NCBI RefSeq assembly: GCF_947500795.1
Contig: NZ_CANMTE010000001.1
Location: 310,001 to 374,000 of the forward strand
DNA: 64,000 bases
Origin: an uncultured Gelidibacter sp.
Lineage (GTDB): Bacteria; Bacteroidota; Bacteroidia; Flavobacteriales; Flavobacteriaceae
Direction: 5' to 3'
Shown in pieces: positions 1 to 64,000 of this stretch. Numbering within the stretch: the stretch's first letter is position 1; every line of letters starts with the position of its first letter. Below the pieces are notes generated by a model. It was not told the origin of the DNA and did no database searches. It was given only the letters and a program-made list of their open reading frames with translations. The position numbers and the translations under genes are program-made.

Positions 1-330
1 ATGGATAAGGTTGTTGGGATGGTCTTTGACAATTTCCTTCAAACAATTGATAGCTGCTATTTTTTATGTCATTATAATTTTTTATCAAATTTTGTTTGTA
101 TCATCGGGTGTAATGCAGGTTTTGAAGGTTTTTTTGGTTTCCATAGAGCTTAAAATTTTATTAAAGAAAACCATTAAAAAGTTTCACATTAAGGCTAGGT
201 ATTTCGTCTTAAGTTTCTACTTTTAACAGCTTCCTTAAGGTGGTATTTAGCACTGTTATATTTAAATTCTATCCAACGTTATTAAATTAAGGAACTTGAA
301 TTCTATAATACACATACGTAGACATAACCT
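1..330. other. Left-edge stretch without a supported gene
   Basis: This AT-rich stretch precedes sbcD. A plus-strand frame is open from the window edge to a TAA at 151-153 (about 50 codons), so it could be the tail of a gene cut off at the left. A second frame at 11-226 encodes a hydrophobic 71-residue string. Neither resembles a family I recognise. No clear TAnnTTTG promoter element or strong terminator hairpin was seen before sbcD. Confidence 0.4.
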
Positions 331-1530
331 ATGAAAATACTTCATACTTCAGATTGGCATATTGGTAAACAATTGCACAAAATTGACTTAGAACCAGACT
401 TGGATTTGTTTTTTGATTGGCTTTTAAAAACCATTAAAGAAGAGCACATCGATTTGTTGTTGGTTTCTGGTGATGTGTTTGATCAAGCAAATCCGTCGCA
501 AGCCTCATTAAAACAGTATTACAATTTTTTAAAGCAGATGATTAATACGGATTGTAAAATCATCATTACAGGTGGAAATCATGATGCGCCATCCGTTTTA
601 AACGCTCCAAAGGAGATTCTGGGATTTTTGAATATTGATGTTATTGGCGGAGCTCCTGAAGCGACCGAAGAATTGTTTTTTAAGTATAGTAAAGGTGATG
701 AAGAAGTAGTGATTGCTGCCGTACCATTTTTACGGGATAAGGATATTAGAAAGTCGGTTGCTGCGGAAACCTATAGTGATAAAATTGAACAGATTAAGGC
801 AGGAATTCAATCCTATTTTTCAAATATCAATGCGCATTATAATCAACATTTTAAAGGGCGCTGCTTTATCGTTATGGGACATTTATATGTTCAGGGAGCA
901 CAGGTTTCTGAGAGTATGAGAGACATTCAAATCGGGAACCAGGCTGGCGTTATGGGGAGTATTTTTGGAGAGGAACCTGACTATGTTGCCTTAGGACATA
1001 TTCATAAACCCTATGCGGTGTCTGCCTCAAGAAACGTGCATTATTCGGGTTCACCGGTATGTTTGAGCTTTAGTGAAAAGGAAGAAGTAAAGCAGGTCAA
1101 TATTATAACGGTTCGAGGAAAGGACTTAGAGGTGGAAATTGTACCGATTCCGAAATTCAGGAATTTAGTCACTTTTCAAGGATCCTTAAAAGAGGTTAGG
1201 AGGCAGTTGAATGAGCATAAAGTAAATACACAATTAGTATCATTAGCTGAAATTATTGTGAACGAACCCAATGAAAATGTGCAAATCAGACGAGATTTAG
1301 ACGAATTGTTGGAAGCTTTTGCCAACGATGATTTGGTTATTGTTAAGTCGAAACTAAATTTCACCAATAAAATCCGCGGTGCCTCCGAGGCGTTTCAACC
1401 AGGAATTAGCGTTGCTGATGTCACTCCGATGGAAATGTTTGAAAAACGATTGGAATTGGATGGGCAACACGAAAATGCGGAGGAGTTGAAAAATGCGTTT
1501 CGTCAAATTTTAGAAGAACTTAACCTGTAG
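331..1530 (+). CDS. sbcD: Exonuclease subunit SbcD (Mre11-type phosphoesterase)
   Basis: Nuclease subunit of the SbcCD complex, the bacterial Mre11-Rad50 counterpart, which opens hairpins and processes blocked double-strand ends. The 399-residue protein shows the calcineurin-like phosphoesterase motifs in order: SDWHIGK near residue 8, GDVFD near 48, GGNHD near 84, GHLY near 185 and GHIHKP near 223. These supply the two-manganese site. The length is typical of SbcD. The ATG at 331 begins exactly at the conserved N-terminus (MKILHTSDWH). The stop codon lies three bases before sbcC, so the two are co-transcribed and probably translationally coupled. Confidence 0.96.
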   Translation: MKILHTSDWHIGKQLHKIDLEPDLDLFFDWLLKTIKEEHIDLLLVSGDVFDQANPSQASLKQYYNFLKQMINTDCKIIITGGNHDAPSVLNAPKEILGFLNIDVIGGAPEATEELFFKYSKGDEEVVIAAVPFLRDKDIRKSVAAETYSDKIEQIKAGIQSYFSNINAHYNQHFKGRCFIVMGHLYVQGAQVSESMRDIQIGNQAGVMGSIFGEEPDYVALGHIHKPYAVSASRNVHYSGSPVCLSFSEKEEVKQVNIITVRGKDLEVEIVPIPKFRNLVTFQGSLKEVRRQLNEHKVNTQLVSLAEIIVNEPNENVQIRRDLDELLEAFANDDLVIVKSKLNFTNKIRGASEAFQPGISVADVTPMEMFEKRLELDGQHENAEELKNAFRQILEELNL

Positions 1531-1533
1531 GCT

Positions 1534-4500
1534 ATGAAGATCAGTAAAATTAGTTTTAAAAATATCCACTCGCTTCGTGGTGAACATCATATTGATTTTA
1601 TGAAAAATCCGTTGGCTGACAGCGGGTTGTTTGCCATTACCGGGCCTACGGGTTCTGGGAAATCGACATTATTGGATGTGATTACCTTGGCTTTGTATAA
1701 TAAAGTACCGCGGATTGGTGCCATCAGCAAATCGGTTATTGATGGTGAAGGCGGAATTATGACCAGGAATACCCAAGACTGTTATGCAGAAGTAGAATAT
1801 ATTGTTAAAGGAAAAACGTATCGCTCGCATTGGTCTATTGAGCGTAATCGCAACGATAATTTAAACGATAGAAAACAGGAAATAATTGATGTTGCTACAG
1901 GTACAATTATTGAAAGTGGCAAGGCTTCGGTCCCTACTAAAAATGAAGAAATAATCGGGCTTAACTATGATCAGTTTGTAAAAGCGATGGTGCTGTCTCA
2001 AGGGCAATTCAGTAAGTTATTGCAAGCGAAAAGAGATGAACGCAATAAGTTACTTGAAGATATTACAGGGGCCAAAAATTATCGCGCTATCGGGATTGCT
2101 GTATTTAAAAAGTTTAAGGCTGCGGCAGAAGCTACCAAGGAACAGGAAATTAGGTTGGGTGAAATTGAATTGATTCCTGAAGAAGAAAAGAAAGACTTGA
2201 ATGCCCAAGTAGGAACGCTGACTAAAGGAAAGGAAAGTCAGAAAAAGGAACTCGATGAATTAAAAGTTGAGATAGAGAATCGAAAAGGTATTCTCAAACA
2301 ACAGACCATTTTAACCACCAACGAGCAACATCAAAAGGCATTAGCAAATGCCCTCGAAAGTTTTAAAAAGGAGGAAGGGTTATTGGAAAAACATGCAACA
2401 TATGTGATTCATAACGCCCTCATTTCCAATTTTGAACAAAAAGACAAATCGCTAATAGAGCATACAGAAGCACTCAAAACACACAAGGCTACGGAAGCAG
2501 CCGTTGTAAAGGAGAAATCCGATTTATTGGAGATAGCTTCCGCTATTTTGGGTCAAAAAGTAGAAGAAAGCAATTATGTCGATCATTTAACGCAGCTTCG
2601 TAAAGAGGTTAATACGTTAAAACATGAAGAAAACCTTGCAGTGGAACAGGCTAAACTTCATGAAGATCAGATTAGAAAAATTCTTCAGGATGTCAACGTT
2701 GGTACCGTAAGAATTCCTTTTAATGAGAACCCAATCGATTTCAGCAAAACGATTCATCCGCTTGAGGAAAAAATCCAACAGTTTTTAAATTCGGTTCAAG
2801 TTGATAACGAGGCACAATTATCCGAAAAAGAAGCTAGTTCTAAGGAGAAATCAAGTCTTGTCGGTGACTTAAAAATGGCGGTTACACAATACAATTCAGA
2901 ATTAAAAAACAAAAATGCAAAGGAGGATGAATTAAAACAATCCAAAGCATTGGTTGAAAAGTATCAGTTGCAGCTAAAACAAACAGAATCAGAGCTCAAA
3001 CCTTTGGAGTTGGAAGTAGAGCAATTGACCAAAGCTGAAGAGACGCGTAAACAACATCAAAGTTTGGAAGCGCATAGAGCGACTTTGGTAGATGGCGATC
3101 CTTGTCCGCTCTGTGGTGCTCTAGAGCATCCTTATGCAACCCATAAACCGCACTTTGACTTTCAAGCTGAAACCCTAAAAACGAAGCAGGAATTACTGAA
3201 AGCGAAGCGTGACTTAAAGATTGCAACTGAAGCTAACTTAAAAAGTGAGCAACCCAAAAGTGATGCTTTAAATAAAACTTTAAAGCAGCTTACCGAAAAT
3301 TTAAAACCAAAGGTTGAAGACATTGAAAAATTGTCCAGAGTGCTCAAAGTGGAATTTGTCCAGAGTGTTGACACTATCAGTGACTTAGAAAACGCTGTAA
3401 AGGCGGAAATACAACTTGTAGAACAGGTTAAAAAAGCCTTTGGTTTAAGAAAATCGTTGTTAGATTTAAAACAGACCACTGAGAAATGGATAAAAAGTTC
3501 AGAACAGAAAACCCAAAAAGAGGCGGCACGCAAGAAATTATATGCTGCAGATGATATTGACGCAAAAGTGCAGTCGTTACTGAATAAATGGACAAAAACA
3601 CTTGAGCAAATCAACCAAACCACGAAACTTATTTCGGAGCTTAATGGTAAGTTAAAGATGGTTTCTGAAGAAAGAGCGGACTTAGAAAAACAATTACAGC
3701 ATATTCTGGAAAAGGAACGCATAGAAAGTGTATCACAATTAAAAACATTTATCCTTTCAGAAGAACAGGCAGAAGATATTCGCAAGAAAAAACAAGGCTA
3801 TCAATTGCAACAGGAGCGTTTAAAAATTGAAAAGGAAAGTGCTGTAAAGGAAATCGAAACGTTCAAATCTGTAGTAAAAACGTCACTGCCAATTGCGGAA
3901 CTGGAATCAAAATATGTGAAATTGGAGGAGGAATTCAGCAGTTTAAATGAGCGCATAGGGGTTATTAAAACGCGATTGGAAGCTGATGAAAAAGCGAAAG
4001 AAAAACAGGGCATACTACAGACAAAATTAAACTCCCTGAAAAAGAAGGAAGCCTTGTGGAAAACGATGAATGGGTTGATTGGTGATGCTAATGGCAAGCG
4101 CTTTTCTAATTTTGTGCAAGATCTGACCTTGGAACAATTGATTGGCTATACCAACCTGCGATTGAAAGATTTAAGCGATCGCTATCGGGTGGATATTCCA
4201 ACGGCGGACGAAGCGGATAAAAACGATTCCTTAAAAGTGTTTGATAGCCATCAAGGCGATGCGCGTCGGTCGATCAATACACTTTCAGGAGGAGAAACAT
4301 TTATGGTGAGTTTGGCAATGGCGTTCGCGTTGTCCGATTTGGCGGCTAAAAATGTCACCATCGAATCCATTTTTATCGATGAAGGTTTTGGAACCTTAGA
4401 TCCGGATACCTTAAATCAGGCGATATCCATACTGGAGAAAATGCAAAATGAAGGGAATAAATCCATTGGTGTTATCTCACATGTGGAAGCATTAAAAGAA

Positions 4501-4566
4501 CGAATCACCACTCAAATACGATTGGAAAAAACAGGAGCAGGTTATAGCAGATTTGATATTGTTTAA
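1534..4566 (+). CDS. sbcC: Exonuclease subunit SbcC (Rad50-type ATPase)
   Basis: SMC-like ATPase partner of SbcD. The 1010-residue protein has Walker A GPTGSGKS at residues 37-44, a Q-loop region (LSQGQFSKLL), two long lysine/glutamate-rich coiled-coil arms, a zinc hook CPLC at residues 524-527, and a C-terminal ATPase half with the LSGGE signature and Walker B FIDEGFGTLD near residue 947. The hook lies near the middle, as expected for dimerising coiled coils. ATP-driven closure of the head feeds DNA ends into the SbcD nuclease. Length and architecture are normal for the family. It forms a two-gene operon with sbcD. Confidence 0.96.
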   Translation: MKISKISFKNIHSLRGEHHIDFMKNPLADSGLFAITGPTGSGKSTLLDVITLALYNKVPRIGAISKSVIDGEGGIMTRNTQDCYAEVEYIVKGKTYRSHWSIERNRNDNLNDRKQEIIDVATGTIIESGKASVPTKNEEIIGLNYDQFVKAMVLSQGQFSKLLQAKRDERNKLLEDITGAKNYRAIGIAVFKKFKAAAEATKEQEIRLGEIELIPEEEKKDLNAQVGTLTKGKESQKKELDELKVEIENRKGILKQQTILTTNEQHQKALANALESFKKEEGLLEKHATYVIHNALISNFEQKDKSLIEHTEALKTHKATEAAVVKEKSDLLEIASAILGQKVEESNYVDHLTQLRKEVNTLKHEENLAVEQAKLHEDQIRKILQDVNVGTVRIPFNENPIDFSKTIHPLEEKIQQFLNSVQVDNEAQLSEKEASSKEKSSLVGDLKMAVTQYNSELKNKNAKEDELKQSKALVEKYQLQLKQTESELKPLELEVEQLTKAEETRKQHQSLEAHRATLVDGDPCPLCGALEHPYATHKPHFDFQAETLKTKQELLKAKRDLKIATEANLKSEQPKSDALNKTLKQLTENLKPKVEDIEKLSRVLKVEFVQSVDTISDLENAVKAEIQLVEQVKKAFGLRKSLLDLKQTTEKWIKSSEQKTQKEAARKKLYAADDIDAKVQSLLNKWTKTLEQINQTTKLISELNGKLKMVSEERADLEKQLQHILEKERIESVSQLKTFILSEEQAEDIRKKKQGYQLQQERLKIEKESAVKEIETFKSVVKTSLPIAELESKYVKLEEEFSSLNERIGVIKTRLEADEKAKEKQGILQTKLNSLKKKEALWKTMNGLIGDANGKRFSNFVQDLTLEQLIGYTNLRLKDLSDRYRVDIPTADEADKNDSLKVFDSHQGDARRSINTLSGGETFMVSLAMAFALSDLAAKNVTIESIFIDEGFGTLDPDTLNQAISILEKMQNEGNKSIGVISHVEALKERITTQIRLEKTGAGYSRFDIV

Positions 4567-4578
4567 GTTGATGATGAC

Positions 4579-4597
4579 AAAATAAGCACCTTATTTT
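4579..4597 (+). terminator. Possible weak terminator after sbcC
   Basis: An 8-bp AT-rich inverted repeat (AAAATAAG, loop CAC, CTTATTTT) begins 12 bases after the sbcC stop. A second small inverted repeat (AACCA...TTGGTT) follows at 4618-4632. The stems are weak, so termination is only suggested. Confidence 0.35.
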
Positions 4598-4682
4598 ATT
4601 GGTTAAAAAATATCTAAAACCAGCGTTTGGTTCTTTATCATCATAAATATTCTGTATTCTTGTAAGTTGAACATCTTTGATT

Positions 4683-4955
4683 ATGGGACCACAACACGAC
4701 ACCACGAACGATACTCGTAAACCTATTCCTTTAGAATCTGAAGCAGAAATTCAGGAGACTCAAAATGAGGAGGAATTGAACGAAGCCGTTCCTGTTTCAG
4801 AACCTAACATAGAGAAGAAATCGTTTGGTGAGCGCTGGAAAACACATCGGTTCTGGCTTTTTAGAGGCACCTATTATGTCCTCTTTTCCGTTTGGGCAAT
4901 TGTGATGGCTATTGGCGGTGCCATTGCATGGTTAATTGCGATGCTCTTTATATGA
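4683..4955 (+). CDS. Small single-pass membrane protein, function unknown
   Basis: A 90-residue protein with an acidic, low-complexity N-terminal half (many Glu, Asn and Gln), a basic stretch (RWKTHRFW) and one C-terminal hydrophobic span (residues about 64-88, YYVLFSVWAIVMAIGGAIAWLIAML). The ATG at 4683 is preferred over the TTG two codons upstream. Its stop overlaps the ATG of the next gene by four bases (ATGA), so the two small membrane proteins are probably co-translated and may act together. No family or function is recognised. Confidence 0.7.
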   Translation: MGPQHDTTNDTRKPIPLESEAEIQETQNEEELNEAVPVSEPNIEKKSFGERWKTHRFWLFRGTYYVLFSVWAIVMAIGGAIAWLIAMLFI

Positions 4956-5317
4956 TGTCAAGCTTGCCATTAAAGTTTTTACGCACCTATTTTCTTTTGT
5001 CTTTGCTCGTTTTTTTAGGCGTACAGAGTTTAAAATACTTCTCAATTGCCAGCCCTGATTGGATCATCCACCACCTTAATGATTTCTTGGTAATACCTAT
5101 GGTCGCTACTTTGGGGTTGCATGCGGTTTGGGTTATCAAAAAAGATGATACGATTCGTCTCAACCTATTGACAATCTTTAGTTTGGTCGCGCTTTTCTCA
5201 ATTGTATTTGAATATTACCTACCGCAACACTCTTACCGTTACACCGGCGATTGCTGGGACGTTTTCGCCTATGTTTTAGGAGGATGCGTATTTTTTGTGC
5301 TGCAGAAAATGGAATAA
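4952..5317 (+). CDS. Small multipass membrane protein, function unknown
   Basis: A 121-residue, very hydrophobic protein with about three or four membrane spans (FLRTYFLLSLLVFLGV near the start, FLVIPMVATLGLHAVWVI, LLTIFSLVALFSIVFEYYL, and a C-terminal YVLGGCVFFVL). A conserved-looking tail CWDVFAYVLGG precedes the last span. The start at 4952 is set by the ATGA overlap with the preceding gene's stop. Similar short proteins occur in many Bacteroidota and are sometimes given doubtful transporter names. I do not assign a function. Probable two-gene operon with 4683-4955. Confidence 0.7.
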   Translation: MMSSLPLKFLRTYFLLSLLVFLGVQSLKYFSIASPDWIIHHLNDFLVIPMVATLGLHAVWVIKKDDTIRLNLLTIFSLVALFSIVFEYYLPQHSYRYTGDCWDVFAYVLGGCVFFVLQKME

Positions 5318-5458
5318 GTGCCGAATTCGGTATTAATACGTGCAGTTCACCTCTTCATTTAGCCTCCAAATTTCCAATTATCGTATTTATTCAACTATTT
5401 GTCAGAAGTTGTATTTTATTCATTCTTAATTTGTTAGATTTATTATAAAACTCTACTA

Positions 5459-6789
5459 GTGTTGAATCGAGGCGTGAAATGGTTATTAATTGTGCTAACA
5501 GGTATATTCCTGTTAATTTTCGCATTAAAAATAGTGACCAAGCGAGAGATAAATGAGCTCGACGAGACGCGAACAGTTTACATTAAAAAGCAGGATAAGG
5601 GCTTTACCCTCATAAGAAATGGAGCGCCTTTTAAAATTAAGGGCGCCACTGGCAATAGTCATTTAGATGCCTTAGCGGCAATTGGCGCTAATACACTTCG
5701 CGTTTACGATTATGAAAATATAAAGTCCATATTGGATGAAGCACAGCAGCATAACTTGGCGGTTATTGTAGATATCCCTTTAGCGAAATATACTGATGAT
5801 GCCAATTTTTATTCTGATGAGATACAGATAGCTCGGTTCAGGGATACACTGAAAAAATTAGTGAGGACCTATAAAGATCATCCTGCACTTTTGTTTTGGA
5901 ATTTAGGGAATGAGCTCGATTATCCGTTGGTGTTAAGAAAGAATGAGTTTATAAAAACCTTTAACGGATTTATTGATTTAATTCACAAAGAAGACCCTAA
6001 TCACCCGGTCGGGACGAGTATTATTCCTTCAAAAACCGAAACTTTAAGTATCCATTTGCACTCTCCACAATTAGATTTAATCGGTTTCAACGCGTTTGGT
6101 AATTTAAACATGATCAAACCTCTGCTAAATAAAATAACTTCATAAGCCATATGATGCCTTATTATATTAGTGAATACGCAAATAATGGGCCTTGGGAGGA
6201 GCGGAAAACATTATGGTCGGTTCCCGTGGAACAAACAAGTGCTAAAAAAGCCGAGCAATATGCTGACAATTATCGGACCTATATCCTTTCAGATACCCGA
6301 TCAATGGGAGATCTTGTGTTTTATTGGGGACAAAAACAAGAACACACGCATACTTGGTTTAGTATTTTTGATGAAGAAGGAAGGAAATCCCAAGTCTATT
6401 ATAATTTAAAATCACTTTGGGGGCAGCATACCAGTAAAGCCGAAATGCCGCCTCAAATAAAATATATGCTCATTAATCAACAAGGTTCAAAAGACACTTT
6501 AATCTATAACGCAAAAGACATTAAAACCGCTCAGATTTTAATGGAGGATAAAGCGGACACTACTTTACAATATAAATGGGAAATTTTTAAGGAAGGGTGG
6601 AGTTATAAAGTGGCAGAAAAAGAGAAAAGACCAAAAAATGTTCCCCTTAAAATTATAGAAAAACACGACAACATCTTAACCTTCAGGGTACCGGAAAAGG
6701 ATGGACCATATCGCATTTTTGTCTATGTATATGATCAGAAAGGAAATTTTTCGACTACAAACGTTCCCTTCTATGTGCTCAATCAATGA
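5459..6789 (+). pseudogene. Clan GH-A glycoside hydrolase (GH2/GH5-like barrel), split by a frameshift
   Basis: Two adjacent open frames (5459-6145 and 6151-6789) read as one protein of about 440 residues in different phases. The first has an N-terminal membrane anchor (WLLIVLTGIFLLIFALKI), the barrel start FKIKGATGNSHLDALAAIGANTLRVYD and the acid/base motif WNLGNELD (Glu 152). The second begins PYYISEYANNGPW, the usual context of the nucleophile Glu, followed by WFSIFDEEGR and a beta-sandwich-like tail. Frame 1 is open from 6133 and frame 2 ends with TAA at 6143-6145, so the lesion sits in 6133-6145 and behaves like a one-base deletion. No canonical slippery heptamer is visible. The first fragment starts with GTG. 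The last four bases overlap the synthase fusion downstream, whose third extracellular domain resembles this barrel. Sequencing error remains possible. Confidence 0.8.
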
Positions 6790-9700
6790 ATGATCAGAAT
6801 TCAATAACCCATCCAAATCGAAAGGAGCTCCTCATAGTCCGCACAATTATAGTAATTGCGCTGCTGAGTATTGGTAATTTCTTTTATTGGTTTCTTCAGG
6901 CTGAATTGATAGAGACCCCAATTTTATTTGGGTTATTGACCTCTGTTATTGTTTTTGACACCATCCGTGTTGTTTATATATGGTACCATTACTGGACTAT
7001 TAGCATCCCTAAAAAACCTGTTTCTAAGACACAATTTACTGTAGATGTTCTGACCACTTATTTTCCGGGGGAGCCCTATGAAATGACCACTGAAACGCTT
7101 TTGGCGATTAAAAGAATGAGGTATCCCCATACCACGTATTTATGCGATGAAGCTAATGATGCCTTTCTAAAGGATTTCTGTGAAGCACATCATATTGTCC
7201 ATGTTACCCGGACGAATAGGAAAGATGCCAAAGCAGGTAATATCAACAATGCACTATTGCAGGCTACAGGCGATCTTTGTCTTATTTTGGACCCTGATCA
7301 TATCCCTAAACCTGAGTTTTTAGAAGAAATCGTTCCTTATTTTGAAGATGACGCTATCGGTTATGTGCAATCCGTTCAGGCCTATTATAATGTAGAAGGA
7401 TCTTATGTTGCTGAAGGCGCGGCCCAACAAACGTTTCATTTTTACGGACCTATGATGATGTCCATGAACTCCTACGGAACGGTTAATGCCATTGGTGCCA
7501 ATTGCATGTTCAGACGGAAAGCGTTAGATAGTATTGGTGGGCATGCCCCTGGACTGTCGGAGGATATGCATACCGCCATGCAATTACATGCCAAAGGATG
7601 GAAGTCAGTTTATGTGCCCAAAGTGTTTACAAAAGGATTGGTGCCTGCAACCTTAACTGCGTATTACAAACAGCAGTTAAAATGGTCTCGAGGCACCTTA
7701 GAATTGTTGGTGTCCGTGTATCCTAAACTTTTTAAAGAATTTACCTGGAGGCAGAAACTGCATTATGGCATATTGCCATTGCACTATCTGTCTGGCTTGT
7801 TTTTCTTAATAGGATTTTTAATTCCTATAATTTCCTTGTTTAATGCCTCGCTGCCGTGGCGTGGAAATGTAATCCGATTTGGACTTCTTTATTTTCCCGT
7901 CGTCATGTCTATTATCTGTATTAGAATATATGTTCAGAAGTGGGTGATGCACAAAAGTGAACGTGGTATTCATATTCAGGGCGGATTGTTATTAATGTGT
8001 ACGTGGTGGGTTTTTCTGTTAGGCGCGCTATATACCGTAATAAGGAAAAAAGTGCCCTACCTGCCAACGCCCAAGGATGATAAGGAAGTGACTAATTTTA
8101 AAATTGTTGTCCCTAATTTAGCGGTTGGTATCATTTCAATATTGGCCATTATTTATGGCTTGTCAATAGACTTTACACCGTTTTCAATAGTTATGTCAGG
8201 GTTTGCATTGCTGAATGCCGTGATCATGTTTTATACCTTGGCGTTTGCCTATCAAAAGAATGCAGCGGTTGAAATACCAACATATGAACACCCCAGAATT
8301 TATACAAAAACCACCAGCAATAATGTGTTTAACTTCTTTAGCAATGCTGCACTTGCCATAGTACTGATAAGTGTTATTGGATGTGCTGGACTTCAATATT
8401 ATGGCGATTACGTAAAATGGGCTGGGGTAACGCCGCCCAAAAACGAGAAACATACCATCAATTATATCGGAATTTTTGCGCCTAAGGAAGATAATGGGCT
8501 TACGGATATTAAAGAGGCTAATAAGATTTCAAACAGGGTAGACAATCAGTTCAATCTGATTTCCCTCTATCTGGCATGGGATAAAGACCTTGATAAAAGC
8601 TTTCCATCAAATTTGATGGATTCTATTTACAAACAAAAATCCATCCCCGTCATTACTTGGGAGCCTTGGATCAATACGTTTGAAGAGGACATACAAGATC
8701 AGCATGTTTATGATTTGATAGAAATTGGCTATTTCGATGCGTATTTGGTGGAATTTGCTCATACACTAAAAAAAATAAACAAGCCAGTTTTTTTAAGGTT
8801 TGCTCATGAGTTTGATAATCCATTTTATCCGTGGTATATGTATGGCAATGGTGCTGCTGATAAATTTAAATCGGCATGGATCAACGCTTATGAGATTTTC
8901 AAGAAAGAAGGAGCAGACAATGTAATGTGGATCTGGAATCCGTGGAAACCAAAAAATGTCGCCGCCTTTTACCCGGGAAAGGCCTATGTGGATTGGATAG
9001 GGGTGAATGCTTTAAATTATGGCAACTTAAATGATGATGGTGTTTGGCATGAATTTGAAGCGCTCTATGAACCATACCATGAGGAATTTAAAAAACTGCC
9101 CCAAACACCCGTAATAATTACAGAATTTGGCTCCTTAAAAAACAATCCAAACGAAAGCTCGTCCGATTGGATAAATAATGCGGTCAGTGCTATAGAAAAC
9201 AATTTTAAGGAAATTAAATCCATTATATATTTTAATAGCCAAGTGGATAATAATTGGCCTACAGGTGAGAAACCTGATGACTATCTCGATTGGTCCATTC
9301 CTTCTAGTCAGACTAAAATTAACCTGTTTGCCAATAAGGTGGTGCCTAATTATATTCCGACGCCATTACAGCAAATTAAGACCGAGGTTATTGAGCTTGA
9401 AAAGACGGATGAAATATTAAAAGATGTTAAAGGCATTAACCTTAAGCAAGGGCAAAACTGGGAAAATGATTACCATGTTTTAAATCGTAGAAAATTAATG
9501 GGTGATTTTAAAAACCTTAAAAATTTAGGCATTAATACCATAAAATATCAAGGTAATTCCATTTATGACTACAATGTGATGGAAGTCAGTAGACTGTCAG
9601 GTTTAAACATTGCATATAGTTTTTGGATTCCTGAAAATATCGATTTTATGATGGATAGCTTAAAAATCCGAGAATTAAAAGCGGACATCCTTAAATCGAT

Positions 9701-10547
9701 AAAGTCCTATAAAAACACGAATCATATTTTATCGTGGCATCTCGAGAATGACGTCCAATTTACCCAAAACCATTTCTTCCATAAACCGTCCCTGCTTTAT
9801 CAGAACAGAGCATACCTCCTTTGGTTAAAAGACGTAGCTGCTGAGATTAAAAAGCTCGATCCTAAACGTCCCTTGATTGTGGATGTTGAGGTGAATCCCA
9901 ATGCGATTTTCCATATCACACGCATTGTGTCTAATATTAAGGATATTGACGCCATCGGTTTGGTGGTGAAGGATGCTACATATTTAGAGGAGGTAAAATC
10001 TTATCTAAACAACATCAACCAACCGTATGTTTTTAGCGGCATAGACAGCGATGATCTGGCAGCGCATCATATTGTGGACGCAAAGGCCTCATTTTTTATT
10101 ACCTCCTGGCAAGACAAGCATGAAAGTAATACGCTGGATTTTGATGGTGTTATTGACCGAAAAGGGAGGTTTAAAGAGGATTATGTGACGCTTGCCTCGC
10201 ATTTAAACAAGCCTAAGATTGACGTAACTATTCCTAAAGTAAAAATACTAAAACCTTCAAAATTGATTTACGAGGGCAATACCCATACGTTTTATGCGAT
10301 GGTGTACAGTGATAAAAATAATTGGCAATTGGCCTCTAAACACAAGAATTTAAAATTTGAATGGGCATTGGTTAAATGTGACGCGTATGGGAATTACTTG
10401 GCGATTAAAGAAATGGGAACTGAAGCAAAAATATCTATTAAAATTCCTGAAAATTACACCTATTATCAATTGCATCTGACCGTTATTAATGGCGATTACA
10501 TAGCCACAGATATTACAGGCTTGAACACCCCATTAATTGTAAACTGA
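6786..10547 (+). CDS. Membrane GT2 polysaccharide synthase fused to GH26-like and degenerate hydrolase barrels
   Basis: A 1253-residue multidomain protein. Residues about 15-60 hold two membrane spans. Residues about 65-320 are a cellulose-synthase-like family 2 glycosyltransferase with LDPDH (Asp169, Asp171), SED (Glu259-Asp260) and QQLKW (296-300, Lys where Arg is usual). More membrane spans follow to about residue 545. Residues about 555-850 form a GH26-like barrel with the acid/base motif RFAHEFD (Glu675), a WYMYGNG-type loop and the nucleophile motif IITEFG (Glu780). Residues about 870-1150 resemble the barrel of the broken upstream gene, but the motifs read WHLENDVQ and YVFSGID, so the catalytic pair looks lost. 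A beta-sandwich-like tail ends the protein. Its start overlaps the upstream gene by four bases. Inferred role: synthesis plus trimming of an exported beta-glycan. The sugar is unknown. Confidence 0.85.
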   Translation: MNDQNSITHPNRKELLIVRTIIVIALLSIGNFFYWFLQAELIETPILFGLLTSVIVFDTIRVVYIWYHYWTISIPKKPVSKTQFTVDVLTTYFPGEPYEMTTETLLAIKRMRYPHTTYLCDEANDAFLKDFCEAHHIVHVTRTNRKDAKAGNINNALLQATGDLCLILDPDHIPKPEFLEEIVPYFEDDAIGYVQSVQAYYNVEGSYVAEGAAQQTFHFYGPMMMSMNSYGTVNAIGANCMFRRKALDSIGGHAPGLSEDMHTAMQLHAKGWKSVYVPKVFTKGLVPATLTAYYKQQLKWSRGTLELLVSVYPKLFKEFTWRQKLHYGILPLHYLSGLFFLIGFLIPIISLFNASLPWRGNVIRFGLLYFPVVMSIICIRIYVQKWVMHKSERGIHIQGGLLLMCTWWVFLLGALYTVIRKKVPYLPTPKDDKEVTNFKIVVPNLAVGIISILAIIYGLSIDFTPFSIVMSGFALLNAVIMFYTLAFAYQKNAAVEIPTYEHPRIYTKTTSNNVFNFFSNAALAIVLISVIGCAGLQYYGDYVKWAGVTPPKNEKHTINYIGIFAPKEDNGLTDIKEANKISNRVDNQFNLISLYLAWDKDLDKSFPSNLMDSIYKQKSIPVITWEPWINTFEEDIQDQHVYDLIEIGYFDAYLVEFAHTLKKINKPVFLRFAHEFDNPFYPWYMYGNGAADKFKSAWINAYEIFKKEGADNVMWIWNPWKPKNVAAFYPGKAYVDWIGVNALNYGNLNDDGVWHEFEALYEPYHEEFKKLPQTPVIITEFGSLKNNPNESSSDWINNAVSAIENNFKEIKSIIYFNSQVDNNWPTGEKPDDYLDWSIPSSQTKINLFANKVVPNYIPTPLQQIKTEVIELEKTDEILKDVKGINLKQGQNWENDYHVLNRRKLMGDFKNLKNLGINTIKYQGNSIYDYNVMEVSRLSGLNIAYSFWIPENIDFMMDSLKIRELKADILKSIKSYKNTNHILSWHLENDVQFTQNHFFHKPSLLYQNRAYLLWLKDVAAEIKKLDPKRPLIVDVEVNPNAIFHITRIVSNIKDIDAIGLVVKDATYLEEVKSYLNNINQPYVFSGIDSDDLAAHHIVDAKASFFITSWQDKHESNTLDFDGVIDRKGRFKEDYVTLASHLNKPKIDVTIPKVKILKPSKLIYEGNTHTFYAMVYSDKNNWQLASKHKNLKFEWALVKCDAYGNYLAIKEMGTEAKISIKIPENYTYYQLHLTVINGDYIATDITGLNTPLIVN

Positions 10548-10789
10548 TGCTTTGTTGTAGGATTTAAAAAATCGAATTTCAGCATGTAAATCTTTGTGAA
10601 CAGGTAAAAGCATGAGCGCTTTTAAACGGATAGTTCAAAATAAGAGTTGCCCGTAACCAATAATTTATTAGATTTATTGCAACTATTTTTACTAACATAA
10701 CACGAAAGCAACCGATATTCTTGCAAAAAAAAATGCAGTAATCCTGCAACTATTTGTCATGGATATCCTCTAAAAATAACATACGCTAC

Positions 10790-12334
10790 ATGAAAAACCC
10801 AAACCGCTTCACCCAAATTTTCTACTGTTTATTTGTTGGAATCTTAGCCTTAGGATGTTCAACTTCTAAATCGGTGGTAGCAAGTCCAACGCCAAATTTG
10901 GAAATTGACATCATCCCAAAGCCTCAGGTGTTAACTATTGACAATGGGGTGTATGAAGTGCCAAAACAGAATACAGTGTCCTATTCCGGAACGTCTCAAG
11001 ATGCAGCCGTTTTGCTGAACACATTACTACAATCCGTAAATGTGAGTAGCAACATACAAGCCACATCTAATCGTGCGAATTTTAAACTGATACAAGACCA
11101 AGCTTTTGCCCAAGAATTAGGTGATGAAGGCTATATTTTAGATATCAAAAGTAATGGTGTCACACTAACCTCAGCGGGAGCAGCGGGACTGTTTTACGGC
11201 ATCCAAAGTCTGAAGCAACTTCTACCTTCAGGTGTGGAAAATGGAGCAATAGCTTCTAAAAATATAGTGTTGCCACAGCTTCACATTAAAGATGTTCCAA
11301 AATACAGTTGGAGAGGAAATATGATTGATCTGGCGCGTAGTTTTTTTGGTGTGGATTATTTAAAACAGCACATGGACCGAATGGCGTTTTATAAACTCAA
11401 TCGTCTTCATCTTCATTTAACCGATGATCAAGGTTGGCGATTGGAATTAAAAAGCAAACCCTTACTGTCAGAAATTGGCGGGAAAAGCGCGGTTAAGGGT
11501 GGCAGATCTGGATTTTTAACCACGGAGGATTATAAAGAATTGCAGGCTTACGCAAAAGAGCGACACATTGTAATTATCCCTGAAATCGATTTGCCGGGAC
11601 ATATTTATGCGGCTTTAGTGGCGTACCCAGAACTTAATTGTGAGGAATTGACCAACCTGAATCCGAAAATGGCCACGCCTCCAGATTTTTATGATGGCTA
11701 TAAAGTAGGGTGGAGTAAATTATGCCTTACTAATCCGGCGGTTTATGATTTTGTAGCTGAGGTTTTAAAAGAAGTTTCAGAATTGACTGATGGTCCTTGG
11801 GTGCATATTGGCGGTGATGAAATTGATGATGACCTTTACGAAACTTTTGTGGTTAAAGCCGATTCTATGGTCAGAAGCTATGGAAAAGTGCCGATTGGAT
11901 GGGAGGAAATGTCTAAGGCTGATGTGAGTAAAGAATTTATCAGCCAACGCTGGAATGCCAAAACCACTCCAAAACATAAATCGAAAGTCATCGAGTCAAT
12001 TTGTACCAGTTTTTATTTTGACCATGCGAATGTCACCGGGCAGGAGCAAACCAACAATTGGTGTCAGAAAGCAGGTGTGTCTTTGGAAGATGTGTACCAT
12101 TTTAATGATAAGGAAGACGAAATTATTGGTGTGGAAGCACCTGTTTGGTCAGAATTGGTCCTTACGGATGCCATGATGGATAACCGTCTATGGCCACGGT
12201 TAATGGCCGTTGCAGAAGTTGGTTGGTCGGCTTCACATGACGATTTTAATGATTTCCTCAAACGCCTACGTGCCCATGAATCGAGGTTGGAAGCGCTTAA
12301 TATTGAGTATCATCCATTGCCTGAGCTTAATTAA
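10790..12334 (+). CDS. Beta-N-acetylhexosaminidase, GH20 lipoprotein
   Basis: A 514-residue lipoprotein that removes terminal beta-GlcNAc/GalNAc by substrate-assisted catalysis. The N-terminus has a lipoprotein signal ending LALGC, followed by the GH20b alpha/beta domain (residues about 30-150) and the TIM barrel. Landmarks are LHLTDDQGWRLEL, the invariant HIGGDE with the catalytic Asp343-Glu344 pair, and a late tryptophan-rich region (LWPRLMAVAEVGWS). The ATG at 10790 is chosen over the upstream ATG at 10754 because it places the signal peptide at the very N-terminus. It stands just before the SusC/SusD genes and probably feeds the same pathway from the outer membrane or periplasm. Confidence 0.93.
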   Translation: MKNPNRFTQIFYCLFVGILALGCSTSKSVVASPTPNLEIDIIPKPQVLTIDNGVYEVPKQNTVSYSGTSQDAAVLLNTLLQSVNVSSNIQATSNRANFKLIQDQAFAQELGDEGYILDIKSNGVTLTSAGAAGLFYGIQSLKQLLPSGVENGAIASKNIVLPQLHIKDVPKYSWRGNMIDLARSFFGVDYLKQHMDRMAFYKLNRLHLHLTDDQGWRLELKSKPLLSEIGGKSAVKGGRSGFLTTEDYKELQAYAKERHIVIIPEIDLPGHIYAALVAYPELNCEELTNLNPKMATPPDFYDGYKVGWSKLCLTNPAVYDFVAEVLKEVSELTDGPWVHIGGDEIDDDLYETFVVKADSMVRSYGKVPIGWEEMSKADVSKEFISQRWNAKTTPKHKSKVIESICTSFYFDHANVTGQEQTNNWCQKAGVSLEDVYHFNDKEDEIIGVEAPVWSELVLTDAMMDNRLWPRLMAVAEVGWSASHDDFNDFLKRLRAHESRLEALNIEYHPLPELN

Positions 12335-12765
12335 AAATTAATGTCATTTCAGTAGATGAACATCATAATCCTTCAAAGTGAGCAGATTCTTGTCTGCCAT
12401 TTTGAAGGATTGTGTATGTAAATCACATAAAAATCCCAAAACAGAATATCAAATCCTCCTAATTTAGGTTGTCTGACAAATTTAGAATTCCTGAAATCAT
12501 CCAAAATCGCCTAAAATCTGAACGAATTACGATATTCTATTTGCATTTGTTGAATGTTTAAAAATGCACGTTTTGCACTCTATAACTGCAAAACAGAAAA
12601 AAAACAACGAACAAAATTAACATTTACTTAACTTTTTTAGAAGTTTTTCCGCAATACTCACAAAATTTTCTTAATATTATACTACGAAAATTGTCGCAAC
12701 AACATTTTAAATAATTGAAGTGTTGAACTAAAAACAATAATGGTGTAATTAATAGACTTAAAATT
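12335..12765. other. Spacer between GH20 gene and susC-like gene
   Basis: No gene is supported in these 431 bases. They contain the long imperfect hairpin at 12367-12411 (listed separately) and a perfect 8-bp inverted repeat GTTTTGCA/TGCAAAAC at 12570-12594 with a 9-base loop. The rest is AT-rich. The inverted repeat lies about 170 bases upstream of the susC start and could be an operator or leader hairpin for the SusCD operon. No recognised regulator gene (SARP, HTCS or anti-sigma) is adjacent. Confidence 0.5.
12367..12411 (+). terminator. Long imperfect hairpin after the GH20 gene
   Basis: AATCCTTCAAA and TTTGAAGGATT form the base of a stem of about 18-19 bp with small bulges around an inner GCAGA/TCTGC. 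It lies 33 bases after the GH20 stop, which fits a transcript end. There is no clear T-run after it, so it could instead be a processing or stability element. Confidence 0.5.
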
Positions 12766-15700
12766 ATGGAAAAACGATTACTCTTAATTTTACTCTGCTT
12801 TATCGGGTTTCAGGCATTTGCCCAGGAGCGGATTTTGACCGGAGAGGTTAGTGATAAAAACGGAATCCCGGTTGTTGGGGCCTCTGTTTATATCAAGAAC
12901 ACGACCAAAGGTGCCGTAACGGATTTAGACGGTAAATTCTCATTCAGTGCCCCAGATAAGAATGACGCCGTATTGGTAATTTCATCTGTTGGGTTCAATA
13001 CGCAAGAAATTACCATTGGTGCCAACGCCACCTTTAAAGTGACACTTTTGGAAAATCTTGAAGATTTGGATGAGGTAGTCGTAACGGCACTCGGTATTAA
13101 ACGGGAGAAAAAAGCGCTTGGTTATGCCGTAACCGAAATAAAAGGTGCAGTTATTGCCGAAACACAACGTGAAAACTTCATTAACGGATTGGCAGGAAGA
13201 GTTGCCGGAGTAGAGGTCAATAGTACTTCTGGTCTGCCAGGATCTTCGTCTTCAATTGTTATTAGAGGAATCAGTTCTTTAAGTGGTAATAACCAACCGT
13301 TATTTGTGGTAGATGGATTGCCAATCAGTAACAACACCACCTCAACGTCAGTATTTGCATCATCACTTAGTGGGTCGACATCTTTTGAAAACAGAGGGAT
13401 TGACTTTACCAATAGAGGTGCGGACATTAACCCTGAAGATATTGAGTCGGTTACCATCTTAAAAGGACCGGAAGCGGCTGCGCTATATGGTATTGAAGCG
13501 GCGTCAGGTGCAATTGTCATCACTACTAAAAGAGGTAAAGCTGGTAAAACACGCATCGATTATAGCAATAGCTTCAGAATGGATAAAATTGTTGAATACC
13601 CAGAAATCCAACAGGTTTATGATAGAGGCGCTAACGGGTATACCAATGAAGGGAATGAAGAGCTGTACTATTTTGGTGAGCCTTATCCTGCAGGAACACA
13701 GTTTTTTGATAACGTAAAAAACTTCTTCGGCAATGCCTACACGCAAAAGCATAACATTTCTTTTTCTGGAGGTAGTGAACAAACACAATATAGAATTTCT
13801 GCATCGCATACCGATGCTGAAGGATTTGTGCCTACCACAGGATTGGAGAAATTAAATATTTCGTCTTCTGTAACAACGGAGTTGAACAGATTTATCTCGG
13901 CTGATGTGTCTTTTGATTACACCCGTTCTGATAACGATCAAACCTTTAGAGGTTCAGGCGGACCTTTATTACACTTATTGTTATGGCCATCAACGGATGA
14001 TGCCAGCAATTATTTGACACCTGGTGGCGATCGTAGAGATTACGCAGATTATTCAAATGCCGTAGAGAATCCATTCTTTAATGTGAACAAGAATATTCTT
14101 AATTCGCTAACCGATCGTTATAAATTGAATACTCAAGTTACCATAACGCCATTAAATTGGTTAAAATTTGTAGGACAGGTAGGGGTCGATTATTTCACTA
14201 CAAAAAATACGATTGTTAGACATCCACAATCCAATTCAGGAAAAGACTTCGGCGGAATCTTCGATCAGGCCTTAGTCACCACACGAAATCTTACATTTCA
14301 ATACTACGGACAAATTACACCTCCAAAATTATTGAATGACAAGCTTGTAACGGATATTAAAGTGGGTAGTGCGGTTTATGATTATAACACATTTAGCGCT
14401 GCTGCTGGAGGTCAAAACTTTCAAGCGCCAGATTTATGGTCCATTAACAACACTGAATTAAGTACGCATAGAGCGTTTAATAATTTAACTGAACGTCGTT
14501 TGGTTGGTGCTTTTGCGAGTATCAACGCGAGTTATGACAACATGCTGTTTTTAACCTTAACTGGTAGAAATGACTGGAGTTCTACATTGCCAGTTAAAAA
14601 TAATTCATTCTTCTATCCTTCCGCAGGGTTGAGTTTCATTTTTACAGAACTCGACGCGTTCAAAGGTAAGAGTGATGTGTTAACTTACGGTAAATTAAGA
14701 GCTTCTGTGGCTCAGGTGGGTAAAGATGCGAATCCTTATAGTATACGTCCATTTTATACCAATGCTTTAACTACTGGCGGCGGATTCAGATACGGATTTA
14801 CAGGACCTAGTTTAGATTTAAGACCAGAGATGACAACGTCTTATGAGTACGGACTTGAACTTAAATTCTTCAAAAACAGATTAGGGATTGATGCGACGTA
14901 TTTCAACAAGAAATCTGTAGATCAAATTGTTCAAAATCTACGTTTGAGCTACGCTACAGGATTCGTATTAATGACGTTTAATGCGGGCGAGATTCAAAAC
15001 GAAGGAATCGAGCTTCAGTTGAATGCAACACCTATTTTAAATGATAATTTCTCATGGGATATTTTGGCAAACTTCACCCAAAACTGGAGTGAGCTTGTAA
15101 AACTTCCTGGTGATGTTTCAGAATTCTACAACTCTGATACGTGGTTATACGGAAACGTGCGTGTAGGATCGAGAGTTGGTGGTCCATTAACAACGTTTAC
15201 GGGGTATGATTACCAAAGAAACGATAATGGTGATGTGTTGATCAATCCTTCCAACGGATTACCGCTTCAAGATACGAGCGAGTGGATTGTTGTTGGTGAT
15301 AGAAACCCAGACTTTACAGTAGGTCTTACCAATACGTTCAGATACAAAAACTTCTCATTGAACTTCTTACTGGATTTCCGTGTTGGCGGCGATGTGTATA
15401 ATGCAACAGAGCATTACTTAACTACAAGAGGTTTAAGTAAGCGAACGTTAGATAGAGAAGTACCACGTATTGTTACGGGGGTTTTAAAAGATGGAAACGA
15501 GAATTCAGGAAACCCTACAACAAATAACATTCCTATTGACTTGTACCGCAATTCAAGCTATTGGTCTTCCATTTATCCACACCAAAGTTTTATCGAAAAA
15601 GATATCAATTGGATGCGTTTAAGAGATGTCACCTTTAGCTACAACTTGCCATCAAGCTTTTTGGACAGCACTAAATTCTTAAGATCAGCGAGCGTATTTG

Positions 15701-15861
15701 TAACAGGAACGGATTTGTTTTTGTTCACTAATTATTCTGGACTCGATCCTGTAGCAAATGGAAATTCTGCTGCAGTTGGAGGCGCTGGTGGAGCAGGGTT
15801 AGATTATGGTAACTTCCCGTTACCAAGAGGATTGAATTTTGGATTGAGAGTTGGATTTTAA
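12766..15861 (+). CDS. SusC/RagA-type TonB-linked outer membrane transporter
   Basis: A 1031-residue outer membrane protein that, with its SusD partner, imports oligosaccharides or glycopeptides using TonB energy. A signal peptide (MEKRLLLILLCFIGFQAFAQ) is followed by a carboxypeptidase-D-like domain (TGEVSDKNGIPVVGASVYIKN...), the TonB-box-like LDEVVVTALGI near residue 105, the plug (GRVAGVEVNSTSGLPGSSSSIVIRG... ILKGPEAAALYGIEAASGAIVITTK) and the long 22-strand barrel region ending in FGLRVGF with a terminal aromatic residue. Length is usual for SusC. SusD follows after 12 bases, then a DUF4397 lipoprotein, so one operon is likely. Confidence 0.95.
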   Translation: MEKRLLLILLCFIGFQAFAQERILTGEVSDKNGIPVVGASVYIKNTTKGAVTDLDGKFSFSAPDKNDAVLVISSVGFNTQEITIGANATFKVTLLENLEDLDEVVVTALGIKREKKALGYAVTEIKGAVIAETQRENFINGLAGRVAGVEVNSTSGLPGSSSSIVIRGISSLSGNNQPLFVVDGLPISNNTTSTSVFASSLSGSTSFENRGIDFTNRGADINPEDIESVTILKGPEAAALYGIEAASGAIVITTKRGKAGKTRIDYSNSFRMDKIVEYPEIQQVYDRGANGYTNEGNEELYYFGEPYPAGTQFFDNVKNFFGNAYTQKHNISFSGGSEQTQYRISASHTDAEGFVPTTGLEKLNISSSVTTELNRFISADVSFDYTRSDNDQTFRGSGGPLLHLLLWPSTDDASNYLTPGGDRRDYADYSNAVENPFFNVNKNILNSLTDRYKLNTQVTITPLNWLKFVGQVGVDYFTTKNTIVRHPQSNSGKDFGGIFDQALVTTRNLTFQYYGQITPPKLLNDKLVTDIKVGSAVYDYNTFSAAAGGQNFQAPDLWSINNTELSTHRAFNNLTERRLVGAFASINASYDNMLFLTLTGRNDWSSTLPVKNNSFFYPSAGLSFIFTELDAFKGKSDVLTYGKLRASVAQVGKDANPYSIRPFYTNALTTGGGFRYGFTGPSLDLRPEMTTSYEYGLELKFFKNRLGIDATYFNKKSVDQIVQNLRLSYATGFVLMTFNAGEIQNEGIELQLNATPILNDNFSWDILANFTQNWSELVKLPGDVSEFYNSDTWLYGNVRVGSRVGGPLTTFTGYDYQRNDNGDVLINPSNGLPLQDTSEWIVVGDRNPDFTVGLTNTFRYKNFSLNFLLDFRVGGDVYNATEHYLTTRGLSKRTLDREVPRIVTGVLKDGNENSGNPTTNNIPIDLYRNSSYWSSIYPHQSFIEKDINWMRLRDVTFSYNLPSSFLDSTKFLRSASVFVTGTDLFLFTNYSGLDPVANGNSAAVGGAGGAGLDYGNFPLPRGLNFGLRVGF

Positions 15862-15873
15862 ATTAAGAGAGCG

Positions 15874-17490
15874 ATGAAAAAAATACTATACACATGTTTA
15901 ATGATTGCCGGCACACTTACATTTTCAGGTTGTGACGATTATTTAGACGTAAATACAAACCCAAATGGTCCGGATGCACTGTTGCAGCCCGAGCTATTTC
16001 TACCACAAATCCAGTCTGAGTTAGCAGTAGCAATTCAGTGGGATGGAAGGTTCACTGGTTTTTACACCCAAAACTGGGCCTATACCTCAGGAGAATCTTA
16101 TTCTTTAAACCTGCATAGTAATCCACTGTCTGATTCTTATGCGCAGCTGTGGAGAGCCGTTTACTGGAGTATGGGCTATAATTTATCTGATATGATAGAA
16201 AGTGGCCTTAAAAACAAGAAATATGATTTTGCAGGCGTAGGCTACATTTTACGTGCCTATGGATGGCAAATGCTAACTGATTATCACGGTCCTGTAATTG
16301 TTACGGAAGCTTTTGATTCTGACAGACGCGTTTTTAATTATGATGATGAAGCGACGGTTTATGCAGAAATTCAGCGATTGTTAGCCTTAGGGATTGAGCA
16401 ATTGGACCGTACCGATGGATTAAGTCCGGCAGATTCTGGATTGAGCCAAGCCGATTTAATTTACAATGGCGATCGTGAGAAATGGAAGCGTTTCGCTTAT
16501 GGATTATTGGCCATCAACGCACACCGATTAACAAATAAGGGCACATACAATGCTGATACTGTTATAGGTTATGTTGATAAAGCGTTATCAGGAAATCAAG
16601 ACGATGCGAGTATTCGTTTTGATGGTATCGTAAGTGCAAATACTAATTTCTTCGGACCACTGAGAGGGAATATTGGCTACTACCGTCAAACCAAATTTAT
16701 CATGGGCTTATTGGATGGTACCAATCCTGAGCTGACCGATCCTAATTTAATTGGCGCCGATCCGGTATTTAATGATCCTGAAGCGCATCTTAAAGATCCT
16801 AGAATTACAGCAATGATGGCACCATCGCCAGACGGGCAATACCGAGGGATTTCTCCTATAACCGGAATCAATGAATGGTCGTCAGCGGAAGCAGCTATGG
16901 TTCCTAAGAATTTCTGGAATGTAGCTGGCTATTCGGGAACAACGCCATCACCTCAGATTTATTTCTTTAACAACGATGCGCGTTTCCCATTAATGACCTA
17001 TGCGCAATTACAGTTTATCAAATCTGAAGCGGCATTTCTTTCCAACAAACCAGATGTGGCCTTAATGGCGTATCAAGCCGGGGTGAAATCGCATATGGAT
17101 TTTGCAAAACAATATGCGCCAGATCCTTCAGTGTTTGAAGCCCGTAAAGCGGCCTATTTAAGCAGTGAAGAGTTATTTCCTGTAACGACCAGTGAGTTGA
17201 CACTTTCTAAAATCATGTTGCAAAAATACATCGCCACTTGGGGATGGGGCTTCTTTGAAACATGGTCTGATATGAGAAGATACCACTATGATATTGAAGC
17301 TACAGATCCGGTGTATAAAGGGTTTGAATTGCCTGATCCATTATATATCACGAATAACGGCAATCCTGCCTACCGCGCAAGACCGAGATATAATTCAGAA
17401 TATATGTGGAACAAGGATGCACTGGAGGTTCTTGGAGCTTATGAGGAAGATTATCATACTTACGAAACTTGGTTTAGTAAACCTGAATAA
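15874..17490 (+). CDS. SusD/RagB-type surface lipoprotein
   Basis: A 538-residue substrate-capturing lid for the adjacent SusC transporter. The lipoprotein signal ends FSGC (Cys about 20), followed by the typical DDYLDVNTNPNGPDAL start of the SusD/RagB (SusD-like 2) family. The alpha-helical TPR-like part and C-terminal region (FFETWSDMRRYHYD, PRYNSEYMWN) are complete. This subfamily is commonly found with GH20 or GlcNAc-related loci, but ligand specificity cannot be read from sequence. It is co-transcribed with susC (12-base gap) and the DUF4397 gene (10-base gap). Confidence 0.94.
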   Translation: MKKILYTCLMIAGTLTFSGCDDYLDVNTNPNGPDALLQPELFLPQIQSELAVAIQWDGRFTGFYTQNWAYTSGESYSLNLHSNPLSDSYAQLWRAVYWSMGYNLSDMIESGLKNKKYDFAGVGYILRAYGWQMLTDYHGPVIVTEAFDSDRRVFNYDDEATVYAEIQRLLALGIEQLDRTDGLSPADSGLSQADLIYNGDREKWKRFAYGLLAINAHRLTNKGTYNADTVIGYVDKALSGNQDDASIRFDGIVSANTNFFGPLRGNIGYYRQTKFIMGLLDGTNPELTDPNLIGADPVFNDPEAHLKDPRITAMMAPSPDGQYRGISPITGINEWSSAEAAMVPKNFWNVAGYSGTTPSPQIYFFNNDARFPLMTYAQLQFIKSEAAFLSNKPDVALMAYQAGVKSHMDFAKQYAPDPSVFEARKAAYLSSEELFPVTTSELTLSKIMLQKYIATWGWGFFETWSDMRRYHYDIEATDPVYKGFELPDPLYITNNGNPAYRARPRYNSEYMWNKDALEVLGAYEEDYHTYETWFSKPE

Positions 17491-17500
17491 TTAAAACATT

Positions 17501-18295
17501 ATGAGAAAAGCAATCAATAAATTAATAATACTATGTGCGGTAAGTTTGGTGTTTACTGCATGTGATGAGAATGCCATCCCTGAAATTACAGAGCCAGTTT
17601 CTGACACCGCAACCTTTGTGAAGTTTTTTCTTCACGCTGAAGATGCACCGGCTGTAAATTTCTATTTGGATGATAAAAAAGTGAGTGCCATAGCGTCGAG
17701 TTCTTCTGATGAAGAGCGTGGCAATAGCTACGGTTCTGTATTTCCATCCAATGCGTATGCCTTGATTCCTTCTGGAACCTTCAATTTGTATGCGAGAGAT
17801 TTGGAGGGCAATGTGATCGCCACCAATTCGGTAACCTTTGATGCTGATAAACATTATTCAGCATATTTGGGAGGTACGGCAGAAAGCGGCTATGAGATAT
17901 TTACTATTGTAGACCCGCTTCCGGCGCCAGATAATGTAAAAATCTATTGGAGATTTGTAAATACCATGTCCAATATGCCATTTTCAGTAGATGTGTATGC
18001 GGTAAAAGCGGCTGTGCCAGCCACTGAAACGACGCCTGCAGAACCTGTTAAAATTATCAACTTAGGTATGGATTTGGACTATAAGGAAGCAGGGGAGTAT
18101 AAGGAATTGGAACCTGGCAGATATAATTTTAGAGTGTTTGCATCAGGAACAGAGTACGAGGTTGAAACCTCTACACCTTATATCCAGAACACCCTCACCT
18201 TGGCAAGTAAAGGTCGCGTGTACTCTACGCAAATTAGAGGTTCTTATAAAGAAACGCCGACTTCCAAAAATATAGATTATTGGAGAGAACGTTAA
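17501..18295 (+). CDS. DUF4397-domain lipoprotein
   Basis: A 264-residue predicted lipoprotein (signal MRKAINKLIILCAVSLVFTAC). After the signal, a DUF4397-like beta-rich region (FVKFFLHAEDAPAVNFYLDDKKV... AYALIPSGTFNLYARD) is followed by a second similar unit (KIYWRFVNTMSNMPFSVDVYAV...YNFRVFASG). DUF4397 proteins are surface or periplasmic lipoproteins often third in SusCD operons, where a glycan-binding accessory role is plausible but not shown. It ends the operon, with a good terminator 24 bases after its stop. Confidence 0.85.
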   Translation: MRKAINKLIILCAVSLVFTACDENAIPEITEPVSDTATFVKFFLHAEDAPAVNFYLDDKKVSAIASSSSDEERGNSYGSVFPSNAYALIPSGTFNLYARDLEGNVIATNSVTFDADKHYSAYLGGTAESGYEIFTIVDPLPAPDNVKIYWRFVNTMSNMPFSVDVYAVKAAVPATETTPAEPVKIINLGMDLDYKEAGEYKELEPGRYNFRVFASGTEYEVETSTPYIQNTLTLASKGRVYSTQIRGSYKETPTSKNIDYWRER

Positions 18296-18318
18296 TTAGC
18301 CTAATTATGATTCTTATT

Positions 18319-18355
18319 AAAGAAAGAGACACGTGTTGTGCCTCTTTCTTTTTTT
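18319..18355 (+). terminator. Rho-independent terminator of the SusCD operon
   Basis: Inverted repeat AAAGAAAGAG / CTCTTTCTTT with further pairing (CAC/GTG) in the loop, followed by a run of Ts to 18355. It separates the SusCD-DUF4397 operon from the GHL10 gene. Confidence 0.85.
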
Positions 18356-18418
18356 ATAAACGCATTTTGTCCGTTGCCACGGCATTTTGAAATTTGTCTC
18401 ATTTTAATTCACAATCCT

Positions 18419-19969
18419 ATGTCCTTCAATTTTAAATCCACCACCATCCTTTTACTGTGTCTTACAGTATTAAGCGCGTGTAAATCGTCCAAGCCTTTGG
18501 TTTCTACAAATGAGTCTACTGACCAAACCGTAACGTCCAGGCCTGAAGTGATGCGCGAATTTCGTGCCGCATGGATTGCTACTGTGGCGAATATCAACTG
18601 GCCAAGCCAACCCGGTTTAACCCCAAAAGAACAGCAGGATGAGGCGATAGCACTGTTGGATCTGTTAAAAACGCATAACTACAACGCTGTTGTTTTTCAG
18701 GCGAGACCGCAGGCAGATGCCATGTATCCGAGCCAATTGGAACCTTGGTCCTTTTTCTTGACCGGAGAGATTGGAAAAGCACCAGAACCGTTTTATGATC
18801 CGTTGGAGTTTTGGATAAACGCCGCGCACGACCGTGGCTTGGAATTGCACGTATGGTTAAATCCGTACCGCGCGCACCATTTTGATGGTGGCGAAGTGAC
18901 CGATAAGTCGTTAGTTACAAAGCACTCAGAATTTATAGTCGGATTAAAAAATGGCATGTGGTGGATGGATCCGTCCAAAAAAGCCACACAAGACCATTCT
19001 GCCGCGGTGGTAATGGACCTTGTAAAACGCTATGATATTGATGGCGTTCACTTTGACGATTATTTTTATCCGTATGCTTCGTATAATGAGGGCAAGGATT
19101 TTCCTGATGCTGAAAGCTATCAAGACTATTTAACTTCGGGAGGAACACTAGCGAAGGCGGATTGGCGAAGAGCCGCCGTAAATACGTTTGTGGAGCGTGT
19201 GTATACGGAGATTAAAGCAGAAAAGCCAGAAGTGAAGTTCGGGATTAGTCCGTTCGGGATTTGGCGTCCTGGCCATCCAGCATCCATTGCGGGAATGGAT
19301 CAGTATAATGAGTTGTATGCGGATGCGAAGTTATGGTTGAATAAAGGGTGGATCGATTATTTCACCCCACAGTTGTATTGGAAAATCAATCAGTCGGCAC
19401 AAAGTTTCCCGGTGCTTTTAGGGTGGTGGGAACGTGAAAACACACAGAAACGCCACTTATGGCCAGGCATGAGTTTGTATGCTGGTGGCGATGCGGCAGC
19501 TATTGATGAGGTTATCAATCAGATTATGATTACTCGCGGCATGGTGCCAGAAAGTAAGGGTACGGTGCATTGGAGTATCAAACCCTTGGTAACACACCCA
19601 AGTCTTGCACAAGCGTTGTTAGACGGACCTTACAAGCAACAGGCGTTGGTGCCTGCAAGTCCGTGGTTGGATCATAAAGCGCCGAAAGCCCCTGTGGTTA
19701 CCACAAAAAAGAATGCTGATACAGTAACCATCACTTGGCAGCATACCGAGGTAAACGATGTGTTTCAGTGGGTCGTGTTTTATAAATACGGCACCCGTTG
19801 GACTTATAAAATATTGGACAAAAATCAGCGGACTTTTGAATTGGCCATGTATGCTGATGCCGAGAAAAAGAATGCCTTAACGGCCATTGGTGTATCTGCA
19901 GTTGATAGAACCGGAAATGAAAGTCCTTTTAAGGAGATTGTGATTCCTGCAAATTTGAGCAACGATTAA
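18419..19969 (+). CDS. GHL10-family glycosyl hydrolase lipoprotein (DigH/YngK-like), copy 1
   Basis: A 516-residue lipoprotein (signal ending TVLSAC). The central GHL10 (DUF187) barrel runs from about residue 40 (MREFRAAWIATVANINWPS) through VVFQARPQADAMYPS, HVWLNPYRAHH, DIDGVHFDDYFYPY and FGISPFGIWRP to about residue 400, then a fibronectin-III-like tail (APVVTTKKNADTVTITWQH). E. coli DigH (YddW), a member of this family, cleaves denuded peptidoglycan glycan strands, so a cell-wall glycan substrate is plausible. The ATG at 18419 is used because it places the lipobox correctly; a longer frame from 18338 runs through the upstream terminator. A close paralogue lies at 32015-33712. Confidence 0.9.
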   Translation: MSFNFKSTTILLLCLTVLSACKSSKPLVSTNESTDQTVTSRPEVMREFRAAWIATVANINWPSQPGLTPKEQQDEAIALLDLLKTHNYNAVVFQARPQADAMYPSQLEPWSFFLTGEIGKAPEPFYDPLEFWINAAHDRGLELHVWLNPYRAHHFDGGEVTDKSLVTKHSEFIVGLKNGMWWMDPSKKATQDHSAAVVMDLVKRYDIDGVHFDDYFYPYASYNEGKDFPDAESYQDYLTSGGTLAKADWRRAAVNTFVERVYTEIKAEKPEVKFGISPFGIWRPGHPASIAGMDQYNELYADAKLWLNKGWIDYFTPQLYWKINQSAQSFPVLLGWWERENTQKRHLWPGMSLYAGGDAAAIDEVINQIMITRGMVPESKGTVHWSIKPLVTHPSLAQALLDGPYKQQALVPASPWLDHKAPKAPVVTTKKNADTVTITWQHTEVNDVFQWVVFYKYGTRWTYKILDKNQRTFELAMYADAEKKNALTAIGVSAVDRTGNESPFKEIVIPANLSND

Positions 19970-20011
19970 GGTGTTTCAAACTATTTAAAAATAGGCTATG
20001 CCTTTAAAACA

Positions 20012-20043
20012 AAATCCCTTGCCGAAGTGGCAAGGGATTTTTT
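20012..20043. terminator. Bidirectional terminator between convergent genes
   Basis: Strong 12-bp stem AAATCCCTTGCC / GGCAAGGGATTT with loop GAAGT, flanked by Ts on one side and As on the other. It lies between the plus-strand GHL10 gene and the minus-strand amidase gene and can serve both. Confidence 0.9.
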
Positions 20044-20100
20044 ATACGCTCTAAATTGTAATGCGGCAATCTCAACATCAAATTTAAGCACTGCCAATGT

Positions 20101-21042
20101 CTACAAATACTTCTTGTACAGATTATTGAGCACTTTTAAATCATAATCGGTGAGTGTGTCATTCACTTCCGTCTGAATAAAATGGAGTTTAAACGCTTTG
20201 ATGGCGGCAGGTAAATTGCTCACATCATACCCGATAATTTTCAGGGCAACTTCTGGCGCTACATCCAATAACGGCGCTTTAATTGCTGTTGGTGCTGGCG
20301 TGATGTCCACCGCTTCATTCCCAATGTCTATAACATCTTGTGGGATGTTGCTACTCACCACAGCGCTATCTTCTATAGGCTGTAGCGGTTCTTCAAGAAT
20401 ATCATCATACCACAATCCGAAACCTTCTTCGGCCAATTTTTTCCAAGGAAAAGTTTTATTAGGGTCACTTTTACGTGTTGGTGCAATATCAGCATGGCCT
20501 ATAAAATTGGCGGTCGGAATTTTGTATTTCTCTTTGAGGTCTTTTAATAATTCCAGCAGACTTTCAATTTGAAGCGGTGAGAATTCAGTAAATCCATTAT
20601 TGTCCAATTCGATGCCAATAGAAGACGAATTGATATCGGTATTCGAGCCCCATTTGCCACTGCCACCATGCCAAGCGCGGTAGAGGTCGTTTAGCATGTG
20701 GTAAATCTCGCCGTTGGCGCCAATCACATAATGGGAGCTCACTTGAGTCCTCGGCAACGTAAAGGTTTTTAAAGTATGTTCAACGGAATCTTGTGCCGTA
20801 TGATGGATGATCACTAAATTAGGCCTTCTAAGGCTGAAATTAGTGGTGCCTACCCACGTGTCCGCATATTTAGGAGCGCTGGCAGTACCAGGTGGCGGTG
20901 GCGGAAGGGCCACTAACACTTTACTCAATGCTTTCGATTGTTTTTTATGGGCTCTGTTGGTAGGCGCATACGGATTGCTTGCGCAGGACGCGAGCATAAA
21001 GGCCGTAGCGACTAGTAGGAGTGTGGCATTGTATGTTTTCAT
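20101..21042 (-). CDS. N-acetylmuramoyl-L-alanine amidase, AmpD-like lipoprotein
   Basis: A 313-residue lipoprotein (MKTYNATLLLVATAFMLASC) with an Amidase_2 domain. Zinc and catalytic motifs are visible: VIIHHTAQDS (first His), YHMLNDLYRAWHGG, the SSIGIELDN strand and FIGHADIAPTRKSDP (second His plus Asp). It would cut the bond between MurNAc and the stem peptide of peptidoglycan or muropeptides at the cell surface or periplasm. A proline-rich linker and a C-terminal module ending YDLKVLNNLYKKYL (peptidoglycan-binding-like repeat) follow. The ATG at 21042 is preferred over a TTG four codons upstream. It is convergent with the GHL10 gene, supporting a cell-wall-glycan theme. Confidence 0.92.
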   Translation of the reverse strand: MKTYNATLLLVATAFMLASCASNPYAPTNRAHKKQSKALSKVLVALPPPPPGTASAPKYADTWVGTTNFSLRRPNLVIIHHTAQDSVEHTLKTFTLPRTQVSSHYVIGANGEIYHMLNDLYRAWHGGSGKWGSNTDINSSSIGIELDNNGFTEFSPLQIESLLELLKDLKEKYKIPTANFIGHADIAPTRKSDPNKTFPWKKLAEEGFGLWYDDILEEPLQPIEDSAVVSSNIPQDVIDIGNEAVDITPAPTAIKAPLLDVAPEVALKIIGYDVSNLPAAIKAFKLHFIQTEVNDTLTDYDLKVLNNLYKKYL

Positions 21043-21255
21043 TTCTGTAATCAATTAGTGGTTCTATAAAAATGGTTATTCCGAGGTAATTATAGCTGCC
21101 GAAGCTCATCTAACTACTCTGAATTTGGGCTATAATAAAAAGAATGATCGGTCAGTACCTGGTAGTAAGTTTTAAACAATACACTTGTAAGTGGTAAGCA
21201 GTACGGGGTCCTAAACAATACAGTTTTGCCGCAACCCGAGCAGCTCTAGGCGGTA

Positions 21256-21335
21256 GCGTTTTCAATTTGCCCCGAAAACGCACACCAAAAAAAGGGGCTG
21301 GCACTCGCCCCGACCATTCCGCCTTTCGGCTTATG
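21256..21335 (-). other. GC-rich structured non-coding block
   Basis: On the minus strand this block has three hairpins in a row: GCC-GAAA-GGC near 21322-21331, GGGGC...GCCCC at 21294-21311 followed by seven Ts, and GCGTTTTC...GAAAACGC at 21256-21281 with a 10-base loop. It is much richer in G and C than the surrounding spacer. It follows the DIP1984 gene and may be only its terminator plus a repeat element, or a small structured RNA. A direct repeat TAAACAATACA occurs nearby at 21173 and 21212. Confidence 0.45.
21287..21311 (-). terminator. Terminator downstream of the DIP1984 gene
   Basis: Minus-strand stem GGGGC / GCCCC with an 8-base loop followed by a run of seven Ts (seen as As at 21287-21293 on the plus strand). 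Confidence 0.7.
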
Positions 21336-21810
21336 CTTTTAATACGGTGAGCCAATTGAGTTCTTGAATCTTACTGTCAAGTTCTCTAAAGGCGCGTCCC
21401 GTTTGATCCATTTCAACTTGGAGCTTTTTAATGTCGATGGTGGTTTTCAGATTCGTTTCGCCGCTATTATTAATTTGTGCCGCGTACCGAATGGTTCTGA
21501 GTTTCTCCGAAAGCATTTTTAGCGCATCCCGTTTGGCAAGGGCTTCCATAAGTGTGCCTTCGCCTTCAACGAGGGTGTCATTATTGGTTTTGTTGATGCG
21601 GACCACCAGAGTTTCTAAATCTTGAATGGCTTTTCTCAATTGCGCGAGTAGTTTATCCGGATCTTCTTGTGGTTGCTTATCGTCAGACACAATTAATACA
21701 GGTCTGATTCTGTTTTGAAGCTGCTCAATCTTTTTCAAAAGATCAGCTCTGAGCAAAAGCCCTTCAGCAAGTTTCATTGGTTTATGTTGTAATTCTTCCT
21801 GTTTTGACAT
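21331..21810 (-). CDS. DIP1984 family protein (septicolysin-like)
   Basis: A 159-residue soluble helical protein. The segment MKLAEGLLLRADLLKKIEQLQNRI and the later LRKAIQDLETLVVRINKTN and RDALKMLSEKLR match the DIP1984/septicolysin family, whose members form coiled-coil bundles. The cellular role is not established, and the septicolysin name reflects an early haemolysin annotation. The first Met at 21810 is used; an internal Met 11 residues in, at MKLAEG, matches the usual family start and may be the real one. It stands alone with its own terminator. Confidence 0.82.
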   Translation of the reverse strand: MSKQEELQHKPMKLAEGLLLRADLLKKIEQLQNRIRPVLIVSDDKQPQEDPDKLLAQLRKAIQDLETLVVRINKTNNDTLVEGEGTLMEALAKRDALKMLSEKLRTIRYAAQINNSGETNLKTTIDIKKLQVEMDQTGRAFRELDSKIQELNWLTVLKA

Positions 21811-21912
21811 TTCTAATAGTTTATTTTTTAATAAGGATTAACGCCACATCCAGCTGTAATATATAATAGTGGACTAAAATCGTGAGTCGCTAATACCCCT
21901 CAATGCTACACA

Positions 21913-22620
21913 TTATTCTCTTATACTCCAAATTTCGTTAATAGGAGCGCCTTTGCTCGACAAGCCTTTGTGATGCCAATGGCCGTCAATCAATTCATAG
22001 TCAAACTGTAAACTGTTGCCCACACGCGAATTGTCTCTCGAAAAGAATTCGATGTGCTCCGTATAGGCGCCATTATTGCTGGTGTAGGTTCCGCCGCCGG
22101 TGCCCATAAATTGTTTAGTTTCTGTATTGTAAGCAATCCATTGGAATCGGGTGCCCGATAAAATTTTCATCGTTTTCCGTGGGCCACTCGTATCACGTGA
22201 TTGAGCAGTCCCATCCACCACACGGCCAGACATTAACCAAGCACCTTGTAAGGCACCTGGAGTACCAGCATCAATTCTGTGAAATTTTAAGTTGCCTTCA
22301 GTGAGTTCCAATTCGGTATCACCAACACTCATCTTAAAATGATGTTCCGTACCAACACGCTCAGGAGCTTCAGTATCAAATTCGATGGTTTGTATTAAGG
22401 TATCACTTTCCAAATGCCATGAGCCACCGCTGGTCTTTATGAAAGTTCCTGTAGAAGTATAGGTGGTAGACGCGAAATACCCATCGGCATAAATAACTAC
22501 GGTTTTTACGGCGTCGCCAGAGTTGGTAGTGGATCGGTTTTCCCAAGCACCCATAAGGCTTTGCGCATGCATCCCAAAGGACAACACTACACAACTGAGC
22601 ACTAAAATAAGTTGTTTCAT
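21913..22620 (-). CDS. Secreted protein with two lipocalin-like repeats, function unknown
   Basis: A 235-residue protein with a signal peptide (MKQLILVLSCVVLSFGMHAQS). The mature part is an internal duplication. Repeat 1 begins LMGAWENRST, continues with KTVVIYADGYFAS and GGSWHLESD, and ends near ERVGTEHHFKM. Repeat 2 begins LQGAWLMSGR, continues with KTMKILSGTRFQWIAYN and GGGTYTSNNGAYTEHIEFFS, and ends near SRVGNSLQFDYEL. The GxW start and beta-strand pattern fit a lipocalin-like fold. No ligand or role can be inferred. It is probably monocistronic. Confidence 0.75.
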   Translation of the reverse strand: MKQLILVLSCVVLSFGMHAQSLMGAWENRSTTNSGDAVKTVVIYADGYFASTTYTSTGTFIKTSGGSWHLESDTLIQTIEFDTEAPERVGTEHHFKMSVGDTELELTEGNLKFHRIDAGTPGALQGAWLMSGRVVDGTAQSRDTSGPRKTMKILSGTRFQWIAYNTETKQFMGTGGGTYTSNNGAYTEHIEFFSRDNSRVGNSLQFDYELIDGHWHHKGLSSKGAPINEIWSIRE

Positions 22621-22947
22621 AATTTTAGAGAGTTACGTATTTCAAAAATAGTTAAAATGAGGCACATAAGTGCAGTTTTAGGACTCTAGCAATGGTTTTT
22701 GAGGTTTTTTTTGGCGATAAAAATCCGTGACAAAGCTGTTTGTGTGGTAGATTTCGGAAAATATTCATTTCTGATCACAAAAAAGAGGTGTTAGTGAAAT
22801 ATGCCTCAGGATGTGTTACGCCTTCAATTTACAGTTGTCAGAATCCCCTTTCTTAGAAAAAATCTTTAAAAATTTAAAATAATCGAAAATTACTTTGGAA
22901 GTGACGCAGGAATTCAATTTCTTACGATAAGAAAATTTTGCCACCCT
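22621..22947. other. Divergent spacer before marC
   Basis: These 327 bases lie between divergent genes. They are AT-rich, with no gene, no strong hairpin and no perfect TAnnTTTG element. TTACTTTG near 22890 differs from the Bacteroidota -7 consensus at one position and might serve marC. Confidence 0.4.
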
Positions 22948-23568
22948 ATGGATAACCTCATTACCTTTTCAATTACCGTTTTTACCGGGTTTTTTGCGAT
23001 TACCAATCCCATATCAAACATGACGGTTTTTTTATCCTTAACGCAAGGTGCGGATGAAACCACAAAACGAAAGATCAACAAAAAGGCCAATATTATTGCC
23101 TTTATCATTGTGACCGTTTTTATCCTATTGGGGAAATATATTTTTGAACTGTTTAATATCAGTATTCCTGCCTTTAAAATCACCGGGGGTATTCTTATTT
23201 TCTACATCGGATTTGAAATGCTACAATCCAAGAAATCCAATGTAAAGAACATCAAAGACGTCCATATAGATGAAGATATTGCGGTGTCTCCATTGGCAAT
23301 TCCTATTTTGGCGGGCCCTGGCACCATTGTTACCGCCATGAACTTCGTGTCGGACGTTTCCACCGTGCAACTGCTTTTAGTGATTGCTATTTTCGGGTCG
23401 ATGAGTTTATTAACCTACATCACCTTCAGGATTAGTAGGTTTATTGTGAAAGGCGTAGGCTACAACGTGATTTCTGTAATCGGAAAAATCATGGGATTAA
23501 TTATCGCGATTATCGGTACCGGAATGATTATTGAAGGGATTAAATTATCTTTTAATTTGTTTTCTTAA
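22948..23568 (+). CDS. MarC family integral membrane protein
   Basis: A 206-residue inner membrane protein with six predicted spans. It has the typical MarC features: FSITVFTGFFAITNPISNMTVFLSLT at the start, FELFNISIPAFKITGGILIFYIGFEML in the middle, the SPLAIPILAGPGTIVTAMNF loop and a C-terminal IGKIMGLIIAIIGTGMIIEGI. The family is widespread and its transport role is unproven; it is not the cause of multiple antibiotic resistance despite the name. Length is normal. It is a single gene. Confidence 0.92.
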   Translation: MDNLITFSITVFTGFFAITNPISNMTVFLSLTQGADETTKRKINKKANIIAFIIVTVFILLGKYIFELFNISIPAFKITGGILIFYIGFEMLQSKKSNVKNIKDVHIDEDIAVSPLAIPILAGPGTIVTAMNFVSDVSTVQLLLVIAIFGSMSLLTYITFRISRFIVKGVGYNVISVIGKIMGLIIAIIGTGMIIEGIKLSFNLFS

Positions 23569-23618
23569 TTTAGAAGTGGGCAAGGGGTTTTAAGGGGATG
23601 ATGGCAGCTTCAATTTTC

Positions 23619-24044
23619 TTACATTTCACCATTCCTAGAATCTGAAGTCAATTGATCAGACTGACTTTCTTTCCAGTTTTTATAATCTTCAATATCGCTA
23701 GAAAGCAATCGTATACAAAACGCGAATACAGCGGCGTCATCTATAAATCCAACTATAGGAATAAAATCTGGGATGGCGTCAATAGGAGATAATACATAAG
23801 CCAATGCTGCACCTATGGAAACAATGCTCAACCACGGAATTTGAGTATAGACACCTTTGGAATAATCTTTTATTAAGGAGAACAACAGCTTGAAATCCTC
23901 CCAATATTCTAAGAGGTTTTTGTTGTTTTTAAATTTAGATTTAAGGGCTTCATTATTTTTTATAAGGTTACTCAAATCTTCTTTCGAAAACTTTTTAGCC
24001 GCCTTTTCATGCTCCTCTTTAGCTTGTTGATTTGTAAACTTCAT
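23619..24044 (-). CDS. DUF1232 (YkvA-like) membrane-associated protein
   Basis: A 141-residue protein. The N-terminal 60 residues are charged and helical (KEEHEKAAKKFSKEDLSN...). The C-terminal part carries the DUF1232 signature AYVLSPIDAIPDFIPIVGFIDDAAVF with two short hydrophobic spans. Family function is unknown, possibly membrane-stress related. It is convergent with marC. The ATG at 24044 begins MKFTNQQAKEEH. Confidence 0.88.
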   Translation of the reverse strand: MKFTNQQAKEEHEKAAKKFSKEDLSNLIKNNEALKSKFKNNKNLLEYWEDFKLLFSLIKDYSKGVYTQIPWLSIVSIGAALAYVLSPIDAIPDFIPIVGFIDDAAVFAFCIRLLSSDIEDYKNWKESQSDQLTSDSRNGEM

Positions 24045-24441
24045 TCTGTTTATAAATTGGTTTAATGATAGATTTTATAGATCGTTTTGAGTAAAACGAC
24101 TAAATTTTTATTCCATTGTGCCTGATACCTGAAATTGATGTTTTCAGAGTCTCAAACGCTCTGTTTTTTATGAAAATTACTTCAAATCTATGATTTTTAG
24201 TAGATGAAAAGAACAATTTAAAGCAATAATTTTAGAATGCCAATAAGCTTCCATTTCTAATATTTTCAGCATAGTCGTGGCATAATTTAATAAATGCGGA
24301 ATTCCGCACAGGCATAAACGTGCTTCTACGTATTTTGTCGGAAATTTCGTGGATAGAGTTGAGAAGCGTGTAGAATTTTCAAAAAACTTGCTATATTAAC
24401 CAATTCGAATCTTATAATTATTGTGCTAATATAAATAGACC
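24045..24441. other. Spacer at the left edge of the defence-like island
   Basis: No gene is supported in these 397 bases. They contain a perfect 14-bp palindrome TGCGGAATTCCGCA at 24295-24308, then a more GC-rich stretch with a near-repeat (GGAATTCC, GGAAATTTC) and two partly inverted blocks (GTGCTTCTACGT near 24320 and GAGAAGCGTGTAG near 24361). The composition differs from the flanks. It may be the scar or boundary of the island that follows. A TATAAT-like run sits at about 24413-24418, before the MazG-like gene. Confidence 0.4.
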
Positions 24442-24771
24442 ATGAACGAAATAAAAAAGACAATTGATAAATTGCTAAAGTTCAGAGATGAAAGAGAATG
24501 GGAGCAATTTCATAATTCAAAAGATTTGGCATTGGCATTATCAATTGAGGCTAGTGAATTATTAGAGCTTTTCTTATGGAAGGAGAATGAAGATTTTGAT
24601 AAAGAGAAGTTAGAAGATGAATTGGCCGATGTTTTATCTTATGGATTATTGTTGGCTCACAAACATAACTTGGATATAGCCGATATCATAAATAAGAAAA
24701 TCCTCAAGAATTCTAAGAAATATCCGGTCACAAAAGCGAAAGGGACTTCAAAGAAGTATAACGAATTATGA
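24442..24771 (+). CDS. MazG-like nucleotide pyrophosphohydrolase
   Basis: A 109-residue all-alpha NTP pyrophosphatase of the MazG/RS21-C6 type. The metal-binding signature is visible: ALSIEASELLELFLW (the ExxE pair) followed by ELADVLSYGLLLAH (the second ExxD pair). Small MazG-like enzymes hydrolyse dNTPs or modified nucleotides to monophosphates and PPi. The stop overlaps the ATG of the helicase fusion by four bases (ATGA), so expression is coupled. In this context it could deplete or sense nucleotides during phage infection, which is inference. The gene is AT-rich compared with the SusCD region. Confidence 0.88.
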   Translation: MNEIKKTIDKLLKFRDEREWEQFHNSKDLALALSIEASELLELFLWKENEDFDKEKLEDELADVLSYGLLLAHKHNLDIADIINKKILKNSKKYPVTKAKGTSKKYNEL

Positions 24772-26975
24772 ATGCATCCTTTGAGTTATCTGTTGAAGTT
24801 TCTGAGCGCTATGATTTTAATAAAAATTCATTAGATGTTATCAATGAAAATATTTGGGTTAAAAATCAATGGCCATTAGTTTATTTTATACAAAATGATT
24901 CGAAAAAAGTAGCTTACGTTGGAGAGTCGACAAATTTTTCGAGTCGGATTAAAAACCATTTAGCTAATCCCGATAAAGCAAAGGCTTTCAATCAAATTTC
25001 AATTATTGGTTCTGATAAGTTTAATAAGTCTGTCGCTTTAGATATTGAATCGAAATTAATTCAGTATATATCTTCAGAAGGGTCCTACGAGCTGCACAAT
25101 GGCAACTATGGCTTAATAAATCATAATTACTATCAACAAGATCTTTACAAAAATCTGTTTACAACCATTTGGGACAAGTTAATAGAGAATAAAATTGTAA
25201 GTAAGTCGCTAAAGGAAATTGAAAACACAGAACTTTTTAAATACTCTCCGTACAAATCGCTTAATGAGGATCAATATAATTCCGTAATCGAGATTATGGA
25301 AGCCCTACAAAAAGAAAATTCTAGTAAGATATTTATCAAGGGGAGTGCAGGAACAGGAAAAACAATTCTTGCGACATATTTGATCAAGCTTCTCATATCA
25401 GATGTGTCAGAAGCTAATAAAGATGATTTCAGTGAAAACGAAATCTATGAAATATCACTAATTAGGGCTTTCAAAGATAAATATCCAAATGCAGAAATTG
25501 GATTTGTGGTCGCTATGAGTTCCTTAAGAACAACTCTACAGAATGTGTTCTCTAAAACTCCTGGTTTGAACAAATCTATGGTTATTAGTCCTACCGAAAC
25601 CTTTAAGAAAAAATATGACTTACTTATTGTGGATGAAGCCCATAGATTAAGGCAATATAAAAATATAAGTTGGCGCGGTGCTTTTAAGAAGGCTAATGAG
25701 AGATTAGGATTAGATGATACAGGAACAGAACTAGATTGGATAATTGCAAATAGTAGGCATCAAATATTTTTTTATGATTCGGCTCAATCAGTAAAACCAT
25801 CTGACATTGATGCTTCTAAATTTGAAACACTTATTACTGATTCAGACTCATTAATAATTGAATTAAAATCGCAAATGCGTTCGCAGGGAGGTAATGATTA
25901 CATAAAATTTGTAGATGACATTTTGAATGTTAAGCGCGACAATAAAGAAAAGTACATTTCCGACAAATATGAATTAATGGTTTATGACTCTTTAAAAGAT
26001 TTGTACGCAAAGCTTAAGATTAGGGAGGAAGAGCATGGTCTTTGTCGATTAGTCGCAGGGTTTTCATGGCCGTGGCTATCAGATGTACGAGGAAAGACAC
26101 CTGAAGCCATAGATATTGAAATTGACGGACTACAGTTTCAGTGGAATAGAACACCTAATGATTGGGTGAGTTCACCCAATGCTTTTAATGAAATTGGTAG
26201 TATTCATACTACCCAAGGTTATGACTTGAACTACGCCGGAATTATTTTCGGTGAAGAAATTGTCTTTAATAAGCAAACTCAAGAAATCGAGATTGACAGG
26301 GCGAAGTACTTTGATAAGTATGGGAAACAACAAACGAACGATAGCGAATTAAAATCCTACATTATAAATATTTACAAAACAATCATGTATAGAGCTATTA
26401 AGGGCACCTATGTCTATGCTTGTGATGAGGGTTTAAGAGACTATTTAAAAACATACATTCCTACCTATAAAGCAGAAAGTAAGTTGCGAATCCTTCAATT
26501 TGAAGATGTTAAACCATTCGTAAACTCGGTGCCAGTAGTTGATATTTATGCTGCGGCTGGAGGATTTAGCGATTTACAAATTCAATCACAACTTGAAGAG
26601 TTTGATTGGGTTGAATTGCCCATAAACATATCTGTTTCCGAAGGATACTTTGTTTGTCAAGTCATTGGAGAATCTATGAACAAAATGATCCCGAACGGTT
26701 CCTGGTGCTTGTTCAAGCAGTATTCAGGGGGTTCTAGGGAAGGGAAAATAGTTTTGGTCGAACACTATAATATTCAAGATTCAGATTTTGGAGCTGGTTA
26801 TACAATAAAGTCATATCACAGTGAAAAGCTATTTACTGAGGATGGTTGGTCTCATCAGTCCATTGTACTAAAACCCCTTTCTTCTGATTCAACACATGAA
26901 AACATTATTTTGGAAGATAATGAAATTGAAGAACTAAAGGTAATAGGAGAGTTTGTTAGGGTGTTAGATATATAA
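24768..26975 (+). CDS. GIY-YIG - DUF2075 helicase - S24 peptidase fusion protein
   Basis: A 735-residue protein with three recognisable parts. Residues about 33-110 resemble a GIY-YIG nuclease (WPLVYFIQNDSKKVAYVGEST, Arg in SRIKNH, and Glu in DIESKLIQYI). Residues about 165-590 are a DUF2075-type superfamily 1 helicase with Walker A GSAGTGKT (192-199), Walker B LLIVDEAHRLRQ (about 284-295), KSQMRSQGG and a late motif GSIHTTQGYDLNYAGIIFG. Residues about 610-735 look like a LexA/UmuD S24 domain with VIGESM (Ser636) and TIKSYH (Lys681) as the Ser-Lys dyad. The order suggests a nuclease-helicase whose activity is tuned by self-cleavage or by the S24 fold as a damage sensor. It is coupled to MazG and lies upstream of McrBC. 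Confidence 0.82.
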   Translation: MNASFELSVEVSERYDFNKNSLDVINENIWVKNQWPLVYFIQNDSKKVAYVGESTNFSSRIKNHLANPDKAKAFNQISIIGSDKFNKSVALDIESKLIQYISSEGSYELHNGNYGLINHNYYQQDLYKNLFTTIWDKLIENKIVSKSLKEIENTELFKYSPYKSLNEDQYNSVIEIMEALQKENSSKIFIKGSAGTGKTILATYLIKLLISDVSEANKDDFSENEIYEISLIRAFKDKYPNAEIGFVVAMSSLRTTLQNVFSKTPGLNKSMVISPTETFKKKYDLLIVDEAHRLRQYKNISWRGAFKKANERLGLDDTGTELDWIIANSRHQIFFYDSAQSVKPSDIDASKFETLITDSDSLIIELKSQMRSQGGNDYIKFVDDILNVKRDNKEKYISDKYELMVYDSLKDLYAKLKIREEEHGLCRLVAGFSWPWLSDVRGKTPEAIDIEIDGLQFQWNRTPNDWVSSPNAFNEIGSIHTTQGYDLNYAGIIFGEEIVFNKQTQEIEIDRAKYFDKYGKQQTNDSELKSYIINIYKTIMYRAIKGTYVYACDEGLRDYLKTYIPTYKAESKLRILQFEDVKPFVNSVPVVDIYAAAGGFSDLQIQSQLEEFDWVELPINISVSEGYFVCQVIGESMNKMIPNGSWCLFKQYSGGSREGKIVLVEHYNIQDSDFGAGYTIKSYHSEKLFTEDGWSHQSIVLKPLSSDSTHENIILEDNEIEELKVIGEFVRVLDI

Positions 26976-27205
26976 TTCATAGGGTAAATGAAGTAATTCG
27001 AATATCTCTTGAATTGATTTTGTAAGAACTATTATTTATTGAAGATGGTTTTAGAAGTCAGATTATTGAATATAATAATTTATGACTTGAAATGGCAATG
27101 TGGTTTATAGTCTTATTATAAATATTATTCAAATAACTCGAATGTGGTATTGAGTGTTATTTGATCAAGACAAGTAGAAATGCTTATTAACTTAAAAAAT
27201 GAAAT

Positions 27206-30200
27206 ATGTTTAGCAAAGTCGACAAAAATCACATCCTACTTGGTATTAGGGACTTTGAAGAAAGAGGATTGCCAAATGAATTTGGACCATCTTCAACTTA
27301 TGATGTAGTGATCGATGGAAAGTCATACCCACCAAAAGCTGTTATGGCTTATGCAAACTATCACGCTTCTGGAAGAGAAATAGAAAATTATTTTAAAGGG
27401 GGAGAAGGAACAGAATGTTTTAATGCCTTTATAAACAATGGGTTTAATGTGGTTAAAAAAGAAAATAAAAATATGCATCAAAAGCTTTACTTGCTAAAAC
27501 AACAATTTTTAGACACGTGGCCAATTGAAAAATTGGAGCGAATGACATTAGAAGAATATACCAATCTGGACAAAACTTCTTTTTGCTACTGGGTGGAAGC
27601 TATTACAACCGATTTAGGAAGCATTTGGGGAGGATCGGCCTACAAATTTGGAATATTTAAAAGAAGAGAATTAGAATCGGAAAATTATAATGAAAAAAGA
27701 AAAACAGACGGCGTTTATGCGTGGTATGGAAAATACGGCGATACTAAAGAGGAGGTTTTTGAAAATATAAAATCAATTGTAATTAGTATAGCCAAGTCAG
27801 TGCAATCAAATAATCTTGAAGACATTGACAAGATAGATTTAGGAAATGGCTTAAAATGGAAGATTGCTTTCTTATATGGCGATTTTAATTGTTTAAACGT
27901 GTTTAAGTTAGATGCTTTAAGAGTTATTGCCTCTAATTTAGGAATTGAGTATTCCAATAAAACACCAATTTCTCAATTTCATAGAAAAATTGTGGCAATA
28001 AAATCAGAGTCAGACAATTATTTTACTTGGAGTCATGAACTTTGGAAACAATATGAAACCGGGTTAATTGATGTAAAAAGGGACTTTGCGCTATGGCTTA
28101 ATAAAAACACCTTTGAATCATATCGCGCGTATTTGGGATATTCCACTGAAGGAATTGAAAAGAGGTTAGATGAAATTAATGGTTATTTTGATGACGTCAA
28201 TTTTTTTCTAGTTGACCCAAAGAAAATTAATGATTTAGTGAATACCATCTTGTTTATGATGAGTAAAAAGGAGCGTGTAAAAAATCCAAACTTTGTGGAG
28301 TATGACTCTAAAAATAGTAATGGTATACCAAAAGCAATCTTGGGTAAAAATAACTACATTAAATATTTAAAAGAGAAATTTGAATATTCAACTCCAAACT
28401 ATTGGATTTTTCAAGGTAATCCAAGCATTTATAACATCACTGAAGCCTTATATGCAGGTCATTTAAAAAGTTGGAAAGTAGCAGCCCATAAAGAAAGTAT
28501 TCGCGTTGGAGATAAAATAATTCTTTGGCAAACGGGAGGGAATGCAGGATGCTATGCTTTTGCTGAGGTGGCTTCAGAAGTTGAAGTATTTAAAGAGGAT
28601 GAAATTGAGCTAAGATATTATAGTAATCCAAGTGCGAATTCTGAAGCAGAAAGAGTAAAAATTAGGATCATTAAAAATTTAGCTGATGCCCCTATTTTGT
28701 GGAGCGACATAAAGGATAACCTAATTTTTTCAAATTTTAAAGCTGGGAATCAAGGCACAAATTTTAGCGCCACTGAAGAAGAGTACCAAATGCTTTTGGA
28801 GATTTCTGAAGCTCGTAAATACCCTGAAATGGATGCGGAAAAAGAATTGCTAGAGATTATAGGGTTTCATGCTAGACATGATGTCTTGGATTTTTTCGAG
28901 TTTTTAGATGCTATTATGGAACGTTTCAATATCACAATTGATGATGAACGTGTTGTTACTGGAACATCCCATAAAAATTTGAATCTTACCATCGGTCAGC
29001 GGTATTGTTTTAATTTATTTCCGCCATTTCGATCAAAAGGGAGATTTGGAATAATATCATCACACCGTTTAAATGATACCAGCGATCCTTTTAAAGGAAA
29101 TGGAGAACAGCCATTTTACACGCATTTTAATGGCTTCCAGGATGTTTTAGCAAATAAAAATGCTACATTCTCCGCTATTGAAAATGAACTGAATCGTTCC
29201 ACGAAATCAAGCTTTTCAGAGTTTAATAATCCTTTTTATCGTAAAGCAATATTTGATAAGGAGTATAGAAAATTAATTTTAGGCACTTCAGCATCTAGTT
29301 TAAATGAAGCGTCATTATCCTACAAGAAAATGCCAAGCAATCCTACAAACCAAATTTTATATGGGCCTCCAGGAACAGGGAAAACTTATTATTTAAAAGA
29401 TCAATTGTTTGATCGATACATTTCAAAAGAAACATCAATTTCAAAAGAACAGCACTTTGAAACAGTGGTGAGTAAGTGTTCTTGGTGGCAAGTCATTGCA
29501 ATCGCACTTTTAGATTTAAAAAAGGCTAAGGTTTCAGATATTTTTAATCATGAGTGGGTTCAGAAAAAAGCAAGTTTGTCTAACTCGAAAACCATAAGAC
29601 CGACACTTTGGGGACAACTCCAAAGTCACACCACTCTAGAATGTGACTATGTGAATGTTACAAATAGGCAACAGCCTTTAATATTCAACAAAACAGAAGA
29701 TTCCTACTGGGAAATTCTAGAAGAAGAGGTTGAAGAATTGGTGCCTGAATTATTTACATTAAGAGACTCAGTTGAAAATTACAATCCAAGTCCAAATAAA
29801 AAGATTAAACATTATGATTTTGTAACCTTCCACCAATCCTTCGCCTACGAAGATTTTATAGAAGGTATAAAACCGATACTTCCAGAGACAGATGTGGATT
29901 TGGAGGAATCGAAAGATTTGGGTTATAAAATTGAGGATGGAGTTTTCAAAAGCATCTGTATTCGAGCCAAAAATGATCCCGATAATAGATATGCCATTTT
30001 TATTGATGAAATTAATAGGGGCAATGTTTCTGCAATTTTCGGAGAGTTGATTACGTTGATTGAAGTTGATAAACGACTGGGTAAAAAGAACGAAATCGTT
30101 ATTAAATTGCCATATTCAAAAAAAGAATTTGGTGTTCCTTCAAATCTAGATATTTATGGCACAATGAACACGGCAGATCGCTCTGTGGAAGCGTTGGATA

Positions 30201-30646
30201 CCGCTCTAAGGCGTCGATTTGAATTTAAAGAGATGATGCCAGATTGTAGTGTTATTGAAGATGAATGGGTTGAGGGCATTCAACTTTCGGAAGTATTAAA
30301 AAGAATTAACCAGCGTATAGAATTGCTAATTGATAGAGATCATACCATTGGGCATTCATATTTTGTAAATGTAAATACGCCTAAAAAATTGTCTGAAGCC
30401 TTTAATAACAAGATTGTGCCATTGTTACAGGAATATTTTTATGGCGATTATGGTAAAATTGGATTGGTGTTAGGGAAGGGATTTGTAGAAATTTTAAAAA
30501 ATGACAAAATTGGTTTCGCAAACTTTACTTATGAAAATGCTGATGATTTTAAAATGCCAAGTTACAATCTTAAACAAGTTACTGAAGAGAATGTACTTGA
30601 TGCTGTAGCACAATTACTTGGTATAAAAGAAATGGTGTCCGAATAA
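27206..30646 (+). CDS. McrB-type GTPase with ScoMcrA-like head and EVE domain
   Basis: A 1146-residue motor and recognition subunit of a McrBC-type modification-dependent restriction system. Residues 1-90 resemble the head domain of ScoMcrA-like enzymes (DVVIDGKSYPPKAVMAYAN...). Residues about 395-525 form an EVE domain (NYWIFQGNPSIYNITEAL...GDKIILWQTGGNAGCYAFAEV), a reader of modified bases. An unassigned region covers about 540-690 (FNLFPPFRSKGRFGI). The AAA+ GTPase has Walker A GPPGTGKT near 720, Walker B IFIDEINRGN near 932, the McrB signature NTADRS near 987 and RRRFEFKEMMP as arginine-finger region. McrC starts directly after its stop. Likely targets are phage or foreign DNA with modified cytosine; the specific base is not known. 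Confidence 0.9.
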   Translation: MFSKVDKNHILLGIRDFEERGLPNEFGPSSTYDVVIDGKSYPPKAVMAYANYHASGREIENYFKGGEGTECFNAFINNGFNVVKKENKNMHQKLYLLKQQFLDTWPIEKLERMTLEEYTNLDKTSFCYWVEAITTDLGSIWGGSAYKFGIFKRRELESENYNEKRKTDGVYAWYGKYGDTKEEVFENIKSIVISIAKSVQSNNLEDIDKIDLGNGLKWKIAFLYGDFNCLNVFKLDALRVIASNLGIEYSNKTPISQFHRKIVAIKSESDNYFTWSHELWKQYETGLIDVKRDFALWLNKNTFESYRAYLGYSTEGIEKRLDEINGYFDDVNFFLVDPKKINDLVNTILFMMSKKERVKNPNFVEYDSKNSNGIPKAILGKNNYIKYLKEKFEYSTPNYWIFQGNPSIYNITEALYAGHLKSWKVAAHKESIRVGDKIILWQTGGNAGCYAFAEVASEVEVFKEDEIELRYYSNPSANSEAERVKIRIIKNLADAPILWSDIKDNLIFSNFKAGNQGTNFSATEEEYQMLLEISEARKYPEMDAEKELLEIIGFHARHDVLDFFEFLDAIMERFNITIDDERVVTGTSHKNLNLTIGQRYCFNLFPPFRSKGRFGIISSHRLNDTSDPFKGNGEQPFYTHFNGFQDVLANKNATFSAIENELNRSTKSSFSEFNNPFYRKAIFDKEYRKLILGTSASSLNEASLSYKKMPSNPTNQILYGPPGTGKTYYLKDQLFDRYISKETSISKEQHFETVVSKCSWWQVIAIALLDLKKAKVSDIFNHEWVQKKASLSNSKTIRPTLWGQLQSHTTLECDYVNVTNRQQPLIFNKTEDSYWEILEEEVEELVPELFTLRDSVENYNPSPNKKIKHYDFVTFHQSFAYEDFIEGIKPILPETDVDLEESKDLGYKIEDGVFKSICIRAKNDPDNRYAIFIDEINRGNVSAIFGELITLIEVDKRLGKKNEIVIKLPYSKKEFGVPSNLDIYGTMNTADRSVEALDTALRRRFEFKEMMPDCSVIEDEWVEGIQLSEVLKRINQRIELLIDRDHTIGHSYFVNVNTPKKLSEAFNNKIVPLLQEYFYGDYGKIGLVLGKGFVEILKNDKIGFANFTYENADDFKMPSYNLKQVTEENVLDAVAQLLGIKEMVSE

Positions 30647-31894
30647 TTGAAAAAACTGAGCAACATATCTGTTTTTGAGCATCAACGCCTAGTTGTTGGT
30701 GACCATGGATTTAAACAAACCCATTTGGATGCTTTACTTAAATTGAATGAATATCATGATGGGAATTATTTTGAACCCATTGCTAAAGGCATTAAATTTA
30801 ATCAGTATGTAGGCGTCATTCAGGTGGATGGCTTAACTATTGAAATTAATCCTAAGGCGGATAAAGATGACGATGATTATAAGTGGAAAGGTGTGTTGCT
30901 AAAGATGCTTCGCGCATGCGGTAAGCTAAAAGCAGAATCTTCTGGTGCAGCAAACGTCAAAAGACAACATCTTAATCTATTAGAAGTGTATTTTGAATTG
31001 TATCTGCATGAGGTAGAATCCCTAGTCAGAAAAGGACTAATTAAAAAGTATAGAAAACAAACCCATAATACAAAAGCTTTAAAGGGTAAGTTAGAATTCT
31101 CAGATCATATTCGGCATAATTGTATTCATAAAGAGCGTTTTTACACCACGCATCAGGTGTATGATCATAATCACTTTTTACATCAAGTCTTATTTAAGGC
31201 CTTAACAATTGTGGACCAGTTTACAAAAGGATCAAGACTTCAAGATGTCACAAATAGAGTCCTACTAAATTTTCCAGAAGTAAACACTAAACCAATTACA
31301 GCAAAACAATTAAATGCTATTCAAATAGACAGGAAAACTAAAAGCTATACTTATGCTTTAGAATTGGCAAGACTCATTATCTTAAATTATTCGCCAGATA
31401 TTTCAAGTGGAAAAGAAAAAATGTTGTCGCTTTTATTTGATATGAATGAACTGTGGGAAACTTATATCCTAAAAGAACTTCATAAAGCATGTCATGGAAC
31501 CACAATTGAAGTTTCCGGGCAGGAATCGAAGTCTTTTTGGGGGAATAACAGCCTAAGGCCAGATGTTGTATTGCGGCAAGGGAACAAAGTATTTATAATT
31601 GACACCAAATGGAAGCGACCTCATAAAAGTTCAGCTTCTGTTAGTGATTTACGTCAAATGTATGCCTATTGCCGTTTTTGGGATGCAGAAAAAGCGATGC
31701 TTTTGTATCCTGGGACGTATTCTGAAAACAAATTTAAATCCTATTTGACTGATGATTATTCAAAAGATCATGAAGATAATCACAATCAAATTGAGCATCA
31801 ATGTAAAATGGGATTTGTATCGGTTTTAAATGATTTTAATAATGACTTGGATTCTAGGATAGGGGATAAAATATTGGGGTTGTTGTTTGAGTAG
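30647..31894 (+). CDS. McrC-type nuclease subunit of the McrBC system
   Basis: A 415-residue protein with the McrC N-terminal domain (residues about 1-270, including GVIQVDGLTIEINPKAD and KGKLEFSDHIRHNCIHKERFYTTHQVYDHN) and a C-terminal PD-(D/E)xK nuclease: LRPDVVLRQGN (Asp near 305) and IIDTKWKRP (Asp-x-Lys near 318-320). It cuts DNA when driven by the McrB ring. The predicted start is a TTG that directly abuts the McrB stop codon, indicating strong translational coupling. No alternative ATG fits the conserved N-terminus. Confidence 0.92.
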   Translation: MKKLSNISVFEHQRLVVGDHGFKQTHLDALLKLNEYHDGNYFEPIAKGIKFNQYVGVIQVDGLTIEINPKADKDDDDYKWKGVLLKMLRACGKLKAESSGAANVKRQHLNLLEVYFELYLHEVESLVRKGLIKKYRKQTHNTKALKGKLEFSDHIRHNCIHKERFYTTHQVYDHNHFLHQVLFKALTIVDQFTKGSRLQDVTNRVLLNFPEVNTKPITAKQLNAIQIDRKTKSYTYALELARLIILNYSPDISSGKEKMLSLLFDMNELWETYILKELHKACHGTTIEVSGQESKSFWGNNSLRPDVVLRQGNKVFIIDTKWKRPHKSSASVSDLRQMYAYCRFWDAEKAMLLYPGTYSENKFKSYLTDDYSKDHEDNHNQIEHQCKMGFVSVLNDFNNDLDSRIGDKILGLLFE

Positions 31895-32014
31895 GTTGTT
31901 GATTGGAAAATATCAAACTTTAAATAAATTACCTTAAATCCACTATAAATGTTAAATCCTTTCTCACATTCGATTTAAATTTTAACATTTGCCAATTATT
32001 ATCTCCTAACTTTT

Positions 32015-33712
32015 ATGTCGCTTAAACTTAAGTCTGTTTTAACACTCATGCTCTTTAGTGTAGCATTCCATTCGTCTATTTCTCAGGAAGTCACACGACC
32101 TGAAATTTCAACTAATGAAGTGCCAAATGTGGGTGAACTATCGCAGCCCTCAGGTTCCGAAACCCAAAAGGATAGTGCTACAGAATTTACAGCCGACGAC
32201 ACAGAAGGCCTTGTTGAATTTACGGCAGATAGGGAAACAGCAGCACCAACTAACGACGTTCCAAAATTTATACAAAGTCCTTATGTGATGCGCGAGTTCA
32301 GAGCCGCGTGGGTGGCTACCGTTGCCAATATCAACTGGCCAAGTAGAAACGGGTTGTCCACCCAACAGCAGCAGGATGAGGCCATCAAATTATTGGATTT
32401 CTTAAAAGCACATAATTATAATGCGGTTATTTTTCAGGCACGTCCTCAGGGAGATGCCTTGTATGAAAGCCATTTGGAGCCATGGTCGTTCTTTTTATCG
32501 GGCGAAGTTGGTGCAGCACCGTCGCCGTGGTATGATCCGCTTCAGTTCTGGATAGATGCCGCGCATGAACGCGGGTTGGAATTGCACGTGTGGTTGAATC
32601 CGTATCGCGCACATCACAGTACAGGTGGTCCCGTGGCGCCTAAATCCTTAGTGAAAACCAGTCCTGACATTATGGTGAGTTTAAGGAATGGTATGTGGTG
32701 GATGGATCCTTCCAAAAAGGCGACCCAAGACCATTCTTCAGCTGTTGTGATGGATATCGTAAAACGCTATGATATTGACGGCATTCATTTTGACGATTAC
32801 TTTTATCCGTATGCGGAATATAACGGCGGGCAGGATTTTCCAGATGCTGAGAGTTATCAGGCCTACCTAAAATCGGGAGGGAAACTCTCAAAAGCAGATT
32901 GGCGAAGAGCCGCAGTAAATACTTTTGTAAAGCGCATCTATAACGAAATTAAAGCGGAGAAGCCGGAAGTGAAATTCGGCATTAGCCCGTTTGGCATTTG
33001 GAGACCTGGCTTCCCGAAATCGGTTAGGGGCTTAGATCAATATAATGAACTGTACGCTGATGCGAAGCTGTGGTTGAATGAAGGGTGGATTGATTATTTT
33101 ACACCGCAATTGTATTGGAAAATCAATAAACCAGGCCAAAGTTTTCCGTTGTTGTTGGAATGGTGGGAGACTGAAAACACCCAAAAACGCCATTTATGGC
33201 CTGGAATCAGAATTGATTACGGTAGAAATGCCGCCAATGTGGATGAAACCATCAACCAGATTGAATTAACACGTAACAAGGCTGCTGTAAGTATGGGCAC
33301 GGCGCATTGGAGTATTGGGTCCTTAGTAAACGACCCAAATCTTACCAAAGCCTTGGTGGAAGGTCCGTATAAAAAACAAGCCTTGGTACCTGCAAGTCCG
33401 TGGCTCAAATCTGCGCTGCCGGAAGCGCCTGTCGTCAAAGCTAAAATTGAGGGTAATGTGGTTTCCATTTCCTGGGATCATGAAACATCAGAATCGGTGT
33501 TCAGATGGGTGCTATTCTATAAATATGCCGATACTTGGGAATATGTGATTTTAGACAAGACTAAAAGCACGGTTGAATTGCCACTGCATCGCGGCACATT
33601 GAAGAGTAAAAAACCTTTAACCAGTATTGGTGTTACTGCGGTAGATCGTATAGGAAACCAGAGCAGTTTTAATGCCATTGCGATAGGGAATACGCTGCTT
33701 GGTTCTTCTTAG
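32015..33712 (+). CDS. GHL10-family glycosyl hydrolase (DigH/YngK-like), copy 2
   Basis: A 565-residue secreted protein with a signal peptide (MSLKLKSVLTLMLFSVAFHSSISQ) and no lipobox, an acidic linker of about 65 residues rich in Glu, Thr and Asp, then a GHL10 barrel nearly superimposable on copy 1: MREFRAAWVATVANINWPS, HVWLNPYRAHH, NGMWWMDPSKKATQDHS, DIDGIHFDDYFYPY, FGISPFGIWRPG, ending in a fibronectin-III-like domain. The two differ in anchoring (soluble here, lipoprotein in copy 1). It directly follows the defence-like genes. Likely substrate: peptidoglycan-type glycan, by analogy with DigH. Evidence for a gene duplication is strong. Confidence 0.9.
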   Translation: MSLKLKSVLTLMLFSVAFHSSISQEVTRPEISTNEVPNVGELSQPSGSETQKDSATEFTADDTEGLVEFTADRETAAPTNDVPKFIQSPYVMREFRAAWVATVANINWPSRNGLSTQQQQDEAIKLLDFLKAHNYNAVIFQARPQGDALYESHLEPWSFFLSGEVGAAPSPWYDPLQFWIDAAHERGLELHVWLNPYRAHHSTGGPVAPKSLVKTSPDIMVSLRNGMWWMDPSKKATQDHSSAVVMDIVKRYDIDGIHFDDYFYPYAEYNGGQDFPDAESYQAYLKSGGKLSKADWRRAAVNTFVKRIYNEIKAEKPEVKFGISPFGIWRPGFPKSVRGLDQYNELYADAKLWLNEGWIDYFTPQLYWKINKPGQSFPLLLEWWETENTQKRHLWPGIRIDYGRNAANVDETINQIELTRNKAAVSMGTAHWSIGSLVNDPNLTKALVEGPYKKQALVPASPWLKSALPEAPVVKAKIEGNVVSISWDHETSESVFRWVLFYKYADTWEYVILDKTKSTVELPLHRGTLKSKKPLTSIGVTAVDRIGNQSSFNAIAIGNTLLGSS

Positions 33713-33981
33713 ACGAATAGTGTGATTGGATTCTGAAATTATTCACGTGTTTTTTCCTTTTGTAAACCCCGAGTTTAGTAGCGTAGAAGTGGTATGCTAA
33801 AAACCGCTATAAAACAGTTAAAATTAAAATATTGTGACTGTAAATAATTGAATTGCAGTAGTTTGGGTTGTTTATTTTTTGAAAAAAGCGACTTTAATTC
33901 AATCACGGCATTCATTAATTCCTTAATTTAGACCTATCCAAATTTCCAAAAAATTTAGCCTTTTTTTTAAATAAAAAAGGT

Positions 33982-34968
33982 ATGAAAAAGCGAAATAAAC
34001 CCCTGTTTTGGATCGTCGTGATCCTTGTCATTATTATGATATCCGCAGTAGGCTACCTCAAGTTTTACCTGCCAAACGTAGGGCAGATGGAAGACATTAC
34101 TATTGAAAGCACTCCTGAACAAATTGCCCGCGGCAACTATTTGGCCAATCATGTAACCATTTGTATGGATTGCCATTCCGAACGGGACTGGTCTAAATTC
34201 TCCGGCCCGCCCATACAAGAATCACTCGGCATGGGCGGCGAACTTTTTGATCAGAAGTTTGGATTTCCTGGCTCTTATTACGCTAAAAACATAACGCCGA
34301 CAGGTATTGGTAGGTATTCCGATGCCGAGCTTTTTAGGGCCATCACCACTGGTATCACTAAAGAGGGCAGGGCCATGTTCCTGATAATGCCCTATCCTTA
34401 TTATGGCCAAATGGACAAAGAAGATATTAAAGCCATCATTGCCTACATCCGCACTTTAAAACCCATAGAACATACGGTGCCCGAATCGTCGTCCGATTTC
34501 CCAATGAGCTTGATTATTAATACCATTCCGCATAAAGCCAATTTCACCATACGCCCCGAAAAAACCGATGTGGTTAATTATGGAAAATATTTGGTTTCCG
34601 CCGCAAGTTGTATTGAATGTCATACGCAAACGGATAAGGGCACATTGGTGGCGGGCCTTGAATTTAGCGGTGGACGCGAATTTCCGTTTCCTAACGGCGC
34701 CATGTTGCGCTCAAAAAATATTACCCCAGATATGGAAACAGGCATAGGGACCTGGACAGAGCAAATGTTTATTGACTTGTTTCATTCGCGTTCCAATGCG
34801 GCTATTACAGATAAAATGCTGACTTCGGATGGTTTTAATACCGTGATGCCTTGGACCATGTATGCTGATATGGAAGAGGATGACCTAAAAGCGATTTACG
34901 CCTATTTACGCACCGTTAAGCCCATAGGAAATTCGGTTGACTTCTTTACTCCCGCACCTGAACAGTAA
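33982..34968 (+). CDS. Membrane-anchored diheme cytochrome c
   Basis: A 328-residue protein with an uncleaved N-terminal anchor (PLFWIVVILVIIMISAVGYL) and two class I cytochrome c domains. Heme-binding sites are CMDCH (Cys61-Cys64-His65) and CIECH (Cys210-Cys213-His214), each followed by a GGRE/GGELFD-type loop, NITP and a MPW/IMPYPYY methionine-ligand region. It should carry electrons in the periplasm between a dehydrogenase or bc-type complex and an oxidase. No partner oxidoreductase gene is next to it, so the donor is unknown. Preceded by an AT-rich spacer of about 270 bases without a clear promoter. Confidence 0.92.
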   Translation: MKKRNKPLFWIVVILVIIMISAVGYLKFYLPNVGQMEDITIESTPEQIARGNYLANHVTICMDCHSERDWSKFSGPPIQESLGMGGELFDQKFGFPGSYYAKNITPTGIGRYSDAELFRAITTGITKEGRAMFLIMPYPYYGQMDKEDIKAIIAYIRTLKPIEHTVPESSSDFPMSLIINTIPHKANFTIRPEKTDVVNYGKYLVSAASCIECHTQTDKGTLVAGLEFSGGREFPFPNGAMLRSKNITPDMETGIGTWTEQMFIDLFHSRSNAAITDKMLTSDGFNTVMPWTMYADMEEDDLKAIYAYLRTVKPIGNSVDFFTPAPEQ

Positions 34969-35098
34969 GGCAGCCACAATGTAAGTGGTGGATGTTTTCT
35001 TTTGTATGTTACTTTTTTGATAGCGACAACAGTTAAAATTTGGCAAGCGCCTCATACAATGTATCATTGTTGATTTTGGTTAATCGAGGTGATTGCAG

Positions 35099-35824
35099 CT
35101 ATCTTAAATAATAGTAGATTAATTTTCCTGTTTCCCGCCATAGTTCCGTGTCAAATAAAAGTATTTCCACCACATTTTCAATGATGATAAGGATGCCGCC
35201 ATAAAGCAAAACAGGGTGGATGCGACCATTTTGTTTTTTGTCCAAAATCCAAGCCAACAGAATTAAACTGTCGGATAGCACGACCCCAAACCAAATATCC
35301 GGCCGGGGAACTTGAGGGAAATAGTGCCTAAATCTGAACCACGCCGGCCATAGCACCAAAATGGTTGCCAAAAGCATAAAGCGTTTATGAACTTGTGGCC
35401 GTTCTCTGTTTAGGACGCCTAATAGGACTAGTACTAAAAAAATAAAGCCAGAAGTAATCGTGCCAATAGTGTTTAAATACGCAAAGTCACCAAAGCCTTG
35501 TGCCAATTCTTTTTCGGTGGCAAAAATGCCAACAGGAACCATAGTAATGGCGGTCCCAAAAGCGAATGCCACCCCAAACACTCCTGAAATGATGTGTGCT
35601 TAATAGTTTTTGTAATGAATTAAAAAGGTTTGGCTAGCATAGAGTAATATCCAACTAAAAGCCAAAGCACCGTGAATATAGATGATTGTTGGCGCTTTAA
35701 AAACGCCTTTGGAAATCGGAATAAAGAAGGTACTCATAAAGCCTCCAAACGCGCCAAATAATCCAATTAATCCAATAATGAGAAACAATGAAAATCTGGA
35801 TTTTATTGGACTAGCAGCTTTCAT
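35099..35824 (-). pseudogene. Multipass membrane protein gene interrupted by an in-frame stop
   Basis: Two minus-strand open frames (35600-35824 and 35099-35581) are in the same phase and separated only by a TAA at 35600-35602. The joined protein of 241 residues has about seven hydrophobic spans and reads smoothly through the stop: LIHYKNY-stop-AHIISGVFGVAFAFG. The first part ends IHGALAFSWILLYASQTFLIHYKNY, the second continues with GVLNRERPQVHKRFMLLATI and WPAWFRFRHYFP, typical of the haem-free membrane proteins often called DUF2306-like or cytochrome-b561-like, though I do not assign a family firmly. A single base change (for example AAA to TAA) explains the lesion. A downstream restart is possible at GTG 35581 but would lose the first two spans. 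Confidence 0.75.
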
Positions 35825-35865
35825 AAGTGTTAAGCTATGTTGATGGATCCTATGTTTTTTGGCAA

Positions 35866-35901
35866 GGTTGCGGACAGGCGGTTACAGGCCGCCTCACAAC
35901 C
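35866..35901. repeat. GC-rich inverted repeat between divergent genes
   Basis: Outer stem GGTTG / CAACC and inner stem AGGCGG / CCGCCT with loop TTACAGG. It lies between the broken membrane gene and mgtC. It could be an operator or a leader hairpin; a near -7 element (TATCTTTA at 35975-35982) lies between it and the mgtC start, which would leave it upstream of transcription. Confidence 0.5.
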
Positions 35902-35987
35902 AATTAAAAATACAAAATATTCGCGAATATTTTGAGGTAATCGCATTAAAATCAATTATTTATAGTAAAACAGTTATCTTTAATCTT

Positions 35988-36410
35988 ATGACAACAGCTG
36001 ATTTCTTATTGCGGTTAAGTGCTGCTGCATTGGCAGGATTATGTATAGGGTTCGAAAGGCAATGGCAACACAAATCGGCAGGCCTAAAGACCAATATGCT
36101 GGTCACTGCGGGCGCTGCAATTTTTACCATGTTTTCCATTCAATTGAGTCATGATGCTGGTGAAGTAGATGTGACGCGCATAATTGCACAAGTGGTTTCG
36201 GGCGTGGGATTTTTGGGTGCTGGAATTATTTTTAAAGAAGGATTCAACGTTCACGGACTTACAACTGCTGCAACCATTTGGTGTAGTGCAGCTATAGGAT
36301 GTGTGGCAGCCGCAGGTTTCTTTTTGGAGACTTTAATAAGTGTGGCTTTGGTGCTGATCATCAATATTGCCTTACAGCCTTTGGACAGATGGCTTAAAAG
36401 TAGGAAATGA
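35988..36410 (+). CDS. MgtC/SapB family membrane protein
   Basis: A 140-residue inner membrane protein with four predicted spans. Hallmarks are FLLRLSAAALAGLCIGFERQWQHKSAGLKTNMLV at the start and VSGVGFLGAGIIFKEGFNVHGLTTAATIWCSAAIGC in the middle, matching the short MgtC/SapB family without the C-terminal ACT-like domain of virulence-type MgtC. Short members are of uncertain function; magnesium transport is not shown. The ATG at 35988 starts at the conserved N-terminus; the frame is open further upstream but reads across the GC-rich inverted repeat. Confidence 0.88.
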   Translation: MTTADFLLRLSAAALAGLCIGFERQWQHKSAGLKTNMLVTAGAAIFTMFSIQLSHDAGEVDVTRIIAQVVSGVGFLGAGIIFKEGFNVHGLTTAATIWCSAAIGCVAAAGFFLETLISVALVLIINIALQPLDRWLKSRK

Positions 36411-36511
36411 GTTTTAATTGGTGGTTGCAGACAAATTAGCTTCTAAATAACAGATATTTAGCTGCTATTTCCTTCGTGAATAATAAAAAATGTTAAGAAT
36501 TTATGGGTATT

Positions 36512-36550
36512 AAAAAAGGCAGTTACAAAGTGATGTCACTGCCTTTTTTT
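36512..36550. terminator. Terminator after mgtC
   Basis: Stem AAAAAAGGCAGT / ACTGCCTTTTTT with extra pairing near the loop and a run of seven Ts at 36544-36550. It can act in both directions. It directly abuts the tRNA-Met 3'-half repeat at 36554. Confidence 0.85.
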
Positions 36551-36553
36551 ATC

Positions 36554-36597
36554 AAGTAGCGAGAAGGGGACAAGGACTCCCAACTCCGGGTTATGAA
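36554..36597 (-). repeat. Direct repeat of the tRNA-Met 3' half (possible att remnant)
   Basis: A 44-base sequence in the same orientation as the tRNA-Met gene at 41958-42031. It matches the 3' half from the anticodon loop to the 3' end: 16 identical bases at one end (AAGTAGCGAGAAGGGG), 14 at the other (CTCCGGGTTATGAA), with a diverged T-arm in between. The 3'-half extent and the orientation are what integration by a tyrosine recombinase at the tRNA 3' end leaves behind. The enclosed segment (about 5.4 kb) carries the AraC/TonB/PepSY cassette. Confidence 0.7.
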
Positions 36598-36654
36598 GTA
36601 AACAATTTACAAGGAAATACAAGTGATATTCGTTCCAGGCTTCACAAGTTGCTT

Positions 36655-37650
36655 CTATTTTTTTATATGACCCATTAATCCCTGTTTTGGTGTATACCCG
36701 AAAGTTTTTTTGAAGGTACTTATAAAATGGGATACACTTTTGTAGCCAAGGATGTCCGCCATTTCCTGAACGGAATGCTGTTCAGCCAACATTGTTTGTG
36801 CTTTTTCCATTTTCAATTTGATCACATAGGCATATATAGAGGTATGGTATACTTGTTTGAATCCCTGCTTTAATTTTAGCTCATTTAAAAATACGATTCT
36901 TGAGAGTTGTTTTGCAGTTGGCGGATGGTCATAATGCAATGTGAGATAAGCCTTAGCAGCCTCTATTTTATCATATTCGTCGCTGTTTAATATGGTTTTA
37001 TTGGTAATTCCTTCAGAGAACGTTATTAGAATATGCAAAAACAGTTCTTTTAGTTTGAGGTCCGTGAGATGTTTTGCGTGCTTTTCAGGAAATGCCTGCA
37101 AGATCAATTCATTTAAAACGCGCTTTAATAACGTGTCTAACGGAAAGGTGACCTCGCCGTACTCCACTGTCTTTCGCTCAATAACGGCTCTGTAAAATTT
37201 AGAATGGCGGATCCAAGGTTCATGAAAACATAATTGCAAATAATAGTTCCGACTCATAACAACAGATAGATAGCGAGATTTCTGTTGCGACACAATCTCT
37301 AAGGACCTTTCTAAACCTTTGCAATAAGCGAGATGCATAATCCCTAAATTGAATTCGCATGTTTTGTTACACGAATTTTTCCCCAAAGAACAGCCGTCCA
37401 TCATGCAAAAGATGTGTACATAATCTTCAGTAACCGTCATCTGATCGGTTAGTTGGTGTTGCGGTGATACGGAAGTTTCTATGAGACATAAGCCTTTCGT
37501 ACAAATTAAATTACTTGTAATCTCCGACTCATTAGTTACCCTTTCCTGTACTGATAAAGCACCCATTCGGTCTTCAATCATCTCATTACTGTTGAGATCA
37601 ATGTTATAAACGATTCGATCGAGTTCAATTACTTTTGATTGCACATACAT
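36655..37650 (-). CDS. AraC family transcriptional regulator (PchR-like)
   Basis: A 331-residue regulator. The N-terminal 220 residues are a cupin-like or ligand-sensing region without a clear signature. The C-terminal 100 residues are an AraC HTH pair: AKAYLTLHYDHPPTAKQLSRIVFLNELKLKQGFKQVYHTSIYAYV and MEKAQTMLAEQHSVQEMADILGYKSVSHFISTFKKTFGYTPKQ. It is divergent from a TonB-dependent siderophore receptor, the classic arrangement for PchR/YbtA-type activators that respond to iron-siderophore. The ATG at 37650 is used. Direct repeats just upstream of the start may be its own binding site. Confidence 0.88.
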   Translation of the reverse strand: MYVQSKVIELDRIVYNIDLNSNEMIEDRMGALSVQERVTNESEITSNLICTKGLCLIETSVSPQHQLTDQMTVTEDYVHIFCMMDGCSLGKNSCNKTCEFNLGIMHLAYCKGLERSLEIVSQQKSRYLSVVMSRNYYLQLCFHEPWIRHSKFYRAVIERKTVEYGEVTFPLDTLLKRVLNELILQAFPEKHAKHLTDLKLKELFLHILITFSEGITNKTILNSDEYDKIEAAKAYLTLHYDHPPTAKQLSRIVFLNELKLKQGFKQVYHTSIYAYVIKLKMEKAQTMLAEQHSVQEMADILGYKSVSHFISTFKKTFGYTPKQGLMGHIKK

Positions 37651-37659
37651 AATCCTATT

Positions 37660-37690
37660 TCCGATATTTTTAGTCCCAAATCCGATATTT
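37660..37690. promoter_or_regulatory. Candidate AraC-family operator (two direct repeats)
   Basis: Two identical 10-base direct repeats TCCGATATTT start at 37660 and 37681, exactly 21 bases apart, about two helical turns, as expected for the two HTHs of an AraC-type regulator or two bound monomers. They begin 10 bases upstream of the regulator's ATG. A TATCGGA (inverted core) at 37785-37791 may be a third half-site toward the receptor gene. Confidence 0.55.
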
Positions 37691-38056
37691 AATGGAGAGG
37701 CCTATTTATAGATTTGCAAATCTATTTATAATTAATCTAAATAAAAATAGTCTTGGAAAAATTTTTAGTATTTAGACGTTTTCGTATCGGAAGTAGCATC
37801 TCTAAAGTAGTCCAAAAGTCTGCCGCATTTGATAGCGTTAGGCAAGGTGGAGGTCACCTCAATCGCTATGCTTCACTAACTATTTTCCAATCAGGTCAAA
37901 TCGACCCATTTAAAAATCATTATGACTTACGACATCTCTATAAAAAAACGGAGGCATGCAATGATCCTTAAGGTCAACCAAGTCTAATAAATGAGAGGAG
38001 GGAGTCTTCTCAAAAAGTAAACTATTCTAAAGTAAAAATTTAAACAATCAAATCTT

Positions 38057-38188
38057 ATGAAATTACCGCTATTAATGTTGTCAAAAGATGACCATACCAG
38101 TGCGGTTGCCGCCAATGGTTTGGAACCGCAAAAATCACAACTCACATCACTTATTTACACATTCATATACATCAAAAAATCTATTTAA
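38057..38188 (+). CDS. Possible 43-residue leader peptide upstream of the TonB receptor
   Basis: An ATG-started frame of 43 codons (begins MKLPLLMLSKDDHTS, ends IYIKKSI) whose TAA ends two bases before the receptor's ATG. The tight spacing suggests translational coupling or a leader. The peptide is not clearly hydrophobic and matches no family I know. It could be a chance frame. Confidence 0.35.
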   Translation: MKLPLLMLSKDDHTSAVAANGLEPQKSQLTSLIYTFIYIKKSI

Positions 38189-38190
38189 TT

Positions 38191-40569
38191 ATGCTCAAAT
38201 ATATAAGTCTATCATTGCTTTTTGCAGTACAACTTTCTTTTGCACAATCAAAAATCAGTGGCCTTATTACCAGCCAAAACAACGACATAATTCCGTTTGC
38301 TTCCGTGCTGGTTGAAAACACGACCATGGGAACTTCTGCCGATGAAACCGGTTATTATGAGTTGCATAATTTGGCTCCTGGTGACTATAAGATTAAAGTG
38401 TCATTTGTTGGCTATAAATCTATTACCAAAACAGTTACAGTTAATGGTGACGAACAAATAAAATTATCGTTTCAATTGCTGGAGGATTCTCAATTAGAAG
38501 AAGTTGAAATTTTTGGAAGTCGATTTGTACATCCAGATAAAATAGAAGCTCTGACCCGCTTGCCTTTGGCACCATATGAGCAAATACAGAGTATATCTAT
38601 AATTTCAGATAAGCTCATAGCGCAACAAGGGAATCTAACAATTTCAGACGCGACCAAAAATGTGCCTGGAGTATACACTTTTGCAACCTATGGTAATAAA
38701 AGAGAAAGCATGTCATCCCGTGGCTTTAGGGGCATCCCTATTTTAAAGAATGGGGTTCGTGTCCATTCTGATTTTAGAGGAACAGGTATTTTAACTGATA
38801 TGCAAGGTGTTGATAATATTCAGGTGTTGAAAGGTGCAGCTTCAATTACGCAAGGTGTGGCCACTGATTTGGGAAGCCCAGGTGGAGTAATCAATTTAGT
38901 GACTAAAACTCCAAAATATGTTTTTGGCGGAACTGCAGGATTAAGAATTGGAAGTTATGGTCAGGCGAGATCTACCTTTGATGTATATGGTCCGTTGGTA
39001 GAAAGCCAAAAAGTTGCATTCCGGGTAAACACGGCTCTTGAACGGTCCGACAGCTATAGAGCTATAGTAACTTCTGACCGCTTTTACATCAATCCTTCCT
39101 TAGAATGGAAACCAGATGATCATACAACATTTACTTTTGAAATGGATTATTTTGAAGACAGCCGAACACCTGATCTTGGTACCGTAAATTTAGGAGAAGA
39201 TGACGTCAATACTATTAACGATCTGTCTCATGATACATTTTTAGGATTTGCCAATGACAAATCTTTGACCTCTAATACGACTTACGCTATACGATTTAAC
39301 CGAAATCTTAGCGATAAGTTAAGTTTGAAAGCAGCTTTTTACAAATCAAATTTAGATTTAGATGATAAAGGTGCCAGCTTGGGCAATGTCGTTAAAGACG
39401 CTTCAGGAGCGCCTATCTATAACCAAAGACATCGCGGGTATTCTATTTCGACCCGAAAGGATAATAATAGTGTCCTCCAATTTGATTTAATAGGTGATAA
39501 AATTGAAACTGGTGGCATTTCACATACGTTTCAAGTAGGGTTCGATTATCGCACTACAGATTATAGTACAGCATCGCAAAGTATTTCCAATATTGATATT
39601 ATAGATGTCTTCACTTCAAATACTAATGATTTACCTGATGGTCTTAGTCTTCCCGATGCTAAGGTTTTAGGGGCAAAGTCGAAAGCTATAGGATTTGTGG
39701 CCCAAGATGTGATAACCTTTAATTCCTACTTTAAAACATTCTTAGGGGCTCGGTATAGTAAAACACAAACTATAACAGCTACAGAAACGACACAAAATGA
39801 TGCTTTCAATCCGTTGGGAGGTGTTATCATAACGCCATTTGAGAATCTTAACGTATTTGCATCCTACACCAGTAGTTCATACCCAAGAACAGCGACTCGT
39901 TTAGACGTCAACGGAAATGAATTGGGAAATGAACGCTTTGACCAGTTTGAAACAGGAATTAAAACAAATTGGGCAAACAATAGATTACGCTTTAACCTAA
40001 CCTTTTTCAAAATTAATAATAAGGGCATCAATCTACCTGTTTACGATGAAAACTGGGTGGCCACAGGCTATTATCAGAAGGGGGGCAATGATGAACGAAA
40101 AGGTTTAGAAGTAGAGCTTACCGGTCGTCTGTTGGATAATTTGGAAGTCATAACGGGCTACTCCTATATCGATGCGCAATATAAGGAGCACACGTCCTAT
40201 GTATATGGATCAGCCCCTTTAAACACACCAAAACATACATTTAATGCGTATGCCAATTACAGTTTTAAAGAAAAGTTTGAGGGTCTATCCGTTGGCGCCG
40301 GAATATATTTTACCGGTAAACGCCCAATAAACGATTGGAGTTCTGGAGCAGTAACCCATGAAGGGATTGTACCTAATCAAAAACCTTTTAATGTTGAAGC
40401 CTATACTCAGGTGAATGCACAGGTGGGATACAGAATAGATGCCCATTGGAATCTCAGACTATTACTTAATAACGTCTTTAATGAAATAGGCTATAATGCT
40501 TATAGAACGCGTTATATCAACCAAACGGATCCTCGAAATTTCGCAGGAGTTCTAAGCTATTCATTTTAA
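38191..40569 (+). CDS. TonB-dependent siderophore-type outer membrane receptor
   Basis: A 792-residue receptor. A signal peptide (MLKYISLSLLFAVQLSFAQS) is followed by a carboxypeptidase-D-like domain (residues about 20-105, ISGLITSQNNDIIPFASVLVENTT), then the plug (SISIISDKLIAQQGNLTISDATKNVPGVYTFATYGN...RGFRGIPILKNGVR...IQVLKGAASITQGVATDLGSPGGVINLVTK) and the 22-strand barrel, ending GVLSYSF with a terminal Phe. The plug resembles FhuA/FpvA-type siderophore receptors. It imports ferric siderophore with TonB/ExbBD energy. It is divergent from the AraC regulator and followed by a PepSY protein that may release the iron. Confidence 0.92.
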   Translation: MLKYISLSLLFAVQLSFAQSKISGLITSQNNDIIPFASVLVENTTMGTSADETGYYELHNLAPGDYKIKVSFVGYKSITKTVTVNGDEQIKLSFQLLEDSQLEEVEIFGSRFVHPDKIEALTRLPLAPYEQIQSISIISDKLIAQQGNLTISDATKNVPGVYTFATYGNKRESMSSRGFRGIPILKNGVRVHSDFRGTGILTDMQGVDNIQVLKGAASITQGVATDLGSPGGVINLVTKTPKYVFGGTAGLRIGSYGQARSTFDVYGPLVESQKVAFRVNTALERSDSYRAIVTSDRFYINPSLEWKPDDHTTFTFEMDYFEDSRTPDLGTVNLGEDDVNTINDLSHDTFLGFANDKSLTSNTTYAIRFNRNLSDKLSLKAAFYKSNLDLDDKGASLGNVVKDASGAPIYNQRHRGYSISTRKDNNSVLQFDLIGDKIETGGISHTFQVGFDYRTTDYSTASQSISNIDIIDVFTSNTNDLPDGLSLPDAKVLGAKSKAIGFVAQDVITFNSYFKTFLGARYSKTQTITATETTQNDAFNPLGGVIITPFENLNVFASYTSSSYPRTATRLDVNGNELGNERFDQFETGIKTNWANNRLRFNLTFFKINNKGINLPVYDENWVATGYYQKGGNDERKGLEVELTGRLLDNLEVITGYSYIDAQYKEHTSYVYGSAPLNTPKHTFNAYANYSFKEKFEGLSVGAGIYFTGKRPINDWSSGAVTHEGIVPNQKPFNVEAYTQVNAQVGYRIDAHWNLRLLLNNVFNEIGYNAYRTRYINQTDPRNFAGVLSYSF

Positions 40570-40580
40570 TAAATACCCAT

Positions 40581-40615
40581 AGAAAGTGTACTCATTCCGA
40601 GTGCACTTTCTTTTT
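40581..40615 (+). terminator. Terminator or attenuator between TonB receptor and PepSY gene
   Basis: A strong stem (GAAAGTG, one mismatch, ACTC with loop ATTCC, pairing to GAGT and CACTTTC) is followed by TTTTT. It lies 12 bases after the receptor stop and only 15 bases before the PepSY ATG, so it would reduce read-through inside an apparent operon. Confidence 0.75.
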
Positions 40616-40630
40616 AATTCTCGATTCCTT

Positions 40631-41764
40631 ATGAAGAAAAACAAAAAATATAGTTTCAGAAAATTTATAAATGATGTGCATTTATGGTTAGGTTTAGCCA
40701 GCGGCATTATATTATTCATAGTGTGTTTTACGGGTACCATTTTAGTGTTTGAACAGGAAGTAAAAGACTTTTTTGCTGAGGATTTTACGGTAGCAGCTAA
40801 TGGAGAAAAACAAACAGTAACCATTTTAACCAAAGAGTTAAAAACTTCCATCGATTTACATGTTATAGGAGTTACGATACCATACGATGACTCAGAGGCC
40901 TATACGTTTTTGGTTAAAGAGGATTTAAAGGAAAAACGGGCGAGTAAAATCCTTGTAAACCCGTATACAAAGGCCATAAAAAAAGCGAAAAAAACAAAGG
41001 CAGATGCATTCATGTTAACCATTTTTAAACTGCACAGATGGCTATTGTTGGACACTTATATAGGAAGACCAATTGTAGGCGTTGCAACGATTATTTTTAT
41101 GATCTTAGCGATTTCCGGTATTGTACTTTGGCTTCCTAAAAGAGTCAAGTGGAAGACCCTTAAACAAGGGTTTAAGATAAAAACCAATGCCAATTGGAAG
41201 CGAGTTAATCATGATTTACATAATACCTTAGGTTTTTATGCTTGCATTTTTTTGCTTGTTATGGCAATTACAGGGTTGTGTTGGTCTTTTGAATCTTATA
41301 GAGAAGGTTTAGGTTCTGTTATTGGCACTAAAATATTTGATAGGTCGAGTCCTGAATTTCAAATAGACGATCGACCGGAGGCTACGCCGATCTCATATGA
41401 TGATGCCATCAACATAGCAAATGAAAATTTAAATTATACAGGGGAGCTTACGGTAACATTCCCAAGCCCAAAGAATAACTATTTTAGTTTTAGGAAGTTT
41501 AATGTTCAAAATTGGTCGCCTGTCACTGCTGATAATGTATACATAGGTCTTGAAGGAACAGTTTTAAAAGTTGAGAGGTTTAATGAGAAACCTCTAAATC
41601 AGAAATTTGCAGCAGTAATAAAGCCACTTCACACTGGGGAAATTCTTGGGACTTTTTCAAAATGCATTTATTTCTTAGCCTGTTTAATAGCGACTAGTTT
41701 GCCAATAACAGGAACCATCATATGGTTGAATAAGTTGAAAAAGAAGCGACAGAAGAAAAAGTAA
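40631..41764 (+). CDS. PepSY-associated TM helix protein (putative ferric-siderophore reductase)
   Basis: A 377-residue inner membrane protein of the PepSY_TM family. Four long spans are visible: HLWLGLASGIILFIVCFTGTILVF near residue 20, PIVGVATIIFMILAISGIVLWLP near 160, TLGFYACIFLLVMAITGLCWSF near 205 and CIYFLACLIATSLPITGTIIWLN at the C-terminus. PepSY-like periplasmic domains lie between. His residues near spans (NDVHLW, NHDLHN, LHTGEI) are typical of members proposed to reduce ferric siderophores. The ATG at 40631 is preferred over a frame extension into the upstream hairpin. The neighbouring siderophore receptor supports an iron-release role. Confidence 0.88.
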   Translation: MKKNKKYSFRKFINDVHLWLGLASGIILFIVCFTGTILVFEQEVKDFFAEDFTVAANGEKQTVTILTKELKTSIDLHVIGVTIPYDDSEAYTFLVKEDLKEKRASKILVNPYTKAIKKAKKTKADAFMLTIFKLHRWLLLDTYIGRPIVGVATIIFMILAISGIVLWLPKRVKWKTLKQGFKIKTNANWKRVNHDLHNTLGFYACIFLLVMAITGLCWSFESYREGLGSVIGTKIFDRSSPEFQIDDRPEATPISYDDAINIANENLNYTGELTVTFPSPKNNYFSFRKFNVQNWSPVTADNVYIGLEGTVLKVERFNEKPLNQKFAAVIKPLHTGEILGTFSKCIYFLACLIATSLPITGTIIWLNKLKKKRQKKK

Positions 41765-41902
41765 AACTCATAAAGTCCTTTTTATGGGTTTAAAGTTCAT
41801 GGTGTTTTTTCGCCAACATGAAAAACGTTTGTGTCCTGGTTTCTGTTTCAAACCGTGTTCGTTATGATGGGCGAAGGGAAGCAAAACATAACTATTTTGC
41901 AT

Positions 41903-41934
41903 AAAAAAAACGGTTTAGAGTGAACTAAACCGTT
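41903..41934 (-). terminator. Terminator of the tRNA-Met transcript
   Basis: Minus-strand stem AACGGTTTAG / CTAAACCGTT with a 6-base loop followed by a run of eight Ts. It lies 24 bases beyond the tRNA 3' end. Confidence 0.85.
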
Positions 41935-41957
41935 AATAGGTATGCATTTAACATAAG

Positions 41958-42031
41958 TAGCGAGAAGGGGGCACGATCCCCTGACCTCCGGGTTATGAAT
42001 CCGACGCTCTAACCAACTGAGCTACCTCGCC
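41958..42031 (-). tRNA. tRNA-Met (anticodon CAT)
   Basis: A 74-nucleotide cloverleaf without encoded CCA. The acceptor stem GGCGAGG pairs with TCTCGCT (G1-U72 wobble). The D arm is GCTC-AGTTGGTTA-GAGC, the anticodon loop TTCATAA and the T stem AGGGG/CCCCT. The T loop reads ATCGTGC, so the usual T54/A58 pair appears swapped to A54/T58. A CAT anticodon could also mark Ile2 (lysidine-modified); elongator Met is favoured by the D arm and acceptor. It has its own promoter (42174-42204) and terminator (41903-41934). Confidence 0.9.
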
Positions 42032-42062
42032 ATAAAATTAAACTATTACAAGTGTCAGAACT

Positions 42063-42159
42063 GAATCCGACGCTCCCCGCCCGAACGTACCTTTTTCGGT
42101 GCGGGCTAGTAACCAACTGAGCCTGTCCGAATCAATTCATTCAGGCCGGCTACCTCGCC
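42063..42159 (-). pseudogene. Degenerate tRNA-Met 5' half with two hairpin insertions
   Basis: A second copy of the tRNA's 5' half lies 31 bases upstream of the intact gene. In plus-strand order it matches GAATCCGACGCTC (42063-42075), TAACCAACTGAGC (42110-42122) and TACCTCGCC (42151-42159), contiguous in the real tRNA. The first break holds a 34-base insert (42076-42109) folding as CCCGC-CCGAA/TTCGG-T-GCGGG. The second holds a 28-base insert (42123-42150) with a weaker hairpin (GAAT/ATTC flanked by CCT/AGG). The 3' half is missing. It cannot form a tRNA. Confidence 0.8.
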
Positions 42160-42173
42160 ATAATTTAAGGCTG

Positions 42174-42204
42174 CAAAGATAAAAACAAAATTAATGTGCG
42201 CAAA
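42174..42204 (-). promoter_or_regulatory. Promoter of the tRNA-Met transcript
   Basis: On the minus strand: -33 TTTG (42201-42204), 19-base spacer, -7 TATCTTTG (42174-42181), a full match to the Bacteroidota consensus TTTG-N17-23-TAnnTTTG. Transcription should begin just before the degenerate 5' half and run through it into the intact tRNA. Confidence 0.8.
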
Positions 42205-42302
42205 CATAATCTGCATTAAAAATCAGATAAAATTATTTTGTAGCAATTTGTTTTTAAACTAAACAATTAATTATATATTGAGCGGGCTAACAAAAAACAT
42301 CT

Positions 42303-42695
42303 ATGGAAGAAAAAATTAAATTTGAAATGGAATTCCCAATTCATTCATCTCCCCAACTTTTGTACCAATACATTTCGACACCGTCTGGCTTATCAGAGTG
42401 GTTTGCCGACAATGTGAACTCACGTGGAGAGCTGTTTACGTTTATTTGGAATGACAGTGAAGAGAAGGCAAAATTACTTAGTAAAAAGAGTGGCGAACGC
42501 GTTAAGTTCAGATGGCTTAATGACGATGAAGATGGACAGTCCTATTATTTTGAAATTAGAATACAAGTGGATGAAATCACTAAAGATGTCTCCATTATCA
42601 TTACAGATTTTATTGATGAAGATGAAGTTGACGAAGCTAAAATGCTCTGGGAAAATCAAATTTCAGATTTGAAACAGGTTTTAGGATCTGCTTAG
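42303..42695 (+). CDS. START-like domain protein
   Basis: A 130-residue small helix-grip protein of the START/AHSA1-like fold. It has the family's early Phe/Trp-rich segment (QLLYQYISTPSGLSEWFADNV), a central beta region (ELFTFIWNDSEEKAKL, RVKFRWLND) and a long C-terminal helix (DEAKMLWENQISDLKQVLG). The ligand is unknown. In flavobacteria this gene is typically next to a class IV aminotransferase, as here, but no functional link is established. The sequence is acidic. Confidence 0.85.
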   Translation: MEEKIKFEMEFPIHSSPQLLYQYISTPSGLSEWFADNVNSRGELFTFIWNDSEEKAKLLSKKSGERVKFRWLNDDEDGQSYYFEIRIQVDEITKDVSIIITDFIDEDEVDEAKMLWENQISDLKQVLGSA

Positions 42696-42715
42696 GAAGA
42701 CTCTTTTTTTAATGG

Positions 42716-42723
42716 TATATTTG
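42716..42723 (+). promoter_or_regulatory. -7 promoter element before the aminotransferase
   Basis: TATATTTG matches TAnnTTTG, 33 bases upstream of the ATG at 42757. No clear TTG -33 box is present at the expected distance, so confidence is moderate. Confidence 0.5.
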
Positions 42724-42756
42724 TCTCGATTTTTTTAAAACTTCGAGACTTTTTTT

Positions 42757-43602
42757 ATGGTTAATTTTAACGGAACACTATACGATTCTTCATCCAATTT
42801 ATTGTCAATAGAAAATAGGGGCTACGCTTATGGCGATGCACTTTTTGAAACCCTGAAAGTGGTACATGGCAAGGTGTTGTTCTGGGAAGATCATTATTTT
42901 AGGTTAATGGCTTCTATGCGTATTATGCGGATGGAAATCCCTATGAATTTTACCATGGAGTTTCTTGAAAGTGAAATCCTAAAAACAATTGAGGCCAACC
43001 AATTCTCCAACGCTACAGCAAGAGTGCGCATTAATGTGCACCGTGTTGAAGGTGGAAAGTACCGTCCAAACTCCAATGACATTGCCTACAATATGATTGC
43101 AGAGCGCTTAGATGCTGACTTTTATAGCTTAAGTGAGTCGCCTTATGTTGTGGAACTCTTCAAGGATTTTTATGTGGCACCAGGATTGTTATCAACCTTA
43201 AAACACAACAATAAAAGCATCAATGTTTTGGGAAGTATTTTTGCCAAAGAAAATGACTTTGACAATTGTTTGCTGTTAAATACTGAAAAAACCGTGGTGG
43301 AAGCGCTTAACGGAAATTTGTTTTTGGTAAAGGATCGCGTGATAAAAACACCACCATTATCCGCAGGATGTCTTAAAGGGATTATGAGAAAGCAACTTAT
43401 GGAGCTTATCGAAAAATTAGAGGGTTATACTTTAGAGGAAGCTGCAATTTCGCCATTTGAACTTCAAAAAGCGGACGAAATATTCATCTCCAATGTGATT
43501 ACGGGGATTCAACCGATAACTAAATACAGGAAAAAAGAATTTAAGAGTGAGGTGTCGAAGTTGTTGTTGGATAAACTCAATACTAAAATCAGGCTTTCCT
43601 AA
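42757..43602 (+). CDS. Aminotransferase class IV (PabC/branched-chain type)
   Basis: A 281-residue PLP fold-type IV enzyme. Visible family features are RGYAYGDALFETLKV near residue 22, an RVRINVHR strand, the catalytic lysine in LSTLKHNNKS near 150, the phosphate-binding ETVVEALNGNLF-like segment (here TEKTVVEALNGNLFLVKD) and the late AAISPFELQKADEIFISN. Substrates are either 4-amino-4-deoxychorismate (PabC, folate path) or a branched-chain or D-amino acid; sequence alone does not decide. Its stop codon overlaps the convergent yqgE stop by four bases. Confidence 0.87.
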   Translation: MVNFNGTLYDSSSNLLSIENRGYAYGDALFETLKVVHGKVLFWEDHYFRLMASMRIMRMEIPMNFTMEFLESEILKTIEANQFSNATARVRINVHRVEGGKYRPNSNDIAYNMIAERLDADFYSLSESPYVVELFKDFYVAPGLLSTLKHNNKSINVLGSIFAKENDFDNCLLLNTEKTVVEALNGNLFLVKDRVIKTPPLSAGCLKGIMRKQLMELIEKLEGYTLEEAAISPFELQKADEIFISNVITGIQPITKYRKKEFKSEVSKLLLDKLNTKIRLS

Positions 43603-44159
43603 TTATAGCTTGGATTTTCAGGTGCGTTACACCAGATGCTGTAATGGTCGCCGAGTTCGACCATTTTTTCTTTCCAAAAACTGTCATCCTTTTTTTCAAT
43701 GATGGACTTTTCGTAGATGTTTTCAGTCACGATCCATGAGTTGGTTTCTAGTTCTTCCTCTAACTGAAAAGGTTCCCAGCCGGAATAGCCCAAAAAGAAG
43801 CGAATGTCTGAGGCTTTAATTTTACCTTGGTTGATGAGTGACAGTACCGTATCAAAATCGCCTCCCCAATAAATGCCCAATGAAATTTCGATACTATCAG
43901 GTATGAGTTCTGGTACTTTATGAATAAAGTAAAGATTATCTTGTTCTACTGGGCCACCGTTATACACTTTAAACGTTACTAAGGTATCAGGAACAAGATC
44001 TCTCAACGTGTATTCCAAAGGTTTATTTAAAATAAACCCGATAGAACCTTCATTGGTATGGTCTGCTAATAATACTACGGAACGGTTAAAAGACGTGTCG
44101 CCGATTATAGAAGGTTCGGCTATTAAAAGGTGTCCTTTTTTGGGTTTGATTGTAATCAT
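43599..44159 (-). CDS. YqgE/AlgH family protein
   Basis: A 186-residue soluble protein with the full family pattern: KKGHLLIAEPSIIGDTSFNRSVVLLADHTNEGSIGFILNKPL at the N-terminus, YNGGPVEQDNLYFIH in the middle and RFFLGYSGWEPFQLEEEL near residue 130. The fold is known but the biochemical role is not; it has been linked to regulation in alginate producers. The ATG at 44159 begins MITIKPKKGHL. It is tail-to-tail with the aminotransferase and separate from HU upstream by a terminator. Confidence 0.94.
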   Translation of the reverse strand: MITIKPKKGHLLIAEPSIIGDTSFNRSVVLLADHTNEGSIGFILNKPLEYTLRDLVPDTLVTFKVYNGGPVEQDNLYFIHKVPELIPDSIEISLGIYWGGDFDTVLSLINQGKIKASDIRFFLGYSGWEPFQLEEELETNSWIVTENIYEKSIIEKKDDSFWKEKMVELGDHYSIWCNAPENPSYN

Positions 44160-44230
44160 AAATCATGATTTGATACTAAAACTAAAACTATTTTTCTAAA
44201 AATCCAATAAATTTGTTAAAAAACAGCAAA

Positions 44231-44259
44231 AAAAAATCTGCTCAATTGAGCAGATTTTT
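44231..44259. terminator. Terminator of the HU gene
   Basis: Near-perfect palindrome AAAAATCTGCTC-AATT-GAGCAGATTTTT with flanking A/T runs, lying 20 bases after the HU stop on the minus strand. It can also work in the other direction. Confidence 0.88.
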
Positions 44260-44278
44260 AAATATATTTGGTAAGTTG

Positions 44279-44551
44279 TTAGTTTACAGCACCACTTAAA
44301 TCAGAACCAGCTTTAAACTTTACTACGTTTTTAGCTTTGATGTTGATAGTTTTTCCTGTTTGTGGGTTTCTTCCTTCTCTTGCTGATCTTTTAGAAACTG
44401 ACCAAGATCCAAATCCTACTAAAGATACTCTATCTCCTTTTTTCAAAGTGCTTTCAATATCAGTTAATAAAGAATCCAATGCTTTTTTTGCTGCTGCTTT
44501 AGTAATTCCAGCGTTTTCAGCCATTCCATTGATTAAATCTGTTTTGTTCAT
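44279..44551 (-). CDS. HU family DNA-binding protein
   Basis: A 90-residue histone-like nucleoid protein. It matches HU along its full length: MNKTDLINGMAENAGITKAAAKKALDSLL, the RVSLVGFGSWSVSKR beta arm base, and GRNPQTGKTINIKAKNVVKFKAGSDL. The RNPQTG segment is the arm tip with the intercalating proline. It compacts and bends DNA. It has a consensus promoter (44613-44642) and its own terminator, fitting a highly expressed single gene. Confidence 0.96.
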   Translation of the reverse strand: MNKTDLINGMAENAGITKAAAKKALDSLLTDIESTLKKGDRVSLVGFGSWSVSKRSAREGRNPQTGKTINIKAKNVVKFKAGSDLSGAVN

Positions 44552-44612
44552 AAAATTATAATTTTTAATTATTAAATAATAGTTCGGTTAAACATTTTGT
44601 CAAATCCTTCTA

Positions 44613-44642
44613 CAAATTTATACGGATTATTCATTCAAGCAA
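44613..44642 (-). promoter_or_regulatory. Promoter of the HU gene
   Basis: On the minus strand: TTG (44640-44642), 19-base spacer, TAAATTTG (44613-44620), matching the Bacteroidota -33/-7 consensus. It predicts a 5' leader of about 55 bases before the HU ATG. Confidence 0.75.
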
Positions 44643-44746
44643 GTAATAGCAAGGGAAATACAAAATATTGTTAATAACTTCGACGAATTGTTAATAAAGT
44701 CGGACGTGATTACGATAAATTTCGCAATATCAGTGTACACAAGGGT

Positions 44747-45700
44747 TTACAGCATTTTGTCGCCTTCCGAAAAACTATAACCGTTCAAAAGCGACTTAAT
44801 ATCCATTTTTTTCTTGCCAGGCAATTGCATTTCCTTAATAATAAGGTAACCATCTTTAACTGCGACTTTTAGGTCATTTTTAGTGGCAATTAATGTTCCA
44901 ACAGATTCTAATGGTGCTGTTTTTTCCTTTTCCACTTCAAATAATTTCACCATGGCGGTGCCTGAAGCGGTTTGAAGGTTGCTCCACGCTGCAGGAAACG
45001 GATTTAAGCCTCTGATTTTGTTGTAAATCTGATCTAAATTGGCAGTCCAATCTATCTGACAGTTCTCCTTGTTCAGTTTGTAAGCAGTTTTAGGTTGCTC
45101 TACTTTTGGTTGAATGGTGGTTTTAACAGCATCATTTTCTATAAGCTTCAGCGTGTCTATCACTAATTCGCTACCTATGTTTTGTAACGTGTCATGCAGC
45201 GTGCCAACGGTTTCGTCATCTTTTATGGCAACTTCCTTCTGTAAAATGATAGCGCCTGTATCAATCTTCTCATCAATGAAGAAGGTAGTCACGCCCGTTT
45301 TCTCTTCCCCATTAATAACGGCCCAATGTATTGGTGCAGCACCTCTATAATCGGGTAGAAGGGAAGCGTGCAGGTTAAATGTTCCATATTCAGGCATTTT
45401 CCAAACGGCTTCTGGCAACATTCTAAACGCTACAACAATGTGAACATTGGCGTCTAAGGATTTTAATTCGGATAAAAATCCTTCATCCTTTAGATTTGTA
45501 GGTTGTAAGAGTCGTAAATTTTGAGAGAGCGCATATTTTTTCACATCCGATTGGTGCAGTTTTTGGCCGCGCCCGGCTGGCTTGTCTGGCGCCGTTATAA
45601 CGCCTACAATGTTGTAATCATGTTCTACCAATAGTTTTAAAGTGCCCACCGCGAATTCCGGTGTGCCCATAAATACAATTCTTAACGCGTTCTTTTTCAT
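44747..45700 (-). CDS. fmt: Methionyl-tRNA formyltransferase
   Basis: Transfers a formyl group from 10-formyl-THF to Met-tRNAfMet for translation initiation. The 317-residue protein has the Fmt N-terminus (RIVFMGTPEFAVGTLKLLVEH), the flexible-loop region (DKPAGRGQKLHQSDVKKYAL), the catalytic area NLHASLLPDYRGAAPIHWAVINGEEKTGVTTFFID (Asn, His and Asp residues) and the C-terminal OB-like domain (IRGLNPFPAAWS). Length and start are normal. The start overlaps the recQ stop by four bases, so fmt is last in a three-gene operon. Confidence 0.96.
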   Translation of the reverse strand: MKKNALRIVFMGTPEFAVGTLKLLVEHDYNIVGVITAPDKPAGRGQKLHQSDVKKYALSQNLRLLQPTNLKDEGFLSELKSLDANVHIVVAFRMLPEAVWKMPEYGTFNLHASLLPDYRGAAPIHWAVINGEEKTGVTTFFIDEKIDTGAIILQKEVAIKDDETVGTLHDTLQNIGSELVIDTLKLIENDAVKTTIQPKVEQPKTAYKLNKENCQIDWTANLDQIYNKIRGLNPFPAAWSNLQTASGTAMVKLFEVEKEKTAPLESVGTLIATKNDLKVAVKDGYLIIKEMQLPGKKKMDIKSLLNGYSFSEGDKML

Positions 45701-47604
45701 GTATGTTTTATTTTATACGAATTGTTACTTGTAACCTCTAAAATCTCATTTGAAAGCATCAGTCTGAGGGTTTCTAAAATTTCCTGTTCGGAATAGTCCA
45801 AGTGTTCAACCAACGCTCTTGAGGTGAGCGGTTGTTGTTCTAACTGTACTATAATCTCGTAGGATATGTTTTTTGACTTTGATGGTTTTGCTTTTGAAGA
45901 TTGTGAAAGACACACCGTGCAAATGCCGCAAGGCGTACTGTTTTTCTCTCCAAAATATTCTAAAAGCTGAATGCTTTTGCAGTGCTCGTCATCAGAAATG
46001 TAATTAATTACGGCATCAATCTGACTTTCCTTTAAGCGTTGCTGTTGCTCGATTGTTTTGGCAATTCGGTTGATGGTTTTATCGTCTTCGCGCGATTGTA
46101 AAAAGGTCAATTCAGAATCGGTGTTGGAATGGTGAAAATCGACAACCCCATCTTTTTCCAATTGGTGCAGCGTACTAATGATTTTATCTTCGCTCAGCAT
46201 CGCTTTCTCAGAGACTAAAGCGAGGTTGATTTTCATGTTCTGATCAAAAATCCCGCCGTATGTCCTTAAAATTGCTTTTACAACAGGTTCAAAGGCTTTA
46301 TGGGTATTCAAATAGCCGAATAATGCGGGACTGCTGATTAGAAACTGAAGCTTGGTTTGGTAATTGAACTGCTGAGACAGGCTGATAATACTATTCCTAT
46401 CCAAAATCTGGACAGCATTATAAGCCGTCGCTGTTGGAAATCCGTAAGTTTTGCAAAAGACGTTGAAGTTAAACTGATGCTGGGTTAAAAAACCTTCACC
46501 ATACGAAATCTGAAAATAGTTGCAGAGTTTACGGTACACTTTCTTGATGAAATCTACGGAAGGCAGCGTGCTCAAAAACTGATGTTTCAACTGTTGCTCG
46601 TCCGTTGAATTTTTTAGAATAACCGCAAAGGCTTTTTCTTCATTCCGTCCGGCGCGTCCTGCTTCCTGATAATAGCTTTCCAAACTTTCAGGCAAATTAA
46701 CATGGATAACGGTCTTGACATCAGGTTTATCAATGCCCATCCCGAATGCCGTGGTGGCTACCATAACAGCTTTCTGGTTATTGGTCCACTGCTCTAAATG
46801 GTCGTTCTTTTCCTTGTTGCTTATGCCGCCATGATAGTAGGTAGCCGAAATGCCTTTCGATTCCAAAAAGGAATGCAGCTCTAAGGTCGCCCGTCTGGTA
46901 CGTGTGTAAATGATGGAGGAACCAGGATATTTCGTCAGAATTTGACCAATTTTATAATGTTTATCCTGAGTATCTAGAACCATATAGGCAATATTTGGTC
47001 TTTTAAAGGATGCTTGAAACACCTTTGGCGCCATAAAATCCAACTCGGTCATGATTTCTGTTACCACTTTAGGCTTTGCGGTAGCCGTAAGTGCAATGAC
47101 ATTAACGGAAGGGTGCAATTGGCGTAATATGGCAATATTTTTATAGGCGGGCCTAAAATCATTTCCCCATTGGCTAATGCAATGTGCCTCATCCACCGCA
47201 ATTAAATTGACCGGCATCTGCTGTATTCTGTCCTGTACCAACGTCTGCTGTAAACGCTCTGGTGAGAGGTAAAGAAACTTATAATTGCCATATATGCAAT
47301 TATCCAAAAGCGTATCTAAAGTACTGTAGGGAATGCCACTGGTAATCGCCATGGCTTTGATGCCTTTTGCCTTAAGTTGATCCACTTGGTCCTTCATCAA
47401 GGCAATCAACGGGGAAACAACAATACAAATGCCGTCCTTTATCAAGGCTGGCACCTGAAAACAGATGGATTTTCCTCCGCCTGTAGGCAATAACACAAAC
47501 GTATCCTCATTATTTAAAACGGCATCGATGATCTCCTCTTGCAATGGTCTGAAAGACGTGTGATTCCAATAGCGTTCTAAAATAGTGATCGGGTGTGACA
47601 TCAC
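45697..47604 (-). CDS. recQ: ATP-dependent DNA helicase RecQ
   Basis: A 635-residue superfamily 2 helicase for recombination and fork repair. Motifs in order: FRPLQEEIIDAVLNNEDTFVLLPTGGGKS (Q motif and Walker A), DEAHCISQWGNDFRP (II plus the RecQ aromatic loop), ALTATA (III), YTRTRR (IV), ATTAFGMGIDKPDVKTVIH (V) and QEAGRAGRNEE (VI). A zinc cluster (C...CGICTVC near 560) and winged-helix region follow. There is no HRDC domain at the C-terminus, so this is the short RecQ form common as a second copy in flavobacteria. It shares one base with the upstream ATPase stop. Confidence 0.95.
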   Translation of the reverse strand: MMSHPITILERYWNHTSFRPLQEEIIDAVLNNEDTFVLLPTGGGKSICFQVPALIKDGICIVVSPLIALMKDQVDQLKAKGIKAMAITSGIPYSTLDTLLDNCIYGNYKFLYLSPERLQQTLVQDRIQQMPVNLIAVDEAHCISQWGNDFRPAYKNIAILRQLHPSVNVIALTATAKPKVVTEIMTELDFMAPKVFQASFKRPNIAYMVLDTQDKHYKIGQILTKYPGSSIIYTRTRRATLELHSFLESKGISATYYHGGISNKEKNDHLEQWTNNQKAVMVATTAFGMGIDKPDVKTVIHVNLPESLESYYQEAGRAGRNEEKAFAVILKNSTDEQQLKHQFLSTLPSVDFIKKVYRKLCNYFQISYGEGFLTQHQFNFNVFCKTYGFPTATAYNAVQILDRNSIISLSQQFNYQTKLQFLISSPALFGYLNTHKAFEPVVKAILRTYGGIFDQNMKINLALVSEKAMLSEDKIISTLHQLEKDGVVDFHHSNTDSELTFLQSREDDKTINRIAKTIEQQQRLKESQIDAVINYISDDEHCKSIQLLEYFGEKNSTPCGICTVCLSQSSKAKPSKSKNISYEIIVQLEQQPLTSRALVEHLDYSEQEILETLRLMLSNEILEVTSNNSYKIKHT

Positions 47605-48143
47605 TATAAATTTAAGGAATCTATAATGAAATCAGCGCGTTTTTCTACAGTATCAAAAGGGATGTCAATTAAATTATAATTGAACCGGTTATAAGTGTTT
47701 AAAAGGTGTTCGTGGATCAGCTCAGACTGCTCAAAAGTTTCATAACGCACACTATCGCTTCTAAAAATTTCTTTCCATGGCGCTAAGATAAATACCCCTT
47801 CGTACGTGTTATTCTGGCAGATTTCAACAAAGTCTTCTGGATATTCACTGCCAAAGTAGTCCATGTATGCCAAAACATCAGGCAGGCCTCTGTCTAAAAA
47901 AACAGTGCTGTTTTTATAGTTAGTGGCTTCCATAAACTGTTTTGTCCTGCCCTCTAAAAGCATCTGACTGAAGAGTAGGGGTTGTTTTAAAAACAGCTGA
48001 TCTACACCGCTTTTCCTAGCCTCAAGAGTGACCTGTCGTGAAATTTCCTCAAAACAAATGTGTCCTCTTTGCTTTAATTCTTCTATAATTGATGATTTCC
48101 CAGTTCCTGGTCCACCAGTAATAACAATCTTTTTAGTGTTCAA
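47604..48143 (-). CDS. P-loop ATPase/kinase (AAA_28, NadR-like)
   Basis: A 179-residue P-loop protein with Walker A GGPGTGKS at residues 10-17, an EISRQVTLEARK segment and DRGLPDVLAYMDYFG, matching the AAA_28/NadR-like kinase group. Members phosphorylate small molecules (nicotinamide riboside is one known case), but the substrate here is not determined. First gene of the operon with recQ and fmt. It is divergent from DUF493. Confidence 0.82.
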   Translation of the reverse strand: MNTKKIVITGGPGTGKSSIIEELKQRGHICFEEISRQVTLEARKSGVDQLFLKQPLLFSQMLLEGRTKQFMEATNYKNSTVFLDRGLPDVLAYMDYFGSEYPEDFVEICQNNTYEGVFILAPWKEIFRSDSVRYETFEQSELIHEHLLNTYNRFNYNLIDIPFDTVEKRADFIIDSLNL

Positions 48144-48208
48144 TTTGGCAAGGTTTTGGCAACAAAAATCGTAATTTTAATAGGAATTAAAAAATGTAAA
48201 GTAAAATG

Positions 48209-48216
48209 TATCTTTG
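48209..48216 (+). promoter_or_regulatory. -7 promoter element of the DUF493 gene
   Basis: TATCTTTG, a full match to TAnnTTTG, followed by GC and about 20 bases to the ATG at 48237. The -33 region is weak. Its position supports the 48237 start over an upstream in-frame codon. Confidence 0.65.
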
Positions 48217-48236
48217 CAGCTGAATTAAGAATCATT

Positions 48237-48530
48237 ATGAGTGCAGATAAAAAACAAAAAGAATTTTACGATAAATTAAGGTCGCAACTTTATGAAACAT
48301 CAAGTTGGCCTTCAGAATATCTTTATAAATTTATAGTCAAGACAGATGTTGAAAAAATAGGAAAAATAGAGTCTATTTTCAATAATATGGGGGCTGTCAT
48401 CAAAACGAATCCTTCCAAAAACGGTAATTATACCAGCGTTTCTGTTAACGTACAACTACCAACTCCTGAAGCTGTTATTGAAAAATATAAAGAAGTTGCA
48501 GAAAAAGTTGAGGGTGTAATTACATTGTAA
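48237..48530 (+). CDS. DUF493 family protein (YbeD-like)
   Basis: A 97-residue ACT-like-fold protein. Features are SWPSEYLYKFIVKTDVEKIGKIESIF and SKNGNYTSVSVNVQLPTPEAVIEKYKEVAEKVEGVITL, diagnostic for the family. The role is unknown; E. coli YbeD is encoded near lipoate genes. The ATG at 48237 is set by the promoter element and the usual N-terminus (MSADKKQKEFYDKL). A longer upstream frame would overlap the promoter. Confidence 0.9.
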   Translation: MSADKKQKEFYDKLRSQLYETSSWPSEYLYKFIVKTDVEKIGKIESIFNNMGAVIKTNPSKNGNYTSVSVNVQLPTPEAVIEKYKEVAEKVEGVITL

Positions 48531-48814
48531 TTCCAAACAACATTGCAGCCGACAAGGCGTAAGTCCATTTGTAATTGCAGATTTGAGTAATGAGTCGTTC
48601 GCTAATTTGCGGTGTGCAAATGGTGAGAACACGAAAATAAATAGACAAATAGCATCGTTTTTTTTATAAAATAACATCGGATTAAGCCGGCTGTCATTTG
48701 CTATTTCTCGAAACTTTTGAACGACAATTAAAGTTGCTTTATTATTTTTTCGTATTTTGCAGGCCTGCACAACGTACTCCGCTGCAAAACAATTAATACT
48801 ACACATTTTATATT

Positions 48815-49465
48815 TTGATAGATAATTTAGAATACAATACTGAGCGTGAACATTTGATCATTCCCGAATACGGAAGACATCTACAAAAAATGATCAATTA
48901 CGCCAAAGAGCGCCCTACAAAAGAGGAGCGCAATGAAGTTGCAAAAGCCATCATTTCTGTAATGGGTAATTTGCAACCACATTTAAGAGACGTACCTGAT
49001 TTTCAACACAAACTTTGGGATCAGTTATTTATAATGGCCGATTTTGATTTGGATGTTAATTCGCCTTATCCAAAACCGCTAAAAGAAGAATTACAGGCAC
49101 ATCCTGAGCCATTAGAATATCCGCAGAATTTCCCGAAATACCGTTTTTATGGTAACAATATCAAAACAATGATTGATGTTGCCAATACATGGGAAGAAGG
49201 CGATTTAAAGGAAGCTTTGATTTATACCATTGCCAATCACATGAAAAAATGTTTCCTAAATTGGAACAAAGATACTGTTGAGGACGATGTCATTTTTAAG
49301 CATTTATATGAATTGTCAGGAGGTACCATCAATTTAAAAGCGGAAGATGAAGACTTGTCTGATGCTTCTACCTTAATGCGAAACAAGAAAAAGTACACTG
49401 CTACAAGTAATAAGAAAGTACACAGTAAAAAAAGCAATACCAACCGCAACAGAAAACGCTACTAA
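48815..49465 (+). CDS. DUF4290 domain protein
   Basis: A 216-residue Bacteroidota-specific protein. The N-terminus (MIDNLEYNTEREHLIIPEYGRHLQKMINYAKER) and LREVPDFQHKLWDQLFIM-like segment match DUF4290. The last 40 residues are very basic (KKKYTATSNKKVHSKKSNTNRNRKRY), suggesting nucleic acid or ribosome contact, which is inference. The start is a TTG at 48815, which gives the conserved N-terminus. murA begins six bases after its stop, an arrangement conserved in flavobacteria. Confidence 0.88.
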   Translation: MIDNLEYNTEREHLIIPEYGRHLQKMINYAKERPTKEERNEVAKAIISVMGNLQPHLRDVPDFQHKLWDQLFIMADFDLDVNSPYPKPLKEELQAHPEPLEYPQNFPKYRFYGNNIKTMIDVANTWEEGDLKEALIYTIANHMKKCFLNWNKDTVEDDVIFKHLYELSGGTINLKAEDEDLSDASTLMRNKKKYTATSNKKVHSKKSNTNRNRKRY

Positions 49466-49471
49466 CCATAC

Positions 49472-50782
49472 ATGGCAACATTTATAATTGAAGGAGGTCA
49501 TCAATTAAAAGGAAGTATCCAACCTCAAGGTGCAAAAAACGAAGCATTACAAATTCTTTGTGCTGTTTTATTGACACCAGAAACCGTAACTATTCATAAT
49601 ATCCCAGACATCATTGATGTTAATAAACTGATTTCGCTTTTAGGAAATTTAGGGGTCAAAATCAATAAAATTGGTTCAGGCTCTTATACGTTTAAGGCGG
49701 ATGAAGTCAATATGAAGTATCTCGAATCGGCTGAATTTAAAGAAGACGGTAAAGGTTTGAGAGGTTCCATCATGATTGTTGGGCCACTTTTAGCACGTTT
49801 TGGAAAAGGCTATATTCCAAAGCCAGGAGGTGATAAAATTGGACGCCGTAGATTGGATACCCATTTTGAAGGGTTTATCAATTTGGGCGCAAAATTCCGC
49901 TACAACCGTGAAGACCATTTTTATGGCGTAGAAGCTGACCGATTAAAAGGGGCGTACATGCTGTTGGATGAAGCGTCTGTAACCGGAACAGCCAATATTG
50001 TCATGGCGGCCGTTTTAGCGGAAGGTGTAACCACTATTTATAATGCAGCCTGTGAACCGTATTTGCAACAATTGTGCAAAATGCTGAACAGAATGGGTGC
50101 CAAAATTAGTGGTGTTGGTTCTAACATGCTGATTATTGAAGGTGTAGATGCATTAGGAGGCACAGAACATAAAATGTTGCCTGACATGATTGAAATTGGA
50201 AGCTGGATAGGATTGGCGGCCATGACCAAGAGTGAATTGACCATAAAAAACGTGAGTTGGGATGATTTGGGACAAATTCCTGATGTCTTTAGAAAATTAG
50301 GCATTACGATTGAACGTAAAGGAGAGGATATATTTATTCCTGAACATAAAGACGGCTACGAAATTCAAAACTATATTGACGGCTCTATTTTAACCGTTGC
50401 TGATGCCCCTTGGCCTGGATTTACGCCAGATTTGTTAAGCATCGTGTTGGTAATCGCCACACAGGCAAGAGGAGCTGTTTTAGTACATCAAAAAATGTTT
50501 GAGAGCCGATTGTTCTTCGTGGATAAATTGATTGATATGGGCGCTAAAATCATACTTTGTGATCCGCATCGTGCTACCGTAATTGGGCATGACTTCAATT
50601 CGAGTTTAAAAGCGACAACAATGACCTCGCCAGATATTAGAGCTGGTGTTTCATTACTAATTGCTGCATTATCCGCAAAAGGGACGTCTACCATCCATAA
50701 CATCGAGCAAATTGATCGTGGATATGAGCGTATTGATGAGCGTTTGCGAGCGATAGGAGCAAAAATAACAAGGGTAAGTTAA
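49472..50782 (+). CDS. murA: UDP-N-acetylglucosamine 1-carboxyvinyltransferase MurA (Asp-type active site)
   Basis: First committed enzyme of peptidoglycan synthesis: adds enolpyruvate from PEP to UDP-GlcNAc. The 436-residue protein is complete, from IEGGHQLKGSIQPQGAKNEALQILCAVLLT (substrate-binding Lys-Asn) to the LLIAALSAKGTSTIHNIEQIDRGYE end. In the catalytic loop the usual PGGC is PGGD (Asp121, followed by KIGRRRLDTH), so the fosfomycin-alkylated cysteine is absent. Asp variants in other bacteria are active but fosfomycin-insensitive. It is co-transcribed with DUF4290 and followed by a strong terminator. Confidence 0.96.
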   Translation: MATFIIEGGHQLKGSIQPQGAKNEALQILCAVLLTPETVTIHNIPDIIDVNKLISLLGNLGVKINKIGSGSYTFKADEVNMKYLESAEFKEDGKGLRGSIMIVGPLLARFGKGYIPKPGGDKIGRRRLDTHFEGFINLGAKFRYNREDHFYGVEADRLKGAYMLLDEASVTGTANIVMAAVLAEGVTTIYNAACEPYLQQLCKMLNRMGAKISGVGSNMLIIEGVDALGGTEHKMLPDMIEIGSWIGLAAMTKSELTIKNVSWDDLGQIPDVFRKLGITIERKGEDIFIPEHKDGYEIQNYIDGSILTVADAPWPGFTPDLLSIVLVIATQARGAVLVHQKMFESRLFFVDKLIDMGAKIILCDPHRATVIGHDFNSSLKATTMTSPDIRAGVSLLIAALSAKGTSTIHNIEQIDRGYERIDERLRAIGAKITRVS

Positions 50783-50810
50783 TTGCTTTAGACTATAATC
50801 ATACAAATAC

Positions 50811-50842
50811 AAAATGCCTCGAAAAATTCGAGGCATTTTTTT
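50811..50842. terminator. Bidirectional terminator after murA
   Basis: 13-bp stem AAAATGCCTCGAA / TTCGAGGCATTTT with loop AAA, T-run on the right. It lies between murA (plus) and the convergent membrane-protein gene (minus). Confidence 0.92.
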
Positions 50843-50858
50843 ATTCTTTAAATTTAGT

Positions 50859-51449
50859 CTATTCGCTCAATTGCCGATTGATCAACTCAAACTTCTTAAT
50901 CAAAGTATCTAATTTTTCCTCTTGTTTTTTAATAGTTTTTGGTCTGAGATAAAACCAAACGAATGCCAACCATGCGAGTGTTAAGACACCAAACGACACT
51001 CCTACAACTCTTGGCATCATGATGAGGTATTCATATAGATAGAGACAGATTCCGAGGGAGAGTAAAATGAAATACACTTGCAACATCGTTGTTTGTATAA
51101 ACTTCTGTTTGCCTTTAACAACAATTAAACTCTGTAAATATGCGCTATTGCTTTCAGTTTCTGGAGTAGCTTTATAATATTTAAATAGCGAATTATAGGA
51201 GAGCACAAAAATGACCATTGCGAATATGGAAATAAGAATTCCAATTTTAGTAGTGATCAATTGTGGTTGAAAATAATACCAGATCATTATTAAGCACATT
51301 ATTGTAATGAATAATAAAACATTAATCAATATTAGGCGTTTCAGACCTTTGCTTTTGTAATGTTTTAAATTACGCATCAACTCCTCGAAATGGGGTTGCT
51401 GAACCTCTTGCTGTCTCCAAAGGTTTTTAAAATCGATATTAGCGCTCAT
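50859..51449 (-). CDS. Membrane protein of the ECF sigma operon
   Basis: A 196-residue protein with four predicted spans (LILINVLLFITIMCLIMIWYY, IGILISIFAMVIFVLSYN, QVYFILLSLGICLYLYEYLI, VVGVSFGVLTLAWLAFVWFYL), a short cytosolic N-terminus containing FKNLWRQQEVQQPHFEELM, and a basic C-terminal coiled coil. It overlaps the sigma factor gene by 11 bases, so the two are coupled. By position it is a candidate anti-sigma or sigma-modulating factor, but it lacks a zinc anti-sigma motif, so this is inference. Confidence 0.78.
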   Translation of the reverse strand: MSANIDFKNLWRQQEVQQPHFEELMRNLKHYKSKGLKRLILINVLLFITIMCLIMIWYYFQPQLITTKIGILISIFAMVIFVLSYNSLFKYYKATPETESNSAYLQSLIVVKGKQKFIQTTMLQVYFILLSLGICLYLYEYLIMMPRVVGVSFGVLTLAWLAFVWFYLRPKTIKKQEEKLDTLIKKFELINRQLSE

Positions 51450-51909
51450 AAACTTTGAATTTTTCTGTTAAAATAGCTTTGATTCGGTGAATCCTTACTC
51501 TTATATTGCCTTCTGATAAGCCAATAATTTTGGCAATTTCAGCCTGTTTGACATCTTCTAGTTCTAGTGATATAATTATACGATCGGTTTCCGGTAATTC
51601 TGAAATACAGGCGTATAAAAAATGGATTTGTGGTTCAATGGAAATAGGATTGTCCGCTTTAAGTTGATAGGGCAATTCTGATTTTTGAAACCGTTTGTTG
51701 GTTTCAAGTTGTCTCAAACATCTATTGGAGGCAATTCTGTAAATCCAAGTACCAATACTCGATTCATTCCTGAATTTCGGTAACTGTTGCCAAACGATGA
51801 TGAAGGTCTCTTGGGTCAAATCTTGTGCCAAGGCATGTTCATTCACATAACCCATGCACAGACGGAAAATTTTAGCCCAATAGTGATTGTAGATTTCTTC
51901 AAAAGTCAT
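51439..51909 (-). CDS. ECF RNA polymerase sigma factor
   Basis: A 156-residue sigma-70 family protein with region 2 (YWAKIFRLCMGYVNEHALAQDLTQETFIIVWQQLPKFRNESSIGTWIYRIASNRCL) and region 4 (PETDRIIISLELEDVKQAEIAKIIGLSEGNIRVRIHRIKAIL) joined by a short linker. No regulatory C-terminal extension. It shares one base with the stop of the upstream hydrolase and overlaps the downstream membrane protein, so all three form one operon. The stimulus is unknown. Confidence 0.93.
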   Translation of the reverse strand: MTFEEIYNHYWAKIFRLCMGYVNEHALAQDLTQETFIIVWQQLPKFRNESSIGTWIYRIASNRCLRQLETNKRFQKSELPYQLKADNPISIEPQIHFLYACISELPETDRIIISLELEDVKQAEIAKIIGLSEGNIRVRIHRIKAILTEKFKVYER

Positions 51910-52754
51910 TAGTTGACAGTAATAAATTGTTTTAATTCATTAAAATACCAATCTTTATCATCGTACATAATAAAGTGCAGACCTTTATTCGCATAGCGCA
52001 ACTTACCAGTTTTTAGGTCTTTATATTGAGCTTCTATGGCGGGTTTGAAATTTACAAAATAAGATTGCAAAAGAATGAGAGCGGGGCTTTCAATCTTTTT
52101 GAGGTATGGTCTTAAATCAGTGTTTGTGAAATCGCAGTACATTTTGGCAAAGGTTTCTCTGTCTGATGCCACGCTCCAACCAAGAACAGCGTCATGCATT
52201 TCTGAATTTTCCATCATCATGGGCAGACTTGATTTTTGCATTTGATAAAATTGCAGGTCCTCCATTTCTTGAAAACGCTTAACCTGTTCAGAACAGTCTA
52301 AATTTTCGGTAGGCTTGAAATCGGGGTTGCTCAGTGCCATCAGCGCCGGAAGTGCGTCAACAATAACAATTTTTTTAATGAGCTCTGGGTAATCTGCGGC
52401 AATTGCTAATGCCAAGCCGCCTCCCATACTATGACCAATAAGGATGGGCTGCTCAATCTTTTCATTTTTGATGTAATTAGCAATCTCTGATTTCCAATTT
52501 TCAAAAGTGATAGGTTGTTGCGGTGCGACACCCGCAAATCCTGCCATTGTAAAGGTGTAACAGGTAAAGCTTCCTTCAAATTGTGTTAACGTATCTTTCC
52601 AGACATCTCCAGAACTGGCGAAGCCTGGAATAAAAATGATCGATTGATCACCTTGTCCTGATATTTTAACTGTGAAGGGATAGTTGGCGTTAGAACCGAA
52701 AGTGGTAGTGGCAAAACAAAATACAATTAAAATTATGGTAATGTTGATTTTCAT
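51909..52754 (-). CDS. Exported alpha/beta hydrolase
   Basis: A 281-residue protein with a signal peptide (MKINITIILIVFCFATTTFGSN), so probably periplasmic or outer. The hydrolase fold shows IIFIPGFASSGDVWKDTL (oxyanion-hole strand), the nucleophile elbow LIGHSMGGGLAL (Ser in GHSMGG) and a C-terminal GLHFIMYDDKDWYFNEL with the catalytic His. The acid is probably in the SPALILLQSYF strand region. Substrate unknown (esterase, peptidase or lactonase). First gene of the sigma-factor operon. Confidence 0.87.
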   Translation of the reverse strand: MKINITIILIVFCFATTTFGSNANYPFTVKISGQGDQSIIFIPGFASSGDVWKDTLTQFEGSFTCYTFTMAGFAGVAPQQPITFENWKSEIANYIKNEKIEQPILIGHSMGGGLALAIAADYPELIKKIVIVDALPALMALSNPDFKPTENLDCSEQVKRFQEMEDLQFYQMQKSSLPMMMENSEMHDAVLGWSVASDRETFAKMYCDFTNTDLRPYLKKIESPALILLQSYFVNFKPAIEAQYKDLKTGKLRYANKGLHFIMYDDKDWYFNELKQFITVN

Positions 52755-53020
52755 AATAGTCTCAGGAAATTAAGTTAGTATTCTTTTATTTTCCTTTTGG
52801 ATACGAGCATATCAGAAATGTTACAGAATTTATAACAAAAAATTAGATTCAATCAATTCTATTGGTCAAAGTTAGGTGAGTTACTAGTTTGGATTGTTAC
52901 GCTGTTATTCCACGCAGCCACTAGTCTTTACCACGCACCATGATTGGTATTCTTTGGTCATTGATGGTGTTTTCCACCATTAATTCATTTTTTAGTAAGC
53001 CTATTTATTCGCTTTCTATT

Positions 53021-54325
53021 TTAATTTAAAGCGCGCTTATAAGTTGCCAAGCAGCGTTCCCGCGCTTCTTTATGATCTACGATAGGTTTAGGATAGCTGG
53101 ATGTGTCAAACTCGGGCACCCATTTTTTGATGTATTTTAGATCTTTATCGAACTTCTCAATTTGGGTTGTCGGATTAAAAATTCGGAAATAAGGCGCAGC
53201 ATCAACGCCACATCCCGCAACCCATTGCCAATTGCCAACATTGCTCGAAAGTTCATAATCGTGTAGTTTTTCAGCAAAATATGCTTCGCCCCAACGCCAA
53301 TCAATTAACAAGTGTTTGCACAGAAAGCTGCCCACCAGCATGCGCACGCGGTTGTGCATAAATCCAGTGGCGTTCAGTTCACGCATGCCCGCATCTACAA
53401 GAGGATAACCCGTATTACCGTCGCACCATAGTTTAAATTCTGTCGTGTTATTGCGCCATTCAATGCGGTCATATTTGGGTTTGAAACTTTGGTCTACTGT
53501 ATGCGGGAAATGCCATAAAATCTGCATAAAAAATTCACGCCAAATGAGTTCTTGCCAAAAGATTTCATTGTTTTCAGCAATTGCTTTTTTAATCATTTTA
53601 CGAATACTGACAGTGCCGAAGCGCAGGTGCGGACCAAGGCGCGAGGTGCCATCTTGGGCTGGGAAATTTCTGGTTTTTTCGTAATCTTGAATGAGCGTAG
53701 GCGTTGTGTTATAAGCTGCAATCTTCTGAGTTGATTTTTTAAAACCGAGTTCCGACAGACTTACATGAGGCAGATTGGAAGTTTTGATAAGATTATTTAG
53801 CATCAGTTTGGTATTGTAAATCCCTAAGTCACTAGTATTGAATTTCTCTTTCCAAACCTTCATATAGGGCGTGTACACCATATACGGCGTGCCATCTTTT
53901 TTGACTACTTCATTTTTCTCAAAGATGACCTGATCTTTAAACGTCTTAAATTCGATTCCGTTTTCTGATAAAAATTCCTGTAGTTCTGAATCGCGCTTTT
54001 GGGCATAAGGTTCATAATCGTGATTGGTGTATACGGCAGAAATTTGATAATCTTTTAGGAGCTGTTTATAAATCTCCAAAGGTTTTCCGTGAAACATGGC
54101 CAATCCGCTTTCGTGTTCCTTTTGTAAGGTCGTACGCATTGTTTGAAGGGTGTCGTAAATGAAGGAGACGCGCGCATCATCTTTAGGAAGTTCATCTAAA
54201 ATTTCAGTGTCAAAAATAAAAATGGGTAACACAGGATGTTCCGACTTTAAAGCTTCGTACAGCCCGACATTGTCATCTAATCTTAAATCGCGACGAAACC
54301 AAAATATAGTGATAGGATTTTTCAT
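53021..54325 (-). CDS. phrB: Deoxyribodipyrimidine photolyase
   Basis: Light-driven repair of cyclobutane pyrimidine dimers. The 434-residue protein begins ITIFWFRRDLRLDDNVGL (N-terminal antenna domain) and carries the FAD-binding catalytic half: RLGPHLRFGTVSIRKM, WQELIWREFFMQILWHFP, GNTGYPLVDAGMRELNATGFMHNRVRMLVGSFLCKHLLIDWRWGE and NWQWVAGCGVDAAPYFRIFNP. The Trp-rich electron-transfer features are present. Length is normal for class I. It follows SRPBCC after 15 bases, in a four-gene operon with TspO and glutathione peroxidase. Confidence 0.95.
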   Translation of the reverse strand: MKNPITIFWFRRDLRLDDNVGLYEALKSEHPVLPIFIFDTEILDELPKDDARVSFIYDTLQTMRTTLQKEHESGLAMFHGKPLEIYKQLLKDYQISAVYTNHDYEPYAQKRDSELQEFLSENGIEFKTFKDQVIFEKNEVVKKDGTPYMVYTPYMKVWKEKFNTSDLGIYNTKLMLNNLIKTSNLPHVSLSELGFKKSTQKIAAYNTTPTLIQDYEKTRNFPAQDGTSRLGPHLRFGTVSIRKMIKKAIAENNEIFWQELIWREFFMQILWHFPHTVDQSFKPKYDRIEWRNNTTEFKLWCDGNTGYPLVDAGMRELNATGFMHNRVRMLVGSFLCKHLLIDWRWGEAYFAEKLHDYELSSNVGNWQWVAGCGVDAAPYFRIFNPTTQIEKFDKDLKYIKKWVPEFDTSSYPKPIVDHKEARERCLATYKRALN

Positions 54326-54340
54326 CTGTTATAATGCATT

Positions 54341-54808
54341 TTACGTTTTATAGACCCCAAATAATGCTTCTAATTTTTGTGTGCGATACTTGAAAATCTC
54401 TTCCAATTTAGGCTTTACTATAATAGGGTGGACCAGCTGTCCTAAAATTCCGAAAGGCAGTTTATAATCGATGATGTCTTCCATTTCCACACCGCCATCA
54501 ATGGGTTTGATAAAGTGTTTGTGGTGCCACATGGCATACGGCCCATAGCGTTGCTCATCTACAAAATAGTCGTTTTTCACACTATGTGTAATCTCTGTGA
54601 CCCATTTGGTTTTGATGCCCATCACAGGCGTGACAATATATTGAATAATTTGTCCAGCAAACATTGGACGATCTGCACCAGAGAGAATATTGAACCCCAT
54701 ATAATCAGGGGTAATGGTCTTTAGGTTTTTAGGATCTGACAGAAAATCCCACGCCGTTTCCATGCTTATGGGGAGCTTTTGTTTTTGATGAAGCGTGTAT
54801 ATTTTCAT
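54341..54808 (-). CDS. SRPBCC family protein
   Basis: A 155-residue START-like (polyketide cyclase/SRPBCC) protein. Typical segments are QKLPISMETAWDFLSDPKNLKTITPDYMGF at the N-terminus, VTEITHSVKNDYFVDEQRYGPYAMWHHKHFIKPIDGGVEMEDIIDYKLPFG in the middle and FKYRTQKLEALF at the end. Homologues next to photolyases are sometimes called cell-division-inhibitor-like; ligand and role are unproven. Operon partner of phrB and TspO. Confidence 0.88.
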   Translation of the reverse strand: MKIYTLHQKQKLPISMETAWDFLSDPKNLKTITPDYMGFNILSGADRPMFAGQIIQYIVTPVMGIKTKWVTEITHSVKNDYFVDEQRYGPYAMWHHKHFIKPIDGGVEMEDIIDYKLPFGILGQLVHPIIVKPKLEEIFKYRTQKLEALFGVYKT

Positions 54809-54847
54809 GGGAATAGCTTTGAGTCCTTCGGAAAAAGATGTCTAAAA

Positions 54848-55309
54848 TTAATTATTGACTAAGATATAGAGGTTAAGTGATGTGGCTATTACAATCCACA
54901 CCATATAGGGAAGGATGAGTAAACTCCTGAGGTGCATCAGCTTTGAAAAAGTGACCAAAAAAGCAGCAATTACAAGCGTCAATGCGGTTATGATGATAAA
55001 CCCTAAAGTAACCAACTGTTGATTGAAAAACACAAAGTTCCAAGCGACATTCAGTATAAATTGGAAAGCGAATAAGGTGATGACTTTTTTAGTAGGCTGT
55101 TTTAGATAAAGCAATGCCATATAGATGGAAAAACACAGCATTACTAAGGTCCAAGCAGCACCGAACATCCAATTTGGTGGTGTCCAAGGCGCTTTATTCA
55201 TAGAGGTGTACCAGTCACTTGTCGCGCCATCTCCCATTAGTAAAACACCTAGTGCCAAAGCACTGAAGTTGATGAAAAGAAAGAGGAGAAATGGTTTTAA
55301 AAATTTCAT
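54848..55309 (-). CDS. TspO/MBR family protein
   Basis: A 153-residue tryptophan-rich sensory membrane protein with five spans. The signature WTPPNWMFGAAWTLVMLCFSIYMALLYL is present, as are NVAWNFVFF and the C-terminal LPYMVWIVIATSLNLYI. TspO binds porphyrins and tunes photo-oxidative or tetrapyrrole stress responses. It lies between glutathione peroxidase and the SRPBCC gene, consistent with a light and oxidative-stress operon. Confidence 0.94.
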   Translation of the reverse strand: MKFLKPFLLFLFINFSALALGVLLMGDGATSDWYTSMNKAPWTPPNWMFGAAWTLVMLCFSIYMALLYLKQPTKKVITLFAFQFILNVAWNFVFFNQQLVTLGFIIITALTLVIAAFLVTFSKLMHLRSLLILPYMVWIVIATSLNLYILVNN

Positions 55310-55318
55310 TGCTGCTGA

Positions 55319-55792
55319 TTAGTTCAGGTGCTTGGTAATTTTGGAGCTCGACGGTTTGGTAAGCGAATAAAAATAATCAATCAGCTGACCATCTTGGTCG
55401 ATCAGGTATTTTTGGAAGTTCCACTTAACTGACGATCCTTTTACACCGTTTTCTTCCTTTTGGGTTAACCACTGGTAAAGCGGGTGTTGGTTTTTGCCTT
55501 TCACGTCAACTTTTTCTGTAAGCAAAAATGTGACGCCATAATTGAGCTCACAAAACGCGTTAATGTCGTCAGCATCACCAGGCTCTTGTCCGCCAAATTG
55601 GTTACAAGGCGCACCTATGATTACTAATTGGTCTTTATAACGCTCGTGTAAGGCTTGTAAATCTTTGTACTGTGGTGTAAATCCGCATTTAGAAGCCACG
55701 TTCACTATAAGAATGTGTTTCCCTTTAAAATCGGTAAGCGCTATGGGTTGCCCCGTCAGACTGTTGATTTTTAGATTGTAGAATGATGTCAA
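55319..55792 (-). CDS. Glutathione peroxidase (Cys type)
   Basis: A 157-residue thiol peroxidase of the GPx family. Catalytic motifs are NVASKCGFTPQYKDLQ (peroxidatic Cys), GAPCNQFGGQEPG (Gln) and VKWNFQKYLID (Trp and Asn). Cysteine replaces selenocysteine, and a second Cys in APCNQF is present. It reduces hydroperoxides, probably with thioredoxin rather than glutathione. First gene of the transcript reading gpx-tspO-SRPBCC-phrB. Confidence 0.95.
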   Translation of the reverse strand: MTSFYNLKINSLTGQPIALTDFKGKHILIVNVASKCGFTPQYKDLQALHERYKDQLVIIGAPCNQFGGQEPGDADDINAFCELNYGVTFLLTEKVDVKGKNQHPLYQWLTQKEENGVKGSSVKWNFQKYLIDQDGQLIDYFYSLTKPSSSKITKHLN

Positions 55793-55820
55793 TTTTTTCG
55801 GATTTTTTTGAGTCTATTGT

Positions 55821-55875
55821 AAAAAAAAGGTGGTGAAGTAGCTTTGCTGTTTAAAGCAGCTGCCATCTCACCACC
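55821..55875 (-). terminator. Terminator of the folE transcript
   Basis: Minus-strand stem GGTGGTGA / TCACCACC enclosing a second AGCAGC-type inner hairpin, followed by eight Ts (As at 55821-55828 on the plus strand). It separates the folE transcript from the gpx operon. Confidence 0.8.
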
Positions 55876-55970
55876 CAATTAATTTATACGGCCTATTTTG
55901 GCCTATGTTGACGCTATTGCACAAGTTATGATGTGACGACCTCAAATTCTAGGTCGCCAGTTGTTATCAT

Positions 55971-56195
55971 TTATGCAACTAAAGGTCTTCCGTTCAATCG
56001 TTTTTCAACTTTACGTTTTATAGCTGTCAATCGCTTCATGATGTCCATAATCTGTTCATCTTTTTTGCGTTTATAAATTTCGTTCAAGCCTAAAATTAAT
56101 GTTTTAGCTTGTCTAGAAATCTCGATACGATCACTTGTTGTAAGTGATTTTAGTTTTCGTTGCTCAAATTCAAGTGCTTCATTAATAATGTCCAT
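55971..56195 (-). CDS. Small helical protein downstream of folE, unknown function
   Basis: A 74-residue, highly charged, all-helical protein (IINEALEFEQRKLKSLTTSDRIEISRQAKTLIL..., then IYKRKKDEQIMDIMKRLTAIKRKVEKRL). It starts four bases after the folE stop, so it is co-transcribed. It has no known domain. The sequence composition is coding-like and the strong terminator follows, so it is probably real. Confidence 0.72.
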   Translation of the reverse strand: MDIINEALEFEQRKLKSLTTSDRIEISRQAKTLILGLNEIYKRKKDEQIMDIMKRLTAIKRKVEKRLNGRPLVA

Positions 56196-56199
56196 AATC

Positions 56200-56898
56200 T
56201 TAATCTTTTAAATAATTTTGCAATTCGGCAATTTTTTCCGGTGTGCCAAATTTTCCACCGTAATATGAGGTTACTGTTGCTGATGATTCATCCTTGATGC
56301 CTCGTGAAGACACACATAAATGCTTCGCATCAATAATAACAGCAACATCTTCTGTTCCTAAAATATGTTTTAATTCTTCCGCAATCTGATTGGTCAAACG
56401 TTCCTGAACTTGCGGGCGTTTAGCATAATACTGAACAATCCTGTTCAATTTTGAAAGGCCAATTACTTTGCCGCAAGAAATATATGCCACGTGGGCTTTT
56501 CCGAATATTGGAACAAAATGATGTTCACAATTGGAGTAAAGGGTAATGTTTTTCTCAACCAACATCTGATTGTATTGATATTTATTATCAAACAATGCAA
56601 TCTTAGGTTTGTTGGCAGGATTCAAGCCTGAAAATATCTCATCAACATACATTTTAGCAACACGTTGTGGGGTGCCTTTTAATGAGTCGTCCGTGAGATC
56701 CAGTCCCATCACATCCATAATTTCTTCAAATAACCCCGCAATGCGCTGTTTTTTTTCTTTGTCAGAAAGTTTGAAGGCATCGGGTTTTAGTGGGGTTTGT
56801 AATCCTGTGTATAAATGGTCGTCGCCAATATCGTCAACGCTAAATCCATTTAATTTATGATTGGGGTGGGGTATTTTTAATTCTTTGTCGGTAATCAT
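56200..56898 (-). CDS. folE: GTP cyclohydrolase I
   Basis: Converts GTP to 7,8-dihydroneopterin triphosphate, the first step of folate and other pterins. The 232-residue protein has a 50-residue N-terminal extension and a standard catalytic domain: LKGTPQRVAKMYVDEIFSGL, the zinc-binding LYSNCEHHFVPIFGKAHVAYI (Cys-His-His), GLSKLNRIVQYYAKRPQVQERLTNQI, and CVSSRGIKDESSATVTSYYGGKF with the second zinc Cys. Near the photolyase operon it may also supply the folate antenna. One 20-bp site similar to the tetR operator lies about 280 bases upstream. Confidence 0.96.
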   Translation of the reverse strand: MITDKELKIPHPNHKLNGFSVDDIGDDHLYTGLQTPLKPDAFKLSDKEKKQRIAGLFEEIMDVMGLDLTDDSLKGTPQRVAKMYVDEIFSGLNPANKPKIALFDNKYQYNQMLVEKNITLYSNCEHHFVPIFGKAHVAYISCGKVIGLSKLNRIVQYYAKRPQVQERLTNQIAEELKHILGTEDVAVIIDAKHLCVSSRGIKDESSATVTSYYGGKFGTPEKIAELQNYLKD

Positions 56899-57379
56899 TA
56901 TTGTCTTTTATATGTGCTGTCTTCGGAAATTAAATTTGCGAAGCAAAGCAACGTTAATATTTTGAACTTAAGTTATCTGGCATTAAAATCAAGACTAAGC
57001 GAATGTGTTGGTCACATTTTGGAACTGTCTGATTTTATGTTGTAACACCTGTTAAAGTGAGTACTCATTTTAAAGTTCAAAATTGATATGCTCAAGGTGC
57101 TTTTTGTTAATTTGAGCGGTCTCGAATATCAATTTATAAATATAGGTTATTTAAGTCATTGTTTAAGTTTGTGTGTCAAACATTAAACAATTTTTAACAT
57201 TTGAAATTTGATGGTGCAGCAAAGCCACTTGCTTTAGTAGCGGATTACTGATAATACTTACAGAATGGAGGCACTATTTTAATTCATCTTCATGGAAGAT
57301 TAGAAATTTAAGAATTATGGCCACAGGGAAGTGCTGCATTTATAAAATGCGGTAGTCGTTAATTAAAATTAAAAGGTAG
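56899..57379. other. Spacer upstream of folE
   Basis: These 481 bases hold no gene. They contain the candidate operator at 57179-57198, the perfect palindrome GAGTACTC at about 57059-57066, and several GTTTAA-type half sites around 57160. No perfect TAnnTTTG element was found for folE. Confidence 0.45.
57179..57198. promoter_or_regulatory. Candidate TetR-type operator upstream of folE
   Basis: AACATTAAACAATTTTTAAC matches the site at 60900-60919 upstream of tetR in 18 of 20 positions and is partly palindromic (TTAAA...TTTAA). It suggests a shared regulator, but AT-richness raises the chance background. Confidence 0.45.
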
Positions 57380-58828
57380 TTATGTGTTCAACATTTGGTT
57401 ATCCTCAACTTCAACAAGTTTGTTGATCATGCCTCGAAAGATAAACCCATGAAACGGCAATACACTATACCAGTACAAGCGGCCAGCCAATCCGCGAGGT
57501 CTGAATGTAGCGGTTTGTTTAAGAAGTCCATCTTCAATTTTAAATTCCAACCAGGCTTCACCAGGAAGTTTCATTTCGGCATATAATAATAGTTTGCGTT
57601 CGTCCCGATCACTAAAAATCACCCGCCAAAAATCCAGCGCATCTCCAGCATCTAATTCTGAAACATGCGTCCTGCCGCGTCTCAATCCAATACCTCCGAA
57701 CAGTTTGTCAAGATGGCCTCTAATTTTCCATAAATAGTTGCCGTAATACCAACCTGTGGTACCACCAATAGACCAAATTCGGTTAATCGTGCGGTCCATA
57801 TCTATAATTTTTCGCTCCTTATAATCGGTAAAACAGCCATAAGTAGGCACATTGATATATTTGTGAAGACTGTTTTTTAGGCGACCGCTGCTAACGAGGG
57901 AATCTTTCCAACTGGACACAATGCTGTTCTGTTCAATCTTTTCAAATGCTAAATCTACGGCTTCACGATAGGTGATGGGCTGCACATCAAGAATGCTGTT
58001 AATATCACTTTTATTACCAATAATTTCAATGCCCATACTATCTACCAAGGAAGACGCGAGTTTATAGGAGGTAGACGTCACAAAATACAACCAATAGGAA
58101 GATAGTTTTGGAGTCATCACAGGCACTGTCAAAATGTACCGTTTTAATTTCCTGGCCTCTGCAAATTTGAGCAACATTTCCTTATAAGTCATCACTTCGG
58201 GGCCAAAAATATCGAAGGATTTATTGTATAGTTCTTCTCGTCCTTTGGCCTTGGATAAAAATGCCAAAACATCTCTAACTGCTAAGGGCTGCGTTTTGGT
58301 GTTCAACCATTTTGGAGCAATCATTACCGGTAATTTTTCAACCAAATCCCTAATGATTTCAAACGATGAACTTCCAGAGCCTACAATAATCCCTGCTTTA
58401 AAAATGGTGAGCGCATAGCTTTCTGACGCTAATAACTCTTCAACGTTTTTACGTGATTGCAGGTGTTTGGAGAGATTTTCATCATTGGTAATACCACTTA
58501 GATAGATGACCTGTTTTACTTGAGTGGTAGAAAAGTAGTTTTCAAAATTTTCAGCACATGTGGCTTCCAGTTTTTCAAAATCTTTAGAAGTGTTAGACAT
58601 GGAGTGTATGAGGTAATAGGCCACATCAATATCTTTCGGAATGTTTTGAAGTGTTTCTGGTTTTAAAAAATCGGCTTCAACAATCGTGATATTTGGGTCT
58701 TCGCGGTAAGTTTTGTCTACTCTGAGTTGGTCTCGTACCGCACAAACTACGTGATGGCCTTCATTGATGAGTATAGGAATGATGCGCTTGCCAATATAGC
58801 CTGTAGACCCAGTAACGAGAATTTTCAT
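57380..58828 (-). CDS. SDR-type NAD(P)-binding oxidoreductase with DUF2867
   Basis: A 482-residue protein. Residues 1-290 are an atypical SDR domain with the GSTGYIGK nucleotide loop near residue 7 and VYLSGITND/YLIHSMSN segments. Residues about 320-480 are a DUF2867 module (GGTTGWYYGNYLWKIRGHLDKLFGGIGLRRGR...ALDFWRV, LPGEAWLEFKI, LYWYSVLPFHGFIFRGM). Such fusions are common in light- and stress-related clusters; substrate unknown, possibly lipid or isoprenoid. It follows ubiB by about 50 bases on the same strand. Confidence 0.87.
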   Translation of the reverse strand: MKILVTGSTGYIGKRIIPILINEGHHVVCAVRDQLRVDKTYREDPNITIVEADFLKPETLQNIPKDIDVAYYLIHSMSNTSKDFEKLEATCAENFENYFSTTQVKQVIYLSGITNDENLSKHLQSRKNVEELLASESYALTIFKAGIIVGSGSSSFEIIRDLVEKLPVMIAPKWLNTKTQPLAVRDVLAFLSKAKGREELYNKSFDIFGPEVMTYKEMLLKFAEARKLKRYILTVPVMTPKLSSYWLYFVTSTSYKLASSLVDSMGIEIIGNKSDINSILDVQPITYREAVDLAFEKIEQNSIVSSWKDSLVSSGRLKNSLHKYINVPTYGCFTDYKERKIIDMDRTINRIWSIGGTTGWYYGNYLWKIRGHLDKLFGGIGLRRGRTHVSELDAGDALDFWRVIFSDRDERKLLLYAEMKLPGEAWLEFKIEDGLLKQTATFRPRGLAGRLYWYSVLPFHGFIFRGMINKLVEVEDNQMLNT

Positions 58829-58879
58829 ATAAATTTTATAATGTTAGAGGCCGTCAGATACTATTGAGACCAGAATGTA

Positions 58880-60193
58880 CTATTTAAAGGTACTGAAATT
58901 ATTGATGTTGATGGCCTTCGCTTTTAAATCGAACATCAAATTATACAACCCAAAAAAGGTACGGTTCATATAAATGAAGTGTTTTGAGCCTCTATTACCG
59001 TTCATTTTTCTTAGTTCCGTATTTTTAGAATAGCGTTGGCCCAGTTCCGTTATTTTTCCGAAGAATTCACCATCTGAGAAATCGAAAGTTTCGGCATGAA
59101 ACGGTTGGGTGAACAAGCTTAATAATTCGTGAAACATTTCCGTAAAAAATGCCACTTCCTCTTCAGAATCGTCCTCACGTAAAATTTCTAATTGGTACAA
59201 TTTTTCGACAAAAAAGGCCTTGTTGGAAATATTTTCAGGTTTCGCCAATTCAAAATAGGGAGCATAAAATTCGTCCGGAATGGTTTTCATACAGCCAAAA
59301 TCCAGCGCAATTAATTGGTTTGTTTTTGAAATTAGAAAATTTCCAGGGTGCGGATCAGCATGAACTTTTTTGAGCACGTGAATTTGGTACATATAGAAAT
59401 CCCATAGCGCCTGGCCTATCTTGTTGGCAGCCTCCTGATTGGTGTTGTGAGCCGTGAATTCCGAAAGGTGTTCACCCTCCATATAATCCATCGTAATAAT
59501 GCGTTCTGAGGATAAGTCTTCGTAATACTGCGGAAAATGCAGATTAGGAATATGGGCACAAGCGGCAGCAATTTCTTTGCTCTGTTGCACTTCCAATATG
59601 TAATTGGTTTCCTCAATGAGCTTTCCTTCAACTTCCTTAAAGTATTTGTCAGAATCTTTTCCTTTGATATTGAACATTTTCATGGCAATAGGTTTTACAA
59701 GGGCAAGATCAGACGAAATACTTTGGGCAACTCCCGGATATTGGATTTTCACAGCAAGTTTCTTCCCGTTTTTTTCTGCAATATGGACTTGGCCTATGCT
59801 TGCAGCGTTTACAGAAGTTGTGTTGAAGGAATCATAAAGCTCATTAGGTAATTTACCAAAATAGGTTTTAAACGTTTTTAGTACTAAGGCCGGCGATAAT
59901 GGCGGTACTGAAAATTGTGCCAAGGAGAATTTCTCAACATAAGCTTGCGGCATAATGCTTTTCTCCATACTCAGCATTTGAGCCACTTTCAGAGCACTCC
60001 CCTTAAGTTGCTTTAAACTGTCGTAAATATCTTCAGCATTATTTTCATTGAGTTTTGAACGCGCTTCCAGTTCAGTTTTGGTCAATTTATCACCGTAATA
60101 TTTGAGGTAATTGACACCAACTTTGGCACCTGTCGATACTAATTTAGAGGCACGTTGAATTTTTGATACTGGAATTTTATTTATGGTTTTCAT
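58880..60193 (-). CDS. UbiB/ABC1/AarF family protein kinase-like protein
   Basis: A 437-residue atypical kinase-fold protein. ABC1 features are KLKGSALKVAQMLSMEKSIMPQAYVEKFSLAQ (KxGQ-like segment), AASIGQVHIAEKNGKKLAVKIQYPGV (nucleotide loop and Lys), ETNYILEVQQSKEI, MDYMEGEHLSEF, HADPHPGNFLISK (catalytic loop) and ALDFGCMK (DFG). Family members support ubiquinone or other isoprenoid-lipid metabolism through ATPase activity. The start overlaps the tetR stop by four bases. Operon: tetR-ubiB-SDR. Confidence 0.92.
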   Translation of the reverse strand: MKTINKIPVSKIQRASKLVSTGAKVGVNYLKYYGDKLTKTELEARSKLNENNAEDIYDSLKQLKGSALKVAQMLSMEKSIMPQAYVEKFSLAQFSVPPLSPALVLKTFKTYFGKLPNELYDSFNTTSVNAASIGQVHIAEKNGKKLAVKIQYPGVAQSISSDLALVKPIAMKMFNIKGKDSDKYFKEVEGKLIEETNYILEVQQSKEIAAACAHIPNLHFPQYYEDLSSERIITMDYMEGEHLSEFTAHNTNQEAANKIGQALWDFYMYQIHVLKKVHADPHPGNFLISKTNQLIALDFGCMKTIPDEFYAPYFELAKPENISNKAFFVEKLYQLEILREDDSEEEVAFFTEMFHELLSLFTQPFHAETFDFSDGEFFGKITELGQRYSKNTELRKMNGNRGSKHFIYMNRTFFGLYNLMFDLKAKAININNFSTFK

Positions 60194-60849
60194 TTAGGCA
60201 TGTGTATTTTTTCCTTGAAAAGAAATTTTCCAAGATCGATTACGCTTTTTAATGGCGTAATATTTAAAACATCAAAACTGGTATTGACTGATTTTTCAAT
60301 AAAAATGTCTGTTTTTTCAAACGAAGGCGAGCTGTCATCCATCCAAAATTTTAAGGTCACCAGTAACTGAATCCAAGCAGATTCCTGTAGGGCACGACGT
60401 TGAAATTTGTCGATGCGTTCTTCTTTAAGATCTATGGTTTCTATATCTAAAGCATTGATGAATTGTGAAAAACCTTGTTTAAGTTCGGACAGTACGGCAA
60501 GTCCTTTCAGACTGTTTTTATGGCGATTTAGCGCAAATAATACATAGCTTCTGTTGGCAGTTAAATTTTCAAAAAATGTAAAGTAGAAGCTTAACAATTT
60601 GTTGCGGGCATCGAACAATTGATAGTCTTCACTTTCATTTAATACGAGTATGGTGTTATCAAAAAAAGCTTTGAAAATGTGTTTTTCAATCGCTTCAAAA
60701 GAACCAAAATGTTCGTAAAATGTAGACTCTTCAAAGTTGTTTGCTTTTGAAAATATATATACGGACTTGGGTTGTTTGCCGTGTTCTAGAACATAATCCA
60801 TATAATAGGTGATGATGTTCTGTGCTGAAATAGGATGTCGTTTTGCCAT
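60190..60849 (-). CDS. TetR family transcriptional regulator
   Basis: A 219-residue regulator. The N-terminal HTH (residues about 8-55, SAQNIITYYMDYVLEHGKQPKSVYIFSKANNFEESTFYEHFGSFEAIEKHIF) matches the TetR fold, with the recognition helix around STFYEHF. The rest is a helical ligand-binding domain without a known ligand motif. It heads the operon with ubiB and the SDR gene. Palindromes 32-70 bases upstream fit autoregulation. The ATG at 60849 is preceded by AT-rich sequence. Confidence 0.87.
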   Translation of the reverse strand: MAKRHPISAQNIITYYMDYVLEHGKQPKSVYIFSKANNFEESTFYEHFGSFEAIEKHIFKAFFDNTILVLNESEDYQLFDARNKLLSFYFTFFENLTANRSYVLFALNRHKNSLKGLAVLSELKQGFSQFINALDIETIDLKEERIDKFQRRALQESAWIQLLVTLKFWMDDSSPSFEKTDIFIEKSVNTSFDVLNITPLKSVIDLGKFLFKEKIHMPK

Positions 60850-60880
60850 GATTTTTTAAAATATAAGTAAAGGTACGTAA

Positions 60881-60919
60881 TGTTTAACTTTTTAATGATA
60901 ACATTAAACAAAGTTTAAC
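60881..60919. promoter_or_regulatory. Candidate autoregulatory operators of tetR
   Basis: Two overlapping inverted repeats: TGTTTAA (60881-60887) with TTAAACA (60904-60910), and TTAAAC-AAA-GTTTAA (60904-60918). The 20-base segment 60900-60919 recurs with two changes at 57179-57198 upstream of folE. They lie 32-70 bases before the tetR ATG. Confidence 0.55.
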
Positions 60920-61076
60920 AGCGCTTTATGATATTCTAATTTTAGATTTAAGGGTTTGAATTGCAGAAGATTGAACTTAAAACAAGATTTATTTTAAGAT
61001 TTCATTAACAATTGAGGGTTTTAAAAGCTGTAATTTTACGTAATACTTAAAATAACCATCTAAAATATAGATTATT

Positions 61077-61922
61077 ATGAAAAAAATTATGCTTTGTCTC
61101 GCTGTAATCGGGATGTCCTTTTCAGTGAATGCACAAATTAAAACCCCACAACCGAGTCTTTTTTCCACGATTGAACAAAAGGTTGGTTTGACGGATGTCA
61201 CTTTAGAATATTCTCGTCCTAACATGAGAGGTCGTACCGTTTTTGGAGATTTAATTCCTTATGGACAGGTTTGGAGATTGGGAGCGAATGAAAACACTAA
61301 GATTACTTTTAGTACAGATGTTACCGTAGGTGGCAAAACCTTAAAAGCTGGAACGTATGCATTATATGCAACGCCTAACGATAAGTCTTGGGACGTATTT
61401 TTCTATACGGATTCTAACAATTGGGGGAATCCTGAAAAATGGGACGATTCTAAAGTTGCTGCAAAAGTATCTGCTGAAACCTATCCGTTGCCAATGGATA
61501 TCGAAACATTTACAATGTCATTTGATGATTTAAGAAGTGGCGGTGCAACCCTTGGTATGATGTGGGCAAATGTATATGTAGGCGTTAAATTTGACGTGCC
61601 TACCGATAAGTTGGTGTCTTCTTCAATTGAGAAAGTCATGAACGGCCCTGATGCTGGCGATTATTACAATGCTGCAGTGTATTATTTACAAGAAGGCAAG
61701 GATATGAAAAAAGCTAAGGAATGGATTGACAAAGCGATGGCAATGACTCCAAAACCTATGTTTTATCAATTAAGACAACAATCGTTGATTTATGCAAAAG
61801 CAGGCGATAAGAAAGGCGCTATTGAAATTGCTAAAAAATCTTTAGCGGCATCAGAAGCTGCTGGTAATGCGGATTATGTTAAAATGAACAAAGATTCCTT
61901 GAAAGAATGGGGAGCAATGTAG
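61077..61922 (+). CDS. DUF2911 domain secreted protein
   Basis: A 281-residue protein with a signal peptide (MKKIMLCLAVIGMSFSVNAQ). Residues about 25-170 are DUF2911 (VTLEYSRPNMRGRTVFGDLIPYGQVWRLGANENTKITFSTDVTVGGKTLKAGTYALYATP). Residues about 190-281 are TPR-like helices (YYNAAVYYLQEGKDMKKAKEWIDKAMAMTPKPMFYQLRQQSLIYAKAGDKKGAIEIAKKSL). The family is Bacteroidota-specific, with unknown function. It is a single gene with a strong terminator. Confidence 0.92.
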   Translation: MKKIMLCLAVIGMSFSVNAQIKTPQPSLFSTIEQKVGLTDVTLEYSRPNMRGRTVFGDLIPYGQVWRLGANENTKITFSTDVTVGGKTLKAGTYALYATPNDKSWDVFFYTDSNNWGNPEKWDDSKVAAKVSAETYPLPMDIETFTMSFDDLRSGGATLGMMWANVYVGVKFDVPTDKLVSSSIEKVMNGPDAGDYYNAAVYYLQEGKDMKKAKEWIDKAMAMTPKPMFYQLRQQSLIYAKAGDKKGAIEIAKKSLAASEAAGNADYVKMNKDSLKEWGAM

Positions 61923-61954
61923 TTGCATAAACCGATTAAGACTTTATAAATTAG

Positions 61955-61989
61955 TAAGCCTCACAAATACTGTGAGGCTTATTTTTTTT
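61955..61989 (+). terminator. Terminator after the DUF2911 gene
   Basis: 10-bp stem AAGCCTCACA / TGTGAGGCTT with loop AATAC followed by ATTTTTTTT. Confidence 0.92.
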
Positions 61990-62021
61990 GCTATACGGAA
62001 CATTAAAAGTTGGGAGTTTTT

Positions 62022-62993
62022 TTAATCGTATCTTAAATTGATGAGATGCCTGACATCATCTAATATAAACATAAGGTTTTTACTAAAATCGTGGGTCATT
62101 ATCGGGCTTTCAACTTTGTTGGTTCGTAACAGATCATTAAAATGTTCAGTTTCATAGCTGTAACCGATTGTGGTGTATCCGAACTCGTGCGTTGTTTCTT
62201 GTCCTTTATGTGTGATGGTTACGGTAGAAGGTTGATGGAATCTGGTGTTGATTTTAATGGTGCCGTGTTCACAATGAAAAATTGCTTCGGTGGGTGTTTC
62301 TTCCAACAACGTGCTTTTTAAAAACGCCTTCACACCATTATTGTAATTGAAAATAACATCACAAGTGGCATCCACACCATTATCAAAAAACGTGGCTTTA
62401 GCTTCAATATCTATTGGTTTTCCTAAGGTGGATAAGGCAGCGAAAATAGGGTAGATGCCAATATCCAACAAACTACCGCCACCGAGTGATTTTTTGAATA
62501 CTCGTGATTCCATGTCTATGGTCGGTTGAAAACCAAAATCGGCTTCTAATTTTTGGATCGCACCGTATTTATTTGATTTCAATTCACTTAAAACGAATTG
62601 GTAATGCGGTAAAAAATAGGTCCATAAAGCTTCCATAAACAATACATTGTTCAACTTGGCGCTGGCAATCATCGCTTCTACGTCCTTAAGATTCAAAGCT
62701 AATGGTTTCTCGCACAATACCGCTTTTTTATGGTTCATGCACATGATGGCATGCTCCTTATGATAACTGTGAGGTGTCGCTATGTAAATAGCATCAATAT
62801 TAGGGTCAGCCGCTAAAACTTCATAAGAATCGTAAGCTTTAATGGCATTATATTGCTTGGCAAACGAATTTGCTTTTTCCTGATGTCTTGAGGCCACCGC
62901 ATAAAGTTCGCAATGGGTAACCGATTGCAGGTCTGTAGCAAACTTATTGGCAATTTTACCGAGCCCGATAATGCCCCATCTTATAGTTTTCAT
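62022..62993 (-). CDS. Gfo/Idh/MocA family oxidoreductase
   Basis: A 323-residue NAD(P)-dependent sugar or polyol dehydrogenase-type protein. The Rossmann motif GLGKIANKFATDL is near residue 10, followed by AVASRHQEKANSFA, the CEKPLAL motif (catalytic Lys in EKP) near residue 95, and the C-terminal beta-sheet domain (GGGSLLDIGIYPIFAALSTLG with the conserved DIG-x-Y). Substrate is not determined. It overlaps the symporter gene by four bases, which suggests oxidation of an imported solute. Confidence 0.93.
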   Translation of the reverse strand: MKTIRWGIIGLGKIANKFATDLQSVTHCELYAVASRHQEKANSFAKQYNAIKAYDSYEVLAADPNIDAIYIATPHSYHKEHAIMCMNHKKAVLCEKPLALNLKDVEAMIASAKLNNVLFMEALWTYFLPHYQFVLSELKSNKYGAIQKLEADFGFQPTIDMESRVFKKSLGGGSLLDIGIYPIFAALSTLGKPIDIEAKATFFDNGVDATCDVIFNYNNGVKAFLKSTLLEETPTEAIFHCEHGTIKINTRFHQPSTVTITHKGQETTHEFGYTTIGYSYETEHFNDLLRTNKVESPIMTHDFSKNLMFILDDVRHLINLRYD

Positions 62994-64000
62994 GACATGG
63001 AATTTTTATAGATTAAATAACTGAAATAGGCCAGGAGGCTAATCAAAAATAGTAATGTGAGTCGGTTGTTTTTTGATATACCTTTGAAATCAATGAGCAT
63101 GGCGATAATAATGGCTAAAAAGCAGCCCACAAAATTCAACCATAAATACGGAAGATTGATGTAATTGTATTCATCTAAAAAGTATAAACTCAACACAAGG
63201 GCTTGGGTAATAAGTGCGGAAATAAATACCGCATTGCCTCTAACATGTTTAAAGAAAAAGGCCAACAGGAAAATGCCCAAAATATTGCCATAAAAAATGG
63301 AGCCAATGATATTGACCAACTGAATTAAATTATCCGCCAAATAGGCTGCTGAAGCAAAAATAATAGCTAAAACGCCCCAAGCCAGGGTAAACCATTTAGA
63401 GGCTTGTAAGTAGTGCTGTGGACTTTTATCTTGAGCGTAGCTGCGCTTGTACAAATCCATAGTCGTGGTTGAAGACAAGGCATTAAGCTCACTCGCAGTG
63501 CTCGACATGGCAGCGCTTAAAATTACTGCCAGTAGCAAGCCGATCAATCCGCGTGGTAGGTTGTTTAAGATGAAATGGATAAACACATAATCTTTATCGT
63601 TTGTTTCTACAGAAAGTACGCGTTCTGTATTGGCTTTGCTGATCAATTCTTTTGCAGCCTCTCTATTGGCTCTATCTTCATCATTATAGAGTGCAATTTG
63701 CGTTGCTAAGAGCTCACTTTTGTTACCCGCATACTGCATCATGACTTCCTTTTTCTCCTCAAAAATGTCATTTTGTTGTTGTTGCAATTTGGTGTAATCT
63801 TCAGCATATGAGGAATTCATCACGGTTTCTGTGGCGGCCGGATTAAAATTGATAGGCGAGGTGTTAAATTGGTAAAACACAAAGACCATCACCCCGACCA
63901 ACAGAATAAAAAACTGCATCGGTACTTTTAAGAGCCCATTAAAAATCAGTCCCATTTGCATTTCCTTAACTGATTTCCCTGACAGGTAACGCTGCACCTG
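62990..64000 (-). CDS. Sodium:solute symporter family protein, C-terminal part (cut at window edge)
   Basis: C-terminal 337 residues of an SSS-family transporter; the frame runs off the right edge, so the true start is outside. It reads QVQRYLSGKSVKEMQMGLIFNGLLKVPMQFFILLVGVMVFVFYQF at the edge, a signature of this family, then a cytosolic-like insert rich in Glu/Asn (about 80 residues), LIGLLLAVILSAAMSSTASELNALSSTTTMDLYKR (SSS consensus), and further spans. It moves a sugar or carboxylic acid with sodium. It overlaps the Gfo/Idh gene. Confidence 0.9.
   Translation of the reverse strand, partial: QVQRYLSGKSVKEMQMGLIFNGLLKVPMQFFILLVGVMVFVFYQFNTSPINFNPAATETVMNSSYAEDYTKLQQQQNDIFEEKKEVMMQYAGNKSELLATQIALYNDEDRANREAAKELISKANTERVLSVETNDKDYVFIHFILNNLPRGLIGLLLAVILSAAMSSTASELNALSSTTTMDLYKRSYAQDKSPQHYLQASKWFTLAWGVLAIIFASAAYLADNLIQLVNIIGSIFYGNILGIFLLAFFFKHVRGNAVFISALITQALVLSLYFLDEYNYINLPYLWLNFVGCFLAIIIAMLIDFKGISKNNRLTLLFLISLLAYFSYLIYKNSMS

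Follow-up and report, generated by a model that had tools for sequence, protein, structure and literature searches.

A MazG-paired GIY-YIG nuclease–helicase with a LexA-type S24 tail: a possible restriction-like module in a low-GC island

The question raised by this locus is what a Peptidase S24 module would do at the end of a nuclease–helicase that is encoded together with a nucleotide pyrophosphohydrolase. From sequence comparison, a structural model and analogy to known systems, we tentatively read the pair, at somewhat less than an even chance, as a mobile type-IV-restriction-like module that combines an ATP-driven nuclease, a cleaner of dCTP-type nucleotide pools and a RecA-responsive, LexA-type autoprotease tail. 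The window is the whole stretch of DNA analysed (64,000 nt), to which all coordinates refer; residue numbers of the fusion are those of the 735-aa window protein. The GIY-YIG/SLFN helicase/S24 fusion is termed type A, and proteins of the order PLD–helicase–DUF3427–S24 are termed type B.

The gene pair and its island

The window encodes a MazG-like all-alpha nucleotide pyrophosphohydrolase resembling dCTP pyrophosphatases (24442..24771, + strand; PF12643, 8.5e-18), followed by the GIY-YIG/Schlafen-group-3 helicase/Peptidase S24 fusion (735 aa; 24768..26975, + strand), the latter delineated by ORF, Pfam matches and alignment. Both ORFs were found where the first-pass annotation had placed them, with the ATGA overlap it had described. 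The unit is larger than the two-gene pair that it described, two further genes of the same low-GC island having been overlooked: an McrB-like protein of 1146 aa (27206..30646, + strand) with an EVE domain (residues 398-531; PF01878, 1e-11) and AAA_5 (PF07728, 5.7e-11), and McrC (30647..31894, + strand; PF10117, 5.7e-68). The EVE, AAA_5 and PF10117 domains assign these neighbours, rather than the fusion itself, to EVE-McrB/McrC type IV restriction; against the NCBIfam McrB model the EVE-McrB protein scores 2.9e-33, which is under the model cut-off.

The island (24045..32014, no strand assigned) thus has the order MazG, fusion, EVE-McrB, McrC, with the last gene ending at 31894, and lies between a DUF1232 gene (23619-24044, − strand) and a gene at 32015. 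Its GC content is 0.31-0.37 per kb vs. 0.36-0.46 in the adjoining kilobases. In two same-genus genomes (G005, locus L165; G001, locus L166), the homologues of the island flanks are ~420 and ~710 bp apart, respectively, with no ORF of at least 40 aa between them; the whole island is missing from this site in both. Scans for promoters, terminators and the flavobacterial promoter pattern gave nothing beyond chance, and a 121-base upstream stretch considered as a repeat had no second copy among the loci examined.

Domains of the fusion and its MazG partner

All three domains of the fusion exceed Pfam gathering scores: a GIY-YIG nuclease domain (residues ~33-120; 24864..25127, + strand; PF01541, 5.2e-06, match 37-85), an SLFN-type helicase domain (residues ~164-560; 25257..26447, + strand; PF09848 SLFN-g3_helicase, 1.3e-62, match 188-553) and the Peptidase S24 module of LexA/UmuD/CI type (residues 586-735; 26523..26972, + strand; PF00717, 1.9e-05, match 595-728). 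We take PF09848 to be the former DUF2075. This domain order, an intact Walker A (GxAGTGK, 192-198) and Walker B (DE, 289-290), and Ser636 and Lys681 agree with the first-pass annotation. Across all 72 type A proteins, whose minimum pairwise identity is 41%, the GIY-YIG domain retains the GIY/YIG tyrosines Y39 and Y50, the arginine R60, the glutamate E94, and H64, N111 and N113 (which of these are catalytic is our assumption), and the helicase retains K198, D289, E290, Q340, R371, Q483 and R542.

An AlphaFold model of the fusion (mean pLDDT 83.4), predicted from 47 sequences (46 type A proteins of the remaining 71, plus the window protein), has human SLFN11 (7zel, 1.9e-08) as its top Foldseek match. 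The fusion shares the PF09848 helicase domain with the Schlafen group 3 helicases (SLFN5/11/14) but differs from them in its N-terminal GIY-YIG domain, and the Schlafen core (AlbA-like) domain is not among its Pfam matches (25 of 26 matched families listed). DUF3427, as a sign of an SRA/DUF3427 reader, was not matched by Pfam in the window fusion, which is accordingly not of SauUSI type, and no modified-base reader was recognisable in type A. No PADLOC system was assigned: the families matched by the fusion, 10 in all, are hit only in part and mostly weakly (best PDC-S41, 1e-10; AbiO, 8.4e-10; PDC-S14, 2.6e-09), and MazG has no family match in that catalogue.

The MazG protein passes the Pfam gathering score of MazG-like PF12643 and, by sequence, appears closest to the dCTP pyrophosphatases: its PDB matches are the pyrophosphatase 4qgp (1.5e-16) and dCTP pyrophosphatase 1/RS21-C6 (5.4e-15). 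The four acidic metal ligands of the MazG/DCTPP1 family (ExxE ... ExxD; E36, E39, E60, D63) are conserved in 68/68 partners, as are W20, H24 and W46, presumably pocket residues. Unlike DCTPP1, the window MazG is a bacterial operon partner of a nuclease, with a predicted dCTP-type substrate.

The S24 module has the features expected for self-cleavage. The predicted nucleophile Ser636 (codon 26673..26675, + strand) and general base Lys681 (codon 26808..26810, + strand) are present in 72/72 type A proteins, with equivalents in 9/9 type B proteins. The count for Ser is inflated, as one of the two scan patterns includes it; Lys is in neither pattern. Both residues also occur in 10/10 relatives found using only the helicase part as query, with the S24 domain left out (two of these, L127 and L134, and the window protein are also among the 72). 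The dyad is thus conserved in homologues, a point on which the first-pass annotation had staked its proposal. A LexA-like Ala-Gly site, the predicted self-cleavage site Ala597-Gly598 (26556..26561, + strand; placed by conservation), lies 38 residues upstream of Ser636: A597 occurs in 72/72 type A proteins and G598 in 70/72 (Ser in the other two), the motif is [AVI]AA/G (slash, predicted cut) in 68/72, and type B has AAA/G in 9/9.

The fusion model matches the lambda repressor on a RecA filament (8gmu; TM-score on target 0.75) and LexA (1jhe; 0.71); judging from these targets, we infer that the matching part is the S24 part, and a LexA/CI C-terminal fold is predicted. A loop at residues 603-611 has pLDDT <50. 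In sequence searches of the PDB, the full-length fusion profile gave no match, and the S24 profile gave a single weak match to a phage protein, judged irrelevant. The fusion therefore has in common with LexA, UmuD and lambda CI the Ser-Lys dyad, the upstream Ala-Gly site and the predicted fold, but its N-terminal partner is a nuclease–helicase rather than a DNA-binding domain or short arm. Because the host genome encodes RecA and has no LexA match, a switch at the protein level is plausible.

Distribution, partners and relatives

A genome scan with the S24 module, limited to the 80 best-scoring of 255 relatives, yielded 79 loci; rarer fusions may therefore have escaped it. Searching for the three-domain order and its neighbours in this way, as the first-pass annotation had suggested, revealed a conserved type A family, mainly in Bacteroidota, with MazG as constant partner: among these best 80 of 255 relatives, 67/67 complete type A genes have MazG upstream, directly so in 66 (56 of them with a 4-base overlap) and 615 bases away at locus L025. 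A NUDIX partner accompanies 8/8 type B genes, and there were no swaps of the MazG–type A and NUDIX–type B partnerships, within the same set. Four loci at contig starts (L040, L050, L060, L075) are truncated to the 3′ portion of the gene and were excluded from architecture counts; in L040 and L075 an in-frame stop precedes the open part. Full-length genes occur in 5/98 genomes, including the window's own, and in none of the 8 other same-genus genomes. Module matches were found in 32/395 genomes: 18 with E < 1e-30 were counted as true, and 14 are partial, with E values no better than 5e-6.

The S24 module is not limited to GIY-YIG/helicase fusions, an initial possibility that was rejected: by Pfam, the same module ends the SauUSI-type PLD–helicase–DUF3427 proteins of type B. 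SauUSI is a proven m5C/hm5C-dependent restriction enzyme (PMC3874153). Judged by domain order, type B minus its tail is SauUSI, and types A and B both pair with a small pyrophosphohydrolase. The window protein differs from SauUSI in having GIY-YIG in place of PLD, in its SLFN-type helicase, in lacking an SRA reader and in carrying an S24 tail, which SauUSI does not have. In a tree of S24 tails, type B tails fall in two places (seven together; L058 and L094 within type A), implying two changes, of which only one is forced by well supported branches. That all type B tails go back to one origin is therefore not favoured, and repeated transfer of the module is likely from these sequences.

Type A and SauUSI-type genes stand side by side at four loci. 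In L055, the MazG/type A and NUDIX/type B pairs are both complete and lie ~2.2 kb apart, and in L073 type A is accompanied by a fragmented type B. A SauUSI homologue, MazG and GIY-YIG/SLFN, all without S24, are consecutive in contig L147 and in a plasmid of L. plantarum (L174). NUDIX precedes S24-less SauUSI homologues in 3/4 loci that show the upstream side (L179, L180 and S. aureus L181, not L147), and MutT adjoining SauUSI homologues is reported for Streptococcus (PMC7641849). For type B relatives, found in 508 plasmid records, neighbours were examined in three and in L174.

Relatives of the fusion occur in 41 plasmid or phage records, with neighbours examined in 13 (L146 and 12 counted); MazG adjoins 5 of the 12 S24-less relatives counted. 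Four records of the phage collection were matched, none covering 80% of the query, and the S24 form was not seen there. A further group, the PD-(D/E)XK-like/SLFN helicase proteins (L138-L142, L182, L184), resembles type A in its MazG partner and SLFN helicase but has, in place of GIY-YIG, an N-terminal domain with a D..ExK pattern (seen by eye in L138-L144). The seven Bacteroidota members examined have no S24; a Halomonas plasmid relative (L146), the N-terminus of which is 50% identical to L140, has the S24 module behind, split between frames. The tail thus occurs on three nuclease–helicase architectures, and because S24-less relatives exist, the switch would be optional.

Proposed function and alternatives

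Through genomic association, the fusion finds its closest functional anchor in type IV restriction, in which enzymes such as SauUSI and McrBC depend on modified DNA; modification dependence of type A is itself an analogy, because a modified-base reader was not recognisable. In the preferred, restriction-like reading, we infer the defence role, substrate, cleavage, RecA dependence and direction of the switch. Foreign DNA would be attacked by the GIY-YIG/SLFN-helicase protein as an ATP-driven nuclease, in parallel and perhaps in concert with modification-dependent enzymes such as SauUSI and McrBC. MazG would hydrolyse dCTP-type nucleotides, probably 5-modified dCTP, and so prevent the modifications that target DNA for attack from being built into the host's own chromosome; starvation of the phage is a further possible effect of MazG. 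The S24 tail, as an active LexA-type autoprotease, would respond to RecA filaments on single-stranded DNA by cutting at Ala597-Gly598, leaving a 597-residue nuclease–helicase that ends in -Ala-Ala. Self-inflicted DNA damage would thereby lead to destruction of the nuclease, as a built-in restriction alleviation. This reading is favoured by the constant MazG and NUDIX partners, the SauUSI architecture of type B, the loci that combine type A with SauUSI-type genes, the nearly invariant S24 active site and Ala-Gly site, and the patchy occurrence of the island; against it count the missing modified-base reader of type A, the neighbour screens described below, and MazG beside only 5 of the 12 S24-less relatives.

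The LexA fragment with an -Ala-Ala end is handed to ClpXP. The -AA C-terminus that a cut would leave is LexA-like, and for this reason we lean slightly toward an off-switch rather than an on-switch, provided that the protein is cleaved at all; the [AV]AA/G residues may, though, reflect cleavage specificity only and not a degron. The first-pass annotation had suggested that the S24 domain could switch activity on; the dyad on which this rested is present, but switching off is just as conceivable and is slightly favoured here. ClpX-mediated restriction alleviation is known for EcoKI (PMC12707154). A wider reading, in which a portable S24 tail on three unrelated nuclease domains provides cis-encoded restriction alleviation (RecA, then the AA/G cut, then ClpXP) in company with modified-nucleotide pyrophosphatases, strikes us as rather unlikely.

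The alternative that survives best, although somewhat unlikely, is that the S24 tail restrains the nuclease–helicase until RecA filaments form upon phage entry or replication damage, whereupon the freed residues 1-597 degrade DNA. UmuD is activated by cleavage, and the part left after cleavage corresponds to the complete S24-less relatives. SauUSI dimerises through its nuclease domains and is active without any S24 (PMC7913695), so that the enzyme should remain intact when the tail is lost. Against such activation, the predicted -AA end (68/72 type A, 9/9 type B) resembles the degraded LexA fragment, and it would be costly to switch on a helicase–nuclease whenever DNA is damaged, unless the response is abortive.

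A distinctly unlikely alternative is that the module serves the response to DNA damage or replication stress instead of defence, with a Schlafen-like helicase–nuclease acting at stalled forks, MazG/NUDIX cleaning damaged dNTPs and S24 providing the link to RecA. This would accord with SLFN11 as top structural match, with MutT/MazG partners as pool sanitisers, with S24 as an SOS sensor family, and with neighbour screens in which enrichment of defence genes was not seen. PADLOC matched 202 families in 135 downstream neighbours (75 loci) vs. 153 in 135 control ORFs, the latter a random sample of 159 ORFs in same-genus regions and in the window beyond the island, and including a type I system. With phmmer and 15 reference queries, type B genes were near only two of the 75 named loci and McrBC near none, McrBC thus being no general partner; eight control regions contained one HsdM. 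The PADLOC comparison gave no clear difference, and no enrichment is claimed from either screen. However, the fusion is absent from the 8/8 other same-genus genomes and occurs as an island, and the same tail is found on a SauUSI-type restriction enzyme. McrBC or GmrSD also adjoins three of the first five loci: McrBC only at the window and at L013 (where MrcB_N replaces EVE in McrB, beside McrC) and GmrSD only at L015; at L012 and L014 the neighbours are an integrase and a PLD-like/DUF3841 pair. Among plasmid copies of S24-less relatives, several adjoin type I restriction, DUF3578, DUF262 or CRISPR genes.

That S24 is a non-cleaving dimerisation or RecA-docking module, with catalytic residues retained for fold or specificity, is improbable: S24 domains do also serve as dimerisation modules, but 70 to 72 of the 72 type A proteins, with their minimum pairwise identity of 41%, and all nine type B proteins retain Ser, Lys and Ala-Gly.

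The first-pass annotation knew of no such architecture, and an S24 domain fused to a nuclease–helicase was likewise not found in the portions of the open-access literature available. If the restriction-like reading is true, an SOS autoprotease would be joined to type IV restriction, a link also not found in those portions. It would offer a simple test of how RecA+ cells without a LexA match survive their own modification-dependent nucleases after self-damage, and would explain the small MutT/MazG proteins beside SauUSI- and Schlafen-type helicases as pool cleaners against self-marking of host DNA. The S24 module on unrelated nucleases would then represent a natural domain-swap experiment.

A MazG/nuclease-helicase pair in a low-GC island

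The MazG-like gene (24442-24771, + strand; PF12643 above the Pfam cut-off) precedes the 735-aa fusion gene (24768-26975, + strand), and its stop codon overlaps the fusion start, in agreement with the ATGA overlap reported in the first-pass annotation. The three-domain architecture reported there was likewise recovered, with GIY-YIG (residues 37-85), SLFN-g3_helicase (PF09848; residues 188-553) and Peptidase_S24 (residues 595-728) domains all above Pfam cut-offs. The two genes that come next on this (+) strand are, by Pfam, a McrB-like gene (27206-30646; 1146 aa) with EVE and AAA_5 domains and a McrC gene. GC content across 24-32 kb is 0.31-0.37 per kilobase, most neighboring kilobases being higher. 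Residues 86-282 of the McrB-like protein, outside the EVE and AAA domains, match the PADLOC model PD-T4-1 (3.3e-28).

This four-gene island is absent as a unit from this site in two same-genus genomes: homologues of its flanks (a DUF1232 gene, 23619-24044, and a gene at 32015) lie ~420 bp apart in L165 and ~710 bp apart in L166, vs. 7970 bp in the window, with no ORFs of at least 40 aa between them in either. The other six of the eight same-genus regions compared have no homologue of the left-flank DUF1232 gene and thus say nothing on island absence. Full-length fusion relatives are found in five of the 98 genomes in the relatives search, one of the five being the window's own; the eight other genomes of the genus have none. 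Same-genus genome G008 (L168:6500-13421) encodes a type I restriction system ~2.6 kb upstream of its counterpart of the gene at 32015, which points to a possible restriction-gene hotspot at this chromosomal spot. Paralogous genes (18338-19969 and 32015-33712) frame the region, 12 kb apart, and homologues of both kinds are present in several same-genus genomes.

Architectures and predicted pyrophosphatase partners

Scanning named species genomes for the S24 module gave 255 relatives, of which the best make up 79 distinct loci; four of these were at contig starts, and the remaining 75 were classed by architecture. The GIY-YIG/helicase/S24 order, for which the first-pass annotation had proposed a search across genomes, was found in 67 of these 75 (type A); eight encode PLD/helicase/DUF3427/S24 proteins (type B). 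Among these best relatives, MazG is upstream of all 67 type A genes (directly in 66, at a distance of 615 bp in L025) and a NUDIX gene is upstream of all eight type B genes, with no exchange of partners (MazG with type B, or NUDIX with type A) at any of the 75 loci. Both types occur together at two of the 75: an Arenibacter contig (L055:1316-9747) carries a complete MazG/type A pair and then a complete NUDIX/type B pair, both S24-tailed, and L073 carries a type A pair plus type B in pieces. The tree places the S24 tails of two type B loci (L058, L094) within type A; in both, the NUDIX gene also stops 1 base short of the helicase gene, whereas in other type B loci the genes overlap by 8. By record titles (phylum taken from the genus name) or tree labels, 77 of the 79 best-relative loci belong to Bacteroidota; one is from a gammaproteobacterial MAG (L044), and L064 has no group name. 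Across an even sample of Bacteroidota, the S24 module was detected at E < 1e-30 in 18 of 395 genomes.

In type B protein L016, residues 1-945 comprise PLDc_2, ResIII, Helicase_C and DUF3427, followed by S24, with a NUDIX gene upstream. Up to the tail, this is the architecture of SauUSI, a restriction enzyme with proven dependence on m5C/hm5C (PMC3874153; PMC7913695); the SRA reader is the last part of SauUSI, whereas in type B S24 follows the reader. Despite their different nuclease-helicase domain make-up, L016 and the window fusion share 51% identity in S24. A MutT-SauUSI neighborhood is mentioned in a figure legend (PMC7641849). The nearest solved relatives of MazG are pyrophosphatase 4qgp and dCTP pyrophosphatase 1/RS21-C6, and all 68 partners share the four metal ligands plus W20, H24 and W46. 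The L016 NUDIX protein comes closest to 3gwy, a putative CTP pyrophosphohydrolase, with MutT (1mut) and CTP pyrophosphohydrolase (2rrk) scoring about equally.

The predicted S24 active site and relatives lacking S24

The first-pass annotation would have been undermined by loss of the S24 dyad in homologues; S636 and K681 are retained in all 72 type A proteins compared, which share 41-96% pairwise identity, as is A597, and G598 is Gly in 70. The equivalents of all four residues are invariant in nine of nine type B sequences. One of the two peptide patterns in the S24-module scan includes the Ser, and neither includes the Lys or Ala-Gly. A less biased check used 12 loci found by the GIY-YIG/helicase part alone: ten have an S24 part (counting the window and L132, a broken copy), and all ten keep S636, K681, A597 and G598; frames were chosen partly by a Ser-containing motif, yet that motif is in every full-length frame there. 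The ten overlap with the 72 in L127 (= L083), L134 (= L015) and the window. The remaining two are a fragment (L137) and L129, in which MazG accompanies a 563-aa GIY-YIG/helicase gene without S24 (L129:1492-3183); no S24 remnant was seen by eye directly downstream in three reading frames. The AlphaFold model of the fusion (mean pLDDT 83.4, pTM 0.65) matches SLFN11, Upf1 and RecD2. Its other matches include the lambda repressor-RecA filament complex (TM-score on target 0.75, rank 28) and LexA (0.71, rank 38).

MazG also adjoins S24-less SLFN-helicase genes, in five of seven Bacteroidota loci retrieved with the GIY-YIG/helicase query (L138-L142; not L143 or L144) and five of 12 in plasmid and phage collections (L147, L148, L174, L182, L184; not L145, L173, L175-L178 or L183). 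S24-less SauUSI homologues have NUDIX upstream in three of four loci with that side in view (L179, L180, and L181 from S. aureus, its helicase frame broken), the exception being L147. The order SauUSI homologue, MazG, GIY-YIG/SLFN is found in L. plantarum plasmid L174 and in contig L147; the latter, filed as a bacteriophage from human feces, may instead be bacterial DNA. The L138-L144 helicases share an N-terminal domain with invariant D80...E98-L-K100, which reads by eye as PD-(D/E)XK-like. Halomonas plasmid L146 (L146:4185-6655), 50% identical to L140 over this domain, shows the S24 tail in a third architecture: a PD-(D/E)XK-like/SLFN helicase with an S24 module behind it in an overlapping frame and a MazG-like ORF downstream of the module.

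Proposed mechanism and novelty

RecA-triggered S24 self-cleavage could inactivate or activate the nuclease-helicase. Cleavage at 597-598 would leave the nuclease-helicase whole, given that S24-less relatives are complete and that SauUSI dimerizes through its nuclease domains (PMC7913695); a complete product would suit cleavage that frees an active enzyme. However, the predicted new C-terminus (for type A, [A/V/I]-Ala-Ala in no fewer than 68 of 72 sequences; for type B, Ala-Ala-Ala in nine of nine) resembles that of a LexA fragment and may likewise be degradable. Self-cleavage of LexA leaves an N-terminal fragment with a -VAA end, which ClpXP degrades. Given this likeness and the alleviation of type I restriction by ClpX (PMC12707154), we slightly favor inactivation as the outcome of the predicted cleavage. 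The host genome has RecA and no match to LexA; the only other Peptidase_S24 match found is an XRE-S24 regulator (L149:1195-1965), perhaps of the damage response, whose neighbors, named by eye, are a DnaE-like and an exonuclease/GIY-YIG gene.

McrBC or GmrSD genes are neighbors in the window, L013 and L015; the reference queries used recovered neither in the vicinity of the 75 named loci, and no enrichment of defense genes among neighbors of those loci was shown by PADLOC or reference queries vs. the control. No modified-base reader is visible in type A. Modified cytosines expose DNA to attack by modification-dependent nucleases, so a partner enzyme that cleared modified dCTP would protect host DNA by keeping such cytosines out of it.

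In the open-access literature we found no biochemical work on the fusion and, as weak evidence of novelty, none joining this helicase family (DUF2075) to GIY-YIG and MazG or to Schlafen and defense, S24 to helicase, restriction and MazG together, or bacterial Schlafen to GIY-YIG. A paper on a phage nuclease does touch on GIY-YIG, helicase, MazG and defense together, and others touch on LexA, autoproteolysis and phage defense. S24 is not mentioned in the main text of PMC3874153, PMC7159879, PMC7641849, PMC12839542 and PMC12707154. S24 proteases, SauUSI, MazG and GIY-YIG nucleases have each been described before; the S24-capped restriction-like pair may be a new form.
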